64,000 nt of DNA from Sphingomonas caseinilytica (lineage in GTDB: Bacteria; Pseudomonadota; Alphaproteobacteria; Sphingomonadales; Sphingomonadaceae). Position numbers and translations under genes: made by a program. Where the stretch lies: contig NZ_JAMGBA010000002.1 in assembly GCF_023516455.1 (NCBI RefSeq), positions 706,501 to 770,500 on the forward strand. The letters run 5' to 3'. Shown here one piece after another: positions 1-64,000 of the stretch. The notes below the pieces were generated by a model, which saw nothing but the letters and a program-made list of their open reading frames with translations, was not told the DNA's origin and did not search any database. Position 1 is the first letter of the stretch. Every line of letters starts with the position of its first letter.

Positions 1-626
1 TCCGCATTCATTCCGCCATTCTTGACGAAGCCGAACGACATGACATCGACCCCGGCTCGCCAGGTGAGATCGGCGGGGTCCGCGCCGGTGAAGGCGACGG
101 CATTGGCGAAGCGCGCTCCATCCAGGTGGAAGCCAAGGCCGCGCCGCTTGGCGACTTCGCCAAGCGTGGCGACTTCGTCGGCGCGATAGCTCAGGCCATA
201 TTCAGTGGCATTGGTGATCGACAGCGCCGAAGGCTGGACCTGGTGGACGTCGTCGCGAACACGCTCGCAGGCGTCATTGACGGTTTCCGGCGTCAGCTTG
301 GCGCCTTGGCCCGGCAACAGCGTCAGCTTGGCGCCGTGGGTGAAGAAACCCGGTGCACCGGCTTCATCGACTTCGATATGCGCCATTTCGTGGCACAGGA
401 TGGAGCCGTGCGGAGGGCAAAGCGCGGCGAGGCCGAGGCAGTTCGCTGCCGTCCCCGTCGATGCCCACAAGGCGCGGACCGACTTGCCGAACAAGTCGGA
501 AAAGGCGCCATCGAGCCGCTCGGACCATTGATCGCCGTCATAAGCGGTGTCGAGGCGGTTTGCCGCAACCAGCGCTTCCATCACTTGCGGGCAGGCGGGT
601 GCGGCATTGTCGGAGAAGAAGCGCAT
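1..626 (-). CDS. Low-specificity threonine aldolase family protein (C-terminal part outside window)
   Basis: PLP-dependent fold type I enzyme expected to cleave L-threonine or related beta-hydroxy amino acids to glycine and an aldehyde in the cytoplasm. Reading leftward from the ATG at 626 gives 208 codons: MRFFSDNAAPACPQVMEAL, then WASTGTAANCLGLAALCP (cofactor phosphate region), CHEMAHIEVDEAG, HLDGARFANAV (the Asp that pairs with the PLP ring) and DVMSFGFVKNGGMNA, where the Lys is the expected Schiff-base residue. About 60% of the usual length of roughly 340 residues is present; the rest runs off the left edge. Family assignment is firm; the exact substrate is inference. Confidence 0.9.
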   Translation of the reverse strand, partial: MRFFSDNAAPACPQVMEALVAANRLDTAYDGDQWSERLDGAFSDLFGKSVRALWASTGTAANCLGLAALCPPHGSILCHEMAHIEVDEAGAPGFFTHGAKLTLLPGQGAKLTPETVNDACERVRDDVHQVQPSALSITNATEYGLSYRADEVATLGEVAKRRGLGFHLDGARFANAVAFTGADPADLTWRAGVDVMSFGFVKNGGMNA

Positions 627-733
627 GGCGGCGACGAATGGCGGCGTGCGAGCGATGCGTCAATGTGAGGAAATACAATCCCTCCGGGGGATTTTCGTCC
701 TCGCCAGTCCCCCGGACTGGCTGTGGGCGAAAA

Positions 734-808
<75 letters not shown>

Positions 809-899
809 ATGTCGGAAGGACGGCGGCCTAATGGCGGCTCGCCGCCGGTCCGTCAACCCGCTTGCGTGGGGCATCGGTGAATATTAGCGGTTCGGGCCG

Positions 900-1028
900 A
901 TGACGAAGGAAAACCCGGACAGGGCCGAGAGGCTGGCAGCGGCCCTGCGCGAGAATCTGAAGCGCCGGAAATCTCAGGCGCGCGACGCTCAACCGAATAA
1001 GGAAGCGACCCCGGCGGCCAAGGAATAG
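900..1028 (+). CDS. Small basic conserved-looking protein, 42 residues
   Basis: ATG at 900, stop at 1026-1028. The product starts MTKENPDRAERLAAALREN and continues with a KRRK patch and a polar tail; it looks helical, highly charged and cytoplasmic, with no membrane segment. I recall similar very short ORFs in sphingomonads but cannot name a family. It lies just upstream of the tRNA-Thr on the other strand and its 3' end overlaps the 3' end of a small convergent membrane ORF by 40 nt, so at most one of the two may be important. Function unknown. Confidence 0.5.
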   Translation: MTKENPDRAERLAAALRENLKRRKSQARDAQPNKEATPAAKE

Positions 1029-1147
1029 CCGAGGTCCAGCCCGCGGTTCACCGCGACACGCGGCCCGAGGAGGTAAAGGCAGGCCAGGGTCCAGCCCAGC
1101 GCCACCAAGCCTAGTGGTTTTGCGAGCACTCGCATTTTGCGGACCAT
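989..1147 (-). CDS. Possible small membrane protein, 52 residues
   Basis: ATG at 1147 is preceded by GGGGGA at a good distance. The product has a basic N-terminus (MVRKMRVLAKPLG), one hydrophobic segment (LVALGWTLACLYLLG) and a second weakly hydrophobic tail (LDLGYSLAAGVASLFG). It could be a single-pass inner-membrane peptide. No family recognised. It overlaps the convergent 42-codon ORF on the other strand, which lowers confidence in both. Confidence 0.4.
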   Translation of the reverse strand: MVRKMRVLAKPLGLVALGWTLACLYLLGPRVAVNRGLDLGYSLAAGVASLFG

Positions 1148-1175
1148 CTGTAATTCCCCCGACCAACAAGACCGC

Positions 1176-1574
1176 TCAGCGCGGCCGATGCTCCGTACCC
1201 TCGCCCGCAGTGATAAAAAGGGCAAGCGCCGAACCGTCGATATCCGCCGTATGCCAGGCGCCGGCGGGATTGATGGCATAGTCGCCAGGCCCGAGCGCGA
1301 CGCTTGCCTTGCTTCCGTCGGCCATTTCCTGATGCAAAATCATCGAACCCTCGATGCAGGCAACAACCTCGTCGCCGACCGGGTGCATCTCCCACATCGC
1401 CCAGCTTTCATCGAACCGGTAAAGGCTGACCAGCCTGCCTTCCCGACCATCCGCGGCAGCGCGACGGCCATATTCGTCATACCATTCCATCCCGGTGAAC
1501 TCGGGTTGGGCAACTGCCGTCGCCCCCAGGCCGAGATGGATGGGATAGGTGTAGAGAGACCTGGCAGCCGTCAT
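1176..1574 (-). CDS. Cupin domain protein, 132 residues
   Basis: Single-domain small beta-barrel protein. Cupin motif 1 is degenerate (WEMHPVGDEVVACIEGSM, with His and the Glu of DEVV as candidate metal ligands), followed by the VALGPGDYAINPAGAWHTADI segment of motif 2, which supplies a second His. No signal peptide. Such stand-alone cupins bind a metal or a small ligand; the substrate cannot be told from sequence. A short gap separates it from the upstream membrane ORF on the same strand. RBS-like AGGAGG lies about 5 nt before the ATG. Confidence 0.85.
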   Translation of the reverse strand: MTAARSLYTYPIHLGLGATAVAQPEFTGMEWYDEYGRRAAADGREGRLVSLYRFDESWAMWEMHPVGDEVVACIEGSMILHQEMADGSKASVALGPGDYAINPAGAWHTADIDGSALALFITAGEGTEHRPR

Positions 1575-1625
1575 CGCCTTCCTCCTGAACGAACAGGGAA
1601 AGGTTAAGCCAGCGCCATCAGCCGG

Positions 1626-3419
1626 TCAAAGCGGTTCACAGGCTTTTTCAAGCCATTCACGGTCATCGCCTGATAGCTGGGGACCGATCAGCGCCAACAC
1701 CTGGGCGTGATAGTCATTGAGCCAATCGAGCTCCCGGTCCGACAGCATCGACTTGTCGATCAACTTCTTTTCGATCGGAACGAAGGTCAATGTCTCGAAC
1801 CCGAGCACTTCCTTGTCCGCGCCTGGTACGTCCTTCTCCACGACCAGCACCAGATTCTCGATCCGGATGCCATACTCGCCGGGCTTGTAGTAGCCCGGCT
1901 CGTTCGAAAGGATCATGCCGGGCTGAAGCGGTTCGTCGCCTCCGGATTGCGAGCTTCCGACCGGCGAGATCCGCTGTGGACCTTCGTGCACAGCCAGGAA
2001 TGCGCCGACGCCATGACCGGTGCCGTGGGCATAGTCGCAGCCTGCTTCCCACAGCGGGCGTCGGGCGAAGCTGTCCAGCTGAGATCCGCGCGTACCCTTC
2101 GGGAAATGCGCCGTCGCGATTGCGATATGCCCTTGAAGCACCCGCGTGTTGCGGTCGATCATCTCCGCCGTCGGTTCGCCGACCGGAACTGTCCGGGTGA
2201 TGTCGGTCGTGCCGTCCTGATACTGGCCGCCCGAATCCACGAGGTAGAGCGTGCCCGTGGTAAACGGCAGGTTGGTTTCAGCCGTGCCCTTGTAATGCGG
2301 CAGGGCGCCATTCGGCCCGAAGGCCGAGATCGTATCGAAGCTGAGATCGCGAAGGCCGCCCAGGTCTTGGCGAAGGCTCAGCAACTTGTCGGAGGCGATC
2401 ATTTCATCGAGCCCACCCTTGGGCGCTTCCGTTTCTATCCAGCGCAGGAAGCGCGAAACGGCCGCGCCGTCACGCGCCTGGGCCGCCTTATGGCCGGCCA
2501 CCTCGACCGTATTCTTGATCGCCTTGGGAAGGATCGCCGGGTCGCGGCGCGACAGGATGCGTGCTCCGCCTTCGTCGAGCGCCTGGTAAATTGCGGCAAC
2601 CGACCGTTCCGGATCGACCGCGATCAGCTTGCCAGACAGGCCCTTCAAATAGGGCTCGAACTCGGCCCGCTCGTGCAGGCGAACGCCGTTGCCAAGGTGC
2701 GCGCGAACATCGTCGCCGATCTTCTCGCCTTCGACGAACAGGTCGGCGGTCCCATCGGCATTGACGAGAGCGAATGCCAGCGCGACCGGCGTATGGCTGA
2801 CGTCGGCGCCGCGCACGTTGAACGTCCAGGCGATGGAATCGAGCGCCGCCAGCACCGCGGCATCCGCGCCTTCCTTGTGCAGCCAGTCCGCCATCTCATG
2901 GCGCTTCTCGGCCGAATTCTTGCCCGCCATATCGTCGGGCTGGACTACCAGCCGGGCTTTCGACGGCTCTGGCCGGTCAGCCCATACCGCGTCGATGGGA
3001 TTGCGCGTGACAGGCACCAGCTCCGCGCCCTTCGCGGCGAGCGATTTTGTCGCCTGCTTCACCCAATCGGAAGTGTGAAGCCAGGGGTCGTAGCCAATCC
3101 GCGCACCGCTCGGCGCATTTTCCTGCAGCCATTTGGCGGCGCTCGTCTCGGGGACCGACTGGTAGCTCCACTCGGTCGGACTGACCTGCTGCCGCACCTG
3201 GATGGTGTAGCGCCCGTCGGTGAAGATCGCCGCTTCTTCCGGAAGCACTACTGCGGAACCGGCCGATCCCTGGAAGCCCGTCAGCCATGCGAGGCGCTGG
3301 GCGTAGCTGCCGACATATTCGCTCATATGCTCGTCGGTGAGCGGCACGACGAATCCGTCGAGACGGTCCTCTTTCAGCTGGACCCGAAGGGCGGCAAGGC
3401 GATCGGCGTAGGATGACAT
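1626..3419 (-). CDS. Xaa-Pro aminopeptidase (M24B family), 597 residues
   Basis: Cytosolic aminopeptidase P type enzyme that removes N-terminal residues preceding proline. It has the long three-domain architecture (two N-terminal creatinase-like domains and a C-terminal pita-bread domain). All five metal ligands are visible: Asp395 (LVDSGG), Asp406 (GTTDITRT), His469 (HGTGHGVG), Glu507 (SNEPGYY) and Glu521 (IRIENL). No signal peptide. It is divergent from the oligopeptidase B gene with only 66 bp between start codons, so the two peptidase genes probably share a divergent promoter region. Family assignment is secure. Confidence 0.96.
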   Translation of the reverse strand: MSSYADRLAALRVQLKEDRLDGFVVPLTDEHMSEYVGSYAQRLAWLTGFQGSAGSAVVLPEEAAIFTDGRYTIQVRQQVSPTEWSYQSVPETSAAKWLQENAPSGARIGYDPWLHTSDWVKQATKSLAAKGAELVPVTRNPIDAVWADRPEPSKARLVVQPDDMAGKNSAEKRHEMADWLHKEGADAAVLAALDSIAWTFNVRGADVSHTPVALAFALVNADGTADLFVEGEKIGDDVRAHLGNGVRLHERAEFEPYLKGLSGKLIAVDPERSVAAIYQALDEGGARILSRRDPAILPKAIKNTVEVAGHKAAQARDGAAVSRFLRWIETEAPKGGLDEMIASDKLLSLRQDLGGLRDLSFDTISAFGPNGALPHYKGTAETNLPFTTGTLYLVDSGGQYQDGTTDITRTVPVGEPTAEMIDRNTRVLQGHIAIATAHFPKGTRGSQLDSFARRPLWEAGCDYAHGTGHGVGAFLAVHEGPQRISPVGSSQSGGDEPLQPGMILSNEPGYYKPGEYGIRIENLVLVVEKDVPGADKEVLGFETLTFVPIEKKLIDKSMLSDRELDWLNDYHAQVLALIGPQLSGDDREWLEKACEPL

Positions 3420-3485
3420 GGCAATCTTTCCGGCTCTTTGTATGAGGGAGGCAGATAGTCACTTTACTCTGTCTCAGGAAGCCCG

Positions 3486-5540
3486 ATGACCCTGCAAAAT
3501 CCTCCCGTAGCCGCACGAAAGCCGCATACCAATGAAGCGCATGGGGTCCGCTGGGATGATGACTGGCACTGGCTTCGCGATCCGAACTATCCGGACGTCC
3601 AGGACGAGGAGGTGCTCGCCTATCTGAAGGCGGAGAATGGTTATTTCGAAGCCGCGATGGCGCCGCACAAGGCGCTGACCGACGAGCTGTTCGAAGAGAT
3701 GAAGGGCCGCATCAAGGAGGATGACGCGACTGTCCCGCTGAAGGATGGCGACTGGCTCTATTGGTCGGAGTTCAAGAAGGGCACGCAGTATCGCGATTGG
3801 TACCGGAAGCCGGTCTCCGGCGGTGAAGGCGTATTGATCTACAGCGAGAATGCCGAGGCCGAGGGCAAGGAATATTACCGCCTTGGCGCCTTCGCGGTCA
3901 GCCTGGACGGCAAGCTGCTGGCAACCTTGGTCGACGATGACGGGTCGGAACGCTTCAAGCTGGTGATCCGCGACCTCGCGACCGGCGAAGACGTCGAAAC
4001 GGTGACCAAGGTCGGCATCGGCCAGCCGGTCTGGACGAGCGATAGCAAGGGCATCGTATTCACAGAGGTCAACGACCAGTGGCGGTCCTACCGGGCGCAA
4101 TATCATCACATCGAGGATGACCCGGCCAAGGCGGTCACGCTCTACGAGGAGAAGGACGACATCGCCTTTTCGGTAAACGTCGCTCGGTCGACCGACGATA
4201 GCCTGATCTTCATTTCGACCGGCAACAATTCATCCAGCGAAGTGCGCTTCGTTCCCGCCGGCAACCCGGAAGCGGCGCCGGCGCTGATCAAGGCCCGGCG
4301 GCCTGACGTCCAATATGACGCCGACGCAGCGCATGGGAAATTGTGGATCCATAGCAACGACCAACATGTGAACTTCCGCGTTGTCACGGCCGATCCAGCC
4401 ACTCCCGCCGATTGGCAGGAGCTCATCGCCGGAAGCGATCGCACCTATCTTCGGGGGATCAGCAGCCACCGCGACCATTTGCTGATCACCAGCCGGGTCG
4501 ACGGCCTCGATCAGCTGGTGCTTCGGAATTACGAAACCGGCATCGAGGAGCGCGTGCCGTTTACCGAGGCGAGCTACAGCGCGGGCTTTTCCGGCAATCC
4601 CGAATTCGCGCCCGACAGCTATCGCTTGTCCTATTCGTCGATGGTCACGCCCGGAACGGTTTATGACTATCATCCGGCCGAAAAGCGGCTGGAAGTCCGC
4701 AAGGTCCAGGAAATCCCGTCGGGCTATGATCCATCGCTCTATGTCACCGAGCGGCTGATGATTGCCGCTCGTGACGGCGCCAGGGTTCCCGTATCGGTGC
4801 TGCGCCGCAAGGATTCCGCCAAGGACGGGTCGGGCAAGCTGTTCGTCTATGGCTATGGCGCTTACGGCTTTGCCATTCCGCCCAGCTTTTCGACCGCTCG
4901 CCTCAGCCTTGTCGATCGCGGGTTCGCCTTTGCAATCGCCCACATCCGCGGCGGCGACGACCTCGGCTATCAATGGTTCCTCGACGGCAAGCTCAAGAAT
5001 CGCACCAACGCCTTCAACGATTTCGTCGATGTGACCCGCGGGCTAATCGCGGAGGGCTATGCGAAGGCGGGCAGGGTCGCGGCGCAGGGCGGCTCCGCCG
5101 GTGGCGAGCTGATGGGCGCGGCGGTCAATCAGGCGCCGGAGCTTTATGGGGCCGTGGTTGCCGATGTCCCCTTCGTCGACGTGCTCAACACGATGCTCGA
5201 CGACACCCTGCCGCTGACGCCGGGTGAGTGGACCGAATGGGGCAATCCAATCACGGATGGGGACGCGTTTCAGCTGATCAAGAGCTACAGTCCCTACGAC
5301 AATGTCGAGGCGAAGGCTTACCCGGCAATGCTGATCACCGGCGGTCTCACCGACCCGCGCGTCACCTATTGGGAGCCGGCCAAGTGGACCGCGAAGTTGC
5401 GCGCCACCAAAACCGACGACAAGCTGTTGCTCATGAAGATGAACATGGGCGCGGGCCATGGCGGCAAGTCGGGCCGCTGGAATTCCCTCTACGAGGTGGC
5501 CGAGGCCTACACCTTCGTGATCACGCAGATCGACGAATGA
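3486..5540 (+). CDS. ptrB: Oligopeptidase B / prolyl oligopeptidase family (S9A), 684 residues
   Basis: Serine oligopeptidase with an N-terminal seven-bladed propeller (about residues 70-400) and a C-terminal alpha/beta hydrolase domain. The catalytic triad reads Ser537 (GGSAGGELM), Asp623 (GLTDPRV) and His658 (GAGHGGKSG). The DGARVPVSVL and GYGAYG blocks before the nucleophile are typical of the family. It cleaves short peptides, in oligopeptidase B after basic residues; the exact P1 preference is inference. AGGAAG sits 4 nt before the start. No signal peptide, so cytoplasmic or periplasmic location is open. Its stop codon overlaps the start of the next gene (ATGA). Confidence 0.95.
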   Translation: MTLQNPPVAARKPHTNEAHGVRWDDDWHWLRDPNYPDVQDEEVLAYLKAENGYFEAAMAPHKALTDELFEEMKGRIKEDDATVPLKDGDWLYWSEFKKGTQYRDWYRKPVSGGEGVLIYSENAEAEGKEYYRLGAFAVSLDGKLLATLVDDDGSERFKLVIRDLATGEDVETVTKVGIGQPVWTSDSKGIVFTEVNDQWRSYRAQYHHIEDDPAKAVTLYEEKDDIAFSVNVARSTDDSLIFISTGNNSSSEVRFVPAGNPEAAPALIKARRPDVQYDADAAHGKLWIHSNDQHVNFRVVTADPATPADWQELIAGSDRTYLRGISSHRDHLLITSRVDGLDQLVLRNYETGIEERVPFTEASYSAGFSGNPEFAPDSYRLSYSSMVTPGTVYDYHPAEKRLEVRKVQEIPSGYDPSLYVTERLMIAARDGARVPVSVLRRKDSAKDGSGKLFVYGYGAYGFAIPPSFSTARLSLVDRGFAFAIAHIRGGDDLGYQWFLDGKLKNRTNAFNDFVDVTRGLIAEGYAKAGRVAAQGGSAGGELMGAAVNQAPELYGAVVADVPFVDVLNTMLDDTLPLTPGEWTEWGNPITDGDAFQLIKSYSPYDNVEAKAYPAMLITGGLTDPRVTYWEPAKWTAKLRATKTDDKLLLMKMNMGAGHGGKSGRWNSLYEVAEAYTFVITQIDE

Positions 5541-6910
5541 GGTTCGCCGCGCTGGTCCTTGGTTTTCTGGCGGTGTCCGCGCCGGCGATGGCGACGCCCG
5601 AGATCATCGCCTGGGCCGACGTGAACCGGGACGGCGACCAGTGGACCGTAGAATATAGGCTGGAAGAGAAGGCGCCGGTTTGGGCATTCACCCGGTCCGA
5701 TGTGCCCCGGGTCAAGCGGGAAAGCTGGCGCCTGCGCAGCATGGAAGTGCTGACTCCAGGCGTTTCCCTGAAGCGGGTCGGACATTATGACGTGCTGGTC
5801 GCCGCCAAGGGCAATGTGCCGAAGAAGGTGCGGCTGCGTTTCAAGCCGTTCACCGAGGATATCGAGACCAGTTACGACGCGGCGCTGGCTTTCACCGACG
5901 GGTCTGTCGCGCTCTACAACCAGCAGTTCAAGCTGGTGCCGATGCGCTCGCTGGCCGAAGCGGAAAGCGCTCCGATCGATAGCGGCGAACTGCCGCTTGC
6001 CATCCATCCGACTTACATCAGCTTTCGCGACAAGGCCGGTCCCGTACTGGCGCAAGGGACACGCAAACCATTTGCCATTACCCGCGATGACGACGCCTAT
6101 GTCCTGTTCGGGAGGGCCAATCCGGTCACGGGCGCGGCGCTGACCAGCGTCATCGACCCGGGCCTGCCGAAGTGGCTGTCGAACTACATGCTGGCGACGA
6201 TGCCTGGCATCCTTGCCGGCTATGCCGCGAAAATGGGTCCTCCGCCGGTCGGACAGCCGATGCTGATGGCGAGCTGGGCCGGGCCGACGTCGGGCGTAAC
6301 CAGCATGGGTGGGAGCGTCCTGCCAGGGACTGTAGTGATGACCTTCGAGGGCGAGGGCGTCACCCAACCGAACCCGGCGATCGAGAATGGCGTCCGCTGG
6401 TTCGTGGCCCACGAAGGCGCGCACTTCTGGCTTGGCCAGAAGGTCATGTACTCCACGCCTCGCGAAAGCTGGATTACCGAAGGAGGCGCCGACCTCCTGG
6501 CCATCCGTGCGGTGGCGGCGGCCGATTCCGGTTATGACGCCAGGAAGCGGCTCGGCGAAGCGAGGGATGAGTGTCTGCCACTGTTGGCGAAAGGCGGCGT
6601 CGCCAGCGCCAATGAACGCGGCGACCATCGCACTTATTATGCCTGCGGCGCGATCATCGCGCTGGCGGCGGAACAAGCCAGCGGCGGCGATTTCGCCGGG
6701 TTCGTGAAAGCGTTGATCGAACGCCATGGCGGCGACAACATCGTTACGCGAGCTGAATGGCTGAGCCTGCTTGAAGAACGCGCTCCCGGAACGAGCGCGG
6801 AAGTATCAGCGCTTCTCGACGGACCAATTGCAGACGTGCCGGCCTCGCTCGACCGTTTCATAGCCAAGACCGGAATTGCCCATTTGCTGCCGGCGGGCAC
6901 CACGCCGTAG
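5537..6910 (+). CDS. Exported M1-like zinc metalloprotein, 457 residues
   Basis: The start overlaps the stop of the oligopeptidase gene (ATGA), so the two are translationally coupled and probably co-transcribed. A signal peptide is clear (MRFAALVLGFLAVSAPAMA). The catalytic segment contains HEGAH (residues 292-296) followed by WITEGGADL with Glu315, the gluzincin HExxH-18-E spacing used by M1 aminopeptidases. The N-terminal half (residues 20-200) is probably a beta-sandwich. Length is shorter than a classical M1 aminopeptidase, and the GAMEN motif is not evident, so substrate and even peptidase activity are uncertain. Confidence 0.85.
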   Translation: MRFAALVLGFLAVSAPAMATPEIIAWADVNRDGDQWTVEYRLEEKAPVWAFTRSDVPRVKRESWRLRSMEVLTPGVSLKRVGHYDVLVAAKGNVPKKVRLRFKPFTEDIETSYDAALAFTDGSVALYNQQFKLVPMRSLAEAESAPIDSGELPLAIHPTYISFRDKAGPVLAQGTRKPFAITRDDDAYVLFGRANPVTGAALTSVIDPGLPKWLSNYMLATMPGILAGYAAKMGPPPVGQPMLMASWAGPTSGVTSMGGSVLPGTVVMTFEGEGVTQPNPAIENGVRWFVAHEGAHFWLGQKVMYSTPRESWITEGGADLLAIRAVAAADSGYDARKRLGEARDECLPLLAKGGVASANERGDHRTYYACGAIIALAAEQASGGDFAGFVKALIERHGGDNIVTRAEWLSLLEERAPGTSAEVSALLDGPIADVPASLDRFIAKTGIAHLLPAGTTP

Positions 6911-6937
6911 GGCCCGCTGACCATTTCAATCGCTCGG

Positions 6938-7816
6938 TTACTTTGCCGCTAGGAATGCCTTCAGTTCTGCTTGGAACAGCTCGGGCTGGTCGTACATGAT
7001 GAAATGGTACGAGTCCGGAATGTGCTTCACCACGGCTTGCGGGGCGCCCGCGTAGGAGGCGCGGTAATAGCCGTCCATTTGCGGTTGGGTAAGCGGTGCT
7101 CCCTGCGGAACTACCCATAGCACTGTCAGCGGCACCGTGATCTTCGCAAGGTCGGGGCGGAGGTCGGTGACGATCAGGTCGTACATGCCCTGACCCGAGA
7201 CGGCAGGATCGCTGGCGAGCGACTGGGCGACCGCGGAAGGGCGCATCGTCTCGGTCTTCACCATCGATGCGATCGTGCCTTCGATCTGCTTCTTGCGCGC
7301 GTCGCCGGCCGACCTGGCGATACCTTCGCGGATCTGTGTGGCCATCGGAACAACGCTTTCAGGCGTCGCCTTCGGCCCGCCGAACATCGCACCGAGGAAC
7401 GGCATCATGTCGACGACCATCACTTTCGAGGCGATTCCCTCATTGCGGCCGGCGACAAGCATCGCGAACGATCCGCCCATCGAATGGCCGACCAACGCCG
7501 GCGACTTAAGACCAGCTTCCTTGATGTAGCGCGCGATCTCGTCGGCAACCGGGATCAGCACGGGGCCGCTGGCATTGCCTCCGGCAGGCGCGCCGTCGAA
7601 ACCCGCAACCTTGACGAGGTGATAGCGATAGCCCGGAACCGCAGCGACGGTGCCGTTCCACACATCGGGTGAAGAGCTCAGTCCGGGGATCAGGACGACA
7701 TCTGCGCCAGTGCCTGTAACCGCGACCGAGATGCGGTCGCTCGAGAAGTTCTTCGCAGTGGCAGGGTGGGCAAGCAGGAAAACAGATAGCAACAAGGTCA
7801 ACAGACGCGTGATCAT
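6938..7816 (-). CDS. Exported alpha/beta hydrolase, 292 residues
   Basis: Signal peptide MITRLLTLLLSVFLLAHPATA, then a compact alpha/beta hydrolase fold. The oxyanion region is VVLIPGLSSSPDVW, the nucleophile elbow GHSMGGSFAM (Ser near residue 112), and the His lies in PDSYHFIMYDQP near the C-terminus. Start chosen at ATG 7816 because GGAG lies 8 nt upstream; a GTG at 7825 is in frame. Likely a periplasmic esterase or lipase-like enzyme; substrate unknown. It converges on the M1-like gene with a 27 nt gap. Confidence 0.88.
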   Translation of the reverse strand: MITRLLTLLLSVFLLAHPATAKNFSSDRISVAVTGTGADVVLIPGLSSSPDVWNGTVAAVPGYRYHLVKVAGFDGAPAGGNASGPVLIPVADEIARYIKEAGLKSPALVGHSMGGSFAMLVAGRNEGIASKVMVVDMMPFLGAMFGGPKATPESVVPMATQIREGIARSAGDARKKQIEGTIASMVKTETMRPSAVAQSLASDPAVSGQGMYDLIVTDLRPDLAKITVPLTVLWVVPQGAPLTQPQMDGYYRASYAGAPQAVVKHIPDSYHFIMYDQPELFQAELKAFLAAK

Positions 7817-7921
7817 CAAAGCCACTCCGACATTAGTGTATTAGTTCACCAGTACAGCAATGCTTGGCGACGTCTGCCAAGAACTAAAACCGCAGAGCGA
7901 CTGTGACGCTGCTTCTTGAGA

Positions 7922-8254
7922 TCAACCCCGTTCGTTGCTTCGGGCGCAATCGATGCAGAGCGCCGCCTCTGGGCGCGCCTCCAGCCTGGCGGGAGCGATT
8001 TCGCCACCACATCGCACGCATTCGCCGTAGGTGCCGTCCTCGATCCGCGCCAGCGCGCGCTTAATGGACGCAATTTCCTTCGCGATCAGCGCGCCCTGGC
8101 CTTCCAGCGCCGCATCATCCTCCATCTCGATCGCCTGTTCAGAGGAGTCGGCATTGAGCGGTTCCGCCAGATCGTCTGCAATGCGGGACTGGCGTGATTC
8201 CAGCTCTTCGAGGTCGGCCTCAAGACGAGCCTTGAAAGCGGCGGTGTCGGGCAT
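7922..8254 (-). CDS. TraR/DksA family zinc-finger protein, 110 residues
   Basis: Small DksA-like protein: N-terminal coiled coil (RLEADLEELESRQSRIADDL), a GxxYGxC segment (EDGTYGECVRCGGEIA) and a C4 zinc finger with CVRC and CIDC. DksA proteins bind the RNA polymerase secondary channel; this one lacks the longer DksA N-terminus, so it belongs with the short DksA/TraR type. Role in regulation is inferred from family. Monocistronic appearance. Confidence 0.9.
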   Translation of the reverse strand: MPDTAAFKARLEADLEELESRQSRIADDLAEPLNADSSEQAIEMEDDAALEGQGALIAKEIASIKRALARIEDGTYGECVRCGGEIAPARLEARPEAALCIDCARSNERG

Positions 8255-8332
8255 AGTGCATCCCCCTCACTCGTTATGAGGGAAGACTAGCAAGCTCGGC
8301 CACGGACGCAATCGTTCAACAATGCCGGGGAA

Positions 8333-8695
8333 CTAGCACCTCAGTGTATCGCCGGCGAACCACTTGCGCTCGCAATTCTGATTGGCAGTTACCCAGCGCG
8401 GATAGGCGCGGTCGGGGCGGTCGTGCCACCAGTCGTTGAAGCTGTCGGACTTCCACGCTGAATCACCCTGATATTCGCGATAATCGTCATAATAGACGAT
8501 GCTGTCGTCATTACGCCGATCCCGGCGTCCGTCACGCCACCGCTCGTCGTGGCGACGCCCGTCGCGGCGGTCGAAGCCGCCATGATGGCCGGAGCCCGAT
8601 CGGGCTGAGAGCTGCAGGCCAGGCGCCGATTGAGCGGTGGCCGGCATGGGTGCGGCGATGGCCAGGGTTGCGATCGCAAGCAAGAGAGTGCGCAT
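8333..8695 (-). CDS. Small exported basic protein, 120 residues
   Basis: Signal peptide MRTLLLAIATLAIAAPMPATA, then an Arg/Asp/His-rich stretch (about residues 35-62, for example HGGFDRRDGRRHDERW) and a C-terminal part with two cysteines (NQNCERKWFAGDTLRC). Start fixed by AAGGAGG at 8704-8710. Preceded by a candidate EcfG general-stress promoter. No family recognised; periplasmic or surface location likely. The charge-rich middle resembles RcnB-like periplasmic proteins in composition only. Confidence 0.8.
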   Translation of the reverse strand: MRTLLLAIATLAIAAPMPATAQSAPGLQLSARSGSGHHGGFDRRDGRRHDERWRDGRRDRRNDDSIVYYDDYREYQGDSAWKSDSFNDWWHDRPDRAYPRWVTANQNCERKWFAGDTLRC

Positions 8696-8732
8696 CAAAG
8701 CTACCTCCTTCTGCTCCCCACCCGGCGATGGC

Positions 8733-8758
8733 AACGCGTAACGGCACCGTAACGTTCC
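8733..8758 (-). promoter_or_regulatory. Candidate EcfG (general stress sigma factor) promoter
   Basis: On the minus strand GGAAC (8754-8758) and CGTT (8733-8736) are separated by exactly 17 nt, matching the GGAAC-N16-17-CGTT consensus of alphaproteobacterial EcfG promoters. It lies 38 nt before the start codon of the small exported protein. Seen by eye; not tested statistically. Confidence 0.5.
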
Positions 8759-8803
8759 GAATCGTGAAGCAGGGCCGGCGCTTGAAGGCCGGCCCCACGC
8801 CAT

Positions 8804-9286
8804 TTAGTTATTCACGCTGGCGTTGGCGCCAGCATTTACCGAAGCTGCCGCCGCCGCCTTTAGCTGCGCGTCGGTCAACTTGGTCACCAGGCCCTTGGTA
8901 CCGCGGTACAGTTGCGCGACCGGAACGTGCATCGACCTGTCACCCTTTACGATCACTGCGGTGTCGCCGTGAACTGACTGGACGGTGCCGATCTTGCGAC
9001 CGCTGTCGCTACGGACAACGGCACCGGCAGTAAGGTCAGCGCTGGTCGCAAGCCTGAGGTCTTGGCCGAGCGCGCCATCAACCGTCCGGTTGACCGCGTG
9101 GTCGGCGTGATTGAGGGCACCGTCGACTGTCCCGGTAACGCTGCCGACCGTGGCGCCCGGATCTACGCTGACGCCTCCGCCGACTGCGCCGCCAACCTGG
9201 CCGCCAAGTCCGACGTTTACCTGCGCCAAGGCTGGGGTCGAGGCGACAGCTGCGACAAGCGCAAGCATCTTGATGGAATTACGCAT
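8804..9286 (-). CDS. Exported PRC-barrel-like protein, 160 residues
   Basis: Signal peptide (MRNSIKMLALVAAVASTPALA), a Gly/Val-rich low-complexity segment (residues 22-75), then a folded region reading GAVVRSDSGRKIGTVQSVHGDTAVIVKG that resembles PRC-barrel folds, and an Ala-rich tail. Sphingomonads have many such exported proteins; role unknown. GGAGG (9293-9297) precedes the ATG. The product is in the same direction as the small exported protein downstream and could be co-transcribed. Confidence 0.8.
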   Translation of the reverse strand: MRNSIKMLALVAAVASTPALAQVNVGLGGQVGGAVGGGVSVDPGATVGSVTGTVDGALNHADHAVNRTVDGALGQDLRLATSADLTAGAVVRSDSGRKIGTVQSVHGDTAVIVKGDRSMHVPVAQLYRGTKGLVTKLTDAQLKAAAAASVNAGANASVNN

Positions 9287-9369
9287 TAACTTCCTCCGAT
9301 GTTTTGGGGTCCCCGCCGTTCAACGCACGCACCGTTGGGATCGATGCATGAACCAGAAACTACGCCCGG

Positions 9370-9400
9370 TTCATCGGGCAGATTGGTTTGGCCCGATGAA
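9370..9400. repeat. Perfect 10-bp hairpin
   Basis: TTCATCGGGC (9370-9379) and GCCCGATGAA (9391-9400) are perfect complements around an 11 nt loop. No T tract. Intergenic, upstream of the minus-strand exported protein; role unknown. Confidence 0.6.
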
Positions 9401-9478
9401 AGAAGCGGGGATGTCCGGAGGTACCAAATTCCTGGCGAACGGATGACGATGTCCCCCGGACACGCCGACGAGCGTAGC

Positions 9479-9541
9479 GGGCCTTCCCCCGGAAGGCCCT
9501 AACTCCTCACGACCGGATGACGACGTCCCCCGGACGTCGTC
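9479..9541. repeat. Two tandem CCC-loop hairpins
   Basis: First hairpin: GGGCCTTCC-CCC-GGAAGGCCC (9479-9499). Second: GACGACGTCC-CCC-GGACGTCGTC (9519-9541), ending in the stop region of the SnoaL-like gene. A partial relative (GATGTCC-CCC-GGACA) lies at 9448-9462. No U tract is present, so these are either non-canonical terminators or dispersed repeat units. Confidence 0.6.
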
Positions 9542-9950
9542 ACTGCCGTTCGTTATCCCAGATCATGTGGATGATCCTCCAGCCCAATTCCGGATGACGG
9601 AAGAGCTGGATCGAATTGATGCCGCGCCGCTCGACATCCGCATCGTCCGGCGAGGTCCGCGCTTCATAGTGGCTCCAGACATGGGCCATGTTGCCGAACA
9701 GGTCGATGCGGCGGCTGGTCTCCACCTCGTAGAAGGGGTTGGCCATGAAGAAAGGCGTGACGTTGCGCTGATATTCCTCGGGGCCCATTGCCAGCATCGC
9801 CGGCCTGCCGTCCTCGACCCAGGTCCGCACCTGCCGAGCTTCGGGCAGGAAGCAATTGGCCTGGCGGCTCCAGTCGCGCGGGCCGGCGGGGCCGCTGATC
9901 ATGTCGTACATTTCGTCGACCACGGCGCCGATTTCCTGCTCGTCGTTCAT
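9540..9950 (-). CDS. SnoaL/NTF2-like protein, 136 residues
   Basis: Cone-shaped alpha+beta fold suggested by the pattern: N-terminal helix (EQEIGAVVDEMYDMISG), then strands with VWSHYEAR and a terminal GWRIIHMIWDNE typical of nuclear-transport-factor-2-like proteins of the SnoaL_3/DUF4440 kind. No signal peptide. Start chosen at the second ATG (9950), which is better spaced from GGGAGG than the first (9953). Such proteins serve as small-molecule isomerases, hydrolases or binding modules; ligand unknown. Confidence 0.8.
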   Translation of the reverse strand: MNDEQEIGAVVDEMYDMISGPAGPRDWSRQANCFLPEARQVRTWVEDGRPAMLAMGPEEYQRNVTPFFMANPFYEVETSRRIDLFGNMAHVWSHYEARTSPDDADVERRGINSIQLFRHPELGWRIIHMIWDNERQ

Positions 9951-10052
9951 CATCCCTCCCGAGTGGCTTTGCCGATCAATCTGATATCGAACCTTGGACG
10001 TGCGGACGATCCGGGCAAGTGAGCTTCGATCAACGGCGGGAGCGCAACGAAA

Positions 10053-10088
10053 AAGCCCTGCGCTGGCAACGGGGCCATCGCAGGGCTT
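10053..10088 (-). terminator. Intrinsic terminator after the twin microprotein genes
   Basis: AAGCCCTGCG (10053-10062) pairs perfectly with CGCAGGGCTT (10079-10088). Reading leftward the stem is followed by a T run (positions 10049-10054 are A on the plus strand), 28 nt after the stop of the nearer microprotein gene. The plus-strand side also ends in TTTT, so it may work in both directions. Confidence 0.8.
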
Positions 10089-10115
10089 CGTTTTGCCAAT
10101 GTTATCGGGCGAAGA

Positions 10116-10184
10116 TTATTCCCAGTTCCACTCGTCTGCCTTGGCGTCGCCACCAGTCAGAAGTGCTAAAAGATACGAAATCAT
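10116..10184 (-). CDS. 22-residue microprotein, copy 1
   Basis: ATG at 10184, stop TAA at 10116-10118. The product is a hydrophobic start (MISYLLALL), then TGGDAKADEW and an acidic end N-W-E. TAGGAGAG lies 6 nt upstream. A second copy 66 nt upstream encodes the same peptide with two conservative changes, while silent third positions differ, which argues for translation and selection on the peptide. It is too short for standard gene callers. A terminator follows. The hydrophobic head could sit in the membrane with a Trp-rich acidic tail at the surface; or the peptide could be a precursor. No family recognised. Confidence 0.7.
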   Translation of the reverse strand: MISYLLALLTGGDAKADEWNWE

Positions 10185-10250
10185 AACACTCTCCTAGATT
10201 AATTTGCGCTAGCGGAGCGCTTTGTTTAACTAATTATGACTAGGCAGTAA

Positions 10251-10319
10251 CTATTCCCACTGCCACTCGTCTGCCTTGGCGTCACCACCGGTCAGAATTG
10301 CCAAAAGATATGAGATCAT
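10251..10319 (-). CDS. 22-residue microprotein, copy 2
   Basis: ATG at 10319, stop TAG at 10251-10253; AAGGAAAGAG upstream is a good ribosome site. Product: MISYLLAIL, TGGDAKADEW, then Q-W-E. Compared with copy 1 it has Ile for Leu at residue 8 and Gln for Asn at residue 20. Five of the remaining codons differ only at the third base (codons 2, 3, 6, 10, 12) and the stop codon also differs. The two genes lie in tandem and are probably one transcript ending at the terminator at 10053. Function unknown. Confidence 0.7.
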   Translation of the reverse strand: MISYLLAILTGGDAKADEWQWE

Positions 10320-10618
10320 TACTCTTTCCTTTGTTATGCAGGCGAAAGTACCCACCTTTAAAAGTGTAGCAGGAATCCATCCAGCAGGCGGCGTCACTGG
10401 GCCGCTTCAAATTGCTGTTCAGCCGCATAATTTGACGTTGGCCGCCTCACCCGAACGATAGGCAACTCGCATACCGCCGGCCGGAAGCGGTCTTCGATCA
10501 AATGCGGGCCGGATAGGCCGGAAAACTAGGCAAATCGGGCAACAAGGGAGACGCTCAAGCGTTTCAACGGAGACAGGGAATAACCCTCCAGGGGGCAGAG
10601 CTTTTAGGAGCCTCCATC
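10320..10618. other. Divergent intergenic region
   Basis: Separates the leftward microprotein genes from the rightward exported protein at 10619. I see no credible ORF or strong stem-loop. TTGACG at about 10432 could be a -35 element for the rightward gene, but no good -10 follows at the right distance. The promoter of the microprotein genes must lie here. Confidence 0.4.
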
Positions 10619-10951
10619 ATGAGAATCGGGTTGATGTTACTCGCGGCGGGCGCATTCGCGCTGACGCCGGCACTCGCCGCGCCAGGCGGCAGCGGCGGCC
10701 AGGGATCGACTCAAGGCGCCGGGTGGATCCATATGAACGGACCCGACAGTACGGGACAGCCTGGCATCGAATGCGGCGAAGACGGAGCCGATCACTTCCC
10801 CGGCCATGCTTCCGATGCCCGTGGATCGGCCTTCAACGAGGACGGCATCGCCCACGGCGTCTATGCCGGCGAGCAACCCAATAATTCGCGCAACGAGGCG
10901 TCGGTGTCACAGTACGATAGTGCCTGCGCAGGCGGACCGCCGAGCGAATAA
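10619..10951 (+). CDS. Exported small protein, 110 residues
   Basis: Signal peptide MRIGLMLLAAGAFALTPALA, then a Gly/Ser/Asn-rich, acidic mature part with two cysteines (GIECGEDG and SACAGG) that could form a disulfide. AGGAG (10606-10610) precedes the ATG. No family recognised; periplasmic or secreted. It is flanked on the right by a palindromic repeat. Confidence 0.7.
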   Translation: MRIGLMLLAAGAFALTPALAAPGGSGGQGSTQGAGWIHMNGPDSTGQPGIECGEDGADHFPGHASDARGSAFNEDGIAHGVYAGEQPNNSRNEASVSQYDSACAGGPPSE

Positions 10952-10986
10952 GCCAGCAGACCGAAAAGGAGGCCAATTCGCTAAAT

Positions 10987-11053
10987 CGTCATCGCGAGCC
11001 GCTGCAGCGGCGCGGCGATCCAGCCTGGATTGCTTCGCTTCGTTCGCAATGAC
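10987..11053. repeat. Dispersed palindromic repeat (GTCATTGCGAGC/AAGCAATCCA family)
   Basis: Inverted repeat of REP/BIME type: GTCATCGCGAGC on the left and the mirror-image CTGGATTGCTTCGC ... CGCAATGAC on the right. A close relative lies at 25929-26003. It directly precedes the DUF2200 gene. Confidence 0.75.
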
Positions 11054-11065
11054 AATTTGGCGCTC

Positions 11066-11419
11066 ATGACCCACAGAGTCTTTCGAATGAGCTTCGCCAG
11101 CGTCTATCCGCACTATGTCGCCAAGGCGGAGAAGAAGGGCCGTACCAAGGCGGAGGTGGATGAGATCATCCGCTGGCTGACCGGCTATTCGGATGCCCAG
11201 CTCGCCGCGATCCTGGAGGACGGGACCAATTTCGAGGATTTCTACACCAAGGCCCCCGCGATGAACCCCAATCGCACCGCGATCACGGGCGTCATCTGCG
11301 GCATCCGCGTGGAGGAAATCGAGGACCCGCTGATGCGCGAGCTCCGCTACCTCGACAAGCTGATCGACGAGCTGGCGAAGGGCAGGAAGATGGACAAGAT
11401 CCTGCGGGCCGCCGAGTAA
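11066..11419 (+). CDS. DUF2200 family protein, 117 residues
   Basis: Matches the DUF2200 signature closely: [56 protein letters not shown] and a C-terminal [22 protein letters not shown]. Start set at ATG 11066 because family members begin just before [13 protein letters not shown]. Small cytosolic protein of unknown function, mostly helical. The upstream region is a palindromic repeat and no clear ribosome site is visible, so expression may be weak or leaderless. Confidence 0.9.
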
Positions 11420-11426
11420 AGGGGCA

Positions 11427-11449
11427 GTCACGGGATTCACTACCGTGAC
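11427..11449. repeat. GTCACGG/CCGTGAC hairpin, copy 1
   Basis: GTCACGG, a loop containing ATTCACT, and CCGTGAC, followed by GGCC. A near-identical element occurs at 11855-11877, so the small membrane gene at 11493 is bracketed by two copies. May act as a terminator for DUF2200 or be a mobile repeat. Confidence 0.6.
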
Positions 11450-11492
11450 GGCCTTCACCGGATGATAACCGGTTAGCGCTAGGCTCCGCGCC

Positions 11493-11744
11493 ATGGCCAG
11501 TCCGCTACCAACGCGTAAGAAATCCGTCGACCTTGGATCGGGCGAAGTGCGCGTGTCGCGGATCAGGCGCGATCCGCCCCCGCCCGAAAAGCCGAAGGAG
11601 CTTCGCCATCCCGACGTGGTCAACCGCTCGGCCGTGGCGATCGGCGTGCTGGTCTTCGCGCTCGCCATCGTCGTCATCCTGATCGCGTTCAGCATCTTCT
11701 CCGGCTACAACATGACCCCAAGGCAAGTGACGCTGCACGTCTGA
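11493..11744 (+). CDS. Small single-pass membrane protein, 83 residues
   Basis: Basic, proline-rich N-terminal half (for example RIRRDPPPPEKPKELRHP) on the likely cytoplasmic side, then one transmembrane helix (AIGVLVFALAIVVILIAFSI) and a short outer tail. No family name known to me. It lies between two copies of the same hairpin repeat. Confidence 0.7.
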   Translation: MASPLPTRKKSVDLGSGEVRVSRIRRDPPPPEKPKELRHPDVVNRSAVAIGVLVFALAIVVILIAFSIFSGYNMTPRQVTLHV

Positions 11745-11752
11745 GCCGCCGA

Positions 11753-11841
11753 GCGCAGGCAAGCGATTGCAAAGCAATCGGAAGCCTGCGCGAAGAGACG
11801 GCGAAGACCGGCCGACGCCCGACCCCGGATTTGATCCGGGG
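11753..11841. repeat. Two hairpins downstream of the small membrane gene
   Basis: A composite stem GCGCAGGC/GCCTGCGC (11753-11760 with 11784-11791) containing an inner GATTGC/GCAATC stem, then CCCCGGAT-TTG-ATCCGGGG (11823-11841). Together with the element at 11855 they form three consecutive stem-loops between convergent genes, which likely serve to end transcription from both sides. Confidence 0.6.
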
Positions 11842-11854
11842 AAGTGGCGATCGA

Positions 11855-11877
11855 CGTCACGGATTCACTCCGTGACG
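11855..11877. repeat. CGTCACGGA/TCCGTGACG hairpin, copy 2
   Basis: Perfect 9-bp stem with loop TTCAC, followed by GGCC. Same element as 11427-11449 except that copy 1 carries one extra base on each side of the loop. Confidence 0.6.
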
Positions 11878-11905
11878 GCCCCACCTAAGAAAATCCTCCC
11901 TCCGG

Positions 11906-12304
11906 CTACGCCGCCGCAACGCCCTCCGCCGCGACCGCTTCGATTTCGACCATATAGCCGAAGTGGAGGTCGGGGACGGGGACGACGGTACGGGCCGGGC
12001 GCCAGTCGCCGAAGAACTCTGCGAAGACGCGGTTGAAGGCGTCCCAATGGTCGATGCCGACGAGATACGCGCGGACGTGGAGGACACGGTCGCGGCTGGT
12101 GCCAGCGGCGGCCAGGACGCGATCGAGATTGTCGAGGGTAAGGCGGACCTGCTCCTCGAAGCCGCGGTCGGCGGCGTGGGTGCCGTCCGGCAGGCGCGGC
12201 AGCTGGCCCGAAGCGAATATCAGCCCGCCGTAGCCCGTTGCCGGGACGTAATGGGCGTGGGCTGGCGGGTTGCCGAAGGTCTGGATGTCGGTGGGGGATG
12301 TCAT
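11906..12304 (-). CDS. RidA family protein, 132 residues
   Basis: YjgF/YER057c/UK114-type protein: GGLIFASGQLPRLPDG, EEQVRLTLDNLDRVLAAAG and a C-terminal RTVVPVPDLHFGYMVEIEAVA. RidA proper hydrolyses reactive enamine/imine intermediates and has a conserved Arg near position 105; here the Arg in PARTVVPVPDL fits that place. Start at ATG 12304, with GGAG 9 nt upstream; a longer in-frame start (12436) would run through a hairpin. Subgroup, and hence substrate, is uncertain. Confidence 0.88.
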   Translation of the reverse strand: MTSPTDIQTFGNPPAHAHYVPATGYGGLIFASGQLPRLPDGTHAADRGFEEQVRLTLDNLDRVLAAAGTSRDRVLHVRAYLVGIDHWDAFNRVFAEFFGDWRPARTVVPVPDLHFGYMVEIEAVAAEGVAAA

Positions 12305-12367
12305 TTCAGGGGCTCCGGAATAGCCGAAGGAGATTTGTTCGCGATGAATAGAGGCGAAGGCGGACCC

Positions 12368-12412
12368 ATGATGCAAGCGCGATGTTCCCCAAACATCGCT
12401 GGCTTGCATCAT
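12368..12412. repeat. Long imperfect hairpin
   Basis: ATGATGCAAGC pairs with GCTTGCATCAT (12368-12378 with 12402-12412), then after a 2-nt bulge GCGATGTT pairs with AACATCGC around a five-base loop. Lies in the 213 nt between RidA and the Cys-rich gene, both transcribed leftward. It may be a terminator without U tract, an RNA processing site or a regulator of RidA. Confidence 0.65.
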
Positions 12413-12517
12413 CAAGCCCGGGGTGAGGGTGAGCATCGGCCGACCGGCGCTGAGATCGGTTTCGAATTTTCAAAGAGCCGCCGGCCTGACGCCTATTTTT
12501 GGCCCCCTACGACCCCA

Positions 12518-12730
12518 TCATCGCGTGTGGCATGGTCTACAACAAATGCCGCAACCGTCCGAATTTGGATAAATTGTATAGGCGACGGCCATTGCTTCCT
12601 GGCAGGACTGGAAACTCCCCAATGGCTGCCGATTCCGATCCCCCGGCATATAGCGGCAGCCGTCTTTATGGACCTCATGCTCGCCGGACGGCTGAGCCTT
12701 GTCGTTTACATAATAGTGATCGAAAGCCAC
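12518..12730 (-). CDS. Small Cys/His-rich protein, 70 residues
   Basis: GTG start at 12730 with GGGAGG 6 nt upstream. Product begins VAFDHYYVNDKAQPSGEHEV and contains HKDGC, PGDRNRQPLGSFQSCQEAM and a terminal DGCGICCRPCHTR, so five cysteines and several histidines. I recall short proteins with the same order (YYVND, HEVH, C, LGxFxSC, GCxxCxxxCHT) from diverse bacteria including Bacteroidota; no name or function is known to me. Likely metal-binding. The track-style ATG at 12766 would add residues outside the conserved part. Confidence 0.7.
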   Translation of the reverse strand: MAFDHYYVNDKAQPSGEHEVHKDGCRYMPGDRNRQPLGSFQSCQEAMAVAYTIYPNSDGCGICCRPCHTR

Positions 12731-12914
12731 CGGACCCTCCCCGCGTTGGGGCGAGAGGCTCCGCACATCGGCGAGCCACCCGCCGCAGGACGATTCGGCA
12801 CGCTCATTTTGTTTAACCTGCGTTAGACGTCAAGCCGAGAACGGTTACGGGGAGCTCGCCTTCAACTTACAGATTATCTAGCGTCACAGTTCGCACGTCG
12901 CCTAAGCTTAGCCG

Positions 12915-13544
12915 ATGTCAGGACGGGGAAGCTTCCGAAATTTTAAGCGAACTCGACGCAGCGATCCGTTGCGCTTCTGGCCGGACGCGCGACGGAAGAA
13001 GGCGGGCTGGTCGCGTTTCGTGCCGCTGTGGGGTGGGGCGATTGGGGCCGGGGTGCTGGTAGGGGTCGGCTGGGCCTATTGGCCGGGCGGCGGAGACGGC
13101 GGATCCCAGCCACGGAACACCAGCATCGCAGCCTATGTCGATCGGCTGGAACGGTCGGGCGATAGCTTTGCGGCGCCGTCCGGAGGTTCGGACGGCGTTC
13201 GCGCCCACTTCACCTTCTGCCACACCGGCGGCGGCTATAACTGCGTGGTGGACGGCGACACGCTCTACCTGAAGGGCGTGAAGATCCGCATCGCGGACAT
13301 CGACGCGCCGGAAACGCATGATTTCAAATGCGCCGCGGAAAAGTCCCTGGGCGACCGCGCCACGCAGCGGCTGATCGGCCTGGTCAATTCAGGCGCGGTG
13401 ACCCTGGCCCCGATCGACCGGGACGAGGACAGTTACGGCCGAAAGCTCAGGATCGTTAAGGTCGACGGGGAGTCGGTCGGCGAAACGCTCGTCGATGACG
13501 GGTTGGCGCGCTGGTACGCCGGCGGTCGGCGGCCCTGGTGCTGA
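12915..13544 (+). CDS. Membrane-anchored thermonuclease (SNase) family protein, 209 residues
   Basis: Basic N-terminus, one transmembrane helix (GGAIGAGVLVGVGWAYWP, about residues 39-56), linker, then an SNase OB-fold: CVVDGDTLYLKGVKIRIADIDAPET carries the Ca-binding Asp and the Arg of the active site, and DEDSYGRKLRIV carries the second catalytic Arg. The enzyme is probably anchored in the inner membrane with the nuclease domain outside. Its last 231 nt are duplicated downstream at 14093. Nuclease activity is inferred from family. Confidence 0.88.
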   Translation: MSGRGSFRNFKRTRRSDPLRFWPDARRKKAGWSRFVPLWGGAIGAGVLVGVGWAYWPGGGDGGSQPRNTSIAAYVDRLERSGDSFAAPSGGSDGVRAHFTFCHTGGGYNCVVDGDTLYLKGVKIRIADIDAPETHDFKCAAEKSLGDRATQRLIGLVNSGAVTLAPIDRDEDSYGRKLRIVKVDGESVGETLVDDGLARWYAGGRRPWC

Positions 13545-13554
13545 ATTGGATATC

Positions 13555-13779
13555 CTACCAGAGCGGGCTGCGCGGCCGGTGCGCCTGTCGAACCACCGTG
13601 CCCTCGATCAGATAGGGTTTCAGCTTTCGAAACATTTGCGCGGCGCCTTCGACGCTCATGGTCACCAGGCGCGTTCCGCCGGCGGGCAATCGTTCGATCG
13701 CGGAAATCCCCACTTTTTCGGCGAGACAGCGGCTTTTCACCTGGGCTTCGTCCAATGTGACGAACAATTCTCGGCTCAT
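13555..13779 (-). CDS. Small hypothetical protein, 74 residues
   Basis: Product begins MSRELFVTLDEAQVKSRCL and has a mid segment GTRLVTMSVEGAAQMFRKLK and a basic, proline-rich tail. No family recognised. Its ATG overlaps the stop of the upstream 49-codon gene (ATGA), so the two are translated together. It converges on the SNase gene. Confidence 0.6.
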   Translation of the reverse strand: MSRELFVTLDEAQVKSRCLAEKVGISAIERLPAGGTRLVTMSVEGAAQMFRKLKPYLIEGTVVRQAHRPRSPLW

Positions 13780-13925
13780 TTAGCCGCCTCCCGCTTGGCG
13801 GCGGCAATGGCGTCGCGAAGGTTATTGTAGCGATATTCGCCCCACAGGAAGATATCGGCCTGGATGCGCTTGATCCCGAGGCGGGCGAGCTCCGTCTCGT
13901 CGATCTGGTTGTCGTTGCTGGTCAT
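13776..13925 (-). CDS. Small hypothetical protein, 49 residues
   Basis: ATG at 13925, stop at 13776-13778 overlapping the next start. Product starts MTSNDNQIDETELARLGIKR, continues IQADIFLWGEYRYNNL and ends in an Ala/Lys-rich helix. Likely a soluble helical protein; the FLWGEYRYNNLRDA segment suggests real coding selection. The pair lies between the intact SNase gene and its truncated copy. Confidence 0.6.
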   Translation of the reverse strand: MTSNDNQIDETELARLGIKRIQADIFLWGEYRYNNLRDAIAAAKREAAK

Positions 13926-14092
13926 GGTTGGTCACAGGCTCCCTTGAATGTAAGCGGGAGTGCGCCATCGATGCTAACCGAAGTGGGGGTCTCTCAGTCG
14001 CACAGGCTTACGCGAAAGGTATCCGTGCGATGAACTTGCTTAGCACATGGGCGAGTGAAGGCCTAATGGGGGAAGGGTGGCCAAGGCGTTGG

Positions 14093-14323
14093 ACGCATGA
14101 TCCGAAATGCGCCGAGGAAAAGTCCCTGGGCGACCGCGCCACGCAGCGGCTGATCGGCCTCGTCAATTCAGGCGAGGTGACCCTGGCCCCGATCGACCGC
14201 GATGAGGACAGCTACGGCCGCAAGCTCAGGATCGTGAAGGTCGACGGGGAGTCGGTCGGCGAGACGCTGGTCGAGGATGGGTTGGCGCGTTGGTACGAGG
14301 GCGGGCGAAAGCCGTGGTGCTGA
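14093..14323 (+). pseudogene. Truncated duplicate of the SNase gene 3' end
   Basis: From ACGCATGAT to the stop codon this segment copies 13314-13544 with about twenty base differences by eye, keeping the frame and ending at the same residue (GRKPWC versus GRRPWC). It retains the second half of the nuclease domain (AEEKSLGDRATQRLIGLV, DEDSYGRKLRIV) but lacks the DGDT and IRIADIDAPE part, so it cannot be an active nuclease alone. An upstream in-frame ATG exists at 13928, but that leader has no similarity to SNase. Direct repeats offset by 779 bp. Confidence 0.75.
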
Positions 14324-14388
14324 TCGCGAATACTGATTAGTGAAACTGACAAATCACTTTTCCATCGTCCGATGAAAGATTTCTGGAA

Positions 14389-15258
14389 ATGGGATTCGAG
14401 GACTTCACAAGTGCTGAGCTTGAACTCATTAGTTCTGGCGTCCGCCTACGCCGTCCGAGCAATCACACCTCAATTTTCAAGTATGTTGGTCTGAATACAA
14501 AGACGTCTTGGGACAGCCTTGAGGCCACACTCAATCAGTTGACGCTGACAGGCTCCACGGCGACGAGCCTGAATGATCCGTTCGAGCTCTCGCCGTACAT
14601 ATTCGATGATCTCAGACCTCGCATCGTTGCAGCTGCATTGCGAGACACAGGATCTTTAGAAAGCTTAAGGAACGGAAAATTTGAGCCGGACAAGAAGTAT
14701 GGGAATCTCGATCCATACAGGACTCAAGCAAAGGATTACCTTGCCAAAGTTGAGCGCAATTCGAGAATTATCTCATTTTGCGAACGGTCGGACTCGCCGT
14801 TGCTATGGTCACATTATGCACACAGCTACGCGGGAGCATGTTTGCACTTTCTCGGGCGAGCATTTCGAAGTTCACGAGCTCAAATGGGGTATGTCTCATA
14901 TTCTAAATATCGACCAACTTACCCACTGAGCCTTGCGCTAACTCTTGCTGCGAACTCGAGCGGCAAACCTCCAATCTCCAGCATGGAGTTGAGGCGCGCT
15001 GAAAGTGAGAAGCTCTACTTTTTTACGAAGGCGGCCGATTGGGAATACGAAACTGAGGTTAGGATCGTTTACAACACTGTCAGAATGAAGAGCGTGACAT
15101 TCGATGAAGACGGCCTTGCAGCAATCATTCTCGGGCCCCGAATGTCTGATGAAAACCGTGAAAGGATACGGAAGATAATCGGCGCTTCAAAAGTGCCAAA
15201 TCTGCCTGTGCGAGATGCGAAGCTCTCGACTAACTCATTTTCGGTCGAAATAGATTGA
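14389..15258 (+). CDS. DUF2971 family protein, 289 residues, low GC
   Basis: Matches DUF2971: an early YKY-like block (IFKYVGLN), LNDPFELSPYIFD, SFCERSDSPLLWSHYAHSYAGACLHF, GYVSYSKYRP and a terminal W-YE-E-R block (DWEYETEVRIVYN). Function of the family is not established; members often lie in variable, defence-associated parts of genomes. GC is clearly lower than the surroundings, with many AT-ending codons, which suggests acquisition. Directly abuts the convergent DUF4145 gene with no intergenic base. Confidence 0.85.
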   Translation: MGFEDFTSAELELISSGVRLRRPSNHTSIFKYVGLNTKTSWDSLEATLNQLTLTGSTATSLNDPFELSPYIFDDLRPRIVAAALRDTGSLESLRNGKFEPDKKYGNLDPYRTQAKDYLAKVERNSRIISFCERSDSPLLWSHYAHSYAGACLHFLGRAFRSSRAQMGYVSYSKYRPTYPLSLALTLAANSSGKPPISSMELRRAESEKLYFFTKAADWEYETEVRIVYNTVRMKSVTFDEDGLAAIILGPRMSDENRERIRKIIGASKVPNLPVRDAKLSTNSFSVEID

Positions 15259-15990
15259 TCACGGATTGGCGCCGTCTGAAGACCTCGGCGTGTCGCGGTT
15301 TGCGATCCCTTCTAATTTGCTCTTGGGCAGGGACGCATAGAGGGCCTCGAGGCGCTTAGGCTCGGTAATTGCAGTCTCGATTATGAGATTGATAATGCGA
15401 AAGAGCGCTAATGCAGTTTCGCGATCATCCTTGAGATTCATCTCACCCGGATGGACACTCTCGTTGCCAATTACCCGAACGGTATCGAGTGCCTTTTGAA
15501 TGGGCGTCTTAATTTTCCCGGACGCGACCAGTTCCCCAATGGCCTGATCGATTCCCTTCTTTGATGCTCCTAGGTGGGGCAACAGCTTTTGAATGACCAG
15601 GCGGAGAAGCGCAGCAGATCCCCGAGGTGACCGGGGCAAAATGGCACGCGCTTCTTCATAGTCTTCGACGAGATCGGTAGGCATGTCTGCAGCAGAAGGG
15701 GGTGCGTCGCTTTCACTCGGCAGAACGATCTCGCCGCCGACATAGATACTTTCACGACCACAAGCTTCGCAACGTGACATGGAGACTACGGGCGCTTCTC
15801 CGAGATGGCGGCTGCCGTATGCGGAGCCAAGGTCAACCCGGAGGCCAGAGACAAAGCCCCAATGATGCACGGCGTATGTCCGGCAATCGTTGTGTGGACA
15901 AACGAATTTGGCGGTTTCGCCTACCGGTCGCCCATCTTCTTTCCGCTGCGCGTTGAACGCCGATTGAGCCGTCAAATCAAACTTACTCAT
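15259..15990 (-). CDS. DUF4145 domain protein, 243 residues
   Basis: N-terminal zinc-ribbon-like half (CPHNDC and CEAC) followed by the DUF4145 helical domain (EEARAILPRSPRGSAALLRL, GIDQAIGELVASGKI, TVRVIGNESVHPGEM, ETALALFRIINLIIETAI). The family is often an appendage of restriction-type nucleases and also occurs alone; function unknown. Its ATG overlaps the nrdB stop (TAATG), so it is translated behind nrdB. GC is lower than in nrdB. It faces the DUF2971 gene end to end. Confidence 0.85.
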   Translation of the reverse strand: MSKFDLTAQSAFNAQRKEDGRPVGETAKFVCPHNDCRTYAVHHWGFVSGLRVDLGSAYGSRHLGEAPVVSMSRCEACGRESIYVGGEIVLPSESDAPPSAADMPTDLVEDYEEARAILPRSPRGSAALLRLVIQKLLPHLGASKKGIDQAIGELVASGKIKTPIQKALDTVRVIGNESVHPGEMNLKDDRETALALFRIINLIIETAITEPKRLEALYASLPKSKLEGIANRDTPRSSDGANP

Positions 15991-17045
15991 TATTCAGCAG
16001 CAACCCCCGCCCGCGAGAACATGTCATCCCCCTCGGCCGTCTCGACCGGCACATCGTTCGCCACCTTGGCCTTCTGCCGGCGGTCGAAATTGTCCCACAC
16101 GTCGTTCCACGTGCCACGCGTCGCGGCCTTTGAATATTCCGTCGCGCGGGTTTCGAAGAAGTTGGCGTGCTCGACGCCGTTCAGCATCGGGGCGAGCCAG
16201 GGGAGGGGGTGCTCGTCGACCATGTAGATCGGCTTGAAGCCCAGTTGCCCAAGCCGCCAATCGGCGATGTAGCGGATGTACTTCTTGATCTCCTTGGCGG
16301 TCATGCCCTCAACGGGGCCGAATTCGAACGCCAGGTCGACGAACGCATCCTCCAGCCGCACCGTCTTCTGGCAGCAGTCGATGATGTCGTCCTTGACCGA
16401 CTGGGTCAGGCAGTCGCGTTCCTTGGTGAAGGCGTGGAACAGCTTGACGATGCCTTCGCAGTGAAGGCTCTCGTCGCGGACCGACCAGCTGACGATCTGG
16501 CCCATGCCCTTCATCTTGTTGAAACGCGGGAAGTTCATCAGCATCGCGAACGACGCGAACAGCTGCAGCCCCTCCGTGAAGCCGCCGAACATGGCGAGCG
16601 TGCGGGCGATGTCGGCGTCCGTATCGACGCCGAAGGTGGCGAGATAGTCGTGCTTGTCCTTCATCTCCTTATACTGGAGGAAGGCCGAATATTCGCTTTC
16701 GGGCATGCCGATGGTGTCGAGCAGGTGGCTGTAAGCCGCGATGTGCACCGTTTCCATGTTGCTGAACGCGGTCAGCATCATCTTGATCTCGGTCGGCTTG
16801 AACACGCGGCCGTATTTGTCGTGGTAGCAGTCCTGCACCTCGACGTCGGCCTGGGTGAAGAAGCGGAAGATCTGGGTGAGGAGGTTGCGCTCCCCTTCCG
16901 TCAGCTTCTGCGCCCAGTCGCGGCAATCCTCGCCCAGCGGAACCTCTTCCGGCATCCAGTGGATCTGCTGCTGGCGCTTCCAATATTCGAACGCCCATGG
17001 GTATTCGAACGGCTTGTAGGTCTTGGAGGCTTGGAGGAGGGGCAT
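15990..17045 (-). CDS. nrdB: Ribonucleoside-diphosphate reductase beta subunit, class Ia
   Basis: 351 residues. It holds the diferric-tyrosyl radical cofactor for the alpha subunit in dNTP synthesis. Ligands are readable: Asp/Glu of QADVEVQD, ExxH in METVH, the radical Tyr four residues after that His (HIAAYSHLL), Glu in FTEGLQLF and ExxH in DESLHCEG. C-terminal tail is present for docking to NrdA. It follows four small membrane genes and a palindromic repeat after nrdA. The downstream DUF4145 start overlaps its stop. Confidence 0.97.
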   Translation of the reverse strand: MPLLQASKTYKPFEYPWAFEYWKRQQQIHWMPEEVPLGEDCRDWAQKLTEGERNLLTQIFRFFTQADVEVQDCYHDKYGRVFKPTEIKMMLTAFSNMETVHIAAYSHLLDTIGMPESEYSAFLQYKEMKDKHDYLATFGVDTDADIARTLAMFGGFTEGLQLFASFAMLMNFPRFNKMKGMGQIVSWSVRDESLHCEGIVKLFHAFTKERDCLTQSVKDDIIDCCQKTVRLEDAFVDLAFEFGPVEGMTAKEIKKYIRYIADWRLGQLGFKPIYMVDEHPLPWLAPMLNGVEHANFFETRATEYSKAATRGTWNDVWDNFDRRQKAKVANDVPVETAEGDDMFSRAGVAAE

Positions 17046-17063
17046 GGTACAGGCTCCTTAATT

Positions 17064-17147
17064 CGTCATTCCAGCGAAGGCTGGAATCCAGGCCTTCGCG
17101 GTGATTTCAGATGGTGTGACATGGACCCCAGCCTTCGCTGGGGTGAC
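17064..17147. repeat. Dispersed palindromic repeat (CGTCATTCCAGCGAAGGCTGGAATCC type)
   Basis: CGTCATTCCAGCGAAGGCTGGAATCCA and its mirror GGACCCCAGCCTTCGCTGGGGTGACG form a paired element between the small membrane gene and nrdB. Relatives occur at 52432-52501 and 58218-58300. Confidence 0.75.
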
Positions 17148-17161
17148 GGTTAGGAAGATGG

Positions 17162-17443
17162 TCACGATCCGCGCCTCTTCGAAGTGCGCGCGCCGACGCC
17201 CAGGAAGCAGATGCCGATGAAATAGCCGAAGTCGTACCAGCCGCCGTTGTTGGGGACTGCGTAGACCGAGATGTCGTTCGTGAAGAGCGAGATGATCCAG
17301 GCGATCGGGAAGATGAAGCCGTGCCACACGCCTTCGAGGAAGCCGGGCGCGGTCGGGCTGACCGCGGTCATCGATTGCTTCGCGACGCAGGCCGCGACGG
17401 TCAGCGACATGGCAACAAGGACGAATATGCGCGTACGGGTCAT
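17162..17443 (-). CDS. Small membrane protein/lipoprotein in nrd operon, 93 residues
   Basis: Signal-like start MTRTRIFVLVAMSLTVAACV ending in a lipobox-like AAC, then one strong hydrophobic segment (WHGFIFPIAWIISLFT) and a second (GYFIGICFLGVGA). Its ATG overlaps the stop of the preceding gene (ATGA). The WYDFGYFIGICFLG motif resembles small integral proteins found beside other genes in sphingomonads; I know no function. Confidence 0.75.
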   Translation of the reverse strand: MTRTRIFVLVAMSLTVAACVAKQSMTAVSPTAPGFLEGVWHGFIFPIAWIISLFTNDISVYAVPNNGGWYDFGYFIGICFLGVGARTSKRRGS

Positions 17444-17673
17444 GACGCAGTCTCCGCATCGTTGAGATCGAGCGGCTCCGATACCGCGAAACCGATCGCG
17501 AAACCGGCCATCAGCAGGCCGAAGGCGGTAATCATCATTCCGGCGATCAGCATCGCGGTCGCCTTGGGGTTCTCGCCGGGCCGGCCGCGGATGGCGCGGT
17601 ACAGCATCGCCAGCCCGCCCAGCATCGCGACCACCCCGATCGCGACATAGATGATGTTGAGGTCGCCGATCAT
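17440..17673 (-). CDS. Small two-helix membrane protein in nrd operon, 77 residues
   Basis: Two transmembrane helices (IIYVAIGVVAMLGGLAML and TAMLIAGMMITAFGLLMAGF) flank a basic loop (YRAIRGRPGENPKA), so N and C termini probably lie on the same side. Starts 4 nt after the stop of the previous gene and overlaps the next. Unknown function. Confidence 0.72.
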   Translation of the reverse strand: MIGDLNIIYVAIGVVAMLGGLAMLYRAIRGRPGENPKATAMLIAGMMITAFGLLMAGFAIGFAVSEPLDLNDAETAS

Positions 17674-17677
17674 CCGC

Positions 17678-17854
17678 TCAGTTCCCCGCGGCCGCGCCGG
17701 TGGCCATGAAGATGCCGCCGGCGACCATCATCAAAATACCGGCTAGCTTGGAATTCTTCGCCTTGGTCTCGTCCTCCGCCTTCTTCGACGCGGCGAGCGA
17801 TCCGGCACCGATGGCGACGAACGCCGCGCCGATAGCGACATAAGAGGCGTTCAT
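17678..17854 (-). CDS. Small two-helix membrane protein in nrd operon, 58 residues
   Basis: Start ATG at 17854 overlaps the stop of the upstream gene (ATGA). The product begins MNASYVAIGAAFVAIGAGSL, has a charged loop (KKAEDETKAKNSK) and ends with a second hydrophobic helix (LAGILMMVAGGIFMATG). Similar design to its two neighbours, so the trio may be related or form one complex. Unknown function. Confidence 0.65.
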   Translation of the reverse strand: MNASYVAIGAAFVAIGAGSLAASKKAEDETKAKNSKLAGILMMVAGGIFMATGAAAGN

Positions 17855-18057
17855 CGGCCCAGCTCCGAAGCGGATGGGCGATATTCCATCAGGCCCATGC
17901 CATGGACGCCGACGATCAGGCCGATAACCAGCAGGATCACCGCGGTCTGGCTGCCGGTCTTCGCCTCGCCCTCCGCGCCGCGGCGGCGATAGAGGATCAC
18001 CGCCCCGACGATCAACGCAGCGGCCACCGCGACCTCGATGATCTGCATGGTGGTCAT
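17851..18057 (-). CDS. Small two-helix membrane protein in nrd operon, 68 residues
   Basis: ATG at 18057, 50 nt after the nrdA stop. Two hydrophobic helices (IIEVAVAAALIVGAVILY and TAVILLVIGLIVGVHGMG) separated by a basic loop (RRRGAEGEAKTG). The longer in-frame ORF would begin inside nrdA and is less likely. Coupled by overlap to the next gene. Unknown function. Confidence 0.7.
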   Translation of the reverse strand: MTTMQIIEVAVAAALIVGAVILYRRRGAEGEAKTGSQTAVILLVIGLIVGVHGMGLMEYRPSASELGR

Positions 18058-18106
18058 TACTCGCGCTCGCTCCGCTCGCGTGCCTCGTCCAGCCAATGAA
18101 CCCCGT

Positions 18107-19984
18107 TCATTGGCATGCGAGGCACTCATCATAATCCGTGCTCGATGCGAGCTGGATTTCCTTGAGGTCCGGCGTGTTGTCGGCCTCGACTCCGCCCGCG
18201 AAGCCGGCGCGCTGCACCGACTTGGAACGGAGGTAGTAGAGCGACTTGATGCCCAGCTCCCACGCGCGGAAGTGGAGCATCATCAGGTCCCACTTGTCGC
18301 TGTCGGCCGGGATGAACAGGTTCAGCGACTGGGCCTGGTCGATGAAGGGCGTGCGGTCCGCCGCGAGCTCGAGCAGCCAGCGCTGGTCGATCTCGAAGCT
18401 GGTCTTGTACACGTCCTTTTCTTCCTGGGTCAGGAAGTCGAGGTGCTGGACCGATCCGCCGCGCTCCAGGATCGAGGACCAGACGGCTTCCGCATTCTTC
18501 GCCTTCTCGGTGAGCAGCTTTTCGAGGTACGGGTTCTTGATCGAGAAGCTGCCGGACAGCGTCTTGTGCGTGTAGATGTTGGCCGGGATCGGCTCGATGC
18601 AGGCGCTGGTGCCGCCGCAGATGATGCTGATCGACGCGGTCGGCGCGATCGCCATCTTGCAGCTGAACCGCTCCATCACGCCCATGTCGGCGGCGTCGGG
18701 GCAGGGGCCCCGTTCCTGCGCGAGCATCATCGACGCCTGGTCGACCTGCGCCCGGATATGCTTGAAGATCTTGAGGTTCCACGACTTGGCCATGGCGCCT
18801 TCGAACGGCAGGCTGCGGGCCTGAAGGAAGCTGTGGAAGCCCATCACGCCGAGGCCGACCGAGCGTTCGCGCTCGGCGCTGTACTTGGCGCGGGCCATCT
18901 CGTCCGGCGCGCGGGCGATATAGTCGGAGAGGACATTGTCGAGGAAGCGCATGACGTCCTCGATGAACTGCTTGTCGCCGTTCCATTCGTCCCAGGTTTC
19001 GAGGTTCAGCGACGACAGGCAGCAGACCGCCGTGCGATCGGCGCCCAAATGGTCGCGGCCGGTCGGAAGCGTGATCTCGCTGCACAGGTTCGACGTCGTG
19101 ACCTTGAGGCCGAGGTCGCGGTGATGCTTCGGCATCGACCGGTTCACCTGGTCGATGAAGATGATGTAGGGCTCGCCGGTCGCAAGGCGGGTCTCAACCA
19201 GCTTCTGGAACAGCGAGCGGGCGTCGACCTTGCCGCGTTCCGAACCGTCGCGGGGCGAGCGGAGCATGAATTCGGATCCGTCGCGGACCGCTTCCATGAA
19301 TTCGTCGGTGACCAGCACGCCGTGGTGCAGGTTCAGCGCCTTGCGGTTGAAGTCGCCCGACGGCTTGCGGATCTCGAGGAACTCCTCGATCTCCGGGTGG
19401 GAGATGTCGAGGTAGCAGGCGGCCGAACCGCGCCGCAGCGAGCCCTGCGAAATTGCGAGTGTCAGGGAGTCCATGACGCGGACGAACGGGATGATGCCGC
19501 TGGTCTTGCCGTTGAGGCCGACCGGCTCGCCGATGCCGCGGACGCTGCCCCAATAGGTGCCGATGCCGCCACCCTTGGACGCCAGCCAGACATTCTCGTT
19601 CCAGGTGCCGACAATGCCGTCCAGGCTGTCGTCGACGCTGTTGAGGTAGCAGCTGATGGGGAGGCCGCGGCCGGTGCCGCCGTTGGACAGCACTGGTGTC
19701 GCCGGCATGAACCACAGCTTGGAGATATAGTCGTAGACGCGCTGGGCATGGCCTTCGTCGTCGGCATAGGCCGAGGCGACGCGGGCAAAGAGATCCTGGT
19801 TGTTCTCGCCGGGCAGCAGGTAGCGGTCGCGCAGCGTTTCCTTGCCGAATTCGGTCAGCCGCACGTCTCGCGACGAGTCGGTGGTGACGTCGAAGGCACG
19901 CGCGTCAACGGTCTTGCTATCGCGCTTCGTCTCGGTGACCGAGACGTCGTCGGAGCCTACATCGCTCGTGGTCGCAAAATCCAT
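18107..19984 (-). CDS. nrdA: Ribonucleoside-diphosphate reductase alpha subunit, class Ia
   Basis: 625 residues from ATG 19984, which has GGGGAAG upstream; an in-frame ATG at 20050 without a ribosome site would add 22 residues. Catalytic subunit that reduces ribonucleoside diphosphates. Visible: first redox Cys (GLPISCYLNS), the thiyl-radical Cys (SNLCSEI), its partner in AVCCLSSLNLE, the PTASIS motif near the phosphate site and a C-terminal ECLACQ swivelling pair. Shorter than E. coli NrdA and without an obvious N-terminal ATP-cone, so allosteric activity control may be absent. Controlled by the NrdR boxes upstream. Confidence 0.95.
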   Translation of the reverse strand: MDFATTSDVGSDDVSVTETKRDSKTVDARAFDVTTDSSRDVRLTEFGKETLRDRYLLPGENNQDLFARVASAYADDEGHAQRVYDYISKLWFMPATPVLSNGGTGRGLPISCYLNSVDDSLDGIVGTWNENVWLASKGGGIGTYWGSVRGIGEPVGLNGKTSGIIPFVRVMDSLTLAISQGSLRRGSAACYLDISHPEIEEFLEIRKPSGDFNRKALNLHHGVLVTDEFMEAVRDGSEFMLRSPRDGSERGKVDARSLFQKLVETRLATGEPYIIFIDQVNRSMPKHHRDLGLKVTTSNLCSEITLPTGRDHLGADRTAVCCLSSLNLETWDEWNGDKQFIEDVMRFLDNVLSDYIARAPDEMARAKYSAERERSVGLGVMGFHSFLQARSLPFEGAMAKSWNLKIFKHIRAQVDQASMMLAQERGPCPDAADMGVMERFSCKMAIAPTASISIICGGTSACIEPIPANIYTHKTLSGSFSIKNPYLEKLLTEKAKNAEAVWSSILERGGSVQHLDFLTQEEKDVYKTSFEIDQRWLLELAADRTPFIDQAQSLNLFIPADSDKWDLMMLHFRAWELGIKSLYYLRSKSVQRAGFAGGVEADNTPDLKEIQLASSTDYDECLACQ

Positions 19985-20364
19985 CGCTCTTCCCCGTCCA
20001 TCAGGCCGTTCAATGACGGCTTGTTCTGCTTCTGTTCGACTCGGTGCCATGGCGCCGAGACTAGCCTAAATTCAAGCGCCGCGGGGTTTTTTCAGGCCCG
20101 TTTCCCCGATATCCACAGGGCACGAGCGGGCGCATACGGAAGATAGGTATCTTCCGTCCCAACCACAATAGATTGAGCGACCCCCCAGCGTTGAAACCAG
20201 ATATTGTGTTCAAATGGGGTCGGGACGCAAGATATAATTTCATGGCGAACGAAAAATTATCCGGCCCTGAAGGGGCGCTGTGGCCGCAGAGTCACGAACA
20301 TTAGGGGACCGGTCCTAAGGCGCCACTGACCGTCGCTGGAGCCCAGTTCAGACCTGCACGCCAG
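19985..20364. other. nrd regulatory region and intergenic space
   Basis: No credible gene. Holds the two NrdR boxes and an AT-rich stretch (CATGGCGAACGAAAAATTATC near 20242); the rest up to the phosphatase gene shows no recognised element. Also contains GGAAGATAGGTATCTTCC (20139-20156), an 18-bp inverted repeat. Confidence 0.5.
20163..20209 (-). promoter_or_regulatory. Pair of NrdR boxes
   Basis: CCACAATAGATTGAGC (20163-20178) and AAACCAGATATTGTGT (20194-20209) match the NrdR consensus ACACWATATATWGTGT at 12-13 of 16 positions, the second with a perfect ATATTGTGT half. Their centres are 31 bp apart, three helical turns, the spacing typical for NrdR-controlled promoters. They lie upstream of nrdA and imply NrdR repression of the locus. 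Confidence 0.8.
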
Positions 20365-20856
20365 CTAAAGGCTGAGACGGACGCGCGTCGTCGTCTTCTC
20401 CGGACCTGCGACGTGCCAGATGTCCCCGAAATCCTCATGCACAAGGTCGCCAGGGCGCTGGCCGCCAAGTTTCTCGACGATATCGGGGACGGTATTGCTG
20501 TGCCCGACGATCAAAACGGTGCCGGTTTCAGCCGAAACCGACGCGATTAGCCCGGGCGTATCGCGCGGATCGTAGATCTTGGGGGTGAGCTTCAGCCGCG
20601 CGGCGAGCGGGGCCGCCGTCTGCTGCGCGCGCTTGGTGCTGCTGACATAGATAATGTCCGGCGGATCGCGGCGGAACCAGACGTCCACCGCGTCGGCGTA
20701 CTTCTTGCCTTCATCGGTGAGATCAGGATCGGAGACCCCGGCAGGCGTGTGCAGATGGCGCATGACATAGATGTTGGGCTGGGCCGGCGTTGCAGCGGGA
20801 CTGACGGCCGACGCAAGCGCGACCAGCAGCGCAACGGCGATTGTCTTGATGGTCAT
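20365..20856 (-). CDS. Exported histidine phosphatase family protein, 163 residues
   Basis: Signal peptide MTIKTIAVALLVALASAVS. Phosphoglycerate-mutase-like core: NIYVMRHLHTP has the RH catalytic motif, SSTKRAQQTA supplies the second Arg, and LIVGHSNTVPDIV the second His. Lies in the periplasm, so it is likely a general phosphatase or a phospholipid/phosphoprotein hydrolase; substrate unknown. Confidence 0.9.
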   Translation of the reverse strand: MTIKTIAVALLVALASAVSPAATPAQPNIYVMRHLHTPAGVSDPDLTDEGKKYADAVDVWFRRDPPDIIYVSSTKRAQQTAAPLAARLKLTPKIYDPRDTPGLIASVSAETGTVLIVGHSNTVPDIVEKLGGQRPGDLVHEDFGDIWHVAGPEKTTTRVRLSL

Positions 20857-20904
20857 GCGGTTCCTCCCGAATCCTCTATGCCGGATTAGGCGACCGCCAT
20901 GGGC

Positions 20905-21711
20905 TCAGTAAAGCGATCGGCCGTCGTTCGAGCGGACGAGGTCGCGGAGCTGCTTCATGTGGACCCTGCCGGCGGGAAGCCGTTGCCCGCTGCGCAGGAC
21001 GACTTCGGCCCTGCCGATCGGACGCGTGGAAAGCGCCGCGATGGCGCTTCGCTTGACCAGCCAGCGGCGGTGCACCCTGACGAACAGACCGGGTTCGACC
21101 CGGTGAGTGAACTGGCGGATCGAGCCCCTCATCAGATGGGATCCGGACGGCGTGTGGATCGAGATATATTCGTCGGCACTGGTGACATAGTCGATGGCGT
21201 CCACCGGCACGCGAACCAGGCCGCTGGAACTGCGCAGCCAGAACTCGGTCTCATAGCCCTGAGCGCCCTCGGTACCTGGTCCTGACCGAAGGTTCCTGAG
21301 GATCTGGTGCAGTTCGTCCGCGCGCTGTTCGGCATCGATGGCCTTCAGCCGCTGTTGAACGCGCGACAGGGCCCGGGCCAGCCGGTCCGACTCCACCGGT
21401 TTCAGCAGATAGTCCACGATCGCGCAGTCGAACGCCTGGGTCGCGAACTGGTCGAAGGCGGTCACGAAAACGATCGCCGGCGGATTGGGACGCTCGGCAA
21501 CCGCTTCGACCACCTCGAACCCGCTGCCGTCGCGCATCTTGATGTCGAGCAGGACGACGTTGGGCCGAAGATCGTGGATCCGCGCAACCGCATCGCCGCA
21601 ATTATTCGCTTCGCCGACATGATGGATGTGGGGCATCGTCTGGAGCAGCAGCCTAAGGCGCTTCAGGGCCAGAAGCTCGTCGTCGACGGTAAGGACGCGC
21701 AGTGGGGTCAT
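20905..21711 (-). CDS. LytTR-type response regulator, 268 residues
   Basis: Receiver domain with Asp56 (VVLLDIKM), acidic pair DDE at 10-12 and Lys in LLKPVE, linked to a C-terminal LytTR DNA-binding domain (WLRSSSGLVRVPVDAIDYVTS and VRVHRRWLVKRSAI). ATG overlaps the histidine kinase stop (ATGA), so kinase and regulator are coupled. Regulated genes unknown. Confidence 0.95.
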   Translation of the reverse strand: MTPLRVLTVDDELLALKRLRLLLQTMPHIHHVGEANNCGDAVARIHDLRPNVVLLDIKMRDGSGFEVVEAVAERPNPPAIVFVTAFDQFATQAFDCAIVDYLLKPVESDRLARALSRVQQRLKAIDAEQRADELHQILRNLRSGPGTEGAQGYETEFWLRSSSGLVRVPVDAIDYVTSADEYISIHTPSGSHLMRGSIRQFTHRVEPGLFVRVHRRWLVKRSAIAALSTRPIGRAEVVLRSGQRLPAGRVHMKQLRDLVRSNDGRSLY

Positions 21712-22826
21712 GGGAACTCCAGCGGCAAGATGACTTCCACCTGAAACTGGCCCTGCGGCCCGCGGCTGACCGTCATGCTGGACTCATCGTCCCCATAAAG
21801 CAGGGCAAGCCGCTGCCGGATATTGGCAAGTCCGATACCGGCTCCGTTGGACGAGGCGGCGCTGCCCTTTCCGGAATCGATCACGGCAAGCATGAGCCTG
21901 TTTCCGGACGGACGCGCGCTCAAGACGATCTTCGCCGGCGGGGGCGCTTCGGCGACACCATATTTGACCGCATTCTCGACGATGGGCTGTAGGATCAGCG
22001 AGGGGACCAGCGCTTCCTTGACCGTTTCGTCGATCCGGAATTCGACCTCCAGGTCGGGGAAGCGGAGCTGCTCGATTTCCAGATAGGCCCGCTGAAGCGT
22101 GACCTCGCGGTCCAGCGGGATCATCTTGGTCGGATCGGCGGCCAGCCCCAGCCTCAGGAACTGGGCCAGCTTGATCACCATCTCGTCGGCCTTGTCGCTG
22201 CGCTTGTCGAGGATCAGCGCCGATACGCTATTCAAACTGTTGAACAGGAAGTGCGGGTTGATCTGGCTGTGCAGCGCCCGCAGCTGCGCGACGTGCGCGC
22301 GTTCGCGGAGCTCGGCCGAGCGGCATTGCTCTTCATGCACGTCGAAACCGTACATCAGCGCCAGATAAAGTCCGGCCCAGGCGAGGAAAAACCAGCTCCA
22401 GAAGAGGATGGACCTCACCATGTCGGCCCAGTTGATCCTGGTGAAATCCGCCGCCGGATCGACCGCCGCGCCGGCGAACCAATTGGCCCATGCGAACAGT
22501 TCCGCGAGAATCGGCGCGAAGACGGCCAGCGCGATCAGCCGGGACCTCGTCGTCTCCAACCGGCCGCTCTTCAGGATCAGGTGGAACAGGTAGCAAAAGC
22601 TGACCCCGATCAGATAGGAGAGGATCCGCATTCCGGAAATTGCCAGCCATTCCGGCTTTCCGCCCAGATAAAGGGCAAGCGTCGACAGCAAATAGCTGGC
22701 CGACCAGAAGATGATCGTTAGCTGCCTTACGGCGCGGCCGCGGGCTTCCTTCAGCTCTTCGGGGTCATAAGCAACCACGTCGGGGACGTGCGGATGTCCG
22801 ACCGAACGAGGCAGGTTCGAGTTCAT
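21708..22826 (-). CDS. LytS/His_kinase-type sensor kinase, 372 residues
   Basis: Four or five predicted transmembrane helices in residues 36-158, then the phosphoacceptor block HSQINPHFLFNSLNSVSAL (His192) and a C-terminal ATP-binding domain ending in GAGIGLANIRQRLALLYG. Partner of the LytTR regulator encoded just downstream. The sensory part is unlike known ligand-binding modules, so the signal is unknown. Confidence 0.94.
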   Translation of the reverse strand: MNSNLPRSVGHPHVPDVVAYDPEELKEARGRAVRQLTIIFWSASYLLSTLALYLGGKPEWLAISGMRILSYLIGVSFCYLFHLILKSGRLETTRSRLIALAVFAPILAELFAWANWFAGAAVDPAADFTRINWADMVRSILFWSWFFLAWAGLYLALMYGFDVHEEQCRSAELRERAHVAQLRALHSQINPHFLFNSLNSVSALILDKRSDKADEMVIKLAQFLRLGLAADPTKMIPLDREVTLQRAYLEIEQLRFPDLEVEFRIDETVKEALVPSLILQPIVENAVKYGVAEAPPPAKIVLSARPSGNRLMLAVIDSGKGSAASSNGAGIGLANIRQRLALLYGDDESSMTVSRGPQGQFQVEVILPLEFP

Positions 22827-23063
22827 GCCCTTAAAATGAAGCGCGCGGCCCCTCTTGTCGATTGCCGTTCGACCGCAGCTTTTCGACGTTTAGCTGCAGA
22901 ATATTCCGATAGGCCGCTTCACGGGGCGGGTTAAGGGTAGGCCAGTGCCGGTCGAGATCGCCGGCCTCGAACCTTTACATATGCTGATAGACAGACTGAA
23001 CTGGCTGACGAACCAATTGATCGCCGATCCGTTGTCGGATGCGGATGCCCGGGAGAAACCATC

Positions 23064-24752
23064 GTGACATTCCGATTTGCAGCAACCAGCCTTGCCGTTG
23101 CGGCATTCGCCATGGCTTCGACTCCGCCAACAGCCGCGCAGCAGGCCCCTTCGGGAATCAGCGCACAGCGCATGTCGGAGATCAGCCGGGTCCTCGCATC
23201 CGATGAATTCCAGGGCCGTTCGATGGGCGGAGCGGGGGAAGAGAAGACCGTCAACTATCTGATCCAACAGTATCAGGCTGCCGGTCTCGAGCCAGGCGGC
23301 GAAAATGGTGGCTGGACGCAGTCGGTGCCGATGATCCGCACCAAGCTTCAATCGCCGGTGTCGGTGACGCTGCGACAGGGAGCCGCGAGCCGCACGCTTC
23401 AAGTTCCCGACGATGTCTATTTGAGCACGGTCCGCGACACGACGCATGCTCAGATCGCCAACGCCCCGATGGTGTTCGTTGGCTATGGCGTGACGGCTCC
23501 CGAACGCCAGTGGGACGATTTCAAGGGCGTCGACCTCAAGGGCAAAGTCGCGGTGTTCCTGGTCAACGACCCCGATTTCGAAGCCGCCCCCGGCGAACCG
23601 GTAGCGGGCACGTTCGGCGGCCAGGCGATGACCTATTATGGCCGCTGGATCTACAAGTTCGAGGAAGCGTCGCGTCGCGGTGCGATCGCGGCGCTGGTCG
23701 TCCACGATACGGCCGGCGCAGGCTATGGCTGGAACGTCGTCCAGAGCCCGGCGGGCGAGAACTTCAACGTTGTGCTGGGCCCGAACGCGCGCCAGCCGGT
23801 ACTTCTGCAGGGCTGGATCCAGGGGCCGCTGTTCGCCGAAATGCTGAAGCAGGCCGGCCATGATTTCGATGCGGTGAAGCGGCAGGCGCGGACCAAGGCA
23901 TTCCGGCCGATCGACCTGAAGGCGAGCCTGTCCGCGGATGCAGCGGTCGACCTGACCAGGCTCACCAGCCGCAACGTCATCGGGAAGCTCACTGGCTCGC
24001 GCTATCCGAACGAGACCGTGTCTTATGGCGGGCATTGGGATGCGTACGGCATTGGCCCGGCGGACGCGCAGGGTCGGACGATCCGTCCCGGCGCCGCCGA
24101 CGACGCGTTGGGGCTGGCCGCGATGATCGAGGTCGCGCGCAAGTTCGCTGCTGAGCCTCGGCCGGAACGCACATTGCTGTTCGCCGCGTGGACAGCGGAA
24201 GAGCGCGGCCTTCTCGGCTCAGAATATTATGCGACACACCCCCTCTATCCGCATGAGCAGATGGTGGCGAACCTGACCTTCGATACGCTGCAATGGGCGG
24301 GGCCCGTGAAGGACGTCGTGCTGATCGGCAAGGGGCAGAGCGACCTCGAGGATCTGATGGCGGAGGAAGCGCAGAAGCAGGGCCGCTATGTGACGGTCGA
24401 AGGGCATCCCGAACGCGGGCTATTCTATCGCGCCGATCATTTCTCGCTGGCCAAGCGCGGCGTTCCGGTTCTGCTCAACATGGCGCTGGCCGGGGCCTAT
24501 GACCTGCAGGCCGGCGGGCGAGAAGCGGGTGAGAAGTGGCTGAGCGACTTCACCGGCAATTGCTATCACCAGGCCTGCGATGCCTGGTCGCCGAACTGGA
24601 ACCTTGCCGGCGCGGTGCAGGAGACCGAACTATTTTATGCGATCGGCGCGCGGCTCGCTAACGGCAGGAGCTGGCCCGGTTGGAAGCCCGATAGCGAGTT
24701 CGGCAAGGTCCGGGAGGAATCTAAGGCGCGGCGCGCCGGAGAGCGCGGCTAG
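23064..24752 (+). CDS. Exported M28 family metallopeptidase, 562 residues
   Basis: GTG start at 23064, then a signal peptide (MTFRFAATSLAVAAFAMAST). The N-terminal part has a protease-associated insert (VFVGYGVTAPERQWDDFKG); the M28 core shows zinc-ligand segments GGHWDAYG, AADDALGLAAMIEVAR, WTAEERGLLGSEYY and a late His in YRADHFSLAK. Likely a periplasmic or outer-membrane-linked aminopeptidase or dipeptidase. Its stop overlaps the end of the convergent serine hydrolase gene. Confidence 0.92.
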   Translation: MTFRFAATSLAVAAFAMASTPPTAAQQAPSGISAQRMSEISRVLASDEFQGRSMGGAGEEKTVNYLIQQYQAAGLEPGGENGGWTQSVPMIRTKLQSPVSVTLRQGAASRTLQVPDDVYLSTVRDTTHAQIANAPMVFVGYGVTAPERQWDDFKGVDLKGKVAVFLVNDPDFEAAPGEPVAGTFGGQAMTYYGRWIYKFEEASRRGAIAALVVHDTAGAGYGWNVVQSPAGENFNVVLGPNARQPVLLQGWIQGPLFAEMLKQAGHDFDAVKRQARTKAFRPIDLKASLSADAAVDLTRLTSRNVIGKLTGSRYPNETVSYGGHWDAYGIGPADAQGRTIRPGAADDALGLAAMIEVARKFAAEPRPERTLLFAAWTAEERGLLGSEYYATHPLYPHEQMVANLTFDTLQWAGPVKDVVLIGKGQSDLEDLMAEEAQKQGRYVTVEGHPERGLFYRADHFSLAKRGVPVLLNMALAGAYDLQAGGREAGEKWLSDFTGNCYHQACDAWSPNWNLAGAVQETELFYAIGARLANGRSWPGWKPDSEFGKVREESKARRAGERG

Positions 24753-25972
24753 CGGTCGATCAAATCCGCCGCGCGCCGGAATGCCTGTTCCTCGGGCGCG
24801 CTGAAGCTGGACTTGCCGGGCGGCAGTTCGGCCGGAAGTCCAGTATCGAAATAGGCGATGCCGACGCCGCGCTTGCGGTCGATCCACAGGCCTGAGCGAA
24901 GGCCATAGGCATCGCCGGCATGGCCGGCCCATTGATGCCCCTTGCCTTCCGGATCGTCCGCGCACCCCGGCGCGCCGCTTGCCAGTTGCCGGACCGCAAG
25001 TCCGTAGCTGCAGACCCCATAGCTCTCGCCGCCGCGCGAGCCGTTGCGGCCGTCGAACCGCCAGGCCGGCGCAAGCATCGTTTCGACCGAATGGGGTGAG
25101 AGGATTTGCACGCCGTCGAGTGTCCCCCCGTTGAGGAGCATTCGGCCGACCCGGGCCAGCCCGCGCGCGGAAACTCGAAGGCCGCCTTGCGGGGAGAAGA
25201 GCGCGCCATTCTCGCCCAGCCGCCAGCGTGCCAGGTCGCATGCCTCGCCATCTCGGACGAAAACCGGGCAGTCCGGGCGCTTGCCATGAAGGTCGTCGCG
25301 AACCGCTTTTCCGCCCTGCATCAGTACCACCGCGCGCGCGATCGCATCGTCGCTGCAGGTCGGCCAGTTGAAACAGCTGTCGATCTTCATCGGCTCCAGC
25401 ACCTCGCGGCGCATCCAGATGTCGAACCGCTCCCGCGTCACTTTTTCGATGATCGATCCGACCAGCGGGAAGTTGAAGTTGGAATAGGCGAAATAGCCTT
25501 CCCCAGGCCCATGCCCGCTATCCCAGACGGCGGGGTCGCCCAGCGCTTCCTTCACCGATGCGCCGAGCGGCACGACATAGGCATCGTCGCCGTCGCGCAG
25601 GCTGGAGGTGTGCGACAGCAGCATTCGCAAGGTGATCGGCCGGTCGAGGAAGGCAGGGTTGCGCACCGGCCAATCGAGGTAACGCGACACATCCTCGTCG
25701 AGGTCGACACTTCCCTGTTCGACCAGCTTCATCACACCGATCGCAACGACCAGCTTGCTGATCGATGCGATGCGGACCGGATCATCCGGCGTCACCATCC
25801 GGCCAGTCGCGGGATCGGCGAGGCCTTGCGACCAGGCACCGCGTTCGCTTGTCCGGTCAAAGGCGACGGCGGACTGTGCGGGGAGGGATGGCTGTGAAGA
25901 CGGCACGGTCGCGCAGGACGCAACTGCCGTCATTGCGAGGAGTGATAGCGACGAAGCAATCCAGCGGTTCAT
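24749..25972 (-). CDS. Serine beta-lactamase-like lipoprotein, 407 residues
   Basis: Class C beta-lactamase / penicillin-binding-like fold: SISKL (SxxK), YSNFNFPLVG (YxN) and HAGDAYGL (H/K-x-G block near the end). Likely an esterase or DD-peptidase-like enzyme rather than a lactamase. Start chosen at ATG 25972: MNRWIASSLSLLAMTAVASC reads as a lipoprotein signal peptide with Cys at residue 20. This start and the whole signal peptide are encoded within a dispersed palindromic repeat. A start at 26032 would add residues copied from the other arm of the repeat. Confidence 0.88.
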   Translation of the reverse strand: MNRWIASSLSLLAMTAVASCATVPSSQPSLPAQSAVAFDRTSERGAWSQGLADPATGRMVTPDDPVRIASISKLVVAIGVMKLVEQGSVDLDEDVSRYLDWPVRNPAFLDRPITLRMLLSHTSSLRDGDDAYVVPLGASVKEALGDPAVWDSGHGPGEGYFAYSNFNFPLVGSIIEKVTRERFDIWMRREVLEPMKIDSCFNWPTCSDDAIARAVVLMQGGKAVRDDLHGKRPDCPVFVRDGEACDLARWRLGENGALFSPQGGLRVSARGLARVGRMLLNGGTLDGVQILSPHSVETMLAPAWRFDGRNGSRGGESYGVCSYGLAVRQLASGAPGCADDPEGKGHQWAGHAGDAYGLRSGLWIDRKRGVGIAYFDTGLPAELPPGKSSFSAPEEQAFRRAADLIDR

Positions 25973-26003
25973 GATGGATTGCTTCGCTACGCTCGCAAAG
26001 ACG
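25929..26003. repeat. Dispersed palindromic repeat overlapping a gene start
   Basis: GTCATTGCGAGG ... GAAGCAATCCA on one arm and TGGATTGCTTC ... GCTCGCAAAGACG on the other; the loop CGGTTCATGA contains the start codon of the serine hydrolase gene. Same family as 10987-11053. Confidence 0.8.
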
Positions 26004-26082
26004 TCAAGGGGTGCTATCTTCATGTTCAGCAATCCGTCATCGGGCGGGAGCGATACAAGAGTTAAAGTAAAGGGAGTCGGTG

Positions 26083-26436
26083 ATGGGAATCCTGATTGCA
26101 GCCATCGCCCTCGCGGCGGCGCAAAGCGCTGCCGATCCCGCGCCTCCGGCGTCCGAGCATCGCCTCACCCCCGAACGGATTGAAACCGTTCTCGCCGAGG
26201 CGGCGGCCAAGCGCCAGGCTTCCGAACAGCGAGCTGCAACCACAATGGAAATCGCCGATCTCGAACCGCTGCCGCCGCCGCAGCTCCACGGCGAATTCGG
26301 CATAAGCGCGGGCACCGGCGGCTATCGCGAGATATTCGGTACCGGCGTCTACCCGATGGGAACGGACGGCGTAGCCGCCTTCTCCTTCGACTTCGTCGAT
26401 TTCGGAAACCGCAGCTACCGTCGCAATCGATACTAG
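26083..26436 (+). CDS. Small exported protein, 117 residues
   Basis: Start ATG 26083 with GGGAG 8 nt upstream. Signal-like start MGILIAAIALAAAQSAA, a helical middle (RIETVLAEAAAKRQASEQR), then LHGEFGISAGTGGYREIFGTG and a Phe-rich end. Resembles other exported small sphingomonad proteins; no name. The end overlaps the convergent VOC gene by 4 nt. Confidence 0.72.
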   Translation: MGILIAAIALAAAQSAADPAPPASEHRLTPERIETVLAEAAAKRQASEQRAATTMEIADLEPLPPPQLHGEFGISAGTGGYREIFGTGVYPMGTDGVAAFSFDFVDFGNRSYRRNRY

Positions 26437-26834
26437 GCCGCCGGTCCGATGCAGAAGGCGGCAAGCTTGTTGCCGTCGAGGTCGCGGAAATAGGCGCCGT
26501 AGAAAGCTTCCGGCCCTTCCTCGCCGCGAACACCAGGAGGTCCCTCGCAAGTCCCGCCGAGCTCCAGCGCCTTGGCATGAAGCTCGTCGACGGTAGAGCG
26601 CGACGTGGTCGCGATTGCCGCCATATTGCCGTTGCCCGCCACCGCCGGCTGCTTGTTGTACGGATTGGTGACCGCGATGCCCGGCTTGTCGAAGCCGGTG
26701 CCCCACATGGTGAAGCCGCCCAGATCATCGCCGAATTCCATGATCCGCTTGGCCCCGATCGTGCCGAACAGCTCGTCGTAGAAAGCGCGGGCGCGGGGCA
26801 TATTGTCGCTGCCCAGGCATACATATCCGATCAT
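26433..26834 (-). CDS. VOC/glyoxalase family protein, 133 residues
   Basis: Single vicinal-oxygen-chelate domain: starts MIGYVCLGSDNMPRARAFYD, later AVTNPYNKQPAVAGNGN, and FYGAYFRDLDGNKLAAFCIG at the C-terminus. One metal-site half per chain means it acts as a dimer. Could detoxify electrophiles or bind antibiotics; substrate unknown. Confidence 0.9.
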   Translation of the reverse strand: MIGYVCLGSDNMPRARAFYDELFGTIGAKRIMEFGDDLGGFTMWGTGFDKPGIAVTNPYNKQPAVAGNGNMAAIATTSRSTVDELHAKALELGGTCEGPPGVRGEEGPEAFYGAYFRDLDGNKLAAFCIGPAA

Positions 26835-26902
26835 GCCGGGTCTCCTCTCCTTGCTGAGTCGTCAGCAGAACATAACAAGAACGAACCTATTGGCAACCGG
26901 CA

Positions 26903-27427
26903 TCAGGCCGCGGACTTCGCCGCTCCCTCCGCCGGGCAGTCGCCGACCCGCTTGGCCGTGACCTTCCGTGTCAGGCGATAATCGCCGTCGGCGGAGAAAT
27001 AGGTCAGCGTGTTGATCTCGCCTTCGAACCCGTCGGCGGAATAGCTGCCCATCATCGCCGGCATGACGTAGCCCAATTGACCTTCGCGAGTGCAGCTCAT
27101 CTGCGCGCTCATCCGCCCGTTGCGGATATAGCTGTTCTTGATTTCGCACTTGTCGCCGGCCTCGCCGAGCAACGCCGGCTCCGGCTGACCGTCCGCGCTG
27201 ACGCAGGCCTTGATCAACTGGGTCTCGCCCTGTTTCGACTTGGTCGCTGGTGTCGAATTGTCGGTCGATGCCAGCTGCGTCACTTCGGCGCTGACCTCAT
27301 AAAGGCCGCCGGCGAGTTTTGCCGGGACCGCTGTCTCCGCCGCTGCCGCTTCTTCCTTCTTCTCGCCGCCGCATGCCGCGAGCGCCAAGGCAAGCCCACC
27401 GACGCAGGCCAGTTTAATCAACTCCAT
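26903..27427 (-). CDS. DUF3617 lipoprotein, 174 residues
   Basis: Lipobox at ALAAC after MELIKLACVGGLALA. The mature part has the DUF3617 pattern: LAGGLYEVSAEVTQL, two pairs of cysteines (IKACVS, GDKCEI, MSCTRE) and a final DYRLTRKVTAKRVGDCPAE. Same direction as, and a likely paralogue of, the next gene. Function of the family is unknown. Confidence 0.85.
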   Translation of the reverse strand: MELIKLACVGGLALALAACGGEKKEEAAAAETAVPAKLAGGLYEVSAEVTQLASTDNSTPATKSKQGETQLIKACVSADGQPEPALLGEAGDKCEIKNSYIRNGRMSAQMSCTREGQLGYVMPAMMGSYSADGFEGEINTLTYFSADGDYRLTRKVTAKRVGDCPAEGAAKSAA

Positions 27428-27454
27428 GACTTTCCCCTCCCCAGTTTGGCGGCG

Positions 27455-28015
27455 TCAGTTGCCGCCTTCGGCCCTTTTCTCGGCCGTGCATTCGCCGGTG
27501 CGCTTGGCATCGACCTTCATCGTCATCACCATCTGCTCCGCCGGCCCGCCGCCCTCATTGGTGGCGGTCATGGTCATGGTGTAGCTGTCCGGCTCATAAT
27601 CGCCGACCAGGACCATCGTCTGCGTTGCGTTCGGATGCTTGCAGTTCAGTTTGAGGTCGATCTTCCCGCCGCCCCAATTGAAATGCTCGTAGCGGCAATT
27701 CTTGTCCGCGCCCGCGAAGAAATCCTCCTTCGGGCTCTTCGCCTGTTCGGCGGTCAGGCAGACGTCATGGACCTGCGCCTTGCCCATTGCCTGCTGCATC
27801 ATCTGCTTGGCCTCGGGCGGCATGCCCGGCGCTTCGATCGAGACCATGGTGACGGTCTGCCGCCACTGGCCCGGATTGACGAAGCTGTCCTTGGACGCCT
27901 GCTTGCGCATTTCCTTCGCCACCTCGCCGACCGAGGCATTTTCCATCTTCACGTCGGGTTCGTTGCTGCAGGCGGCCAATATGGCCGCGCTTGCAAGGAT
28001 CAGGGCAGTTCTCAT
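27455..28015 (-). CDS. DUF3617 lipoprotein, 186 residues
   Basis: Lipobox ILAAC after MRTALILASAA. DUF3617 signatures: NPGQWRQTVTMVSIEAPGMPPE, DVCLTAEQAK, NCRYEHFNWGGGKIDLKLNC, DSYTMTMTATNE and RTGECTAEKRA. Only 27 nt before the downstream paralogue, so a two-gene operon is likely. Envelope location; function unknown. Confidence 0.87.
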   Translation of the reverse strand: MRTALILASAAILAACSNEPDVKMENASVGEVAKEMRKQASKDSFVNPGQWRQTVTMVSIEAPGMPPEAKQMMQQAMGKAQVHDVCLTAEQAKSPKEDFFAGADKNCRYEHFNWGGGKIDLKLNCKHPNATQTMVLVGDYEPDSYTMTMTATNEGGGPAEQMVMTMKVDAKRTGECTAEKRAEGGN

Positions 28016-28093
28016 GAGTCCCCCCTCGGTATCGCGGCCTGGGGCCGCTCGGATATCAGAATATGCCCGGCGCCAGCTTTGGCAAGCCGGAGC

Positions 28094-29014
28094 CTAGCTC
28101 CAGATCCTGACCATCTCGGCGGTGTGGGGCAGGGCATCGATCGCGCCATGGACGATTACGACCAGCAGCAGGCTGCGCGACCTGGCCCATAGCAAGCCGA
28201 GCGATACCGACAGCGGCGACAAGGTGGCGATGGTGAAAGCCGCGACCTGGATCGGATCGGTCGACCAGCCGTCGACCCCGGGACCGCCCCGCAGGTAGAG
28301 GCCCGGCCAATGCGCCAGTCCGAACAGGATTGAAGTGAGGGCAATGCCGCCCACCGGCGAGCTCAGCCAGGCGGTGAGCCGCGACTGGAGGCAGGCGCGA
28401 AACAGAAACTCCTCGCACAGGCCCGCCTCGATCGACAGCCAGGCCCAGGATGCAATGACCCAGAACAAGGTCATCGCGGGATCGAGGTTCAGCGCCCCGA
28501 TTTGCTTCAGCGATGGGCTGACCAGTGCAAGCAAGCCGAACATCATGGCGCTGAGGACGAAGAGTGTCGTCCAGAAGCCCTTCCGGTTCATGCCGCCGTC
28601 GAACAGCGGGCGGATCGCGCCGCCCAGCGCCAGAATGATCGCGGCGGGCAGGCCGACATGGATCAGCAGCTTGTATCCCAGGACCGCCCATTCCTGCTCC
28701 GGGCCCTCCGGTATGACTTCCTTGATCGAACCAAGCCAGATTCCGATGAGCACGACGGCATAGAGTAGGAGATAGGCGAGCAGCGCATGGCTTTCGCGCG
28801 CCGGCCTGTTCACCGGTACCGGCGGCGCATTCATCTTGCGGGTGAGGAACCAGATCACCCCGCTGAAGATCAGGCCGAAGATGATGAGCGACGCGAATGG
28901 AAACACCCAGTCGCCGCCGGTTAGCGCCAGATAGGCGGTCGAGCCGCCCCAGACGATCAGATAGGCGAGCAGCGCTCGAATGGATTTCGGGTCGGTGAGC
29001 TGCGTGCGATCCAT
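28094..29014 (-). CDS. CPBP family intramembrane metalloprotease, 306 residues
   Basis: At least eight hydrophobic helices. The CPBP (Rce1-like) active site is visible: EAGLCEEFLFRACL (EExxxR), FGLAHWPG (His) and VVIVHGAIDAL (second His). The family cleaves within membranes and includes prenyl-protein proteases and bacteriocin-immunity proteins; the role here is unknown. Confidence 0.92.
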   Translation of the reverse strand: MDRTQLTDPKSIRALLAYLIVWGGSTAYLALTGGDWVFPFASLIIFGLIFSGVIWFLTRKMNAPPVPVNRPARESHALLAYLLLYAVVLIGIWLGSIKEVIPEGPEQEWAVLGYKLLIHVGLPAAIILALGGAIRPLFDGGMNRKGFWTTLFVLSAMMFGLLALVSPSLKQIGALNLDPAMTLFWVIASWAWLSIEAGLCEEFLFRACLQSRLTAWLSSPVGGIALTSILFGLAHWPGLYLRGGPGVDGWSTDPIQVAAFTIATLSPLSVSLGLLWARSRSLLLVVIVHGAIDALPHTAEMVRIWS

Positions 29015-29216
29015 CGGGTTCCCTTTTCAGGCAACTGTATTACACGAATAATACACACAGCCAAGAGCGGCGCGATTGCTTTGAAATATCGAATAGGGAA
29101 GCTGTCAATGTCGCGGACACTCGCGCGAAAATGGCTCGCTCAGTAGATTTGCCGATAGTTGAACTCGGTTTCGACGACCAAAGAGGCTCGCACATCTTGA
29201 TCGGAGGCGCCGGAAA

Positions 29217-29774
29217 ATGAACCGCGTTCGACACCTGGTCTTGGCACTTTGCCTCATGCTGGTGGCCAGCCTTGGGCCTTTTTCCCAGGACGCTTTCGCC
29301 GCTACCGCCGCCGAATTGAATGCGAATGGCAAGGCCGCACTCAATCGACTCTACGCCCAATCGCCGAGGGCGAAGAGGTACGGCCGGGATGCACGTGCGA
29401 TCCTGGTATTTCCCAAGATCGTCAAGGCCGGACTGGTCGTTGGCGGCCAGGGCGGAGAGGGCGTTCTTCTCGTTAAGGGCAAGCCAGCCGGCTATTACAA
29501 GATCGGCGCTGCCTCCTTCGGCCTTCAGGCCGGCGGACAGTCATTCAGCTACGCCCTGTTCCTGATGAACGACAAGGCGCTCACCTATCTCAGGAAGAGC
29601 GATGGCTGGGCGATCGGTTCGGGGCCAAGCGTGGTGGTGGTGGACAAGGGCGCTGCGATGAGCACCACATCCACGACGATCGCCAAGGACGTCTACGCCT
29701 TCCCCTTTGGACAAAAGGGATTGATGGCGGGCCTGGGCCTGGAAGGGTCCAAGATCACGCCGATCAAGAGGTAG
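29217..29774 (+). CDS. SYLF (Ysc84-type lipid-binding) protein, 185 residues
   Basis: Signal peptide MNRVRHLVLALCLMLVASLG, then the SYLF domain: SPRAKRYGRDARAILVFPKI, GLVVGGQGGEGVLL, YYKIGAASFGLQAG, and GSKITPIKR at the end. SYLF domains bind phosphoinositide-like lipids and occur as exported proteins in bacteria; specific role unknown. AT-rich 200 nt precede it and likely hold the promoter. Confidence 0.9.
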   Translation: MNRVRHLVLALCLMLVASLGPFSQDAFAATAAELNANGKAALNRLYAQSPRAKRYGRDARAILVFPKIVKAGLVVGGQGGEGVLLVKGKPAGYYKIGAASFGLQAGGQSFSYALFLMNDKALTYLRKSDGWAIGSGPSVVVVDKGAAMSTTSTTIAKDVYAFPFGQKGLMAGLGLEGSKITPIKR

Positions 29775-29824
29775 GGACCGCTCCGCATCTACCGCGTCAA
29801 CGCCCGCGATCCGCAAATCGCGGG

Positions 29825-31393
29825 CTATTGGCGGCGGCGCGGGAGCTGGAGGTGAAAGATCGCCCCAAATTCTTCGCCGGGCGAGGCCCAGAGTCGCCCG
29901 CCATGTTCTTCGACGATGGTTCGGCACAGCGGCAGGCCCAAACCCCTGCCGGCAGCCTTCGTCGAGAAGAAGGGTTCGAAGATGTGCTGGAGCACATCCG
30001 GTTCGATTCCAGTGCCGGTGTCGCTGACTTCAAGCAATATGCCCTTGCCGTCCGACAGTGCGGACCGGATGGCGATGCGGCGAGGTCGTCCTCTGCCGAT
30101 CCTGAGGGAATCAATCGCGTTGGAGAAGAGGTTTACCAGCACCCGCTGCATCTGGACCCGATCGGCCTTGATCATCGGCAGCGCGTCATTCAGCGCAAGT
30201 TCCACCGAGACTTTCTTGACCGCCATTTCCCGGTCCATCAGCGACGCCGTCTCGCGCACAAGGTCGTTGAGATCGAATTCGGTCTCCTCGTGCGCTCCCT
30301 TGGCGAACATCGCCCGGATGCTCCTGACGACATCGAAGGTTCGCTTTCCGGAATCGCTGACGGCGCGCAGAGCCTGGATTGCCTTTTCGACATCTGGCTC
30401 TGGCCCCGTCAGGCTGTTCAATCCGGCAGACGCATTGAGGGTAACTGCGGTGAGAGGCTGCCCAACCTCATGGGCGATGGCGGCAGTAACCGCGTCCATC
30501 GACATCAGCCGGGCCTGGCGTTCACGCCGCTGAACGGCGGTCGACAGCGCTAGCCGCGAGTAGAGCCAGCCAGTCTCCGCGATCAATGCAAGCATGACGA
30601 TGAGGTTGGAGACCAGCATCAAGGTGAACAGCCCGTACCAGCCAACCGTGAACCGAGCGGGGATCACCACGTTGAGCAGCGACTGGAACAGCCAGCCGAA
30701 CAAGGCGACCAGCAGCCACATGTCGAGCACCGAGTTGCGCTTGTTAAGCAGCACGATGGTCGCACCGGCATAGAATGCGAAGACGATGAAATGATAGAGC
30801 GACGCGTAATGCTGAACGCGGTCGACATTGTTCGTGTAGAAGGGCGGGAGCAGATCGTGCCCGACGGTGGTCAGCAAGGTGATTGCCGTTGCCACGGCCG
30901 CGGCTCCCAACAGCCACGGTATGATCCTCTCGGGCTGACGCTCCGTCCATGGCGGAGAAGAAACATCCGCCTGCCGGAGGTAGACATAGGCGATGACGGC
31001 AAGTGGGAGCGCGGCCCGCCGGATCGTAAACAGCCATGCCGTCGTGTTGACCCCGGCTCCAAGCAGTCCTTCCGGTGCGAAACTGCCCGGGAAGGTGAGG
31101 AGATGGGGGATCAGGAGCAACGCTGCCAGGACAAAGCTGGTCGCCAATATCGTCAGGGCCCGCGAGCGGAAAACCGCGGCCTGGGCGTAGAGCAGCGCAG
31201 CGGTAATCAGCTCGCTGACGAACAAGATTGCGTCGATGATCGGAATGAACGCATCGACTTCGCGCAATCTTATGTCTTGCAGGGGCAGGATCACGGCGAG
31301 GCTTGCGAACAGAAGCCCGACAATCGCGATGCTTAGCCGGGTTTCGGCCCGGCTTGGCGGAGTATCGAACAGCCCCAAACGGTCCTGCGCCAT
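29825..31393 (-). CDS. Membrane-bound sensor histidine kinase with MASE4-like domain, 522 residues
   Basis: Start ATG 31393, behind GGGGGGA; the longer ORF to 31516 has no conserved extra part. About eight transmembrane helices (RLSIAIVGLLFASLAVILPL and following) match the MASE4 sensor type. Then HisKA block SMDAVTAAIAHEVGQPLTAV, N box NLFSNAIDSL, and G boxes DTGTGIEPD and GRGLGLPLCRTIVE. No response regulator is adjacent, so it is an orphan kinase. Signal unknown. Confidence 0.92.
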   Translation of the reverse strand: MAQDRLGLFDTPPSRAETRLSIAIVGLLFASLAVILPLQDIRLREVDAFIPIIDAILFVSELITAALLYAQAAVFRSRALTILATSFVLAALLLIPHLLTFPGSFAPEGLLGAGVNTTAWLFTIRRAALPLAVIAYVYLRQADVSSPPWTERQPERIIPWLLGAAAVATAITLLTTVGHDLLPPFYTNNVDRVQHYASLYHFIVFAFYAGATIVLLNKRNSVLDMWLLVALFGWLFQSLLNVVIPARFTVGWYGLFTLMLVSNLIVMLALIAETGWLYSRLALSTAVQRRERQARLMSMDAVTAAIAHEVGQPLTAVTLNASAGLNSLTGPEPDVEKAIQALRAVSDSGKRTFDVVRSIRAMFAKGAHEETEFDLNDLVRETASLMDREMAVKKVSVELALNDALPMIKADRVQMQRVLVNLFSNAIDSLRIGRGRPRRIAIRSALSDGKGILLEVSDTGTGIEPDVLQHIFEPFFSTKAAGRGLGLPLCRTIVEEHGGRLWASPGEEFGAIFHLQLPRRRQ

Positions 31394-31572
31394 GATTTCC
31401 CCCCACAGGCGGCACATTGGTGGACGAAGACGCTCATAGTGGCGTTTCCCCGCTTGCGCCATATGGCGACCCGAGCCTTGGCAACTGAATCGCCTCGTTT
31501 GATCCATCGCCGTCATTGGCTAATGACCTAGTGGCTATTCCCCGCCACTCCGGACGTCGGGGTGAGGTTTCC

Positions 31573-31959
31573 CTAGAGGAGCTTTGGCGCCTGTTTCAGG
31601 ACGGCGTTGCAGGCCTGCGACTTCATTTGGCTGGGGACCTGGTTCAGGGAGAATTTCTGACCCTGGCCCGTCAGGATATTGCCTGCCTGTCCGGACGCGT
31701 AGCCGCTCGACGAAGCAACGCCGGGCTTCTTCATCAGCCCATTGAGCGCGCTTGTGGCGCCTCCTCCGCTCAACACCTTGTTCTTCATGCAATAGCTGAG
31801 GACACCGGCGGCGTTTCCCGGGCTTATCGAGGAGACGTTCGGCAGCCCCTTCATGATCGATGTCGCGCCCGGAATCGACGGAATCCCCTGACCAATCGCG
31901 CTCGAAAAGGAGCAGATCAGCAAGGTTACGAAAGCGGGCACCGCTGTTCGGTTCGACAT
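31573..31959 (-). CDS. DUF2501 family exported protein, 128 residues
   Basis: ATG at 31959 with GGAGG 6 nt upstream. Signal peptide (MSNRTAVPAFVTLLICSFSS), then the family pattern NAAGVLSYCMKNKVLSGGGA, SSGYASGQAGNILTGQGQKF and QMKSQACNAVLKQAPKLL, with two cysteines that could pair. Periplasmic protein of unknown function. Confidence 0.87.
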   Translation of the reverse strand: MSNRTAVPAFVTLLICSFSSAIGQGIPSIPGATSIMKGLPNVSSISPGNAAGVLSYCMKNKVLSGGGATSALNGLMKKPGVASSSGYASGQAGNILTGQGQKFSLNQVPSQMKSQACNAVLKQAPKLL

Positions 31960-32182
31960 GGCAGCCTCCGACACCCGTCCTAGGAACGGCGCAGATGTCC
32001 CACAATCGGGGGAATCCTGAATGCCGAAGCCGTTTCCACCGAGATCGGCAATGGGCGCTTTCCACCCATTCCACGCTCTCACATCGCATCCGTTCCGATG
32101 GGGAAGAATCCCGATGGTCCAAGATCGCAAATTGCCGTCTAGCGTGAGCTGAATTCCATTCGACAGTCCAGGAGTAGGAGTC

Positions 32183-33028
32183 ATGGACGCTCGGGCATAC
32201 CATGGACGAAAGCAGCTGAAGCCGGCCTGGCGTGGAATAGCCTGGTCGGGCGTATTGCTTGCGACGCTCGCGATGCTCACCCCAGACGTCGACGCTCGCG
32301 GTTTTGGCGGCGGCGGGTTCCGTGGCGGCGGCGGCATGCGGGGCGGTGGATCGATGAGCATGGGCCGCGGCGGCGGCGGTAGCAGCTTTGGCCGAGGTAG
32401 CTTTGATCGGGGGTCGGGCAGCTATCGCTCGGGCGGGACGTTCAGCCGCGACGGCAATTACAGCAAGCCTTCGGGGCTGGACAACAAGCCTTCCAATCTG
32501 GATCGACCGGGCGGCAGCGGTTCGGGCACGGATTGGGGCTCGATGACCCGGACGCCTGGCAGCGGGGGATCGGCCAGCCAACTGCCTGCCAATCGGCCTG
32601 GCAGCGGCGGTTCGGCGTCGCAATTGCCGGCCAACCGACCCGGGAGCGGCGGATCGGGTACACAACTACCGGCCAACAGGCCTGGCGGCGGTGGATCGGC
32701 GGGGCAGCTGCCAGTCGAGCGCCCCGGCCAAGGCGGATCGGGTACGCAGTGGCGGCCCGATTGCCCGAAATGCAGCGACGGCGGCGGCGGATGGATCGAC
32801 CATCCGATAGCGGCCGGTATCGCGATCGGAGCAGTTGCCACGGCGGTGGCGATCGGTTCGACCTATTACTACCTGCCCGCGGACTGCCCGCCCTATTATT
32901 GGAACGACCTCTATTATTACAGTTGCGGCGGCAACTATTACGAGCCGCAATATGAAGGCGACACGATCGTTTATGTGACGGTGCCGGATCCTTCAGGAGG
33001 ACAGCAACCGGCGGCGAAGCAGGAATAG
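32183..33028 (+). CDS. Glycine-rich exported protein with 14-residue repeats, 281 residues
   Basis: Likely signal sequence in residues 17-38 (IAWSGVLLATLAMLTP). Then Gly/Ser/Arg-rich low complexity (residues 38-110), five tandem copies of a PGSGGSASQLPANR unit, a CPKC pair, a hydrophobic segment (AAGIAIGAVATAVAIGSTYYY), and a Tyr-rich C-terminus with two Cys. Envelope or surface protein; no enzyme motif. Confidence 0.8.
   Translation: MDARAYHGRKQLKPAWRGIAWSGVLLATLAMLTPDVDARGFGGGGFRGGGGMRGGGSMSMGRGGGGSSFGRGSFDRGSGSYRSGGTFSRDGNYSKPSGLDNKPSNLDRPGGSGSGTDWGSMTRTPGSGGSASQLPANRPGSGGSASQLPANRPGSGGSGTQLPANRPGGGGSAGQLPVERPGQGGSGTQWRPDCPKCSDGGGGWIDHPIAAGIAIGAVATAVAIGSTYYYLPADCPPYYWNDLYYYSCGGNYYEPQYEGDTIVYVTVPDPSGGQQPAAKQE
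32555..32752 (+). repeat. 42-bp coding tandem repeat
   Basis: Four full copies and one partial copy of a 42-bp unit encoding PGSGGSASQLPANR variants inside the glycine-rich gene. Copies differ at several positions, so expansion is not recent. Confidence 0.75.
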
Positions 33029-33043
33029 CCCCGTCACGTCGAT

Positions 33044-33334
33044 CTATTTGCGGCGATGGGTCGGCGCGTGAAAATCCGGGTCCTTGTTCGCGATCCATAT
33101 GAGAAAGCGCGCGATTTCCTCGTCACTGCGAAGCGTGCCCGGCGCATCCCCGATCCGCTCCAGCTCCGCATTGGAAAAGCGCGCATGAAGCGTTCGGTGG
33201 CAGATCGGATGGATCGCCCGCTTCTCTCTCCCGCCGCGACTTTTCGGGACAGGATGATGCCACTCGATCCGCTGGCCGAGCGGGCGCGCGCAGAGCCAGC
33301 AATGCGGTATGCCTGGTTCGGCCATTTGCGGCAT
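33044..33334 (-). CDS. HNH endonuclease-like protein, 96 residues
   Basis: Zinc-binding pair CWLC plus IHPICHRTLH, with the HNH core in IEWHHPVPKSRGGRE (His-His, then Asn replaced by Ser/Lys in this variant) and HRTLHARFSNAELER. Stand-alone HNH proteins of this size occur in many bacteria as possible nicking enzymes or repair factors. Starts in the region of a dispersed palindrome. Confidence 0.8.
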   Translation of the reverse strand: MPQMAEPGIPHCWLCARPLGQRIEWHHPVPKSRGGREKRAIHPICHRTLHARFSNAELERIGDAPGTLRSDEEIARFLIWIANKDPDFHAPTHRRK

Positions 33335-33352
33335 TTACATTGGTCTAATGCC

Positions 33353-33382
33353 AATGTCCGCTTTCGACCCATTGCGGACATT
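33353..33382. repeat. Dispersed palindrome GTCCGC/GCGGAC, copy A
   Basis: AATGTCCGC, loop TTTCGACCCATT, then GCGGACATT. Stem of nine base pairs. Other members at 34827-34856 (copy B), and decayed ones near 32049, 33769 and 35537. Confidence 0.75.
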
Positions 33383-33392
33383 CGGGTTGTGG

Positions 33393-33701
33393 CTACTTGG
33401 GTTCGAAGGGCGGCCCTTCGCCGCGCCGGAATCTAATCTCCTGAAGAGCAAAGGGCGCGAAGCCTGAGATATCCGCTGTCATCAGCACGCCCAGGTCCCG
33501 CCAGGCAAACGACAGGACTTCAGCCGCCCGCTGCTGCAACATCGCGCTCTCATTGCTGTCCCGCGCGGTAGCAAGCAGGGCGGCTCGGCCTTCCTCCAAT
33601 TCGCCAATCATCAGGGCTGCGTAATCGCGCTCCCATTCCTCTGAGGCTGGGTCGAGATAGATCGCAAGTCCTTCCGTGGGCGATTTGGGAACTGGGTGCA
33701 T
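33393..33701 (-). CDS. Hypothetical protein, 102 residues
   Basis: Start ATG 33701 with AAGGAGG 8 nt upstream; a longer ORF start lacks such a site. Product is helical and acidic at the N-terminus (EWERDYAALMIGELEEGRAAL) and the centre AAEVLSFAWRDLGVLM could be a helical repeat. No family recognised; cytosolic. Confidence 0.6.
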   Translation of the reverse strand: MHPVPKSPTEGLAIYLDPASEEWERDYAALMIGELEEGRAALLATARDSNESAMLQQRAAEVLSFAWRDLGVLMTADISGFAPFALQEIRFRRGEGPPFEPK

Positions 33702-33768
33702 CGCCGGCCCTCCTTGACGCGGCGCAGCCAAGCGCCGTTACCGATAATGCCTTGGCCGAGTGATTGGT

Positions 33769-33800
33769 CAATGACCGCTTTCCACCCAAAGTTGCCAATA
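33769..33800. repeat. Dispersed palindrome, degenerate copy
   Basis: CAATGACCGCTTTCCACCCA is followed by AAGTTGCCAAT; the right arm has decayed. Same family as 33353-33382. Confidence 0.5.
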
Positions 33801-33821
33801 GCCTCGCGCCAATTACGACGA

Positions 33822-34031
33822 TTATGGTGACGCTGCAGTATCATCGGAAGGCGGAAGGTCCCGGTCTTGCCCCGTGAGATTGAGTTGAGCCTCCTGGGCC
33901 ATTTCGCGATAACGGTCCGCCATATCCAAATGAATGTTTCGGATTGACGGTGAGCTGGCCTGATCGGCCAATTTTCGCTGGTCTTGTTCGCGCCGGCGAT
34001 AATAATCCGCCTCGCCAGTTTCCACTGTCAC
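33822..34031 (-). CDS. Small helical protein, paralogue of the gene at 34582
   Basis: GTG start at 34031, chosen because the product then begins level with its paralogue. Product VTVETGEADYYRRREQDQRK, then LADQASSPSIRNIHLDMADR, is highly charged and helical, followed by an acidic tail. The pattern YYRRRExxxRKLAdqaxxxxirxIHxxmAdxYrxxA recurs in the 53-residue paralogue. Family unknown to me. Confidence 0.6.
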   Translation of the reverse strand: MTVETGEADYYRRREQDQRKLADQASSPSIRNIHLDMADRYREMAQEAQLNLTGQDRDLPPSDDTAASP

Positions 34032-34073
34032 GCACGCACCCCCGGACGCATCACTCGAATGCCTGTCTGGCAC

Positions 34074-34577
34074 AATTATTATTTAGAATGAAGTGGTTAT
34101 GTCACAAGAGTGTTGAGTAAATCACCTAACTGGAATTTTGCAACATCACTCACTGGCGACGCTGACGCCACCAGAGGTATCCCACCCACACAAACGGAAC
34201 GAGAAAGATGAAGCGTTCCCAGTCCACGCGACACTCTACGAACTTGGTCGGAAATCCCCAACACATCGGGGGCTGGTCGAAGACGTCCGACCAAGCGGCA
34301 CACCTCTCCCCTCGATGGGCCAAGGGACGATTAGTGCTGTCCCAATATATCATCAAGCGATGAAGGAGCGCAAAAAAGCCCGCCGGACTACGCTACATTC
34401 CGGCGGGCATGTTCCCTTCGATATCAATGATTGGGGAGCTTGCCGACAAAACGCGGTCGTCACCGGTTAGTTGCCGATCGCCATCAAAACGCAACAACAG
34501 CGAGGGTAAAGCGTTTGGCTCGGGGAAACCCCTCCATGCGTACAAGACCCGCCGCGTTCCAACTATGCCGTGGCGGG
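34074..34577. other. AT-richer intergenic region
   Basis: No convincing gene. It contains two terminator-like hairpins (34378-34408, 34544-34581). A 68-codon ORF at 34150-34356 on the minus strand ends with WERFIFLVPFVWVGYLWWRQ, which could be a membrane helix, but it has no ribosome site. Confidence 0.4.
34378..34408 (-). terminator. Intrinsic terminator (leftward)
   Basis: GCCCGCCGGA pairs perfectly with TCCGGCGGGC around an 11-base loop; the minus-strand stem is followed by TTTTTT. It would end leftward transcripts from the small gene at 34582. Confidence 0.75.
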
Positions 34578-34581
34578 TCTT
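34544..34581. terminator. Hairpin, terminator-like (rightward T tract)
   Basis: AAGACCCGCC (34544-34553) and GGCGGGTCTT (34572-34581) form a perfect 10-bp stem; plus-strand sequence continues TTTATT. Located immediately past the stop of the leftward gene at 34582. Confidence 0.6.
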
Positions 34582-34743
34582 TTATTGCTCCGCGCGCTCA
34601 ACCTCTTCGGCAGCGGCCTGGTAGTTTTCAGCCAATGCCGAATGAATTGCTTTGATTTCATCGGACTGAGTCTTCTCAGCCAATTTGCGCTCTTCGGCTT
34701 CCCGCCGCCGGAAATACTCGGCTGAGTACTCCTCTGTGTTCAT
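34582..34743 (-). CDS. Small helical protein, 53 residues, paralogue of 33822
   Basis: ATG 34743, stop TAA 34582-34584. Product MNTEEYSAEYFRRREAEERK continues KLAEKTQSDEIKAIHSALAE and ends with AAAEEVERAEQ. No clear ribosome site (CCTAGGAAGGGTTGCGT gives AGGAAGGG 6 nt upstream, which is acceptable). Charged and helical, probably coiled coil. Too short for normal callers; kept because it aligns with the paralogue over its length. Confidence 0.6.
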   Translation of the reverse strand: MNTEEYSAEYFRRREAEERKLAEKTQSDEIKAIHSALAENYQAAAEEVERAEQ

Positions 34744-34826
34744 ACGCAACCCTTCCTAGGTCCAGGATATTCCCAAGCGGGTCACTCGCCATATCTTCGC
34801 ATAACCCTTTTAACACACTGGACACC

Positions 34827-34856
34827 AGTGTCCGCTTTCCACCCATTGCGGACATT
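34827..34856. repeat. Dispersed palindrome GTCCGC/GCGGAC, copy B
   Basis: AGTGTCCGC, loop TTTCCACCCATT, GCGGACATT. Nearly identical to copy A at 33353. Reading the family through minus-strand ORFs gives false N-termini such as MSAMGGKRTLV, which shows how it creates spurious gene calls. Confidence 0.75.
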
Positions 34857-34953
34857 AGCGGCTGATGACCGATTTCGACCCGCCGCCGGCAGAAAATAGA
34901 CTCCATCATACCATATGCTAGATTTGCACCAAATCGTACCCGGGAGACGGCCC

Positions 34954-35520
34954 GTGCGGTCGACAATATTCGTACTGATTTCTGCCATGTGTGTTGCTGC
35001 CGGCCCCGCACCCTTCCGATATATAGTCGTAGCGGGCACCGCCCTGAAATCGTCGAACGGCGTTCCAGTGGGGGTTCGGGCGCCGAACGGGTTCCGAGTG
35101 CTAGCGCCAACCAGCCGCCACGCGATTTTCGAGGGCCATCCATATGAGGTCAGCCTGGCGGCGCTGGCGGGCAAGAACGCCGTCGTCATGCTTCATGCCG
35201 AAAGAGTCGCCGACGACAGCGGTGCGTCGAATTACGACAACCTGCCCAGCTCGCCTTGGGCCGGCTTCCGGTTGCGCTCTCAATGTGCGCGTATAGCCGC
35301 AACCGACGTTGCGGAAGAACATGATCTCAAATGGCTCGCCGATCGGGGCTGGAACCCTGTCGGCGATCTAGCGCTCGAGCAACATCTCAAGAGCACGTCA
35401 GATCACAACCGCGAGGTAGTGGTGACGCTCGCAATGAAGGTAAAGAGTTGTTCCGACAAGCGGGCAGTCGATGCCGCGCTGGCCAAGTTCCGCTCGCAAA
35501 TCCGGCTCAAATCTGACTAG
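34954..35520 (+). CDS. Exported hypothetical protein, 188 residues
   Basis: GTG start at 34954 with GGGAGA upstream; the ATG at 34915 gives 13 extra residues. Signal peptide VRSTIFVLISAMCVAAGPA. Mature part has two Cys and a polar Arg/Asp-rich surface (AEEHDLKWLADRGWNPVGDL). No family recognised. Periplasmic. Confidence 0.6.
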   Translation: MRSTIFVLISAMCVAAGPAPFRYIVVAGTALKSSNGVPVGVRAPNGFRVLAPTSRHAIFEGHPYEVSLAALAGKNAVVMLHAERVADDSGASNYDNLPSSPWAGFRLRSQCARIAATDVAEEHDLKWLADRGWNPVGDLALEQHLKSTSDHNREVVVTLAMKVKSCSDKRAVDAALAKFRSQIRLKSD

Positions 35521-35536
35521 CCTGGCTTCGCGTCAC

Positions 35537-35570
35537 AATAGCCGTCTTCCACCGATAGCGGTCATTAGCT
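35537..35570. repeat. Dispersed palindrome, degenerate copy
   Basis: AATAGCCGTCTTCCACCGATAGCGGTCATTAGCT keeps the outline (AxCGTC-TTCCACC-GCGGTCATT) of the 33353 family with several changes. Confidence 0.4.
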
Positions 35571-35638
35571 GATACTTCGGAAGCGGTCCCAGCTTCCGCT
35601 GGCACGGCGAGTTTGGGCTCGGAAGCCTGTGCCTCAAC

Positions 35639-36217
35639 TCAAATGCTAAGCTTCAGCCCGTGCAGCTTTGTCACGCGGCCATCCTCGCACACCGGGGCGG
35701 CGATGAGGCGCATCCAGCGGGACTTTCCGGCGAACGGGTGGATTTCGGTATCGATGGTGAAACCGCGCCCATGCTTGATCGCGTAGGACCGCAGCCGCTC
35801 CATCGCGGCGCGGGACTCTTCGCTGTAAAGCGCGACGGCGTCCTCGCGCGTAACTGGGGCGCCCCGGGGCATTCCGAACAGGTCGTAGACTCCGCCCGAC
35901 CACACCAGGCTGTTGTCGCTAAGGTCGCACTCCCAGCAGCCGACGTGGAGGAAACCGAGTTCACCCACCTGCTCTGGCTGGATGGCGTCGATCACCGCGC
36001 TGCTGAGGATGCTGCCCATTTCGAAATAGCGCGCGCGCTCGCTGATCGGCCAGCTATGATGCAGCGCCAGCGGCTCCTTGGCCCGAAAGTTGGTTTGGTG
36101 AAGCACGCTTGTCGACGATAAACCCGATTTCCTGACCTTGGCCGGGATTTTGATCCGTTTCGCATCTAATATTGAGGGCGGCGGACAAGCGCAAATGCGT
36201 TCAACGGGCCGCCTCAA
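35639..36217 (-). CDS. PAS-domain protein, up to 192 residues
   Basis: PAS/PAC features: GCWECDLSDNSLVWSGGVYDLFG, TREDAVALYSEESRAAMERL and TEIHPFAGKSRWMRLIAAPV followed by RVTKLHGLKLSI. The start is unclear: the listed one is a TTG without ribosome site, and ATG 36019 (MGSILSSAV) would give a 126-residue protein covering the whole PAS domain. Divergent from the GGDEF-EAL gene 117 nt away; it could sense a signal for that enzyme. This is inference. Confidence 0.75.
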   Translation of the reverse strand: MRRPVERICACPPPSILDAKRIKIPAKVRKSGLSSTSVLHQTNFRAKEPLALHHSWPISERARYFEMGSILSSAVIDAIQPEQVGELGFLHVGCWECDLSDNSLVWSGGVYDLFGMPRGAPVTREDAVALYSEESRAAMERLRSYAIKHGRGFTIDTEIHPFAGKSRWMRLIAAPVCEDGRVTKLHGLKLSI

Positions 36218-36333
36218 AAGATTGATCCGAAATGGCTATTTCAGCCGTTCTTAACCGACGCCGGGCAATGGCATTCGCGCAGTCCCGGTAGCGGCGCTGC
36301 CTTACCCAATTCCTACAACGGCAGGTCCCAGCC

Positions 36334-38622
36334 TTGCAGCCAGTATTCTATTCCAATTCGAAGGCGGTCCGCTGGCTCACCGCGCCGGGCCGGCAGATCG
36401 ACGGTGCGATCGCGAACAAGCTGACCAGCGGGCTCTTCACCTCCCTCCCGATCTTCCTGGGTGGGGTCATCAACAGCATCGTCGTCGCCGCGATCGCAAC
36501 GTCGCGCCATCCGACCGCGCCGTTTATCATTTGGCTTGCGACCGAGCTGATCCTGGGCGTCGTCCGGCTGTTCGTGCTGATCGCGGGGCGGCGGGCACAG
36601 GCGGAAGGGCGGGAGACCTCGATCACGCTGCCCGTCATCCTGTCCTGCTGCTGGGCCGGGTCGGTCGGATTCGGCGCCTTCATCAGCCTGGCGAGCAACG
36701 ACTGGGTATTGGCGACCATCACCTGCCTGTCGGCGGCGGCGATGGTATCGGGGATTTGCCTTCGCAACTTCTGCACGCCGCGACTGGCGATCTTCATGAT
36801 GATGCTGAGCCTGCTCCCCTGCGCGGTGGCGGCGCTGTTCGCCGACCAGGCGATCATCATGGTCATAACCGTCCAGCTTCCGATCTACATGGTGACGATC
36901 GGGGCTGCGGCATTCCGCATCAACTCGGTGATGGTCGACCGGATGATCGCGCAGGACGCGCTGGAGAAAAGCGAGGCGTTCAATCGCAGCATCCTGGAAT
37001 CGAGCCCCGACTATACGCTGCTGCTCGACGAGGACCGGCGCATTCAGTTCTGCAACCGGCCGCAGGGCCGGCGGGGAGAATCGGATGCGAACATCGGGCT
37101 CGCCTGGCTCGACCTACTGCCGCCGGAAAGCCGTTTCGAGGCCATGCAGGCGCTGGACCGGGCGGCAGCCGGGGAAACGCCGCGCCTGACCGTTGCGCAT
37201 TGCGCCGAAGACGGCCGGCGGTGGTTCGATCTCGCGGTGTCACGGGTGGCGGACGACAGCCGGATGATCCTGATCGTGGCCCGCGACATTACGCATCAGA
37301 AGGTGTCGGAAGAGCGCGCCTTGTGGATGGCCAATCACGATCCGCTGACCGGGCTTCCCAACCGCATCGTCCTTCAGAACCACCTGCAGGACTGCGCATC
37401 GGGACAACATGCGTCGGACGGCTATGCGCTGCTGGTCCTCGACATCGACAACTTCAAGTTCGTCAACGACACGCTGGGCCATGACGCCGGCGACGCGCTG
37501 CTCTGCACCTTCGCCAGCCGGTTGAGGAGCGCCGTACGGTCAGAGGATCTGATTGCCCGCCTCGGCGGTGATGAGTTCGCGATCGTCCTGCAGGCGCGCA
37601 AGGAGCAGGATGTCCACGCGGCGGCTGAGAAGATCTACGCCGCGCTGCACCTGCCGTTCGCGCATGAAGGTCGCTTGATCGAGTGCAATGCGAGCATCGG
37701 CGCAAGCCTGTCGCCCGCGGGCGGCACGGAGCGATCGGAATTGATGAAGTCGGCGGATATCGCGCTCTATTCCGCGAAGGCGGCCGGGCGCGGGCAGCTG
37801 AAGCTTTTCGAAAGTTCGATGCGGAATGAGTTCCGGACACGGACGTCGATGATGGCCAGCGCGCGGGACGCGCTCACCTCGAACAATATCGTGCCGCACT
37901 ACCAGCCCAAGGTTTGCCTTCGGACCGGGGCGATTGTCGGTTTTGAATCGCTGCTGCGGTGGCGGGATGCGGAAGAGCGGCTGCGCCCTCCAGCACAGCT
38001 CAGGGCGGCGTTCGACGATCCGGTCCTGTCGCAGGCGATCAGCAAATGCATGATCGACCAGACGCTTGCCGACATCGGGGGCTGGATCGAGAATGGCGTC
38101 GAGTTCGGCCATGTGGCGATCAATGTCGCGGCGGCCCAGTTCCGCTCCGGCAAGTTCGCGGAGGAGCTGCTGGAGACGATCGAACGGAGCAATATACCTC
38201 CCGCCTCCCTGCAGATCGAAGTGACGGAGACGGTCTTCCTCGGGCGCGGCGCCGACCATGTCGAACGCGCGCTTCGGCAGCTTAGCCGCGCAGGCCTCCG
38301 GATCGCGCTGGACGATTTCGGGACGGGCTACGCTTCGCTTGCGCATCTGATGCAGTTCCCGGTCGATGCCCTGAAGATCGACAAGTCATTCATCCGCGGG
38401 ATCGGGTCCAACGAGGAGGCGGAGGCGATCACCAAGGCGATCGTTACCCTCGGCCATAGTCTGGGCATCGAAATCATCGCCGAGGGCGTCGAGACGGTCG
38501 AACAGGAAATGTATCTGATCGGTCTGGGCTGTGAAACCGGGCAAGGTTACCTCTACTCAAGGGCTGCGGCGGCGGAAGCGGTCCGGCAGATGACGATAGA
38601 GGCCATCGCGAAGCGGGCCTGA
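36334..38622 (+). CDS. PAS-GGDEF-EAL c-di-GMP turnover protein, 762 residues
   Basis: Six or so transmembrane helices (residues 28-210), a PAS domain (SEAFNRSILESSPDYTLLLDED), a GGDEF domain with intact LGGDEFAIVL, and an EAL domain with FESLLRW (EAL reads ESL), INVAAAQF, EVTETVFL, LDDFGTGYAS, KIDKSFI and AEGVETVEQ. The key metal-binding Glu, Asn, Asp and Lys residues look kept, so both synthesis and hydrolysis are possible. TTG start at 36334; an alternative ATG further in would remove part of the first helix. Sensory input unknown. Confidence 0.92.
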   Translation: MQPVFYSNSKAVRWLTAPGRQIDGAIANKLTSGLFTSLPIFLGGVINSIVVAAIATSRHPTAPFIIWLATELILGVVRLFVLIAGRRAQAEGRETSITLPVILSCCWAGSVGFGAFISLASNDWVLATITCLSAAAMVSGICLRNFCTPRLAIFMMMLSLLPCAVAALFADQAIIMVITVQLPIYMVTIGAAAFRINSVMVDRMIAQDALEKSEAFNRSILESSPDYTLLLDEDRRIQFCNRPQGRRGESDANIGLAWLDLLPPESRFEAMQALDRAAAGETPRLTVAHCAEDGRRWFDLAVSRVADDSRMILIVARDITHQKVSEERALWMANHDPLTGLPNRIVLQNHLQDCASGQHASDGYALLVLDIDNFKFVNDTLGHDAGDALLCTFASRLRSAVRSEDLIARLGGDEFAIVLQARKEQDVHAAAEKIYAALHLPFAHEGRLIECNASIGASLSPAGGTERSELMKSADIALYSAKAAGRGQLKLFESSMRNEFRTRTSMMASARDALTSNNIVPHYQPKVCLRTGAIVGFESLLRWRDAEERLRPPAQLRAAFDDPVLSQAISKCMIDQTLADIGGWIENGVEFGHVAINVAAAQFRSGKFAEELLETIERSNIPPASLQIEVTETVFLGRGADHVERALRQLSRAGLRIALDDFGTGYASLAHLMQFPVDALKIDKSFIRGIGSNEEAEAITKAIVTLGHSLGIEIIAEGVETVEQEMYLIGLGCETGQGYLYSRAAAAEAVRQMTIEAIAKRA

Positions 38623-38646
38623 ATGCGGAAACTTCGAGATACTTGC

Positions 38647-38677
38647 CGATAAACGATATATAACATATTGTTTATCG
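38647..38677. promoter_or_regulatory. Palindromic operator candidate for DUF2975/XRE pair
   Basis: CGATAAAC (38647-38654) and GTTTATCG (38670-38677) are perfect 8-bp arms of a 31-bp, AT-rich palindrome with only two internal mismatches. It sits 23 nt before the DUF2975 start and could be the site for the XRE regulator encoded by the same operon. No experimental support. Confidence 0.65.
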
Positions 38678-38699
38678 ATAAGTGATTCGGGAGTTTCCG

Positions 38700-39218
38700 A
38701 TGCGACATTCCACCGCGCTGCCCCTTGCCTATGTGTTCCTGCGCATCCTGGTGCTGCTCAACTGGATCTTCGGCGCCTGCATCCTCGCGCTTCTCGCCTT
38801 CACCTTCATCAACGAGTCCTGGACGATGAAGGCGCTGGGCGTCTCCGGCATGTCGGACGCGGTGCAGGTGATGTGGGCGATGCGGGGTATTGCGGCGCTC
38901 GGCATCGCGACCGTGCCGATCAATTACCAGATCTTCAAACGGCTCTTAAAAATGGTCGATACGGTGCGCGCGGGCGATCCGTTCGTGGCCGATAATGCCT
39001 ACCGGTTGCACGCGATCGCATGGCTACTGGTGGCGCTTCAGCTGATCAGCATGACCATTGCGGGGATAGGCCGGATCATCTCGACCGAAGAGCATCCGTT
39101 CCACCTGGACGCTGGGTTCTCGGCGAACAGCTGGCTCGCGATCATCCTCTGCTTCGTCCTTGCGCGCGTATTCGCCGAAGGAACGCTGATGCGCGAAGAT
39201 CTTGAAGGAACGGTGTGA
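38700..39218 (+). CDS. DUF2975 membrane protein, 172 residues
   Basis: ATG 38700 with GGGAG upstream. Four transmembrane helices (LPLAYVFLRILVLLNWIFG, GACILALLAFTFI, IAWLLVALQLISMTIAGIG, SWLAIILCFVLARVF) and the family pattern IFKRLLKMVDTVRAGDPFV. Such proteins are usually followed by an XRE regulator, as here. Role unknown, probably control of membrane state together with the regulator. Confidence 0.92.
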   Translation: MRHSTALPLAYVFLRILVLLNWIFGACILALLAFTFINESWTMKALGVSGMSDAVQVMWAMRGIAALGIATVPINYQIFKRLLKMVDTVRAGDPFVADNAYRLHAIAWLLVALQLISMTIAGIGRIISTEEHPFHLDAGFSANSWLAIILCFVLARVFAEGTLMREDLEGTV

Positions 39219-39219
39219 A

Positions 39220-39426
39220 ATGGCGATCGCCGTCAAGCTCGACGATTTGCTGCACGAGAGGCGGATGACGCTGACCGAGCTCGCCGAACGGATCGACATC
39301 ACGCTCGCCAACCTGTCGATCCTGAAGACCGGCAAGGCGCGCGCAATCCGCTTTTCGACCTTGGAGGCGATTTGCACCGTCCTGGCGTGTCAGCCGGGCG
39401 ATCTACTGGAGTATCGGCCCGACTGA
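39220..39426 (+). CDS. XRE-family regulator paired with DUF2975, 68 residues
   Basis: Compact HTH: VKLDDLLHERRMTLTELAER, then DITLANLSILKTGKARAIRF and a short tail with LACQPGDLLEYRPD. Begins 1 nt after the DUF2975 stop, so the pair is an operon. Likely autoregulator of the palindrome at 38647. Confidence 0.93.
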   Translation: MAIAVKLDDLLHERRMTLTELAERIDITLANLSILKTGKARAIRFSTLEAICTVLACQPGDLLEYRPD

Positions 39427-39439
39427 CGAAGCGGCGAGG

Positions 39440-39916
39440 TTAGAGGATTCCGTGCGCGGTCCAGATGGCGATGAGGCCAACGCCGATGATCACGTCGATC
39501 ACCACGCACCACGGCACATACCAAGTCGGGATCTTGACCAGCGACAGCCGCGACTTGTTGTGGTGCGCGAGATCCCACAGCGCATGGCCGAAATAAGCCA
39601 GTGCAAGCAGGATCGGCCACAACAGCAGGCCGAGCAAGGCGGTGACCGCGAACAGGCCGGTGACGTTGAATTCGACGAACTGGTCGCGGGCCGATCCGTT
39701 CATCACCGCGAAGCCGAAGTAAATGCCCGCAATGAGGGCGATCAGCACCGCCGCGAAGCCGAGCGACGCCTGCACTGGCAGGAAGAAATGCGGGGCGAGC
39801 GAGCCGATACCGACGGCAACGCCGGTCAGGATCGGCCGCCGTGCGAATACCGATGCGTTGCCATGCTGATGCGCATGGCCTGAATGGTCCAATTGAACGG
39901 CTACCGACGAGGACAT
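39440..39916 (-). CDS. Polytopic membrane protein, DUF6010-like, 158 residues
   Basis: ATG 39916, GGGAG 7 nt upstream. His-rich start (DHSGHAHQHGN) then four to five hydrophobic helices. A conserved-looking motif GHALWDLAHHNKSRL carries three histidines, and the His-rich N-terminus suggests metal binding. I compare it with DUF6010 from memory, with low certainty. Function unknown. Confidence 0.75.
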   Translation of the reverse strand: MSSSVAVQLDHSGHAHQHGNASVFARRPILTGVAVGIGSLAPHFFLPVQASLGFAAVLIALIAGIYFGFAVMNGSARDQFVEFNVTGLFAVTALLGLLLWPILLALAYFGHALWDLAHHNKSRLSLVKIPTWYVPWCVVIDVIIGVGLIAIWTAHGIL

Positions 39917-39940
39917 TTCGATCTCCCTTTTCATCCGAGT

Positions 39941-39973
39941 CGGAAGCTCTTTAGCTTCCGTACCGTGGTACGG
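39941..39973. terminator. Tandem hairpins between two leftward genes
   Basis: CGGAAGCT-CTTT-AGCTTCCG (39941-39960) and, overlapping, CCGTACC-GT-GGTACGG (39958-39973). No T tract. They lie between GrpB and the DUF6010-like gene and could be a weak terminator or an operator. Confidence 0.45.
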
Positions 39974-39997
39974 AGTCAAATGTCCTTTGCGCCGCGC

Positions 39998-40522
39998 CTA
40001 ATAATGTTTCAGCGCTTCGGCTTCGGTCTTCTTGATCCAGCAGTCCTTGCAGATGGTGTAGGCGTTGCTGTCATTGGGATGCTTGGCCGCGCAATCCTCT
40101 TTCATCTGCTGATAGGCCTCCGCCATGGCGGGCCGGGCGCGAAGATAATCGCGGAACGCCAAATGCCGGTGGATACTGTGGTCGCCCGCGGCATAGCAAT
40201 GCAGGTGGAACTTGCGCAGGCCAGTCACCGGATCGCAAAGCGTACAGAAGCGCCGGCCTTCCAGCCCATATTCGCCATGCCACTCATAACCGAGCGCTTC
40301 GATCTTCGGCCGCGCGGCCTCGATCGTCTCGAGGTCGGGGCCGACGCCCACCAGGTCGATGATCGGCTTGGCCGCGATGCCGGGAATGGCCGTCGATCCG
40401 ACATGATGCATTTCGACGATCGCCGGCCACACCGCTTTCAGGATGCGGGTTTCCTCCCGGCTGGCCTGGTCGGCCCACTCGGGATCGTGGGGAAGAAGCC
40501 GGACTGCGTAAGGCGGCAGCAT
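39998..40522 (-). CDS. GrpB family (UPF0157) protein, 174 residues
   Basis: Nucleotidyltransferase-like fold: AIVEMHHVGSTAIPGIAAKPIIDLVGVG carries the GSTAI and D-x-x signature, followed by HLHCYAAGDHSIHRHLAFRDYLR and a C-terminal helix. The family may be related to RelA/SpoT-like or aminoglycoside nucleotidyltransferases; function unknown. Confidence 0.92.
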   Translation of the reverse strand: MLPPYAVRLLPHDPEWADQASREETRILKAVWPAIVEMHHVGSTAIPGIAAKPIIDLVGVGPDLETIEAARPKIEALGYEWHGEYGLEGRRFCTLCDPVTGLRKFHLHCYAAGDHSIHRHLAFRDYLRARPAMAEAYQQMKEDCAAKHPNDSNAYTICKDCWIKKTEAEALKHY

Positions 40523-40580
40523 ACCCTTTCGTGCGCGGAATGAAGGCGGGCTTCAAGCAGGAAAGTTACTGAGATTGCGA

Positions 40581-41138
40581 TCAATCGCGCCGCGGGGAAT
40601 TGAGCCGCTCGGCGAGTTCCAGCTGCGCCAGGAAATCTTCCATCATCTCAGCGACATCGTCTTTCTTCCCGAGCTGCACCATCGTCTTGCGGCCGTGCCA
40701 GCCGGCCCACGCCTGGTTGTTTTCAAGGCTGAAGACCACCTGGCCTGATGCGAAATCCGACCGGTCGGTGCTGATGATTCCGGCGAACCTCATGCGGACG
40801 AACTGCACCAGGCTGATGATCAGCGTGGAGCTGGTCAGGAAAATGCCGACGACATAGACGTCGCACGGCCCGCTGAAGAATGACGCGTGCGTCATGAACA
40901 GATAATCGGCAAGGCCAACCGAACCCAAGGCCACGATCGCCGCATAGCGCCATTCCATGAAGACGGCCGCAGCGAGGACAAAGGGCAGGAACACCGAAAA
41001 TTCGCAGCCGGTGACGAATCCGTTCACGGCAGCGCGGATCAGCGTTGGTATCGCAATGAGCAGGGTGACCAAGGCGAACGCCCGGGCACCCGTGATCGAC
41101 GGCGCCAATAGCCGCCTCAGCAATTCGGCACGACTCAC
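40581..41138 (-). CDS. Membrane protein with cytoplasmic tail, 185 residues
   Basis: GTG start at 41138, GGGAGG 6 nt upstream. Three to four hydrophobic helices in residues 17-112 then a soluble C-terminal domain (SGQVVFSLENNQAWAGWHGR, and LGKKDDVAEMMEDFLAQLEL). The tail has helical, weakly coiled-coil character. A DUF4118-like sensor module is possible from the membrane part, but no kinase follows. Function unknown. Confidence 0.7.
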   Translation of the reverse strand: MSRAELLRRLLAPSITGARAFALVTLLIAIPTLIRAAVNGFVTGCEFSVFLPFVLAAAVFMEWRYAAIVALGSVGLADYLFMTHASFFSGPCDVYVVGIFLTSSTLIISLVQFVRMRFAGIISTDRSDFASGQVVFSLENNQAWAGWHGRKTMVQLGKKDDVAEMMEDFLAQLELAERLNSPRRD

Positions 41139-41329
41139 AAAACGCCTCCCAATGGGTTGGCGCCCAAGACCCGGAAACGTGGATACCACGGGGCGACGCG
41201 ATTCATATCGCGAATCTCCCTGACAAGCCGGCCGGGAAAATCCATGAGTAGGGCATGCGCTCCCCTTTGGCGAGGCCCTGCGCTCCATTCGATTGCCGCC
41301 CGCCAATTGCGTCCCCATATGTGGCGGCC

Positions 41330-43525
41330 ATGGCGATTCAAATCCGAACTTCGCTCGCCGAGCCCGAGACCGGCGAAACCTTCGTTCCGCACCGGCCCCA
41401 GCGGCCGGACAAGTCGGACGGCGGCAAACGGTTCGAGCTGAAATCGGACTATCAGCCATCGGGTGACCAGCCCACCGCGATCAAGGAGCTGGTCGAAGGC
41501 ATCAGCGACAATGGCGAGGTCAGCCAGGTTCTGCTGGGCGTCACAGGGTCCGGCAAGACCTATACGATGGCGCAGGTCATCCAGGCGACCCAGCGACCCG
41601 CGCTGGTGCTGGCGCCCAATAAGATCCTCGCCGCACAGCTCTATGGGGAGTTCAAGAGCTTCTTCCCCGACAATGCGGTCGAATATTTCGTCAGCTACTA
41701 TGACTATTACCAGCCGGAGGCCTACGTCCCCCGGTCCGACACCTACATCGAGAAGGAAAGCTCGGTGAACGAGGCGATCGATCGGATGCGCCACTCGGCG
41801 ACGCGATCGCTCCTGGAGCGGGACGACGTCATCATCGTGGCCTCGGTTTCCTGCCTCTACGGCATCGGCTCTGTCGAAACCTATTCGGCGATGATCTTCG
41901 ATCTGAAGAAGGGAGAAAGCGTCGACCAGCGCGAGATCATCCGGAAGCTCGTCGCATTGCAATATAAGCGCAACGACCAGGCCTTCGCGCGCGGCAATTT
42001 CCGGGTTCGCGGCGACAGCCTGGAGATTTTCCCGTCGCACTATGAGGACAGCGCCTGGCGGATCAGCTTCTTCGGCGATGAGATTGAAGAGATCACCGAA
42101 TTCGATCCGCTGACCGGCAAGAAGACCGCCAGCCTCGATAGCGTCCGCGTGTTCGCCAATTCGCACTATGTTACACCAGGCCCGACCCTGAAACAGGCGA
42201 TGGAAGCGATCCGGCATGAACTCGCCGAGCGGCTGAAGGAATTGCAGGCCGAAGGGCGGCTTCTGGAGGCGCAGCGGCTCGAGCAACGCACCAACTTCGA
42301 CCTGGAGATGATCGCCGCGACAGGGTCATGCGCGGGTATCGAAAATTACTCGCGCTTCCTCACCGGCCGCCTGCCGGGCGAACCGCCGCCGACCCTGTTC
42401 GAATATCTGCCTGACAATGCGCTGCTGTTCGTCGACGAAAGCCACCAGACGGTGCCGCAGATCGGCGCCATGGCGCGCGGCGATCATCGGCGGAAGATCA
42501 CGCTCGCCGAATATGGCTTCCGCCTGCCGAGCTGCATCGACAACCGCCCGCTACGCTTCAACGAATGGGATGCGATGCGCCCGCAATCGGTGTTCGTTTC
42601 CGCGACGCCTGGCCCGTGGGAGATGAACGAAACCGACGGCACCTTTTCGGAGCAGGTGATCCGCCCCACCGGCCTCATCGATCCGCCGGTCGAGATCAAG
42701 CCGGTCGAGGACCAGGTCGACGATCTTGTGCACGAAGCGAAGGAAACGGCGCGGAAGGGTTATCGGACCTTGGTCACCACGCTGACCAAGCGCATGGCTG
42801 AGGATCTCACCGAATATCTGCATGAGGCGGGCCTGAGGGTCCGCTACATGCACTCGGATGTCGAGACATTGGAACGTATCGAGCTGATCCGCGATCTTCG
42901 GCTTGGCGTCTATGATGTGCTGGTCGGCATCAACCTGCTTCGCGAAGGCCTCGACATTCCCGAATGCGGTCTGGTCGCGATCCTCGATGCCGACAAGGAA
43001 GGCTTCCTGCGATCCGAAACCTCGCTGATCCAGACCATCGGCCGTGCCGCGCGCAACGTCGACGGCAAAGTCATCCTCTACGCCGATCGGGTGACGGGCA
43101 GCATGGAGCGGGCACTCAACGAGACCGACCGGCGGCGCGAGAAGCAGCAGGCCTATAATCTGGAGCACGGCATTACGCCGGCCACGATCAAGCGGAACAT
43201 CAGCGACATCATCGCCCACGTCTCTAGCCGCGATGGGGTTGTCGTTGACACCGGCGACGAGGAGAGGCCGCACCTCGTCGGCCACAACCTCCGCGCCTAC
43301 ATCGGCGAGCTTGAAGAGCGGATGCGGAAAGCGGCCGCCGACCTCGAGTTCGAAGAAGCCGCCCGGCTCCGCGACGAAATCCGCCGGCTCGAAGAGGACG
43401 AGCTCGGCATCCCTGATCCCGACCGCGTCGCGCCTCGGCCAACCGGCAATTCAAACCAGGGCAAGCCCGGCACTCGGCGCACCGGCTTTGGGAAAACGCA
43501 GCGACGCTGGGGCGGGAAGCGATAG
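41330..43525 (+). CDS. uvrB: Excinuclease ABC subunit B
   Basis: 731 residues from ATG 41330. Nucleotide excision repair damage-verification helicase: Walker A VTGSGKT (71-77), beta-hairpin [17 protein letters not shown] helicase motif, QTIGRAARN motif VI and C-terminal UVR motif [20 protein letters not shown] that contacts UvrC. The C-terminus has a Gly/Arg-rich extension after the UVR motif. Intact and typical. Confidence 0.98.
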
Positions 43526-43642
43526 GGCCGGGCGGCAGACATCTGCGCGGTCGTAGGCGCCGGGCCGCTTTGAACTTTCGCGCCGACAAGCCTTGGCAAA
43601 TGTTCGACAGCGCGCAGCTCGACCGGACGATAGACCGAGCGC

Positions 43643-44005
43643 ATGAGGCGCGACCTTGAATCTTTCCCGTCTGTCCTGTATAAAGGACAAGTTGAGATCC
43701 TCCAGACGGAAGTTTTTCGCGACTGGATCAATGATCTGCGTGACCGAAAGGCTCGACTGAGGATCGACGACCGGCTGCGGCGTCTCGCGAGCGGGAATGC
43801 TGGAGATACGAGGTCCGTTGGAGGCGCCGTACGAGAGCTGCGCCTCCATTTCGGCCCTGGTTATCGGATCTATTATATGTGGCGGGATGGCGTGCTCGTC
43901 ATTCTGCTCAACGGCGGAGACAAGGCCAGCCAGGATCGAGACATTCGTCTCGCCAAAAGGCTCGCCAAGGAAGCAGACGATGGCATTGAAGCTTTACCCG
44001 TTTGA
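43643..44005 (+). CDS. RelE/ParE-type toxin of a toxin-antitoxin module, up to 120 residues
   Basis: Phage-derived Gp49/HigB-like addiction module killer family: EILQTEVFRDWINDLRDRKARL, ELRLHFGPGYRIYYMWRDG and a terminal LLNGGDKASQDRDIRLAKRL. It overlaps the antitoxin gene by 26 nt, toxin first. The annotated ATG gives extra residues; a sigma70-like promoter and an inverted repeat lie inside this segment, so the true start is probably nearer to VEILQTEV (about 43691), where only a GTT codon occurs. A frame or start anomaly cannot be excluded. Confidence 0.85.
   Translation: MRRDLESFPSVLYKGQVEILQTEVFRDWINDLRDRKARLRIDDRLRRLASGNAGDTRSVGGAVRELRLHFGPGYRIYYMWRDGVLVILLNGGDKASQDRDIRLAKRLAKEADDGIEALPV
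43656..43689 (+). promoter_or_regulatory. Promoter and operator candidate of the toxin-antitoxin module
   Basis: TTGAAT (43656-43661) and TATAAA (43679-43684) with a 17-nt spacer look like a sigma70 promoter. A perfect inverted repeat TGTCCT-N6-AGGACA (43672-43689) overlaps the -10 element and would suit autorepression by the antitoxin. Confidence 0.6.
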
Positions 44006-44270
44006 CCCGGCCGAACACCTTCAGACGGAGGAGGATATCCTCCATTATCTGGAGGCTGCGATGGAAGGGAACGACCCGAAGCACATTGCTGGTGCGCTGG
44101 GTGATGTAGCTCGATCGAAAGGGATGAGCGAAGTCGCCCGCAAAGCCAAAGTCGGCAGGCAGGCACTCTACAATGCGCTCTCCGAGAACGGCAATCCGAC
44201 CCTTGAGACGTTGGTTGGTGTCCTCAATGCCCTGGGGCTGCAACTGACCGTCCAGCGTAGAGCTGCCTAA
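43980..44270 (+). CDS. XRE-type antitoxin, 96 residues
   Basis: Addiction module antidote family: FDPAEHLQTEEDILHYLEAA, then GALGDVARSKGMSEVARKAK and an HTH (VGRQALYNALSENGNPTLET). Starts inside the toxin gene (ATG 43980). It neutralises the toxin and probably represses the shared promoter. Confidence 0.92.
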   Translation: MALKLYPFDPAEHLQTEEDILHYLEAAMEGNDPKHIAGALGDVARSKGMSEVARKAKVGRQALYNALSENGNPTLETLVGVLNALGLQLTVQRRAA

Positions 44271-44362
44271 CCCGCGTTCAGGCTCACGCAACCCAAATGC
44301 TTGCAATGAGTTGGGTAACTGAATTCACTCGGGGAATGCGCCGCAAACGCGGCGCAAAATTT

Positions 44363-45658
44363 ATGTTCAAGAAATATAGTCTGATCATCGGGACGGCGGC
44401 GATGCTGGTAACGACGCCGATCGTTGCGGCCCAAGGCCCCAAGGGCGACGAACCGGTCGCGGTTCCGCGCAGCATCAAGCAGGGCATCGACTTCGTTTAC
44501 GTAGATCCTCAGATGTCGACCGTCGCCAGGAAGAAGCAGAAGCCGCAGAACTGGCTCCAGCGCCTGTTCAATCCCAGCGCCAGCAAGAAGCAGGGCGCGC
44601 CCAATCCGATGTTCAACGACCTCGCGCGCGGGCTCCAGCAATATCAGGCCACCTGGGGCCGCCTGCCACAGACCAAGATTCCGGCCGGTGCGGCATTGAA
44701 GCGCGGGTCTACCGGCAAGCGCGTGGCCGCCTTGCGTACTCGCCTCGGGCTTTCGGCTGAGGGCGGCTATGACGACCAGTTGTTCCAGACGGTGTCGAAC
44801 TATCAGGCTGTGCATGGCCTTGGTTCGCCTGACGGCATCGCGGGCCGCGCGACGATCGCCTCGCTCAATCGCGGTTCGACCTATTATGCCCGGAAGATCG
44901 CGATCAACATGGAACGCGCTTTCCGCCTTCCGCAGACGCGGGCGTTCGACCGCTATGTGGTGGTCGATTCCGGCGCCGCCGAAACCTATTTGTTCGCAGG
45001 TGACCGCAAGGTCGACAGCATGCGGGTGATCGTCGGCGCTGAGGAAACCAAGACGCCGATGATGGCGGTTCTGATGCGCAACGCCAAGGCCAACCCTTAC
45101 TGGAACGTCCCGCCCGAACTGGTGAAGTCACTTACCGCAAAGAAGGTGAAGGAGCAGGGCCTCTCCTACTTCCAGAACTTCCATTACGAGGTTCTGTCGG
45201 ACTGGAGCGCAAACGGCCAGCTGGTCGACCCCAAGACGATCAACTGGAAGAAGGTCGCGTCCAGCAAGTCGCTCCCGACCTTCCGCGTGCGGCAGAAGCC
45301 CGGGCCGTGGAATTCGATGGGCGAGATGAAGTTCGAAATGCCCAACGACTTCGGCATCTACCTTCACGACACGCCCTTGAAGGAAAAGTTCGCGGGCGAT
45401 CGCTGGATCAGCAACGGCTGCGTCAGGCTGGAGGATTATCATCGCTTCGCCGGCTGGGTATTCGGCCGGGTGCCGGCGGATTCTTCGCAGCCCGAGCAAT
45501 ATCTCCCGCTGCCGAAGGCGGTGCCGATCTACCTCACCTATCTGACCGTCGCGGCCACGCCCAATGGAGTCACCTTCCGTCCAGACCCCTACGGGTTCGA
45601 CGCGCTGGCCATGCCGCAGATGTTCGCCGAACGCGGCGGGGAACCGGCGAAGGCGTAA
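44363..45658 (+). CDS. L,D-transpeptidase (YkuD family), 431 residues
   Basis: Signal peptide in MFKKYSLIIGTAAMLVTTPI; start ATG 44363, though earlier in-frame ATGs (44297, 44336) exist and no ribosome site decides. Residues about 110-190 form a peptidoglycan-binding domain (RGSTGKRVAALRTRLGL and LFQTVSNYQAVHGL). The catalytic block is FGIYLHDTPLKEKF ... RWISNGCVRLED with the nucleophile Cys. Makes 3-3 crosslinks or attaches proteins to peptidoglycan. Confidence 0.93.
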   Translation: MFKKYSLIIGTAAMLVTTPIVAAQGPKGDEPVAVPRSIKQGIDFVYVDPQMSTVARKKQKPQNWLQRLFNPSASKKQGAPNPMFNDLARGLQQYQATWGRLPQTKIPAGAALKRGSTGKRVAALRTRLGLSAEGGYDDQLFQTVSNYQAVHGLGSPDGIAGRATIASLNRGSTYYARKIAINMERAFRLPQTRAFDRYVVVDSGAAETYLFAGDRKVDSMRVIVGAEETKTPMMAVLMRNAKANPYWNVPPELVKSLTAKKVKEQGLSYFQNFHYEVLSDWSANGQLVDPKTINWKKVASSKSLPTFRVRQKPGPWNSMGEMKFEMPNDFGIYLHDTPLKEKFAGDRWISNGCVRLEDYHRFAGWVFGRVPADSSQPEQYLPLPKAVPIYLTYLTVAATPNGVTFRPDPYGFDALAMPQMFAERGGEPAKA

Positions 45659-45760
45659 AGCCTCTCCTTCGGCAGTCCAGAATCGACCGTTCATCGACAG
45701 GGCTTTGCCCTGACCCGTCGCCGCGCCATGGTCCGCCCCACGAATCGGGGAGGGGTTTGA

Positions 45761-47260
45761 ATGAAGGTTAGAATTTCAGCTGCGCTTGGCCTGGCGCTGC
45801 TCGCTGCCGGTCCGGCGCTTGCGCAGGACAAACCGGACGACAAGGCGGCGAAGGTCGAAACCGTCGTGCCGCAGGTCAGAACGACGCAGCACAGCGGCGT
45901 CTTCGGCGGACAGAAGATCCGCTACAGCGCGACCATCGGCGAGACGATCCTGTCGGACAGCAAGGACGGAACGCAGAAAGCCGCCATTGTCACCACCGCT
46001 TACGTCAAGGAACCGCGCGATCCGTCGCGGCCGGTGACCTTCCTGTTCAATGGCGGCCCAGGCTCCGGCACGGTCTGGCTGCAGATGGGCGCCTTCGGGC
46101 CGAAGCGGGTCGCCATTCCTTCGGACGCGCGCGACGACGGTGCGCCGCCCTATCCGCTGAACGACAATCCAGACAGCCTGCTCGACGTTACCGACATTGT
46201 GTTCATCGACCCCCCGGGAACGGGCTACAGCTATCTGATCGGCAAGACCGACCCCAAGGAATTCTATGGTGTCACAGCCGATGCCAAGGCCGTCGCCCAG
46301 GTCATCCGCCGCTGGCTCAACGACAATGGCCGCTGGTCCAGCCCCAAGTTCCTGGGCGGCGAAAGCTATGGCACCACCCGGTCCGCGGCGGTGGTCAACG
46401 AGCTTGAGGGGTCGACTTTCAACGACGTCGGCCTGAACGGCGTCATCCTGATTTCGACGGTTCTCGACTTTGCCGTCGGCTCCGATGCCCCCGGAAATGA
46501 GCTCGGCTTCGTGACCAACCTTCCGTCGATGGCCGCGACCGCCCTCTTTCACGGCAAGGCGACCGCGCCTTCGACCGAGCAATTCGTCGAGGAAGCGCGC
46601 CAGTTCGCGCTCGGCCCCTATGCGTCGGCGCTGCTCAAGGGCCAAAAGCTGCAGCCGGAGGAACGCGCCCGTATCCGCAGCGAACTGTCGCGCTTCACCG
46701 GGCTCAGCGAAGCCTATCTCGACCGCGCCGACCTGCGCGTCACGCCGGATCGCTTCTATAAGGAGTTGCTGCGCGACCGGGGCCTCACCGTCGGCCGTCT
46801 CGACAGTCGCTATACGGGCCGCGACTATGACAGCGCCGGTGAAAGCCCGGATAATGATCCCAGCTTCTACGGCATCGATGCCGGTTATACGGCTGCCATC
46901 AACAGCTGGACACGCGGTCCCCTCGGCTACGTTACGGACCGCGAATACCAGTCGATCTCCCGCTTCGTCACCGATTGGGATTGGCGGATCGGCGGGCGAG
47001 ACGCCAATGCTTACCTCAACGTCACGCCCTATCTGGGCAAGGCGATGCGCGAGAACAGCGGCATGAGGATCCTTGTCGCTCAGGGCTATTACGACTTCGC
47101 GACGCCTTTCTTCGCCGCCGAATATGCGCTGTCACGCACCGGCATCCCGCAGGATCGGGTCGAGTATCATTACTACGACGCCGGCCACATGATGTACGTC
47201 CGCGACGAGGATCGGTCGAAGCTGTCGCACGACATCCGCGCCTTCATCCGGGCGCGATGA
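45761..47260 (+). CDS. Exported S10 serine carboxypeptidase-like protein, 499 residues
   Basis: Signal peptide MKVRISAALGLALLAAGPALA. Alpha/beta hydrolase core with NGGPGSGTVWLQ, FIDPPGTGYSYL, the nucleophile KFLGGESYGTTRS, a late Asp in ILVAQGYYDFATPF and His in YYDAGHMMYVRDE. It likely removes C-terminal residues from peptides in the periplasm. Runs in the same direction as the L,D-transpeptidase gene, 102 nt downstream. Confidence 0.94.
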   Translation: MKVRISAALGLALLAAGPALAQDKPDDKAAKVETVVPQVRTTQHSGVFGGQKIRYSATIGETILSDSKDGTQKAAIVTTAYVKEPRDPSRPVTFLFNGGPGSGTVWLQMGAFGPKRVAIPSDARDDGAPPYPLNDNPDSLLDVTDIVFIDPPGTGYSYLIGKTDPKEFYGVTADAKAVAQVIRRWLNDNGRWSSPKFLGGESYGTTRSAAVVNELEGSTFNDVGLNGVILISTVLDFAVGSDAPGNELGFVTNLPSMAATALFHGKATAPSTEQFVEEARQFALGPYASALLKGQKLQPEERARIRSELSRFTGLSEAYLDRADLRVTPDRFYKELLRDRGLTVGRLDSRYTGRDYDSAGESPDNDPSFYGIDAGYTAAINSWTRGPLGYVTDREYQSISRFVTDWDWRIGGRDANAYLNVTPYLGKAMRENSGMRILVAQGYYDFATPFFAAEYALSRTGIPQDRVEYHYYDAGHMMYVRDEDRSKLSHDIRAFIRAR

Positions 47261-47302
47261 GCTGAATGGCCCGGCCCCGCTTATGCGCGGCCGGGCTGAT
47301 AG

Positions 47303-47761
47303 CTAGCGAAGCACCCCGGCCTGCTTCTGGCGGTGTGCGTAAAAATAGAGCAGCGCCGCGACGAGGATGATCACCCACGGCATGAAGGCCATCGCGCCCT
47401 CGTTCATCGGTGGCGGTGCGGGCGGCGCCAGGAAGATCTGGTAGCCAAGGCCCATGATCGCACCCAGCAGCGACAGCCCGAGGGCCGGTATCGCCCAGCG
47501 GCTGCGCATCAACAGGAGCAGCGAGCCGAGCAGCCCCATCCATACGCCCAGGCCCCAACCGAACTGGGCATAGAGCGGAAAGCCATCGACCCATGCGAGC
47601 ATCGCCTCGGGATCGGATTGCGGTGCCATGCTTCGGAAATATTCAAGATTGCGCATGCGCGTCATCAGATAGTCGTAGCAGCCGAAGCCGTTCCACAGCA
47701 GCGCCAGCAGCCCGACGACCCACAGGTGCACGGGTGCTTTCGCGGTTTGTACGTCATCCAT
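47303..47761 (-). CDS. Small polytopic membrane protein, 152 residues
   Basis: Four hydrophobic helices (HLWVVGLLALLWNGFGCYDY, FGWGLGVWMGLLGSLLLLM, AIPALGLSLLGAIMGLGYQI, AMAFMPWVIILVAALLYFYA) with a short loop rich in Met and Ser between the first two. Resembles a common sphingomonad family of small integral proteins; function unknown. Confidence 0.8.
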   Translation of the reverse strand: MDDVQTAKAPVHLWVVGLLALLWNGFGCYDYLMTRMRNLEYFRSMAPQSDPEAMLAWVDGFPLYAQFGWGLGVWMGLLGSLLLLMRSRWAIPALGLSLLGAIMGLGYQIFLAPPAPPPMNEGAMAFMPWVIILVAALLYFYAHRQKQAGVLR

Positions 47762-47957
47762 GTTGCATTCCCCCTCCAGCGCCGGTCTGTCACCGCCCCT
47801 CGGAACGCAATTCAGGCGGATCAGGCGTCACTAACCATGCCGGCCGATGCTTATGAGCCGTCATTTGCCTTGGCATGTCAATCGAGGCCGGCTTCGGAAG
47901 ACCGTTAGGGAATCGCCGATTTCTGAACCTCCCGGTGCCAAGGGCGTTGGTTGCGCC

Positions 47958-48551
47958 ATGAGTAGAGTATCCACGATTGTCCCTGTTGCGCTTCTCCTTT
48001 CACTTATGGCCTGCTCCAAGACGGACCCGGTCGACAATGAAGCGGTCGCGCCGGGCGACCTGCTGATTGGCGACGCTTCGGCGACGGGACTGGCAGCGCC
48101 CGCCAACGCGGCAATGGCCGAAGCGGTACAGCAGGCCGCCTTGCCGACGCCCAGCGGCGGTCTGGCCTGGAGCTACCGCCAGCAGGACAATAGCGCATTG
48201 TTCGGACCGCCGAATTCGCCGGCCTTTTCCATCCAGTGCCAGAAGCCGAAGGAAGGCGAGGCGCAGCTGATCTTCGTCCGTTACCTGCCCCCGACCGGCG
48301 GGGCGCAGGGAACGCTGAGCTTCACCGGCAATGGCAAGGCCGCCTCGGTGCCGATCGCGGCCGTGATCAATCCCGACGGCGTCGGCGGTCAATGGCGCGC
48401 CGCCGCTCCGCCGAACGACAGCACGCGCGATATCGGCGAAACGTTCGGCGGGCCGGGCAGCGTCGAGATCTCGATCACCGGCACGGCGCCGCTCGTCGTC
48501 CCATCGTCGGAAGAGCCGCGCCGCGTCTTCGCCGCCTGCCTGGCGGGCTAG
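47958..48551 (+). CDS. Lipoprotein, 197 residues
   Basis: Lipobox LMACS after MSRVSTIVPVALLLSLMAC. Start ATG 47958; the earlier in-frame start at 47847 would put the signal peptide inside the protein. Mature part looks beta-rich (GTLSFTGNGKAASVPIAAVI, SVEISITGTAPLVVP) with a cysteine pair (SIQCQK and FAACLAG). Unknown function; envelope. Confidence 0.78.
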   Translation: MSRVSTIVPVALLLSLMACSKTDPVDNEAVAPGDLLIGDASATGLAAPANAAMAEAVQQAALPTPSGGLAWSYRQQDNSALFGPPNSPAFSIQCQKPKEGEAQLIFVRYLPPTGGAQGTLSFTGNGKAASVPIAAVINPDGVGGQWRAAAPPNDSTRDIGETFGGPGSVEISITGTAPLVVPSSEEPRRVFAACLAG

Positions 48552-48557
48552 CCCCGC

Positions 48558-50411
48558 CTAGAAGCTGAAGCGGAAGCCGACGTTAGCCGATGTTTCTTCG
48601 CCCTGGTCCTTGCCGACGGTCGCCGATCCGGCAACGTCGAGGCTGACGGATTCGAGGATGGCCGCGCTGAAGCCCAGTGACAGGCGGCCGTATGCATCCT
48701 TCGATCCGTCCTGCAGCTCGAAGCTGTTGACGATGGTCGGGGCCGACGTTTGCGAGAAGCGCACGGTGCGCTCGTCGCCGGTGAAGTCCTTCTCGATGAC
48801 CGCCGAGGCGAAGGGCCGAAGCTGCGCGCCGCCGCCCTCGAAATCGCCGCGGACCTCGACGCCGACCGAGCCCCGAAGCGACTTGTAGCTCAATGAATCG
48901 ACGTTGAGGGTCAGCACCGGATCCCCGGTCTCGGTATAGCTGTCGACATCGGCCTTGGCATAATCGAGCGCGATCACCGGACCGACGCGGACGCTGCCCA
49001 TCGGCATCAGGTAACCGGCCTTGGCGCCGAGGATCAGGTGATCGCCGTCCGGGTCCGCTTCCATGCCTTCGACGACGCCAACCCGCTCGATCTCATGATC
49101 GTCCCAGCCGTAGCCGGCATAGGCCTGGAGGAAGCCGCCAGCGATGCCGAACGCGCCGTAGCCGCCCAGCTGGAGCGACTTGGCCTCATTGTCCGCGGCG
49201 TCATTGCCGAAATTCACCTTCGGCTTGGAATAGTTGAGCGCAACACCGACGAGACCGGAGCCGAAGCCATATTCGGCGCCCGCGGTTATGCCGACGCCGC
49301 TCGACCGATATTCGTCGTTGCGCGCGCCTGCGTCGAGCTTGCGGGAATAGCCGTCACCGGCGACGAAGAATTTGAGGCCTTCGGGCATGTCGCCGTCGCG
49401 CGGCGCCGTCGTGTCCATCCGCGCGGTGAGCGTGCGGCCGAACTGGTGGGCGACGTCGAGGCCCAGGTCGCTCGCCGCCTGCAGCGTCAGGGGCGCCGTC
49501 AGCTGCGCGGCGATGTAGCGGCCGACGATCTCAAAGCCGTTGGATGTCAGGTGCAGCTGGTCGCCGTAGAAGAGATATCCGCTGGCGCTCATGATGCAGG
49601 CCGTGCTGCCCGGAGGCGGGCCGAGCGGCGGCGGGAATGACGGGCACGCCAGGCCGTTGGTGATCCCATAAGCTGCTGGACTTGCAATGACATTGTCGAG
49701 CAGCAGGTTGAGATCGAGATAGTGGACGACGACGCCGTTGGACGCATAGCCGGCAAGCGTCGACTGCATGCCCGTGTTGAAGGCGGTCGAGAAGGCGGAG
49801 CGGATCGCGGCGCCGGCGGGATTGCCGGCGATTTCCGGCAGCCGGCCGGTGTCGCCGGCCAGGAAGCTGATGTTCTGTGCCCCGGCACCGACCAGCAGGT
49901 TGAGGTTGCCGGTGGCATTAGTGACCGCCGTCGCTGCCGCCGTCGGCGCGCCGGCCAGCGTTCCGCCCAGTTGCTGATACTGGCGGGCGTCATTGCCGCC
50001 GATCGAGACAGTGACGAGATCGTTGGGACCGAAGGTCGGCCCATAGGACGGGAAGGCCGGGTGCTGCGGGCCGATCCCCAGGAAATTGGTGACTTCGAAA
50101 GTCAGGCCCGGAAGGAAGGGGCTGCTTGTGTTCGTATTGTCCGTCTTCGCGCCGCCGATCGCGAAATTGTCGATCGGAACGCCCAGCAGCGATCCCAGCG
50201 TATCGACGTAGTTGGTGCCGCCCGAGAAACGTCCGGTGGTGTAGACAACGGTCGTTGCCGGATCGATGCCGCCGAGCTGGAAGGCATTGCCGTCGTCGGC
50301 GTAGCTGTCGCCGAACGCGACGATATGGTCGATGCGCTGTGCGGCGGCCGGGGTTGCGGTGAGAGCGGTAGCGGCAAGCAGCGAAAGTGCGATCAGGCGG
50401 CGGTTCGTCAT
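48558..50411 (-). CDS. Autotransporter with GDSL esterase passenger, 617 residues
   Basis: Signal peptide MTNRRLIALSLLAATALTAT. SGNH hydrolase passenger: FGDSYADDGNAF (Ser), SIGGNDARQY (Gly/Asn), and DQLHLTSNGFEIVG (Asp-His). The C-terminal 270 residues form the beta-barrel with a terminal GFRFSF. Start ATG 50411 with GGGGAAG upstream. Surface esterase or lipase, probably for lipid or polyester substrates (inference). Confidence 0.95.
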   Translation of the reverse strand: MTNRRLIALSLLAATALTATPAAAQRIDHIVAFGDSYADDGNAFQLGGIDPATTVVYTTGRFSGGTNYVDTLGSLLGVPIDNFAIGGAKTDNTNTSSPFLPGLTFEVTNFLGIGPQHPAFPSYGPTFGPNDLVTVSIGGNDARQYQQLGGTLAGAPTAAATAVTNATGNLNLLVGAGAQNISFLAGDTGRLPEIAGNPAGAAIRSAFSTAFNTGMQSTLAGYASNGVVVHYLDLNLLLDNVIASPAAYGITNGLACPSFPPPLGPPPGSTACIMSASGYLFYGDQLHLTSNGFEIVGRYIAAQLTAPLTLQAASDLGLDVAHQFGRTLTARMDTTAPRDGDMPEGLKFFVAGDGYSRKLDAGARNDEYRSSGVGITAGAEYGFGSGLVGVALNYSKPKVNFGNDAADNEAKSLQLGGYGAFGIAGGFLQAYAGYGWDDHEIERVGVVEGMEADPDGDHLILGAKAGYLMPMGSVRVGPVIALDYAKADVDSYTETGDPVLTLNVDSLSYKSLRGSVGVEVRGDFEGGGAQLRPFASAVIEKDFTGDERTVRFSQTSAPTIVNSFELQDGSKDAYGRLSLGFSAAILESVSLDVAGSATVGKDQGEETSANVGFRFSF

Positions 50412-50507
50412 GCAAAATCTTCCCCGTAGCCGCATCAGGACGCGCGGCTAATCCATGTCAGTAATGCATGGCTGAATCGCATAGACAAGTGACAGCAATG
50501 TCAGTTG

Positions 50508-51005
50508 TCACTTGGCTGCCGAGCGTGACCTCTTCGCATCAGTCGGCATCCGCCGGTGGGCCTCGTCGGGTTCATCCGTGGCTTCGGTCAGTTTCGCCAA
50601 CGTCTCTTCCTTGAGCTCGACGATCACTTCCTCGGGAAGCTCCTCGATGCCTGCCAATTCATTGTGGGCGTGGGTCACCGCGATGATCAGCTCGTCCAGC
50701 TTGGCGTGCATCGCAACGTCCCGGCGATGCGCCTCGGCTTCGCGCTCGTTCTGACGATTCAGCACCATCTGCGTAAGTGTAATCGCCATGATCGACAGAG
50801 CGGCCGTCAGCAGGTCGGTCGACAGGCCCGACACGAACCAGCCAATGCACAACAGGATGAAGCCGAGCTGGACGCTCGGATGGGCGAACACGTCGGAAAC
50901 CCAGGCGGAAATGTTGCAGCCGAGCAGGTAGAGCGCGCTGCGCTCCTTTCCATTGCCGTTGCCGTTGGTCTTTTGCGGTTGCTTGCGATCCGTTGCGGTC
51001 ATCAA
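50508..51005 (-). CDS. Low-affinity iron permease family protein, 165 residues
   Basis: Short Fet4-like protein: SALYLLGCNISAWVSDVFAH, SVQLGFILLCIGWFVSGLST, ITLTQMVLNRQNEREAEAHR, and a helical tail AKLDELIIAVTHAHNELAGIEELPEE. Two to three transmembrane helices. In fungi the family moves iron; in bacteria transport activity is not established. Confidence 0.85.
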   Translation of the reverse strand: MMTATDRKQPQKTNGNGNGKERSALYLLGCNISAWVSDVFAHPSVQLGFILLCIGWFVSGLSTDLLTAALSIMAITLTQMVLNRQNEREAEAHRRDVAMHAKLDELIIAVTHAHNELAGIEELPEEVIVELKEETLAKLTEATDEPDEAHRRMPTDAKRSRSAAK

Positions 51006-51058
51006 CGGGTCGAAACGAAGCCCCGGGCGCAGCGTTCCTTTCCGCAGTCCGCGATTGC

Positions 51059-52375
51059 CTAGCGTTTCTCGCGGCTTAGGCGCGTCATCAGGATCGCGGC
51101 CCGTTTCGCCTGGCGCCAGATGGAGGCGATGTCGACCCGTTCGCCGGGCGCGTGGTCGCCATTGCTGGCCGCGCCTAGCCCGATCAGCCCATCGACGTCC
51201 TGCGCGACGAAGCTGATGTCGCCGGCGCCGCGCTTCATCGGGTCGAGCTCGCCCATTTGCTCCAGCCCCATGTCGGCGTTGACGACATTCAGCTTCGCAA
51301 GGATCGCCCGATTGCCTTCGGTCGGCGCCATCGGCGGATATTCGTCCGGATCGAACTCCAGCTTCGCCGTCGCGCCGTTCAGCCGGCCATCGGCGACGAT
51401 GGCCTGCATCTTCGCCTTGACCCGCTCGATCTGCTCCCGGCTGATCGCGCGCAGGTCGCCTCGCGCCACGGCGGTCTCCGGAATGATGTTGGTCTTGCCG
51501 GTCGCCTCCAGCCGGATCCTGTCTTCGTCCAGCTTGGCTGTGGCGCCGCCGCCGACCAGGCCGACATTGAAGGTCAGCTTGTCTTCCGGAAGCTTCGTTC
51601 GAAACGCATCGATGATCCGCGCCAGCTCATAGACTGCGCCATTGCCGGAGCCGGGCGAGAAGATGCCGCTGGAATGGCCCGAACGGGCAGTGACGGTCAG
51701 CGTCCATGCGCCCGAGCTGCGGCGCGCGATCGAGCCAATGTCCTTGCCGTCCTCATCGGCCAGACCTTCGAAATCGAGCGCCACATCGGCGCGCTTGCCG
51801 GCGGCGACCAGGTCGCGGCGGGCAAGCTCGATCGGCTGGCCATTATCCTCTTCGTCGCCGGTCAGAACGACTTCGATATCGGCGTCCTTCAGCGTCCCTG
51901 CCTGCTGCATCGCGCGGAGTGCCGCGATCATCACCGCCATTCCGCCCTTGTCGTCGCCGGAACCGGGGCCAATGCCGTCATTGCCGCGCCGTTCCCAGCG
52001 CTGGAACGGGCTGTCGGGCTCGAACACCGTGTCGAGATGGCCGATCAGCAAAAGCCGCTTGCCCTTGCCGTTGCCCTTGTGCGTCGCGACGATATGGCCC
52101 GCGCGGCCGGTCTGCGTCATGTCGATCCATTGAACCTTGAAGCCGAGCGGCTCCAGCTCCGAACGAAGCATCTCGCCGACTTTGGTCACGCCCTCGACGT
52201 TGAGCGAGCCGCTGTTCTGGTTGACCCATTTCTCGAGCATAACGAGCGTCCGCTCCTGCTCCGTATCGACGGTCCGGATCATCCGCGTTTCCGCCGGCGA
52301 AAGCTTCGCTGCGGCGGGAGTGGGGGCGAGGGCGAGTGACAGGCCGGTGAGGGCGGCGATGAGACGGGTTTGCAT
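51059..52375 (-). CDS. Exported M20-family metallopeptidase, 438 residues
   Basis: Signal peptide MQTRLIAALTGLSLALAPT. Zinc and catalytic segments: LLLIGHLDTVFEPDS, GIGPGSGDDKGGMAVMIAAL, VVLTGDEEDNGQP (catalytic Glu plus ligand), a dimerisation domain in the middle and a last His segment SNGDHAPGERVDI. Glutamate carboxypeptidase/ArgE-like hydrolase of peptides or acyl amino acids; substrate unknown. Confidence 0.93.
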   Translation of the reverse strand: MQTRLIAALTGLSLALAPTPAAAKLSPAETRMIRTVDTEQERTLVMLEKWVNQNSGSLNVEGVTKVGEMLRSELEPLGFKVQWIDMTQTGRAGHIVATHKGNGKGKRLLLIGHLDTVFEPDSPFQRWERRGNDGIGPGSGDDKGGMAVMIAALRAMQQAGTLKDADIEVVLTGDEEDNGQPIELARRDLVAAGKRADVALDFEGLADEDGKDIGSIARRSSGAWTLTVTARSGHSSGIFSPGSGNGAVYELARIIDAFRTKLPEDKLTFNVGLVGGGATAKLDEDRIRLEATGKTNIIPETAVARGDLRAISREQIERVKAKMQAIVADGRLNGATAKLEFDPDEYPPMAPTEGNRAILAKLNVVNADMGLEQMGELDPMKRGAGDISFVAQDVDGLIGLGAASNGDHAPGERVDIASIWRQAKRAAILMTRLSREKR

Positions 52376-52431
52376 GGCGGGAGCGTAGCGGCATCGAGGC
52401 TAAGCTCAAGACCAGCCAAATCTCTCCTTCT

Positions 52432-52501
52432 CGTCATCCCCGCGAAAGCGGGGACCCAGCTTAAATCCGTTCGCTAGGTTCCCGCTTCCGCGGGAATGAC
52501 G
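52432..52501. repeat. Dispersed palindromic repeat (CGTCATCCCCGCGAAAGCGGGGACCC type)
   Basis: Two mirror-image halves, CGTCATCCCCGCGAAAGCGG and CCCGCTTCCGCGGGAATGACG. Lies between the M20 peptidase and the endolysin gene. Same class as 17064 and 58218. Confidence 0.75.
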
Positions 52502-52592
52502 ATTTATAATGACGATTTGGCTAACTCACTGTCCTACAGATAACCAAATAGGTAATTCATTGCGACTCGAACGAACCCGAAGGAGCAATGGA

Positions 52593-53141
52593 ATGACAAT
52601 CGAAGAACTCATCGACGAACTGATCGAGCGGGAAGGCGGCTATGTGAACCATCCCGCCGACAAGGGCGGCCCAACCCGCTTCGGAATTACGGAGGCGGTC
52701 GCCCGCGCCCATGGCTATGGCTGCGCGATCGCCGAGCTCCCCCGCGAGGAGGCGGAGGCGATCTATCGCCGCCTCTACTGGCTCCGACCCCGCTTCGACG
52801 AAGTGGCGGACCGAGCCCCCGCGGTCGCGGCCGAACTGTTCGACACCGGCGCCAACATGGGGCCTGCCGTCGCAGCGACCTTTCTCCAGCGAGCGCTGAC
52901 GGCCCTCAACCGCAACGGCAAGGATTACGCCGACCTGGTGCCTGATGGACGCGTCGGGCCGGCCACACTGGCGGCGCTCGATGCCTTTCTCGATGTGCGC
53001 GGACGCGAGCGGGGAGAGACTGTGCTGTTGCGCGCGCTAGAGGCGCTCCAGGGCGAGCGCTACTTGCGCCTCGCGGAGAAACGGCCAGCCAATGAGGCGT
53101 TTCTTTATGGGTGGTTGGCGAACCGTATAGGTTCTCCATAA
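52593..53141 (+). CDS. GH108 endolysin (gene-transfer-agent type), 182 residues
   Basis: Start ATG 52593 with AAGGAG upstream. GH108 N-acetylmuramidase core: IEREGGYVNHPADKGGPTRFGIT has the catalytic Glu, and AELFDTGANMGPAVAATFLQ and LVPDGRVGPATLAAL (peptidoglycan-binding C-terminal part) follow. The order endolysin then holin resembles the lysis cassette of Rhodobacter-type gene transfer agents. No structural phage gene lies nearby. Confidence 0.9.
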   Translation: MTIEELIDELIEREGGYVNHPADKGGPTRFGITEAVARAHGYGCAIAELPREEAEAIYRRLYWLRPRFDEVADRAPAVAAELFDTGANMGPAVAATFLQRALTALNRNGKDYADLVPDGRVGPATLAALDAFLDVRGRERGETVLLRALEALQGERYLRLAEKRPANEAFLYGWLANRIGSP

Positions 53142-53193
53142 GGTCACTAAAGTCGCACGAAAACATGCCGCACCTTGAGACTTTTGTGACCTT
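53140..53193. repeat. 15-bp inverted repeat between lysis genes
   Basis: AAGGTCACTAAAGTC (53140-53154) and GACTTTTGTGACCTT (53179-53193) with one mismatch and a 24-nt loop; it begins in the endolysin stop codon and ends 21 nt before the holin start. It could tune holin expression, or be a terminator-like stem without T tract. Confidence 0.7.
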
Positions 53194-53214
53194 TAGACCC
53201 GTTGAGGAGGACCT

Positions 53215-53628
53215 ATGGCAATCATCGAAGCGATCGTCGGGCCGGTTTCCAAGCTGCTCGACAAGATCATCCCGGACCCCGAGGCGCGCGACCGCGCCAA
53301 GCTGGAACTGATCAAGCTGCAGGGCGACCAGGAAATGGCCGCGATCGGCGCGCAGATGCAGGCGATCGTCGTCGAGGCGCAATCATCCGACCCCTGGACC
53401 AGCCGCGCCCGGCCGAGTTTCCTTTACGTCATGTACGCCCTCATCATGTGGGCGATCCCGATGGGCCTGATCGCGGCGGCCGATCCCGATTTGGCGCTCG
53501 GCATCGGCAATGGGATGACCGCCTATCTGCGCGGCCTGCCGGAGGAGCTCTATGCTCTCTTCGGCACCGGCTATCTCGGCTACACGGCGGCCCGCACCTG
53601 GGGGAAAGTGAAAGGCGTCGAACGCTAA
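53215..53628 (+). CDS. Gene-transfer-agent holin (3TM holin), 137 residues
   Basis: Amphipathic N-terminus (MAIIEAIVGPVSKLLDKIIP), soluble helix with DQEMAAIGAQMQAIVVEAQS, then a membrane part in residues 66-128 (SFLYVMYALIMWAIPMGLIA and LPEELYALFGTGYLGYTAAR). This is the architecture of the GTA 3TM holin family. Holin lets the endolysin reach peptidoglycan to release particles. GAGGAGG precedes the ATG. Confidence 0.88.
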   Translation: MAIIEAIVGPVSKLLDKIIPDPEARDRAKLELIKLQGDQEMAAIGAQMQAIVVEAQSSDPWTSRARPSFLYVMYALIMWAIPMGLIAAADPDLALGIGNGMTAYLRGLPEELYALFGTGYLGYTAARTWGKVKGVER

Positions 53629-53725
53629 CCCGGTTCGAAGCGTTGAGCGGGCGGAACGAACTGTTCCGCCCGGCATTCCTACCGGTCGCATAAGCAAAGC
53701 TCTGTGGAGGGGTTCGCTGTTCGAG

Positions 53726-55159
53726 GTGCTTCGAAATTGCTGGCGGATCGAGCGGGCGGAACGCGCCGCGGTGATCGTCGACGCCTGCGACTATTACCAT
53801 GTCATCCGCGAGGCGATGGAGAAGGCGCGGCATCGCATCCTGATCATCGGCTGGGACTTCGATCCAAGGATCAAGCTCGATCGCAGGGGCAAGGGTGCGG
53901 ATGCCGATGAGACGCTGGGCGCGTTCCTGCTGAAGCTCGCGAAGAAGAAGCCCCACGTCAGGATCGCGATCCTCAAGTGGAACTTCGGCGCGATGAAGAC
54001 CCTGTTCCGGGGAAGCGCCATTGCCTGGGTGGCGCGCCTCGCCGCCACCAGGGCGATCACGTTCAAGCTCGATAGCGCTCATCCCCCGGGTTGCAGCCAC
54101 CACCAGAAGATCGTGGTCATCGACGATTGTTTCGCCATCTGCGGCGGCATCGACATGACTGGGGACCGCTGGGACCGGCCGGCCCATAAGGACAATGATC
54201 CCGACCGAGTCCGACCCAACGGCAAGCCCTATGGCCCCTGGCACGACGCGACCATGGCGGTGGATGGGCCGCTGGCAGCGGCGCTCGGGGAGCTGGCCTG
54301 CGATCGCTGGGAACGGGCGACCGGGAAAAGGCTCGGTCCGGTTCGCGATGCCGATCCGATCTGGCCCGACGATCTGGAACCTACCTTCCAGGACCAGAAC
54401 TTCGCGATCGCCCGGACCAGCGCCAAATATTGCGAACATGCCGAAGTGAAGGAGGTCGAAGCGCTGTTCCTCGACATGATCGCCTCGGCCCGGCGGTTCA
54501 TCTATGCCGAGAACCAATATTTCACCTCGCCGAAGATCGCCCAGGCCATTCGTGAGCGGATGCTCGGCTCCGACCCGCCCGAGATCGTCTTCGTCAATCC
54601 GATCCGGGCCGACGGCTGGCTGGAACAGGTCGCGATGGATGCGGCGCGGGTCCGCCTCGCCCAGGTCATCGGCCGCGAGGATCCGGGCAACCGCTTCCGC
54701 ATCTATTCGCCGGTGACGGAGGGCGGGGCCGACATCTACGTCCATGCCAAGATCATGATCGTCGACGACCGGATCCTGCGCGTCGGTTCGGCCAATATGA
54801 ACAACCGCTCGCTAGGCCTCGACAGCGAATGCGACCTGGCGGTGGAGGCCGATGGCGATGCGACCGAGGCCGTCATCGCCGGAGTAAGGACGCGGCTGAT
54901 GGCCGAACATCTCGGCGCATCGGAGGATGAGGTCCGAACCCTGTTCGACCGGACCGGATCACTGATTGGAACGATCGAAGCGCTGCAGCGCGACGGAAGG
55001 ACCATGAAGCTTCTCGAGCTGGAGAAGCCGGGTGAGGCCACGGCCTTCATCGCCGACACCGAGTTGCTCGACCCGAAAAGCCCCGACGCGATGTTCGAGG
55101 ATTTCACCAGCAAATCGCTTTTCTCCGGACTTGGTGGATGGTGGAAGCGGCGCCGCTAG
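53726..55159 (+). CDS. Phospholipase D-like (cardiolipin synthase-type) protein, 477 residues
   Basis: Two HKD motifs: HHQKIVVIDD with GGIDMTGDRWD, and HAKIMIVDDRILRVGSANMNNRS. Starts with GTG 53726 (MLRNCWRIERAERAAVIV); a CTG nine nt upstream with GGAGGGG is an alternative. No membrane helix, so more like a cytosolic or peripheral PLD of the transphosphatidylation or hydrolase type. Followed by hslV. Confidence 0.92.
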   Translation: MLRNCWRIERAERAAVIVDACDYYHVIREAMEKARHRILIIGWDFDPRIKLDRRGKGADADETLGAFLLKLAKKKPHVRIAILKWNFGAMKTLFRGSAIAWVARLAATRAITFKLDSAHPPGCSHHQKIVVIDDCFAICGGIDMTGDRWDRPAHKDNDPDRVRPNGKPYGPWHDATMAVDGPLAAALGELACDRWERATGKRLGPVRDADPIWPDDLEPTFQDQNFAIARTSAKYCEHAEVKEVEALFLDMIASARRFIYAENQYFTSPKIAQAIRERMLGSDPPEIVFVNPIRADGWLEQVAMDAARVRLAQVIGREDPGNRFRIYSPVTEGGADIYVHAKIMIVDDRILRVGSANMNNRSLGLDSECDLAVEADGDATEAVIAGVRTRLMAEHLGASEDEVRTLFDRTGSLIGTIEALQRDGRTMKLLELEKPGEATAFIADTELLDPKSPDAMFEDFTSKSLFSGLGGWWKRRR

Positions 55160-55227
55160 GGCGCGCAATCTTGCATCGCGGCGGCCACCTGCCCACATCC
55201 GCGGCAACGAAGAGCGGGAGCTGACCC

Positions 55228-55764
55228 TTGGAACAATATCATGGCACCACCATCCTGGGGGTGAAGAAGGACGGGCGGACCGTCATCGCCGGCGACGGCC
55301 AGGTCTCGCTCGGCAATACGGTGATCAAGCCCAATGCCAAGAAGGTACGCCGCCTTGGCGACGGCAGCGTGATCGGCGGCTTTGCCGGTGCGACGGCCGA
55401 TGCCTTCACCCTGTTCGAACGACTGGAAAAGAAGCTGGAGTCGCATCGCGGCCAGCTCCTCCGCGCCGCGGTCGAGCTGGCCAAGGATTGGCGGACCGAC
55501 AAATATCTTCGCAACCTCGAGGCGATGATGATCGTCGCCGACAAGGAAACCTTGCTGATCCTCACCGGCAATGGAGACGTGCTGGAACCGGAAGGCGGGA
55601 TCGCCGCGATCGGCTCGGGCGGCAATTATGCGCTGGCCGCGGCGCGGGCTCTTTCCGAATATGAGCAGGACCCGGAAGTGCTTGCGCGCCGAGCGATGGC
55701 AATCGCCGCCGAGGTCTGCGTATTCACCAACAACCAGCTGACCGTCGAGACGATTGAAGGCTGA
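55228..55764 (+). CDS. hslV: ATP-dependent protease peptidase subunit HslV
   Basis: 178 residues. TTG start with GGGAG upstream; the mature enzyme is exposed at Thr after the MEQYHG leader ([20 protein letters not shown]). The [11 protein letters not shown] block, and [20 protein letters not shown] near the end are typical. Threonine peptidase in the HslUV complex. hslU lies downstream but a D-amino-acid-oxidase-like gene separates them. Confidence 0.97.
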
Positions 55765-55789
55765 TGCATTAGGCGGCTAGGCTCGCTGC

Positions 55790-56884
55790 ATGCTGATCGA
55801 CCGTCGAGCCTTCGCTGCAAGCTCCACTGCGCTCCTCGCCGGTTGCGCTACAACTGGTGGCACCGGTATTTCCCGCGTCGCCGACTGCACGCCGCTTGCC
55901 CCGGTCAAGGTGGATGAAAGTCGCGTCATTCGCACCGTCGCCGGCCTTCGCCCCTATCGCGCCTCCGGGTTCGTCGTCCGCGCCGAGGCGCTCGGCGACA
56001 AGCGTCTCGTCCACAACTACGGCCACGGCGGTGCCGGCATCACCCTCAGTTGGGGAAGCTCGAAGCTCGCGACGGATCTCGGGCTTCCCGGTCACCGCGG
56101 CTCGGTCGCCGTTCTGGGTTCCGGCGTCATGGGTCTGTCGACCGCGCGACTGGCCCAGGAAGCCGGCTTTCCAGTCACCATCTACACTGCCGCGCTTCCC
56201 CCCGACACGACCTCGAACGTCGCCGGCGGCCAGTTCCACCCGTTCGGCTTCTTCCGCGAGGGTTCGGCGACCAGCGAGTTCAAGGCCCAATATCTTCGCG
56301 CGCTCGACTATAGCTGGCGCCGTTTCCAGATCATGGTCGGCGACGACTACGGGATCCGCTGGCTTCCGACCTATGTCGAGACCGGAAGCCCCGATGCCCG
56401 AGAGATCGCCAACTTCCCGCCGATCAACCGCATGCTGGGCATGGCCGAACATCCGTTCCCGCTCGACAGCGTGCTTCGATACGACACCATGTATGTCGAA
56501 ACCGGCCGCTACCTTCGCCAGATGCTCCGCGATTTCCATATCGCCGGCGGCAAGGTCGAAGTACGCCGGTTGGCGAGCCCGGCGGATGTGACCTCGCTTG
56601 GCGAAAGCCTCATCTTCAACTGCACCGGTCTCGGCGCGCGCGACCTGTTCGGCGACCAGGAGCTGCAGGCCGTTCGCGGCCAACTGGCGATCCTCGAGCC
56701 GCAACCGGAAGTGCGCTACGCGGCCCTTGGCCGGTTCGGCTACATGTTCCCGAGACCCGACGGAATCATCCTTGGCGGAACGTTCGAGCGGGATGTCTGG
56801 GACGCAACGCCCGACCCGGCGGATATCGCCCGCATCGTCCGCGACCACCAGCGCTTCTTCGAAGCTTTCCGCTGCACGGCTTGA
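55790..56884 (+). CDS. Exported D-amino-acid-oxidase-like FAD protein, circularly permuted, 364 residues
   Basis: Tat/lipoprotein-like start ([20 protein letters not shown]). Then residues 48-95 read [17 protein letters not shown] and [20 protein letters not shown], which in known DAAO proteins is the C-terminal block. After it comes the Rossmann motif [18 protein letters not shown] (residues 105-122), [22 protein letters not shown] and a C-terminus GGTFERDVW that normally precedes the missing block. So the motif order is circularly permuted. Likely oxidises D-amino acids or a related substrate in the periplasm (inference). Lies 26 nt after hslV and 33 nt before hslU. Confidence 0.88.
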
Positions 56885-56916
56885 TCGCGCCCCTCGAGCC
56901 TCCATCTATCAACGCC

Positions 56917-58215
<1,299 letters not shown>

Positions 58216-58217
58216 CC

Positions 58218-58300
58218 CGTCGCCCCAGCGCAGGCTGGGGCCCATGTCTCTTCGAAAGGCTTCTTTCCAGATATGGATGCCAGCCTACGCTGGCATGACG
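58218..58300. repeat. Dispersed palindromic repeat between hslU and DUF2459
   Basis: CGTCGCCCCAGCGCAGGCTGGGGCCC and mirror GGATGCCAGCCTACGCTGGCATGACG. It fills almost the whole gap between the two convergent genes and may end transcription from both. Confidence 0.75.
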
Positions 58301-58302
58301 AG

Positions 58303-59001
58303 TTAGCGCTTGACCGGTTGAGCCTCCCGATACCGCCACACCAACCCTTGCACGAACGGCGACCACAGCGGAGCTTCGACCCCGGCGAGCCGCAGCCTGC
58401 TGGCGGCCCACTGGTTGCAGGTGTGGATCGCGTTGGCCTTGCCGACCCCGCGATAGAAGGCGTCGCGCGGCCCATAGCCGGGATGATCGATGCGGATCGG
58501 CTTTCCTCGGGTGTCCAGCTCGAATCCGGCGCGGATCGAGGCCCAGAGGCGGCGATATTGCTCGCTCGTCAGCCGGATTTCCTTCGCGGCATAAGCTGGG
58601 TCGCGGGTCCATTCCACATGCATGACCCGCTCGCCACCCGTCAGCGCGACCGCCGCGGTCTTGATCGAAAGGTCGGCCCAGGTCGGCGTTTCCAGATAGA
58701 CCCGGCGCTCGCCCGCCCCGAACGCGATCCAGCGCGCGTCGGCGGGCACATTGGCCATGTCGGACTTTGGCACCAAGGGCCGCCAGTTGAGCCCCTCGGC
58801 CTCGGCTGGAAGGACGAGATCCACGTGGACGCCGTTGTGGGCGAGATAGATGGTGACGCCCTCATCGGGCTCCTTCCATCCGCTGTTGATGGGAATCAGC
58901 GCGCCGATAATCGCCGCAACAATATACAGCGCGGGAATCGCGAGGATCGCGAGTGCGATACGGACAGGCCAGCTGGATTTGCGGCGACGGCGACGAGGCA
59001 T
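58303..59001 (-). CDS. DUF2459 (TIGR02117-type) membrane protein, 232 residues
   Basis: Start ATG 59001; the longer ORF to 59082 has a leader made from the tRNA-associated hairpin. Basic start MPRRRRRKSSWPVRIALAIL, one transmembrane helix, then the family pattern GVTIYLAHNGVHVDLVLP, IAFGAGERRVYLETPTWADL, HVEWTRDPAYAAKEIRLT and FYRGVGKANAIHTCNQWAAS. His, Asp and Cys residues hint at a papain-like fold. Function unknown. Confidence 0.9.
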   Translation of the reverse strand: MPRRRRRKSSWPVRIALAILAIPALYIVAAIIGALIPINSGWKEPDEGVTIYLAHNGVHVDLVLPAEAEGLNWRPLVPKSDMANVPADARWIAFGAGERRVYLETPTWADLSIKTAAVALTGGERVMHVEWTRDPAYAAKEIRLTSEQYRRLWASIRAGFELDTRGKPIRIDHPGYGPRDAFYRGVGKANAIHTCNQWAASRLRLAGVEAPLWSPFVQGLVWRYREAQPVKR

Positions 59002-59054
59002 GAGCACATTGATGCCAAGAGAGGGCGCATTTGTCTCGCCACGACATCCGTCGG

Positions 59055-59099
59055 CGACCATTTTCTGAAGCGTGCCCCGCACGCTTCAGAAAATGGTCG
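59055..59099. repeat. Perfect 21-bp hairpin fused to the tRNA-Pro 3' end
   Basis: Arms 59055-59075 and 59079-59099 are perfectly complementary around a CCC loop. The right arm covers the tRNA CCA end (59094-59096), so the left arm is a second copy of the tRNA tail. Not followed by a T run. Confidence 0.8.
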
Positions 59100-59170
59100 G
59101 GGCGACTGGATTCGAACCAGCGACCCCCACACCCCCAGTGTGATGCGCTACCAGGCTGCGCTACGCCCCG
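59094..59170 (-). tRNA. tRNA-Pro (anticodon GGG)
   Basis: 77 nt with encoded CCA. Acceptor arms CGGGGCG/CGCCCCG, D arm GCGC-AGCCTGGTA-GCGC, anticodon stem TCACA/TGTGG, loop CTGGGGG and T arm with GGTTCGAATCC. Read leftward from 59170. Confidence 0.97.
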
Positions 59171-59321
59171 ACCGATCACATGACCCTAGGGCATGTGAGA
59201 GCGGCGCATCTAGGGCGATGCGCATCGCTTGGCAAGGCGGCCCGCGGCGTGATAGGCGGCGCGCCACATCCTGCGCTTGGGGCTCTCCCGGCGCCCTTTC
59301 GATGAAGAGATTCCCGGGGTC

Positions 59322-59654
59322 ATGAACGATATTTCCATTCTCGCCGCAGCGGCCGCTCCTTCGGCTGGCGCAAGCTTCTTCGTCCAGACCATTCCGTTGG
59401 TCCTGGTCTTCGTCATTTTCTGGTTCCTTCTGATCCGCCCGCAACAAAAGCGGATGAAGGAACATCAGGCGCAGATCGCAGCCGTGAAGAAGGGCGACCG
59501 GGTCGTCACCGGCGGCGGCCTACTGGGCAAGGTTACCAAGGTCTCGGACTCCGAAGTCGAGGTCGAGCTTGGCCAGGGAATTCGCGTGACCGCCGTGAAA
59601 TCGACACTGACCCAGGTCGTCGATCCAGCGTCCGCCAAACCGGCCAACGACTAG
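59322..59654 (+). CDS. yajC: Preprotein translocase subunit YajC
   Basis: 110 residues. N-terminal segment MNDISILAAAAAPSAGASFF, one transmembrane helix (TIPLVLVFVIFWFLLIRPQQ) with the family RPQQKRMKEH, then a beta-domain KKGDRVVTGGGLLGKVTKV. Accessory to SecDF. Start ATG 59322 (the upstream in-frame start lacks support). It starts the yajC-secD-secF operon. Confidence 0.96.
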   Translation: MNDISILAAAAAPSAGASFFVQTIPLVLVFVIFWFLLIRPQQKRMKEHQAQIAAVKKGDRVVTGGGLLGKVTKVSDSEVEVELGQGIRVTAVKSTLTQVVDPASAKPAND

Positions 59655-59667
59655 GGGTTCCGCTTCA

Positions 59668-61260
59668 ATGCTCGATTTCCCCCGCTGGAAGGTCTGGGCT
59701 GTCACGCTCACCATCCTTGCCGGCATCTTGCTGGCAATCCCGAGCCTGCTTCCCAAGGACCAGGTCGAACGCTGGCCGGCGTGGCTTCCGAGCGCGCGCA
59801 TCAACCTTGGTCTCGATATCGCCGGCGGTAGCCAGCTGCTGCTGGAAGCCGACATTGCCGACGCCGGCAAGCAGCGGCTTCAGGCGATGGAAGAGACGGT
59901 CACGACCGAACTTCGCCGCGGCGAGCCGCGCATCGACATCGGCGACGTTTCGACCACCGGCGGACGGCTGAGCTTCATCGTCCGCGACCCGACCCAGTTG
60001 GATGCGGCAGTAGAACGGCTTCGCGCGCTGACCCAGCCGGTTGCACTGACTGGAAAGCGGGATTGGGACGTGACCGTCGTCGATTCGACCCGAATCGTCC
60101 TGACGCCGACCGAGGCCGGTGCGAAACAGGCCCTGAAGGACAGCCTTACGGTTGCCCGCGACGTGGTCCGCCGTCGGATCGATCCGGGCGGAACCAAGGA
60201 AATCACGGTCATCAATCAGGGCGATCGCCGCATCTTCGTCCAGGTACCGGGCGTCGAGGATCCGGAAGCGCTGAAGCTGCTGATCGGCCAGACCGCGCGC
60301 CTCGAATTCAAGCTGGTCGACCTCAACGCCGACCCGAATCAGGTCGCGCAGGGCCGCGCTCCTCCGGGCAGCCAGGTCCTGCCGATGGCCGATGGCACGG
60401 GCGGCATCGCCGTACAGCGCCGCGTCATGGTCTCCGGTGAGCAGCTGGTCGATGCCAAGCAGGGTTTCGACCAGAATGGCCGCGCCGTGGTCGACATCAC
60501 CTTCAACGCCGCCGGTGCGCGCCGCTTCGGCCGCGTCACTCAGGAGAACGTCAACAAGCCGTTCGCGATCATCCTCGACGACAAGGTGCTCTCGGCGCCG
60601 AACATCAACGAGCCGATCCTCGGCGGAAAGGCGCAGATCAGCGGTAACTTCACCGTGGAGACCGCCAACCAGCTGGCAGTCAGCCTGGCTTCCGGCAAGC
60701 TCCCGGTGAAATTGAACGTCATCGAAGAGCGCACCGTCAGCGCCGAGCTGGGCAAGGACTCGATCGAGGCCGGCACTATCGCTTCGGTCTTCGCGACCCT
60801 TTCGGTGATCGGCCTGATGATCATCACCTATGGCCGGTTCGGCGTCTATGCGTCGATCGCGCTGCTGGTGAACGCATTCATGATCCTTGGCATCATGGCG
60901 GTGTTCAACGCCACGCTGACCTTGCCCGGTATAGCGGGCTTCGTCCTCACGATCGGTGCGGCGGTCGACGCTAACGTGCTGATCAATGAGCGTATCAGGG
61001 AAGAGCTGAGACGCGGGCGAAAGATGCTCGACGCGCTGGAAACGGGCTACAAGGAAGCCTCGACCGCGATCTTCGACGCCAACATCACCAACACCATCGC
61101 CGCCGCGCTGATGATGTATTTCGGGTCCGGGCCGATCCGCGGTTTCGCGGTGGTCCTCCTGATCGGCATCATCACCTCGGTGTTCACCGCGGTCAATTTC
61201 ACCCGGATGCTGGTTTCGATTTGGATCAAGTCCAAGCGGCCACGCGCGATCAATATCTGA
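59668..61260 (+). CDS. secD: Protein translocase subunit SecD
   Basis: 530 residues. First helix (VWAVTLTILAGILLAIPSLL), large periplasmic domain with GLDIAGGSQLLLEAD, and a C-terminal five-helix RND block (TIASVFATLSVIGLMIITYG, GIMAVFNATLTLPGIAGFVLTIG with AAVDANVLINERIREEL carrying the charged proton-relay residues). 14 nt after yajC. Uses the proton gradient to help protein export. Confidence 0.98.
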   Translation: MLDFPRWKVWAVTLTILAGILLAIPSLLPKDQVERWPAWLPSARINLGLDIAGGSQLLLEADIADAGKQRLQAMEETVTTELRRGEPRIDIGDVSTTGGRLSFIVRDPTQLDAAVERLRALTQPVALTGKRDWDVTVVDSTRIVLTPTEAGAKQALKDSLTVARDVVRRRIDPGGTKEITVINQGDRRIFVQVPGVEDPEALKLLIGQTARLEFKLVDLNADPNQVAQGRAPPGSQVLPMADGTGGIAVQRRVMVSGEQLVDAKQGFDQNGRAVVDITFNAAGARRFGRVTQENVNKPFAIILDDKVLSAPNINEPILGGKAQISGNFTVETANQLAVSLASGKLPVKLNVIEERTVSAELGKDSIEAGTIASVFATLSVIGLMIITYGRFGVYASIALLVNAFMILGIMAVFNATLTLPGIAGFVLTIGAAVDANVLINERIREELRRGRKMLDALETGYKEASTAIFDANITNTIAAALMMYFGSGPIRGFAVVLLIGIITSVFTAVNFTRMLVSIWIKSKRPRAINI

Positions 61261-61275
61261 CGGGATTCAGGGCAA

Positions 61276-62229
61276 ATGAAACTTCTCAAGCTGGTTCCCG
61301 ACAACACCAACTTCGACTTCATGAAGTGGCGGAACGTCGCCCTTGTTCTGTCGATCATCGTGACAGCTGCAAGCATCGCGCTCACCGCTTATCGTGGCCT
61401 CAACCTGGGCATCGACTTCGTCGGCGGTCAGGTGGTTCGCGCCACTTTCGCTCAGTCGGTCAGCATCGAGGACCTGCGCACTAAGGTCGAAGGGCTGAAC
61501 GTTGGCGAGGCCAGCATCCAGGAATTCGGCGACAACCGGACCTATCAGATCCGCCTGCCCAGGCCCGAGGGTCCTGAAGCGGCCGCCAACCAGGTGGTGA
61601 CCGCCGTTCGCGGCATGATCGAGCAGCAATATCCGGGCGCCAAGGTAACGGCAGGCGAATCAGTATCCGGCAAGGTCAGCGGCGAGCTGGCATGGGACGG
61701 CGCGCTGGCGATCGGCTTCGCCATGCTTGGCATCGCCATCTACATCTGGTTTAGGTTCGAATGGCAGTTCGGCGTCGGTGCCCTGGTCACACTGTTCCAC
61801 GACGTGGCGATGGTGCTCGGCTTCTTCTCGCTGACGCAGCTTCAGGTCGACCTCAACATCGTCGCGGCCTTCCTCGCGATCGTCGGCTATTCGTTGAACG
61901 ATACGGTCGTCATCTACGACCGGATCCGAGAGAATATGCGCAAGTACCGCAAGATGGAGATCGTCTCGCTCCTCAACTTCTCGTTGAACGAGACGCTCTC
62001 GCGCACGATCGTCACCTCGCTGTCGATCATGCTGGCGCTTGCGGTTCTGCTGCTCCTTGGCCCGGACGTGCTGTTTGGCCTGACCCTCGCGATCCTGCTC
62101 GGCACCTTCATCGGCACCTATTCGTCGATCTATATTTCGGCGCCGGCGCTGGTCTGGATGGGCCTCAAGAGCGACAGTTTCATTCGCGGCGAGGAAGAGG
62201 AAGATCCGACGGTCGCGCCAGCCCGATAA
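61276..62229 (+). CDS. secF: Protein translocase subunit SecF
   Basis: 317 residues. FVGGQVVRATFAQSVSI in the periplasmic loop, and the SecF RND block SLNDTVVIYDRIRENMRKYRK with SLNETLSRTIVTSLSIML. A C-terminal acidic tail. 16 nt after secD, so co-transcribed. Confidence 0.98.
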   Translation: MKLLKLVPDNTNFDFMKWRNVALVLSIIVTAASIALTAYRGLNLGIDFVGGQVVRATFAQSVSIEDLRTKVEGLNVGEASIQEFGDNRTYQIRLPRPEGPEAAANQVVTAVRGMIEQQYPGAKVTAGESVSGKVSGELAWDGALAIGFAMLGIAIYIWFRFEWQFGVGALVTLFHDVAMVLGFFSLTQLQVDLNIVAAFLAIVGYSLNDTVVIYDRIRENMRKYRKMEIVSLLNFSLNETLSRTIVTSLSIMLALAVLLLLGPDVLFGLTLAILLGTFIGTYSSIYISAPALVWMGLKSDSFIRGEEEEDPTVAPAR

Positions 62230-62295
62230 GGGAAGGCGTTCAGTTTGGTGAAAGCCCGCTTGGCCTTGTGTGCAGCCCGCGCTAGGAAAGTCCCC

Positions 62296-63096
62296 ATGGT
62301 GAACAAGACCCGTATCGCGGCACTGTTGCTGCTGCCCGTAATCATCCTCCCCGTTGCCGCTTGCGCTGGCAACAAGGCGAAGACCGACACGGCTTACGTC
62401 GCGCGCGACGTGAACACGCTGTACAGCGAGGCCAAGGAGCGGCTCGACCGCGGTCGCTACGAAGAGGCGGCAATCTTCTTCGACGAGGTGGAACGGCAGC
62501 ATCCCTATTCGGTCTGGGCCCGCCGCGCCCAGCTGATGAGCGCTTTCTCCTATTACATGGCGCAGAAATATACGGAATCGATCAGCTCGGCGACGCGCTT
62601 CCTCACCATCCATCCCGGCAACAAGGATGCGCCCTACGCCAACTACCTCATCGCGATGAGCTATTATCAGCAGATCGAGGATGTGACCCGCGACCAGAAG
62701 ATCACGCAGCAGGCATCGGACTCGTTCAACGAACTGATCCGACGCTACCCGCAAAGCCGCTACGCTTCCGACGCGCGGTTGAAGCTCGATCTCATCAATG
62801 ACCATCTCGCCGGCAAGGAGATGGAGGTCGGACGCTTCTATCAGCGGCAGGGCAATTGGCTGGCCGCGTCGACCCGCTTCCGCGAGGTGGTCGACAAATA
62901 TCAGACCACGACCCACACGCCCGAAGCACTGGAGCGCCTGGTCGAATCCTACCTGAACCTCGGCCTGCCCGAGGAAGCCCATAAGGCGGCTGCCGTGCTC
63001 GGCGCCAACTATCCGGGCAGCAAATGGTACCACCGCAGCTATGAGCTGATCCAACGGCATGCGCCGTCGGCGGTCGCTGCCCAGCCGACAAGCTAA
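62296..63096 (+). CDS. bamD: Outer membrane protein assembly factor BamD
   Basis: 266 residues; lipobox PVAACAGNK after MVNKTRIAALLLLPVIILP. TPR-like repeats (NTLYSEAKERLDRGRYEEAA, VWARRAQLMSAFSYYMAQKY, YANYLIAMSYYQQIEDVTRD, YASDARLKLDLINDHLAGKE). Start ATG 62296 with GGAAAG upstream. Part of the BAM complex. Follows secF, separated by 66 nt. Confidence 0.96.
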   Translation: MVNKTRIAALLLLPVIILPVAACAGNKAKTDTAYVARDVNTLYSEAKERLDRGRYEEAAIFFDEVERQHPYSVWARRAQLMSAFSYYMAQKYTESISSATRFLTIHPGNKDAPYANYLIAMSYYQQIEDVTRDQKITQQASDSFNELIRRYPQSRYASDARLKLDLINDHLAGKEMEVGRFYQRQGNWLAASTRFREVVDKYQTTTHTPEALERLVESYLNLGLPEEAHKAAAVLGANYPGSKWYHRSYELIQRHAPSAVAAQPTS

Positions 63097-63113
63097 GCCG
63101 GGGTTTCGGCGGC

Positions 63114-64000
63114 GTGCTGAGGCAGCTGTCGATCCGCGATGTGGTCCTGATCGACCGGCTCGACCTGGAGTTCGAGCCGGGGCTTGGCGTGCTGACCGGC
63201 GAAACCGGAGCCGGCAAATCGATCCTCCTCGATAGCCTGGGCCTTGCGCTCGGCGTTCGTGCCGATACGGGCCTTGTCCGGCAGGGAGAGCAGCAGGCCA
63301 GCGTTGCCGCCGAATTCGACCTTCCTTCCGACCATCCCGCCTTCGCCCTGTTGGCAGAGCAGGGCATCGAAAGCGAAGCAGGCGAGCCTTTGCTGGTTCG
63401 CCGTACCCTCAAGTCCGACGGCGGCAGCCGCGCCTTCGCGGGAGGAGCCGGCGTTTCCGCATCACTGCTTCGCGACATTGCCAACGGCCTGGTGGAAATC
63501 CACGGCCAGCATGACGATCGCGGGTTGCTCAATCCGCGCGGCCATCGGGCCTTGCTCGATGCTTTCGGGCGGATCGATCCGCGCGACGTCGAGACGGCGT
63601 GGAGCGAAGTCGACCGGCTGGAATCCGAACTGGCCGAAGCGCGGGAAGCCGCTGCAGCGGCGGAACGGGATCGTGAATGGCTCGAACATGCCGCCAAGGA
63701 AATCGCAGCTTTGGCGCCCGAGCCTGGCGAAGAGACCATGCTTTCGGAGCAGCGGGCCGCAATGCAGGCGGGGGCACGGGCAGGCGAGACGCTGACCGGG
63801 CTCGACGAACTGCTTGGCGGGTCGGAAGGCGCGCTCACCCTGTTGCGAACCGCTGCGAGGCGGATCGAGCGGGGCGCGGCGGAGCATGAGCTGCTTGCCG
63901 AGGCGCTGGCTAGCCTCGACCGGGCGCTGATCGAGGCGAGCGAGGCGGAGGACCGGATCGCCCGTGCCGCCGAAGCATTGGCGTTCGACCCCGCTCGGCT
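63114..64000 (+). CDS. recN: DNA repair ATPase RecN (N-terminal part, cut by window edge)
   Basis: GTG start 63114, no stop before the edge. SMC-like N-terminus: VLRQLSIRDVVLIDRLDLEF, Walker A TGETGAGKSILLDSLGLALG, then VEIHGQHDDRGLLNPRGHRA and a long coiled coil (EAREAAAAAERDREWLEHAAKE). Aligns chromosomes for double-strand break repair. 17 nt after bamD. Confidence 0.95.
   Translation, partial: MLRQLSIRDVVLIDRLDLEFEPGLGVLTGETGAGKSILLDSLGLALGVRADTGLVRQGEQQASVAAEFDLPSDHPAFALLAEQGIESEAGEPLLVRRTLKSDGGSRAFAGGAGVSASLLRDIANGLVEIHGQHDDRGLLNPRGHRALLDAFGRIDPRDVETAWSEVDRLESELAEAREAAAAAERDREWLEHAAKEIAALAPEPGEETMLSEQRAAMQAGARAGETLTGLDELLGGSEGALTLLRTAARRIERGAAEHELLAEALASLDRALIEASEAEDRIARAAEALAFDPAR

Follow-up and report, generated by a model that had tools for sequence, protein, structure and literature searches.

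Two short, near-identical reading frames lie side by side in an intergenic stretch of Sphingomonas caseinilytica DNA. Do they encode peptides that the cell makes, and what would such peptides do? The window analysed here is the whole stretch of 64,000 nucleotides, and coordinates refer to it unless another locus is named. Bacterial small proteins of fewer than 50 residues are well known as a kind, and 22 residues is below the length that the usual gene callers report.

The twin reading frames

The sequence-only reading had placed two 23-codon ORFs on the minus strand, and both are present. They were defined from the sequence, by tblastn and by comparison of the copies, and they stand in tandem, each with 22 codons plus a stop. 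The ribosome-binding-like sites were read from the sequence and fall within the 79-nt repeat described below.

10251 to 10319, minus strand: copy 1 ORF, 22 amino acids, MISYLLAILTGGDAKADEWQWE, stop codon TAG
10116 to 10184, minus strand: copy 2 ORF, 22 amino acids, MISYLLALLTGGDAKADEWNWE, stop codon TAA
10327 to 10330, minus strand: ribosome-binding-like AGGA of copy 1
10191 to 10195, minus strand: ribosome-binding-like AGGAG of copy 2

The two peptides share the pattern MISYLLAxLTGGDAKADEWxWE. The copies differ at 9 of 69 bases. Five of the differences are silent third-position changes, and the stop codon differs (TAG versus TAA) with the stop retained. The two amino-acid changes are I8 to L, by one base, and Q20 to N, by two bases. 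The comparison of the copies thus reproduced the list of base differences given earlier. An unprompted repeat search returned a 79-nt pair at 10117-10195 and 10252-10330, 86% alike at a spacing of 135 nt, and in each copy this repeat begins at the ribosome site and ends at the stop codon. Upstream of the ribosome sites the copies are no more alike than chance would give (56% of shuffles were as good). A good ribosome site had been claimed for each copy; the AGGAG of copy 2 bears this out, whereas copy 1 has only the weaker AGGA.

Evidence for translation

The presence of two copies allowed a first test of coding signal. The Nei-Gojobori method counts 13.8 silent sites with 5 changes between the copies and 52.2 other sites with 3, a Ka/Ks of about 0.12. 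The silent excess has a one-sided Fisher p of 0.008 for one paralogue pair with one frame considered. Divergence was also simulated by random placement of the same number of changes with the same transition share. Two or fewer amino-acid changes arose in 0.14% of trials starting from copy 1 and in 0.19% of those starting from copy 2, again with a single frame considered; when an intact start and stop were also demanded, the values were 0.10% and 0.13%. Across the six frames, the copies differ by 2 amino acids in the minus-strand ORF frame and by 3, 7, 7, 8 and 8 in the other five. The frame with 3 changes is antisense. The minus strand is favoured because the ribosome site, start and stop coincide with the edges of the repeat.

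Selection on a translated product, as proposed in the earlier reading, is supported by the Ka/Ks, the Fisher p and the simulation (0.0014-0.0019). The support is short of proof: it comes down to a single comparison of two paralogues with modest p-values, and the antisense frame shows only 3 changes. Judged from this one pair, it is very likely that the twin ORFs are translated.

Terminator, hairpins and candidate promoter

Three further features lie around the ORFs.

10053 to 10088, minus strand: intrinsic terminator hairpin with 15-nt arms, 14 pairs, a 6-nt loop and a T run, 27 nt past the stop codon of copy 2
10206 to 10220, minus strand: small hairpin GCGCT-N5-AGCGC, 30 nt past the stop codon of copy 1, with a weak terminator shape on the plus-strand reading only
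10363 to 10371, minus strand: candidate extended -10-like TGCTACACT of an inferred promoter upstream of copy 1, without a -35 match

The hairpin after copy 2 had been described as a perfect terminator. It is there, with arms at 10053-10067 and 10074-10088, and it is nearly perfect, since 14 of 15 positions pair. It was absent from the output of a consensus terminator scan. The hairpin after copy 1 is not terminator-like on the minus strand. There is a weak case that it and the terminator after copy 2 diverged from one original. In gapped comparisons of the sequence past both stops, 28, 18, 104 and 28 of 2000 shuffles were as good under four scoring schemes, and in another comparison 0.4% of 500 shuffles were as good. 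This hints weakly at common descent, and the hairpin may thus also have been part of what was duplicated. A -10 of the TGCTACACT type matches once in the 3,066 bases of L002, where 0.28 matches are expected and 46 of 200 shuffles contain at least one. No sigma-70 promoter pair was found on either strand of 9900-10700.

Search for relatives

The sequence-only reading called the peptides conserved and proposed a search for relatives. They are conserved between the two copies of one genome. Elsewhere, neither the genome searches (by tblastn, profile, unit DNA and pattern) nor the database queries brought up a sequence that was recognised as a homologue, a part of the weak matches having been inspected. 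The genome counts given here include the window's own genome, and the order, family and class samples overlap. Several of the collections may omit the window's genome or very near ones, and close strains may be missing from them.

Both tblastn and a DNA search returned this pair alone from the window's own genome, and there a profile of both copies added one chance-level piece (E 3.7) inside a 223-aa frame. Copy 2 matched 2 of 61 genomes by tblastn, the second (G030) at 13 bits inside an 812-aa frame. With E up to 10, the two-copy profile matched 38 of 71 genus genomes, giving 29 loci from other genomes; none of the 10 inspected holds a comparable start-to-stop ORF. The profile matched 7 of 396 genomes of the order sample (E up to 0.05), 9 of 397 of the family sample (E up to 0.02) and 2 of 385 of the class sample (E up to 0.01). 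Of the order and family matches, L087, L088, L090, L091, L092, L094 and L096 were inspected, and L089, L095 and L097 (in frames of 448, 448 and 786 aa) were left out. Among those inspected, the closest resemblance is in ALLRGGCARADPWRW (L092, within a 74-aa frame) and TGGDIQAPEWNW (L096, within a 64-aa frame), neither of which has the corresponding start or stop. With about 400 genomes searched, their E values of 0.011-0.015 per genome are what chance would give.

The DNA of the unit matched at least 8 of 71 genus genomes, with at least nine matches in at least seven other genomes; in many genomes the scoring covered 10 first-look candidates. The ORF pair was absent from the six of nine such matches that were inspected (L106, L107 and L109 were left out). 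A match in G085 reads ATAKADEWNE in one frame; the stretch shown is also open throughout in another frame, and the likeness is taken as probable chance. Among 84,980 species genomes, the pattern DAKxDEWxW occurred at 14 loci, all inspected, and none has the peptide ORF. Viral contigs had no match to any of three patterns, and phages had no match. Plasmids gave two peptide matches at E 10, both inside an oxidoreductase gene, and none to the unit DNA. The peptide had no match in PHROGs. A large protein database queried with a 48-aa frame and a 44-aa joined sequence gave no match, which is weak evidence because few 22-residue proteins are expected in such databases. Among papers found by subject, the peptide is named in none of the titles or abstract openings. 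All of this agrees with the earlier statement that no family is known.

The twin ORFs would therefore appear to be orphan bacterial microproteins without a recognised relative, of a kind that is itself already known. Bacterial small-protein genes under 50 residues are a known kind (for example PMC10117436, PMC8195425). The twin ORFs are like such genes in having a short ORF with a ribosome site, a terminator-like hairpin and silent-biased change. They differ in being known from sequence alone, in having no recognised homologue and in forming a tandem near-identical pair. The sequence signal is clean, yet it comes from one pair with no recognised relatives. If translated, the ORFs would be a microprotein family without any recognised relative, and would illustrate how peptide genes that are young or evolve fast come into being and are duplicated.

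Peptide properties and proposed role

Each peptide is divided into two unlike halves, with a GRAVY of about +2.1 for residues 1-10 and about -2.0 for residues 13-22. The tail is polar and acidic and has two Trp residues. No membrane-spanning helix is expected, because the hydrophobic part is only about 9 residues, the highest 19-residue hydropathy (copy 2) is 0.43 and the peptide carries a net charge of -3. Over residues 1-11 the hydrophobic moment is high for the composition, though marginally so, as 5.5% and 4.7% of shuffles reach it. The full-length moment is ordinary (48% and 47% of shuffles reach the same value), and the tail half has a low one (reached by about 96%). Given the short hydrophobic part and the negative charge, the membrane association or precursor role that was suggested earlier is a conjecture.

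The best reading of the whole, which is offered tentatively, is a tandem, lineage-restricted cassette of translated microproteins with a docking head and a Trp/acidic tail. The locus would form its own small transcription unit, with a promoter upstream of copy 1, two cassettes each of a ribosome site plus ORF, and the terminator. The 22-residue product would act whole, as a peripheral-membrane or partner-docking peptide. Its hydrophobic N-terminal half, ISYLLALLT, would insert shallowly in the inner membrane or in a hydrophobic groove, and Gly-Gly would be the hinge between head and tail. The DAKADEW-x-WE tail, in which only x differs between the copies, would make a specific contact. The promoter, translation, membrane docking and tail contact are all steps that we infer. 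Against docking, a run of nine hydrophobic residues is short for anchoring in a membrane. Given translation, the docking mode seems plausible but somewhat doubtful.

Flanking genes

The next gene on the same strand, 9540-9953 (minus), encodes a 137-aa protein and lies about 100 nt beyond the terminator. Of 60 other genus genomes, 12 have an orthologue that is 71-84% identical, and another 20 have weaker matches or a fragment. Compared by eye, what precedes these 12 orthologues differs from the window's sequence; among these upstream regions, L019 resembles L021 and L026 resembles L027. The fetched flanks of the 12 orthologues contain no twin-type peptide. Since the orthologue upstreams differ and the fetched flanks lack the peptide, the peptides are not tied to this gene across relatives.

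On the opposite flank, the gene 10619-10951 (plus) has matches in nine other genus genomes. Six of these nine (G014, G030, G065, G069, G074 and G079) also have a 71-84% identical orthologue of 9540-9953; in them the two genes are separated by about 70 kb or more, or lie on separate contigs, and the peptides thus sit at a junction unseen in those six relatives. The G+C of the 400-base segments at 10000 and 10200 is 51-53%, versus 58-69% in other segments starting 5000 to 13800. Ten neighbours were scanned with each of Pfam, NCBIfam and PADLOC, and eight with PHROGs. The genes 8333-8803, 8804-9286, 9540-9953, 10619-10951 and 10907-11695 match no family in these four libraries, and the remaining scanned neighbours are ordinary or possible defence genes.

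Alternative explanations

With one pair to go on, the unit may instead be a non-coding RNA or a neutral recent duplication, in which the ORFs are accidental and the excess of silent change arose by luck. The antisense frame is nearly as well kept, and the entire unit folds more stably than shuffled sequence (z -2.5), the terminator hairpin (z -3.2) being the probable source. Taken singly, however, the copies barely exceed shuffled sequence in folding (z -0.8 and -0.7), and RNA structure is accordingly not favoured as what is conserved. Rfam covariance models had no match up to E 1 in 8000-12500. The agreement of the repeat edges with ribosome site and stop, and p-values of 0.001-0.008, further make this explanation unlikely. 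A role as regulatory leaders would instead let ribosome behaviour on the Trp tails control the terminator, and hence 9953-9540, as in attenuators or arrest peptides. Short ORFs ending in W-x-W-E do stand just ahead of a terminator hairpin with a T run, with a same-strand gene beyond it, and the known attenuator leader peptides trpL and tnaC are likewise short Trp-containing ORFs before such a hairpin. Unlike these, there are two copies here, while attenuation does not need two full cassettes, and the downstream gene occurs in the 12 relatives without the peptide. That gene also belongs to no family in the four libraries, and no strong antiterminator was seen by eye. Leader regulation may be peculiar to the window's genome alone; overall it is quite improbable. 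Tandem small intergenic ORFs with a hydrophobic part also recall type I toxins such as Ldr and Ibs, whose loci are tandem or duplicated. On this explanation the peptides would be repressed by an antisense RNA ending at the plus-strand site 10206-10220, where the weak terminator shape lies just upstream of copy 2. ZorO/ZorP offer the same likeness, the duplicated zorO-orzO being a type I locus (PMC3919570). The twin peptides differ from these toxins in their acidic tail and in a hydrophobic run too short for the membrane-spanning helix discussed above. The putative antisense RNA has no clear support in the sequence: plus-strand terminator-like sites are at chance level (1 found versus 0.9 expected), and neither strand of 9900-10700 has a promoter match. 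A transmembrane toxin fits poorly, and the type I explanation is very improbable.

Other explanations have the peptides processed. MISYLLAxLTGGDAKA could be a minimal Sec signal peptide, cut after Ala-Lys-Ala to free the hexapeptides DEWQWE and DEWNWE, which would serve outside the cell as a pair of signals or effectors. An A-x-A motif does come after the hydrophobic core, and the tail that the copies share is on the far side of the putative cut. In G339, one of 396 genomes searched by profile, a weak match (per-genome E 0.0045) falls in an apparent signal peptide, LAILTGGTAKAQE, at the start of a 1005-aa frame. That match is at chance level for 396 genomes, however, and an A-x-A within 22 residues is easily chance. 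The N-terminus is the sole positive group ahead of the core, and a core of about 9 residues in a 16-residue leader is short for a signal peptide. Export is distinctly unlikely; if it did occur, the finding would matter more. Its specific form, a lineage-restricted two-member peptide code in which each gene exports a hexapeptide (DEWQWE or DEWNWE) from an exceptionally short Sec-type leader, has a slim chance at best. A ribosomally made peptide that is modified or has a double-glycine leader and is cleaved at GG, of a lasso, graspetide or bacteriocin-like type, is extremely improbable. LTGG resembles a double-glycine end, and the window's genome has a lasso-type cluster. A Thr before Gly together with acid residues recalls lasso cores, and the twin peptides share with lasso precursors a mid-peptide Thr and Gly and acid residues able to close a ring. 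They differ in lacking the P-x-L-x-x-L-G leader motif. Double-glycine export was rejected on the count of Peptidase_C39 (PF03412), which has no match in the window's genome and matches in 8 of 14 control genomes. A role as the precursor of the lasso-type cluster was likewise rejected: the sole PF13471 match is on contig C1 and the peptides are on C2, and the cluster has its own candidate precursor with P-x-L-x-x-L-G. The translated microprotein cassette with a docking head and Trp/acidic tail is the preferred reading.

Other features of the genome and locus

The lasso-peptide-type cluster (L099, G000:C1:204500-224000) occupies 7557-11396 of its locus, all on the minus strand. Its genes encode a 312-aa frame without a Pfam match, PqqD, a Transglut_core3 protease and an asparagine synthase-type protein, and its candidate 40-aa precursor is MKENSVKRPAWTRPNLVRLGQIKDVAGKQTPLSQATNNKS (9686-9567).

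Within the window, a second tandem repeat of 47 nt (81%) lies at 9415-9461 and 9489-9535, about 600 bases downstream of the peptide genes. The copy at 9489-9535 borders a hairpin-forming GACGACGTCC-CCC-GGACGTCGTC. Convergent genes at 14389-15990 encode a DUF2971 protein (PADLOC PDC-S31) and a DUF4145 protein (PADLOC PD-T7-4), with a G+C of about 49-57%. This pair is a candidate phage-defence insertion, and a ribonucleotide reductase beta gene (15990-17045) adjoins it.
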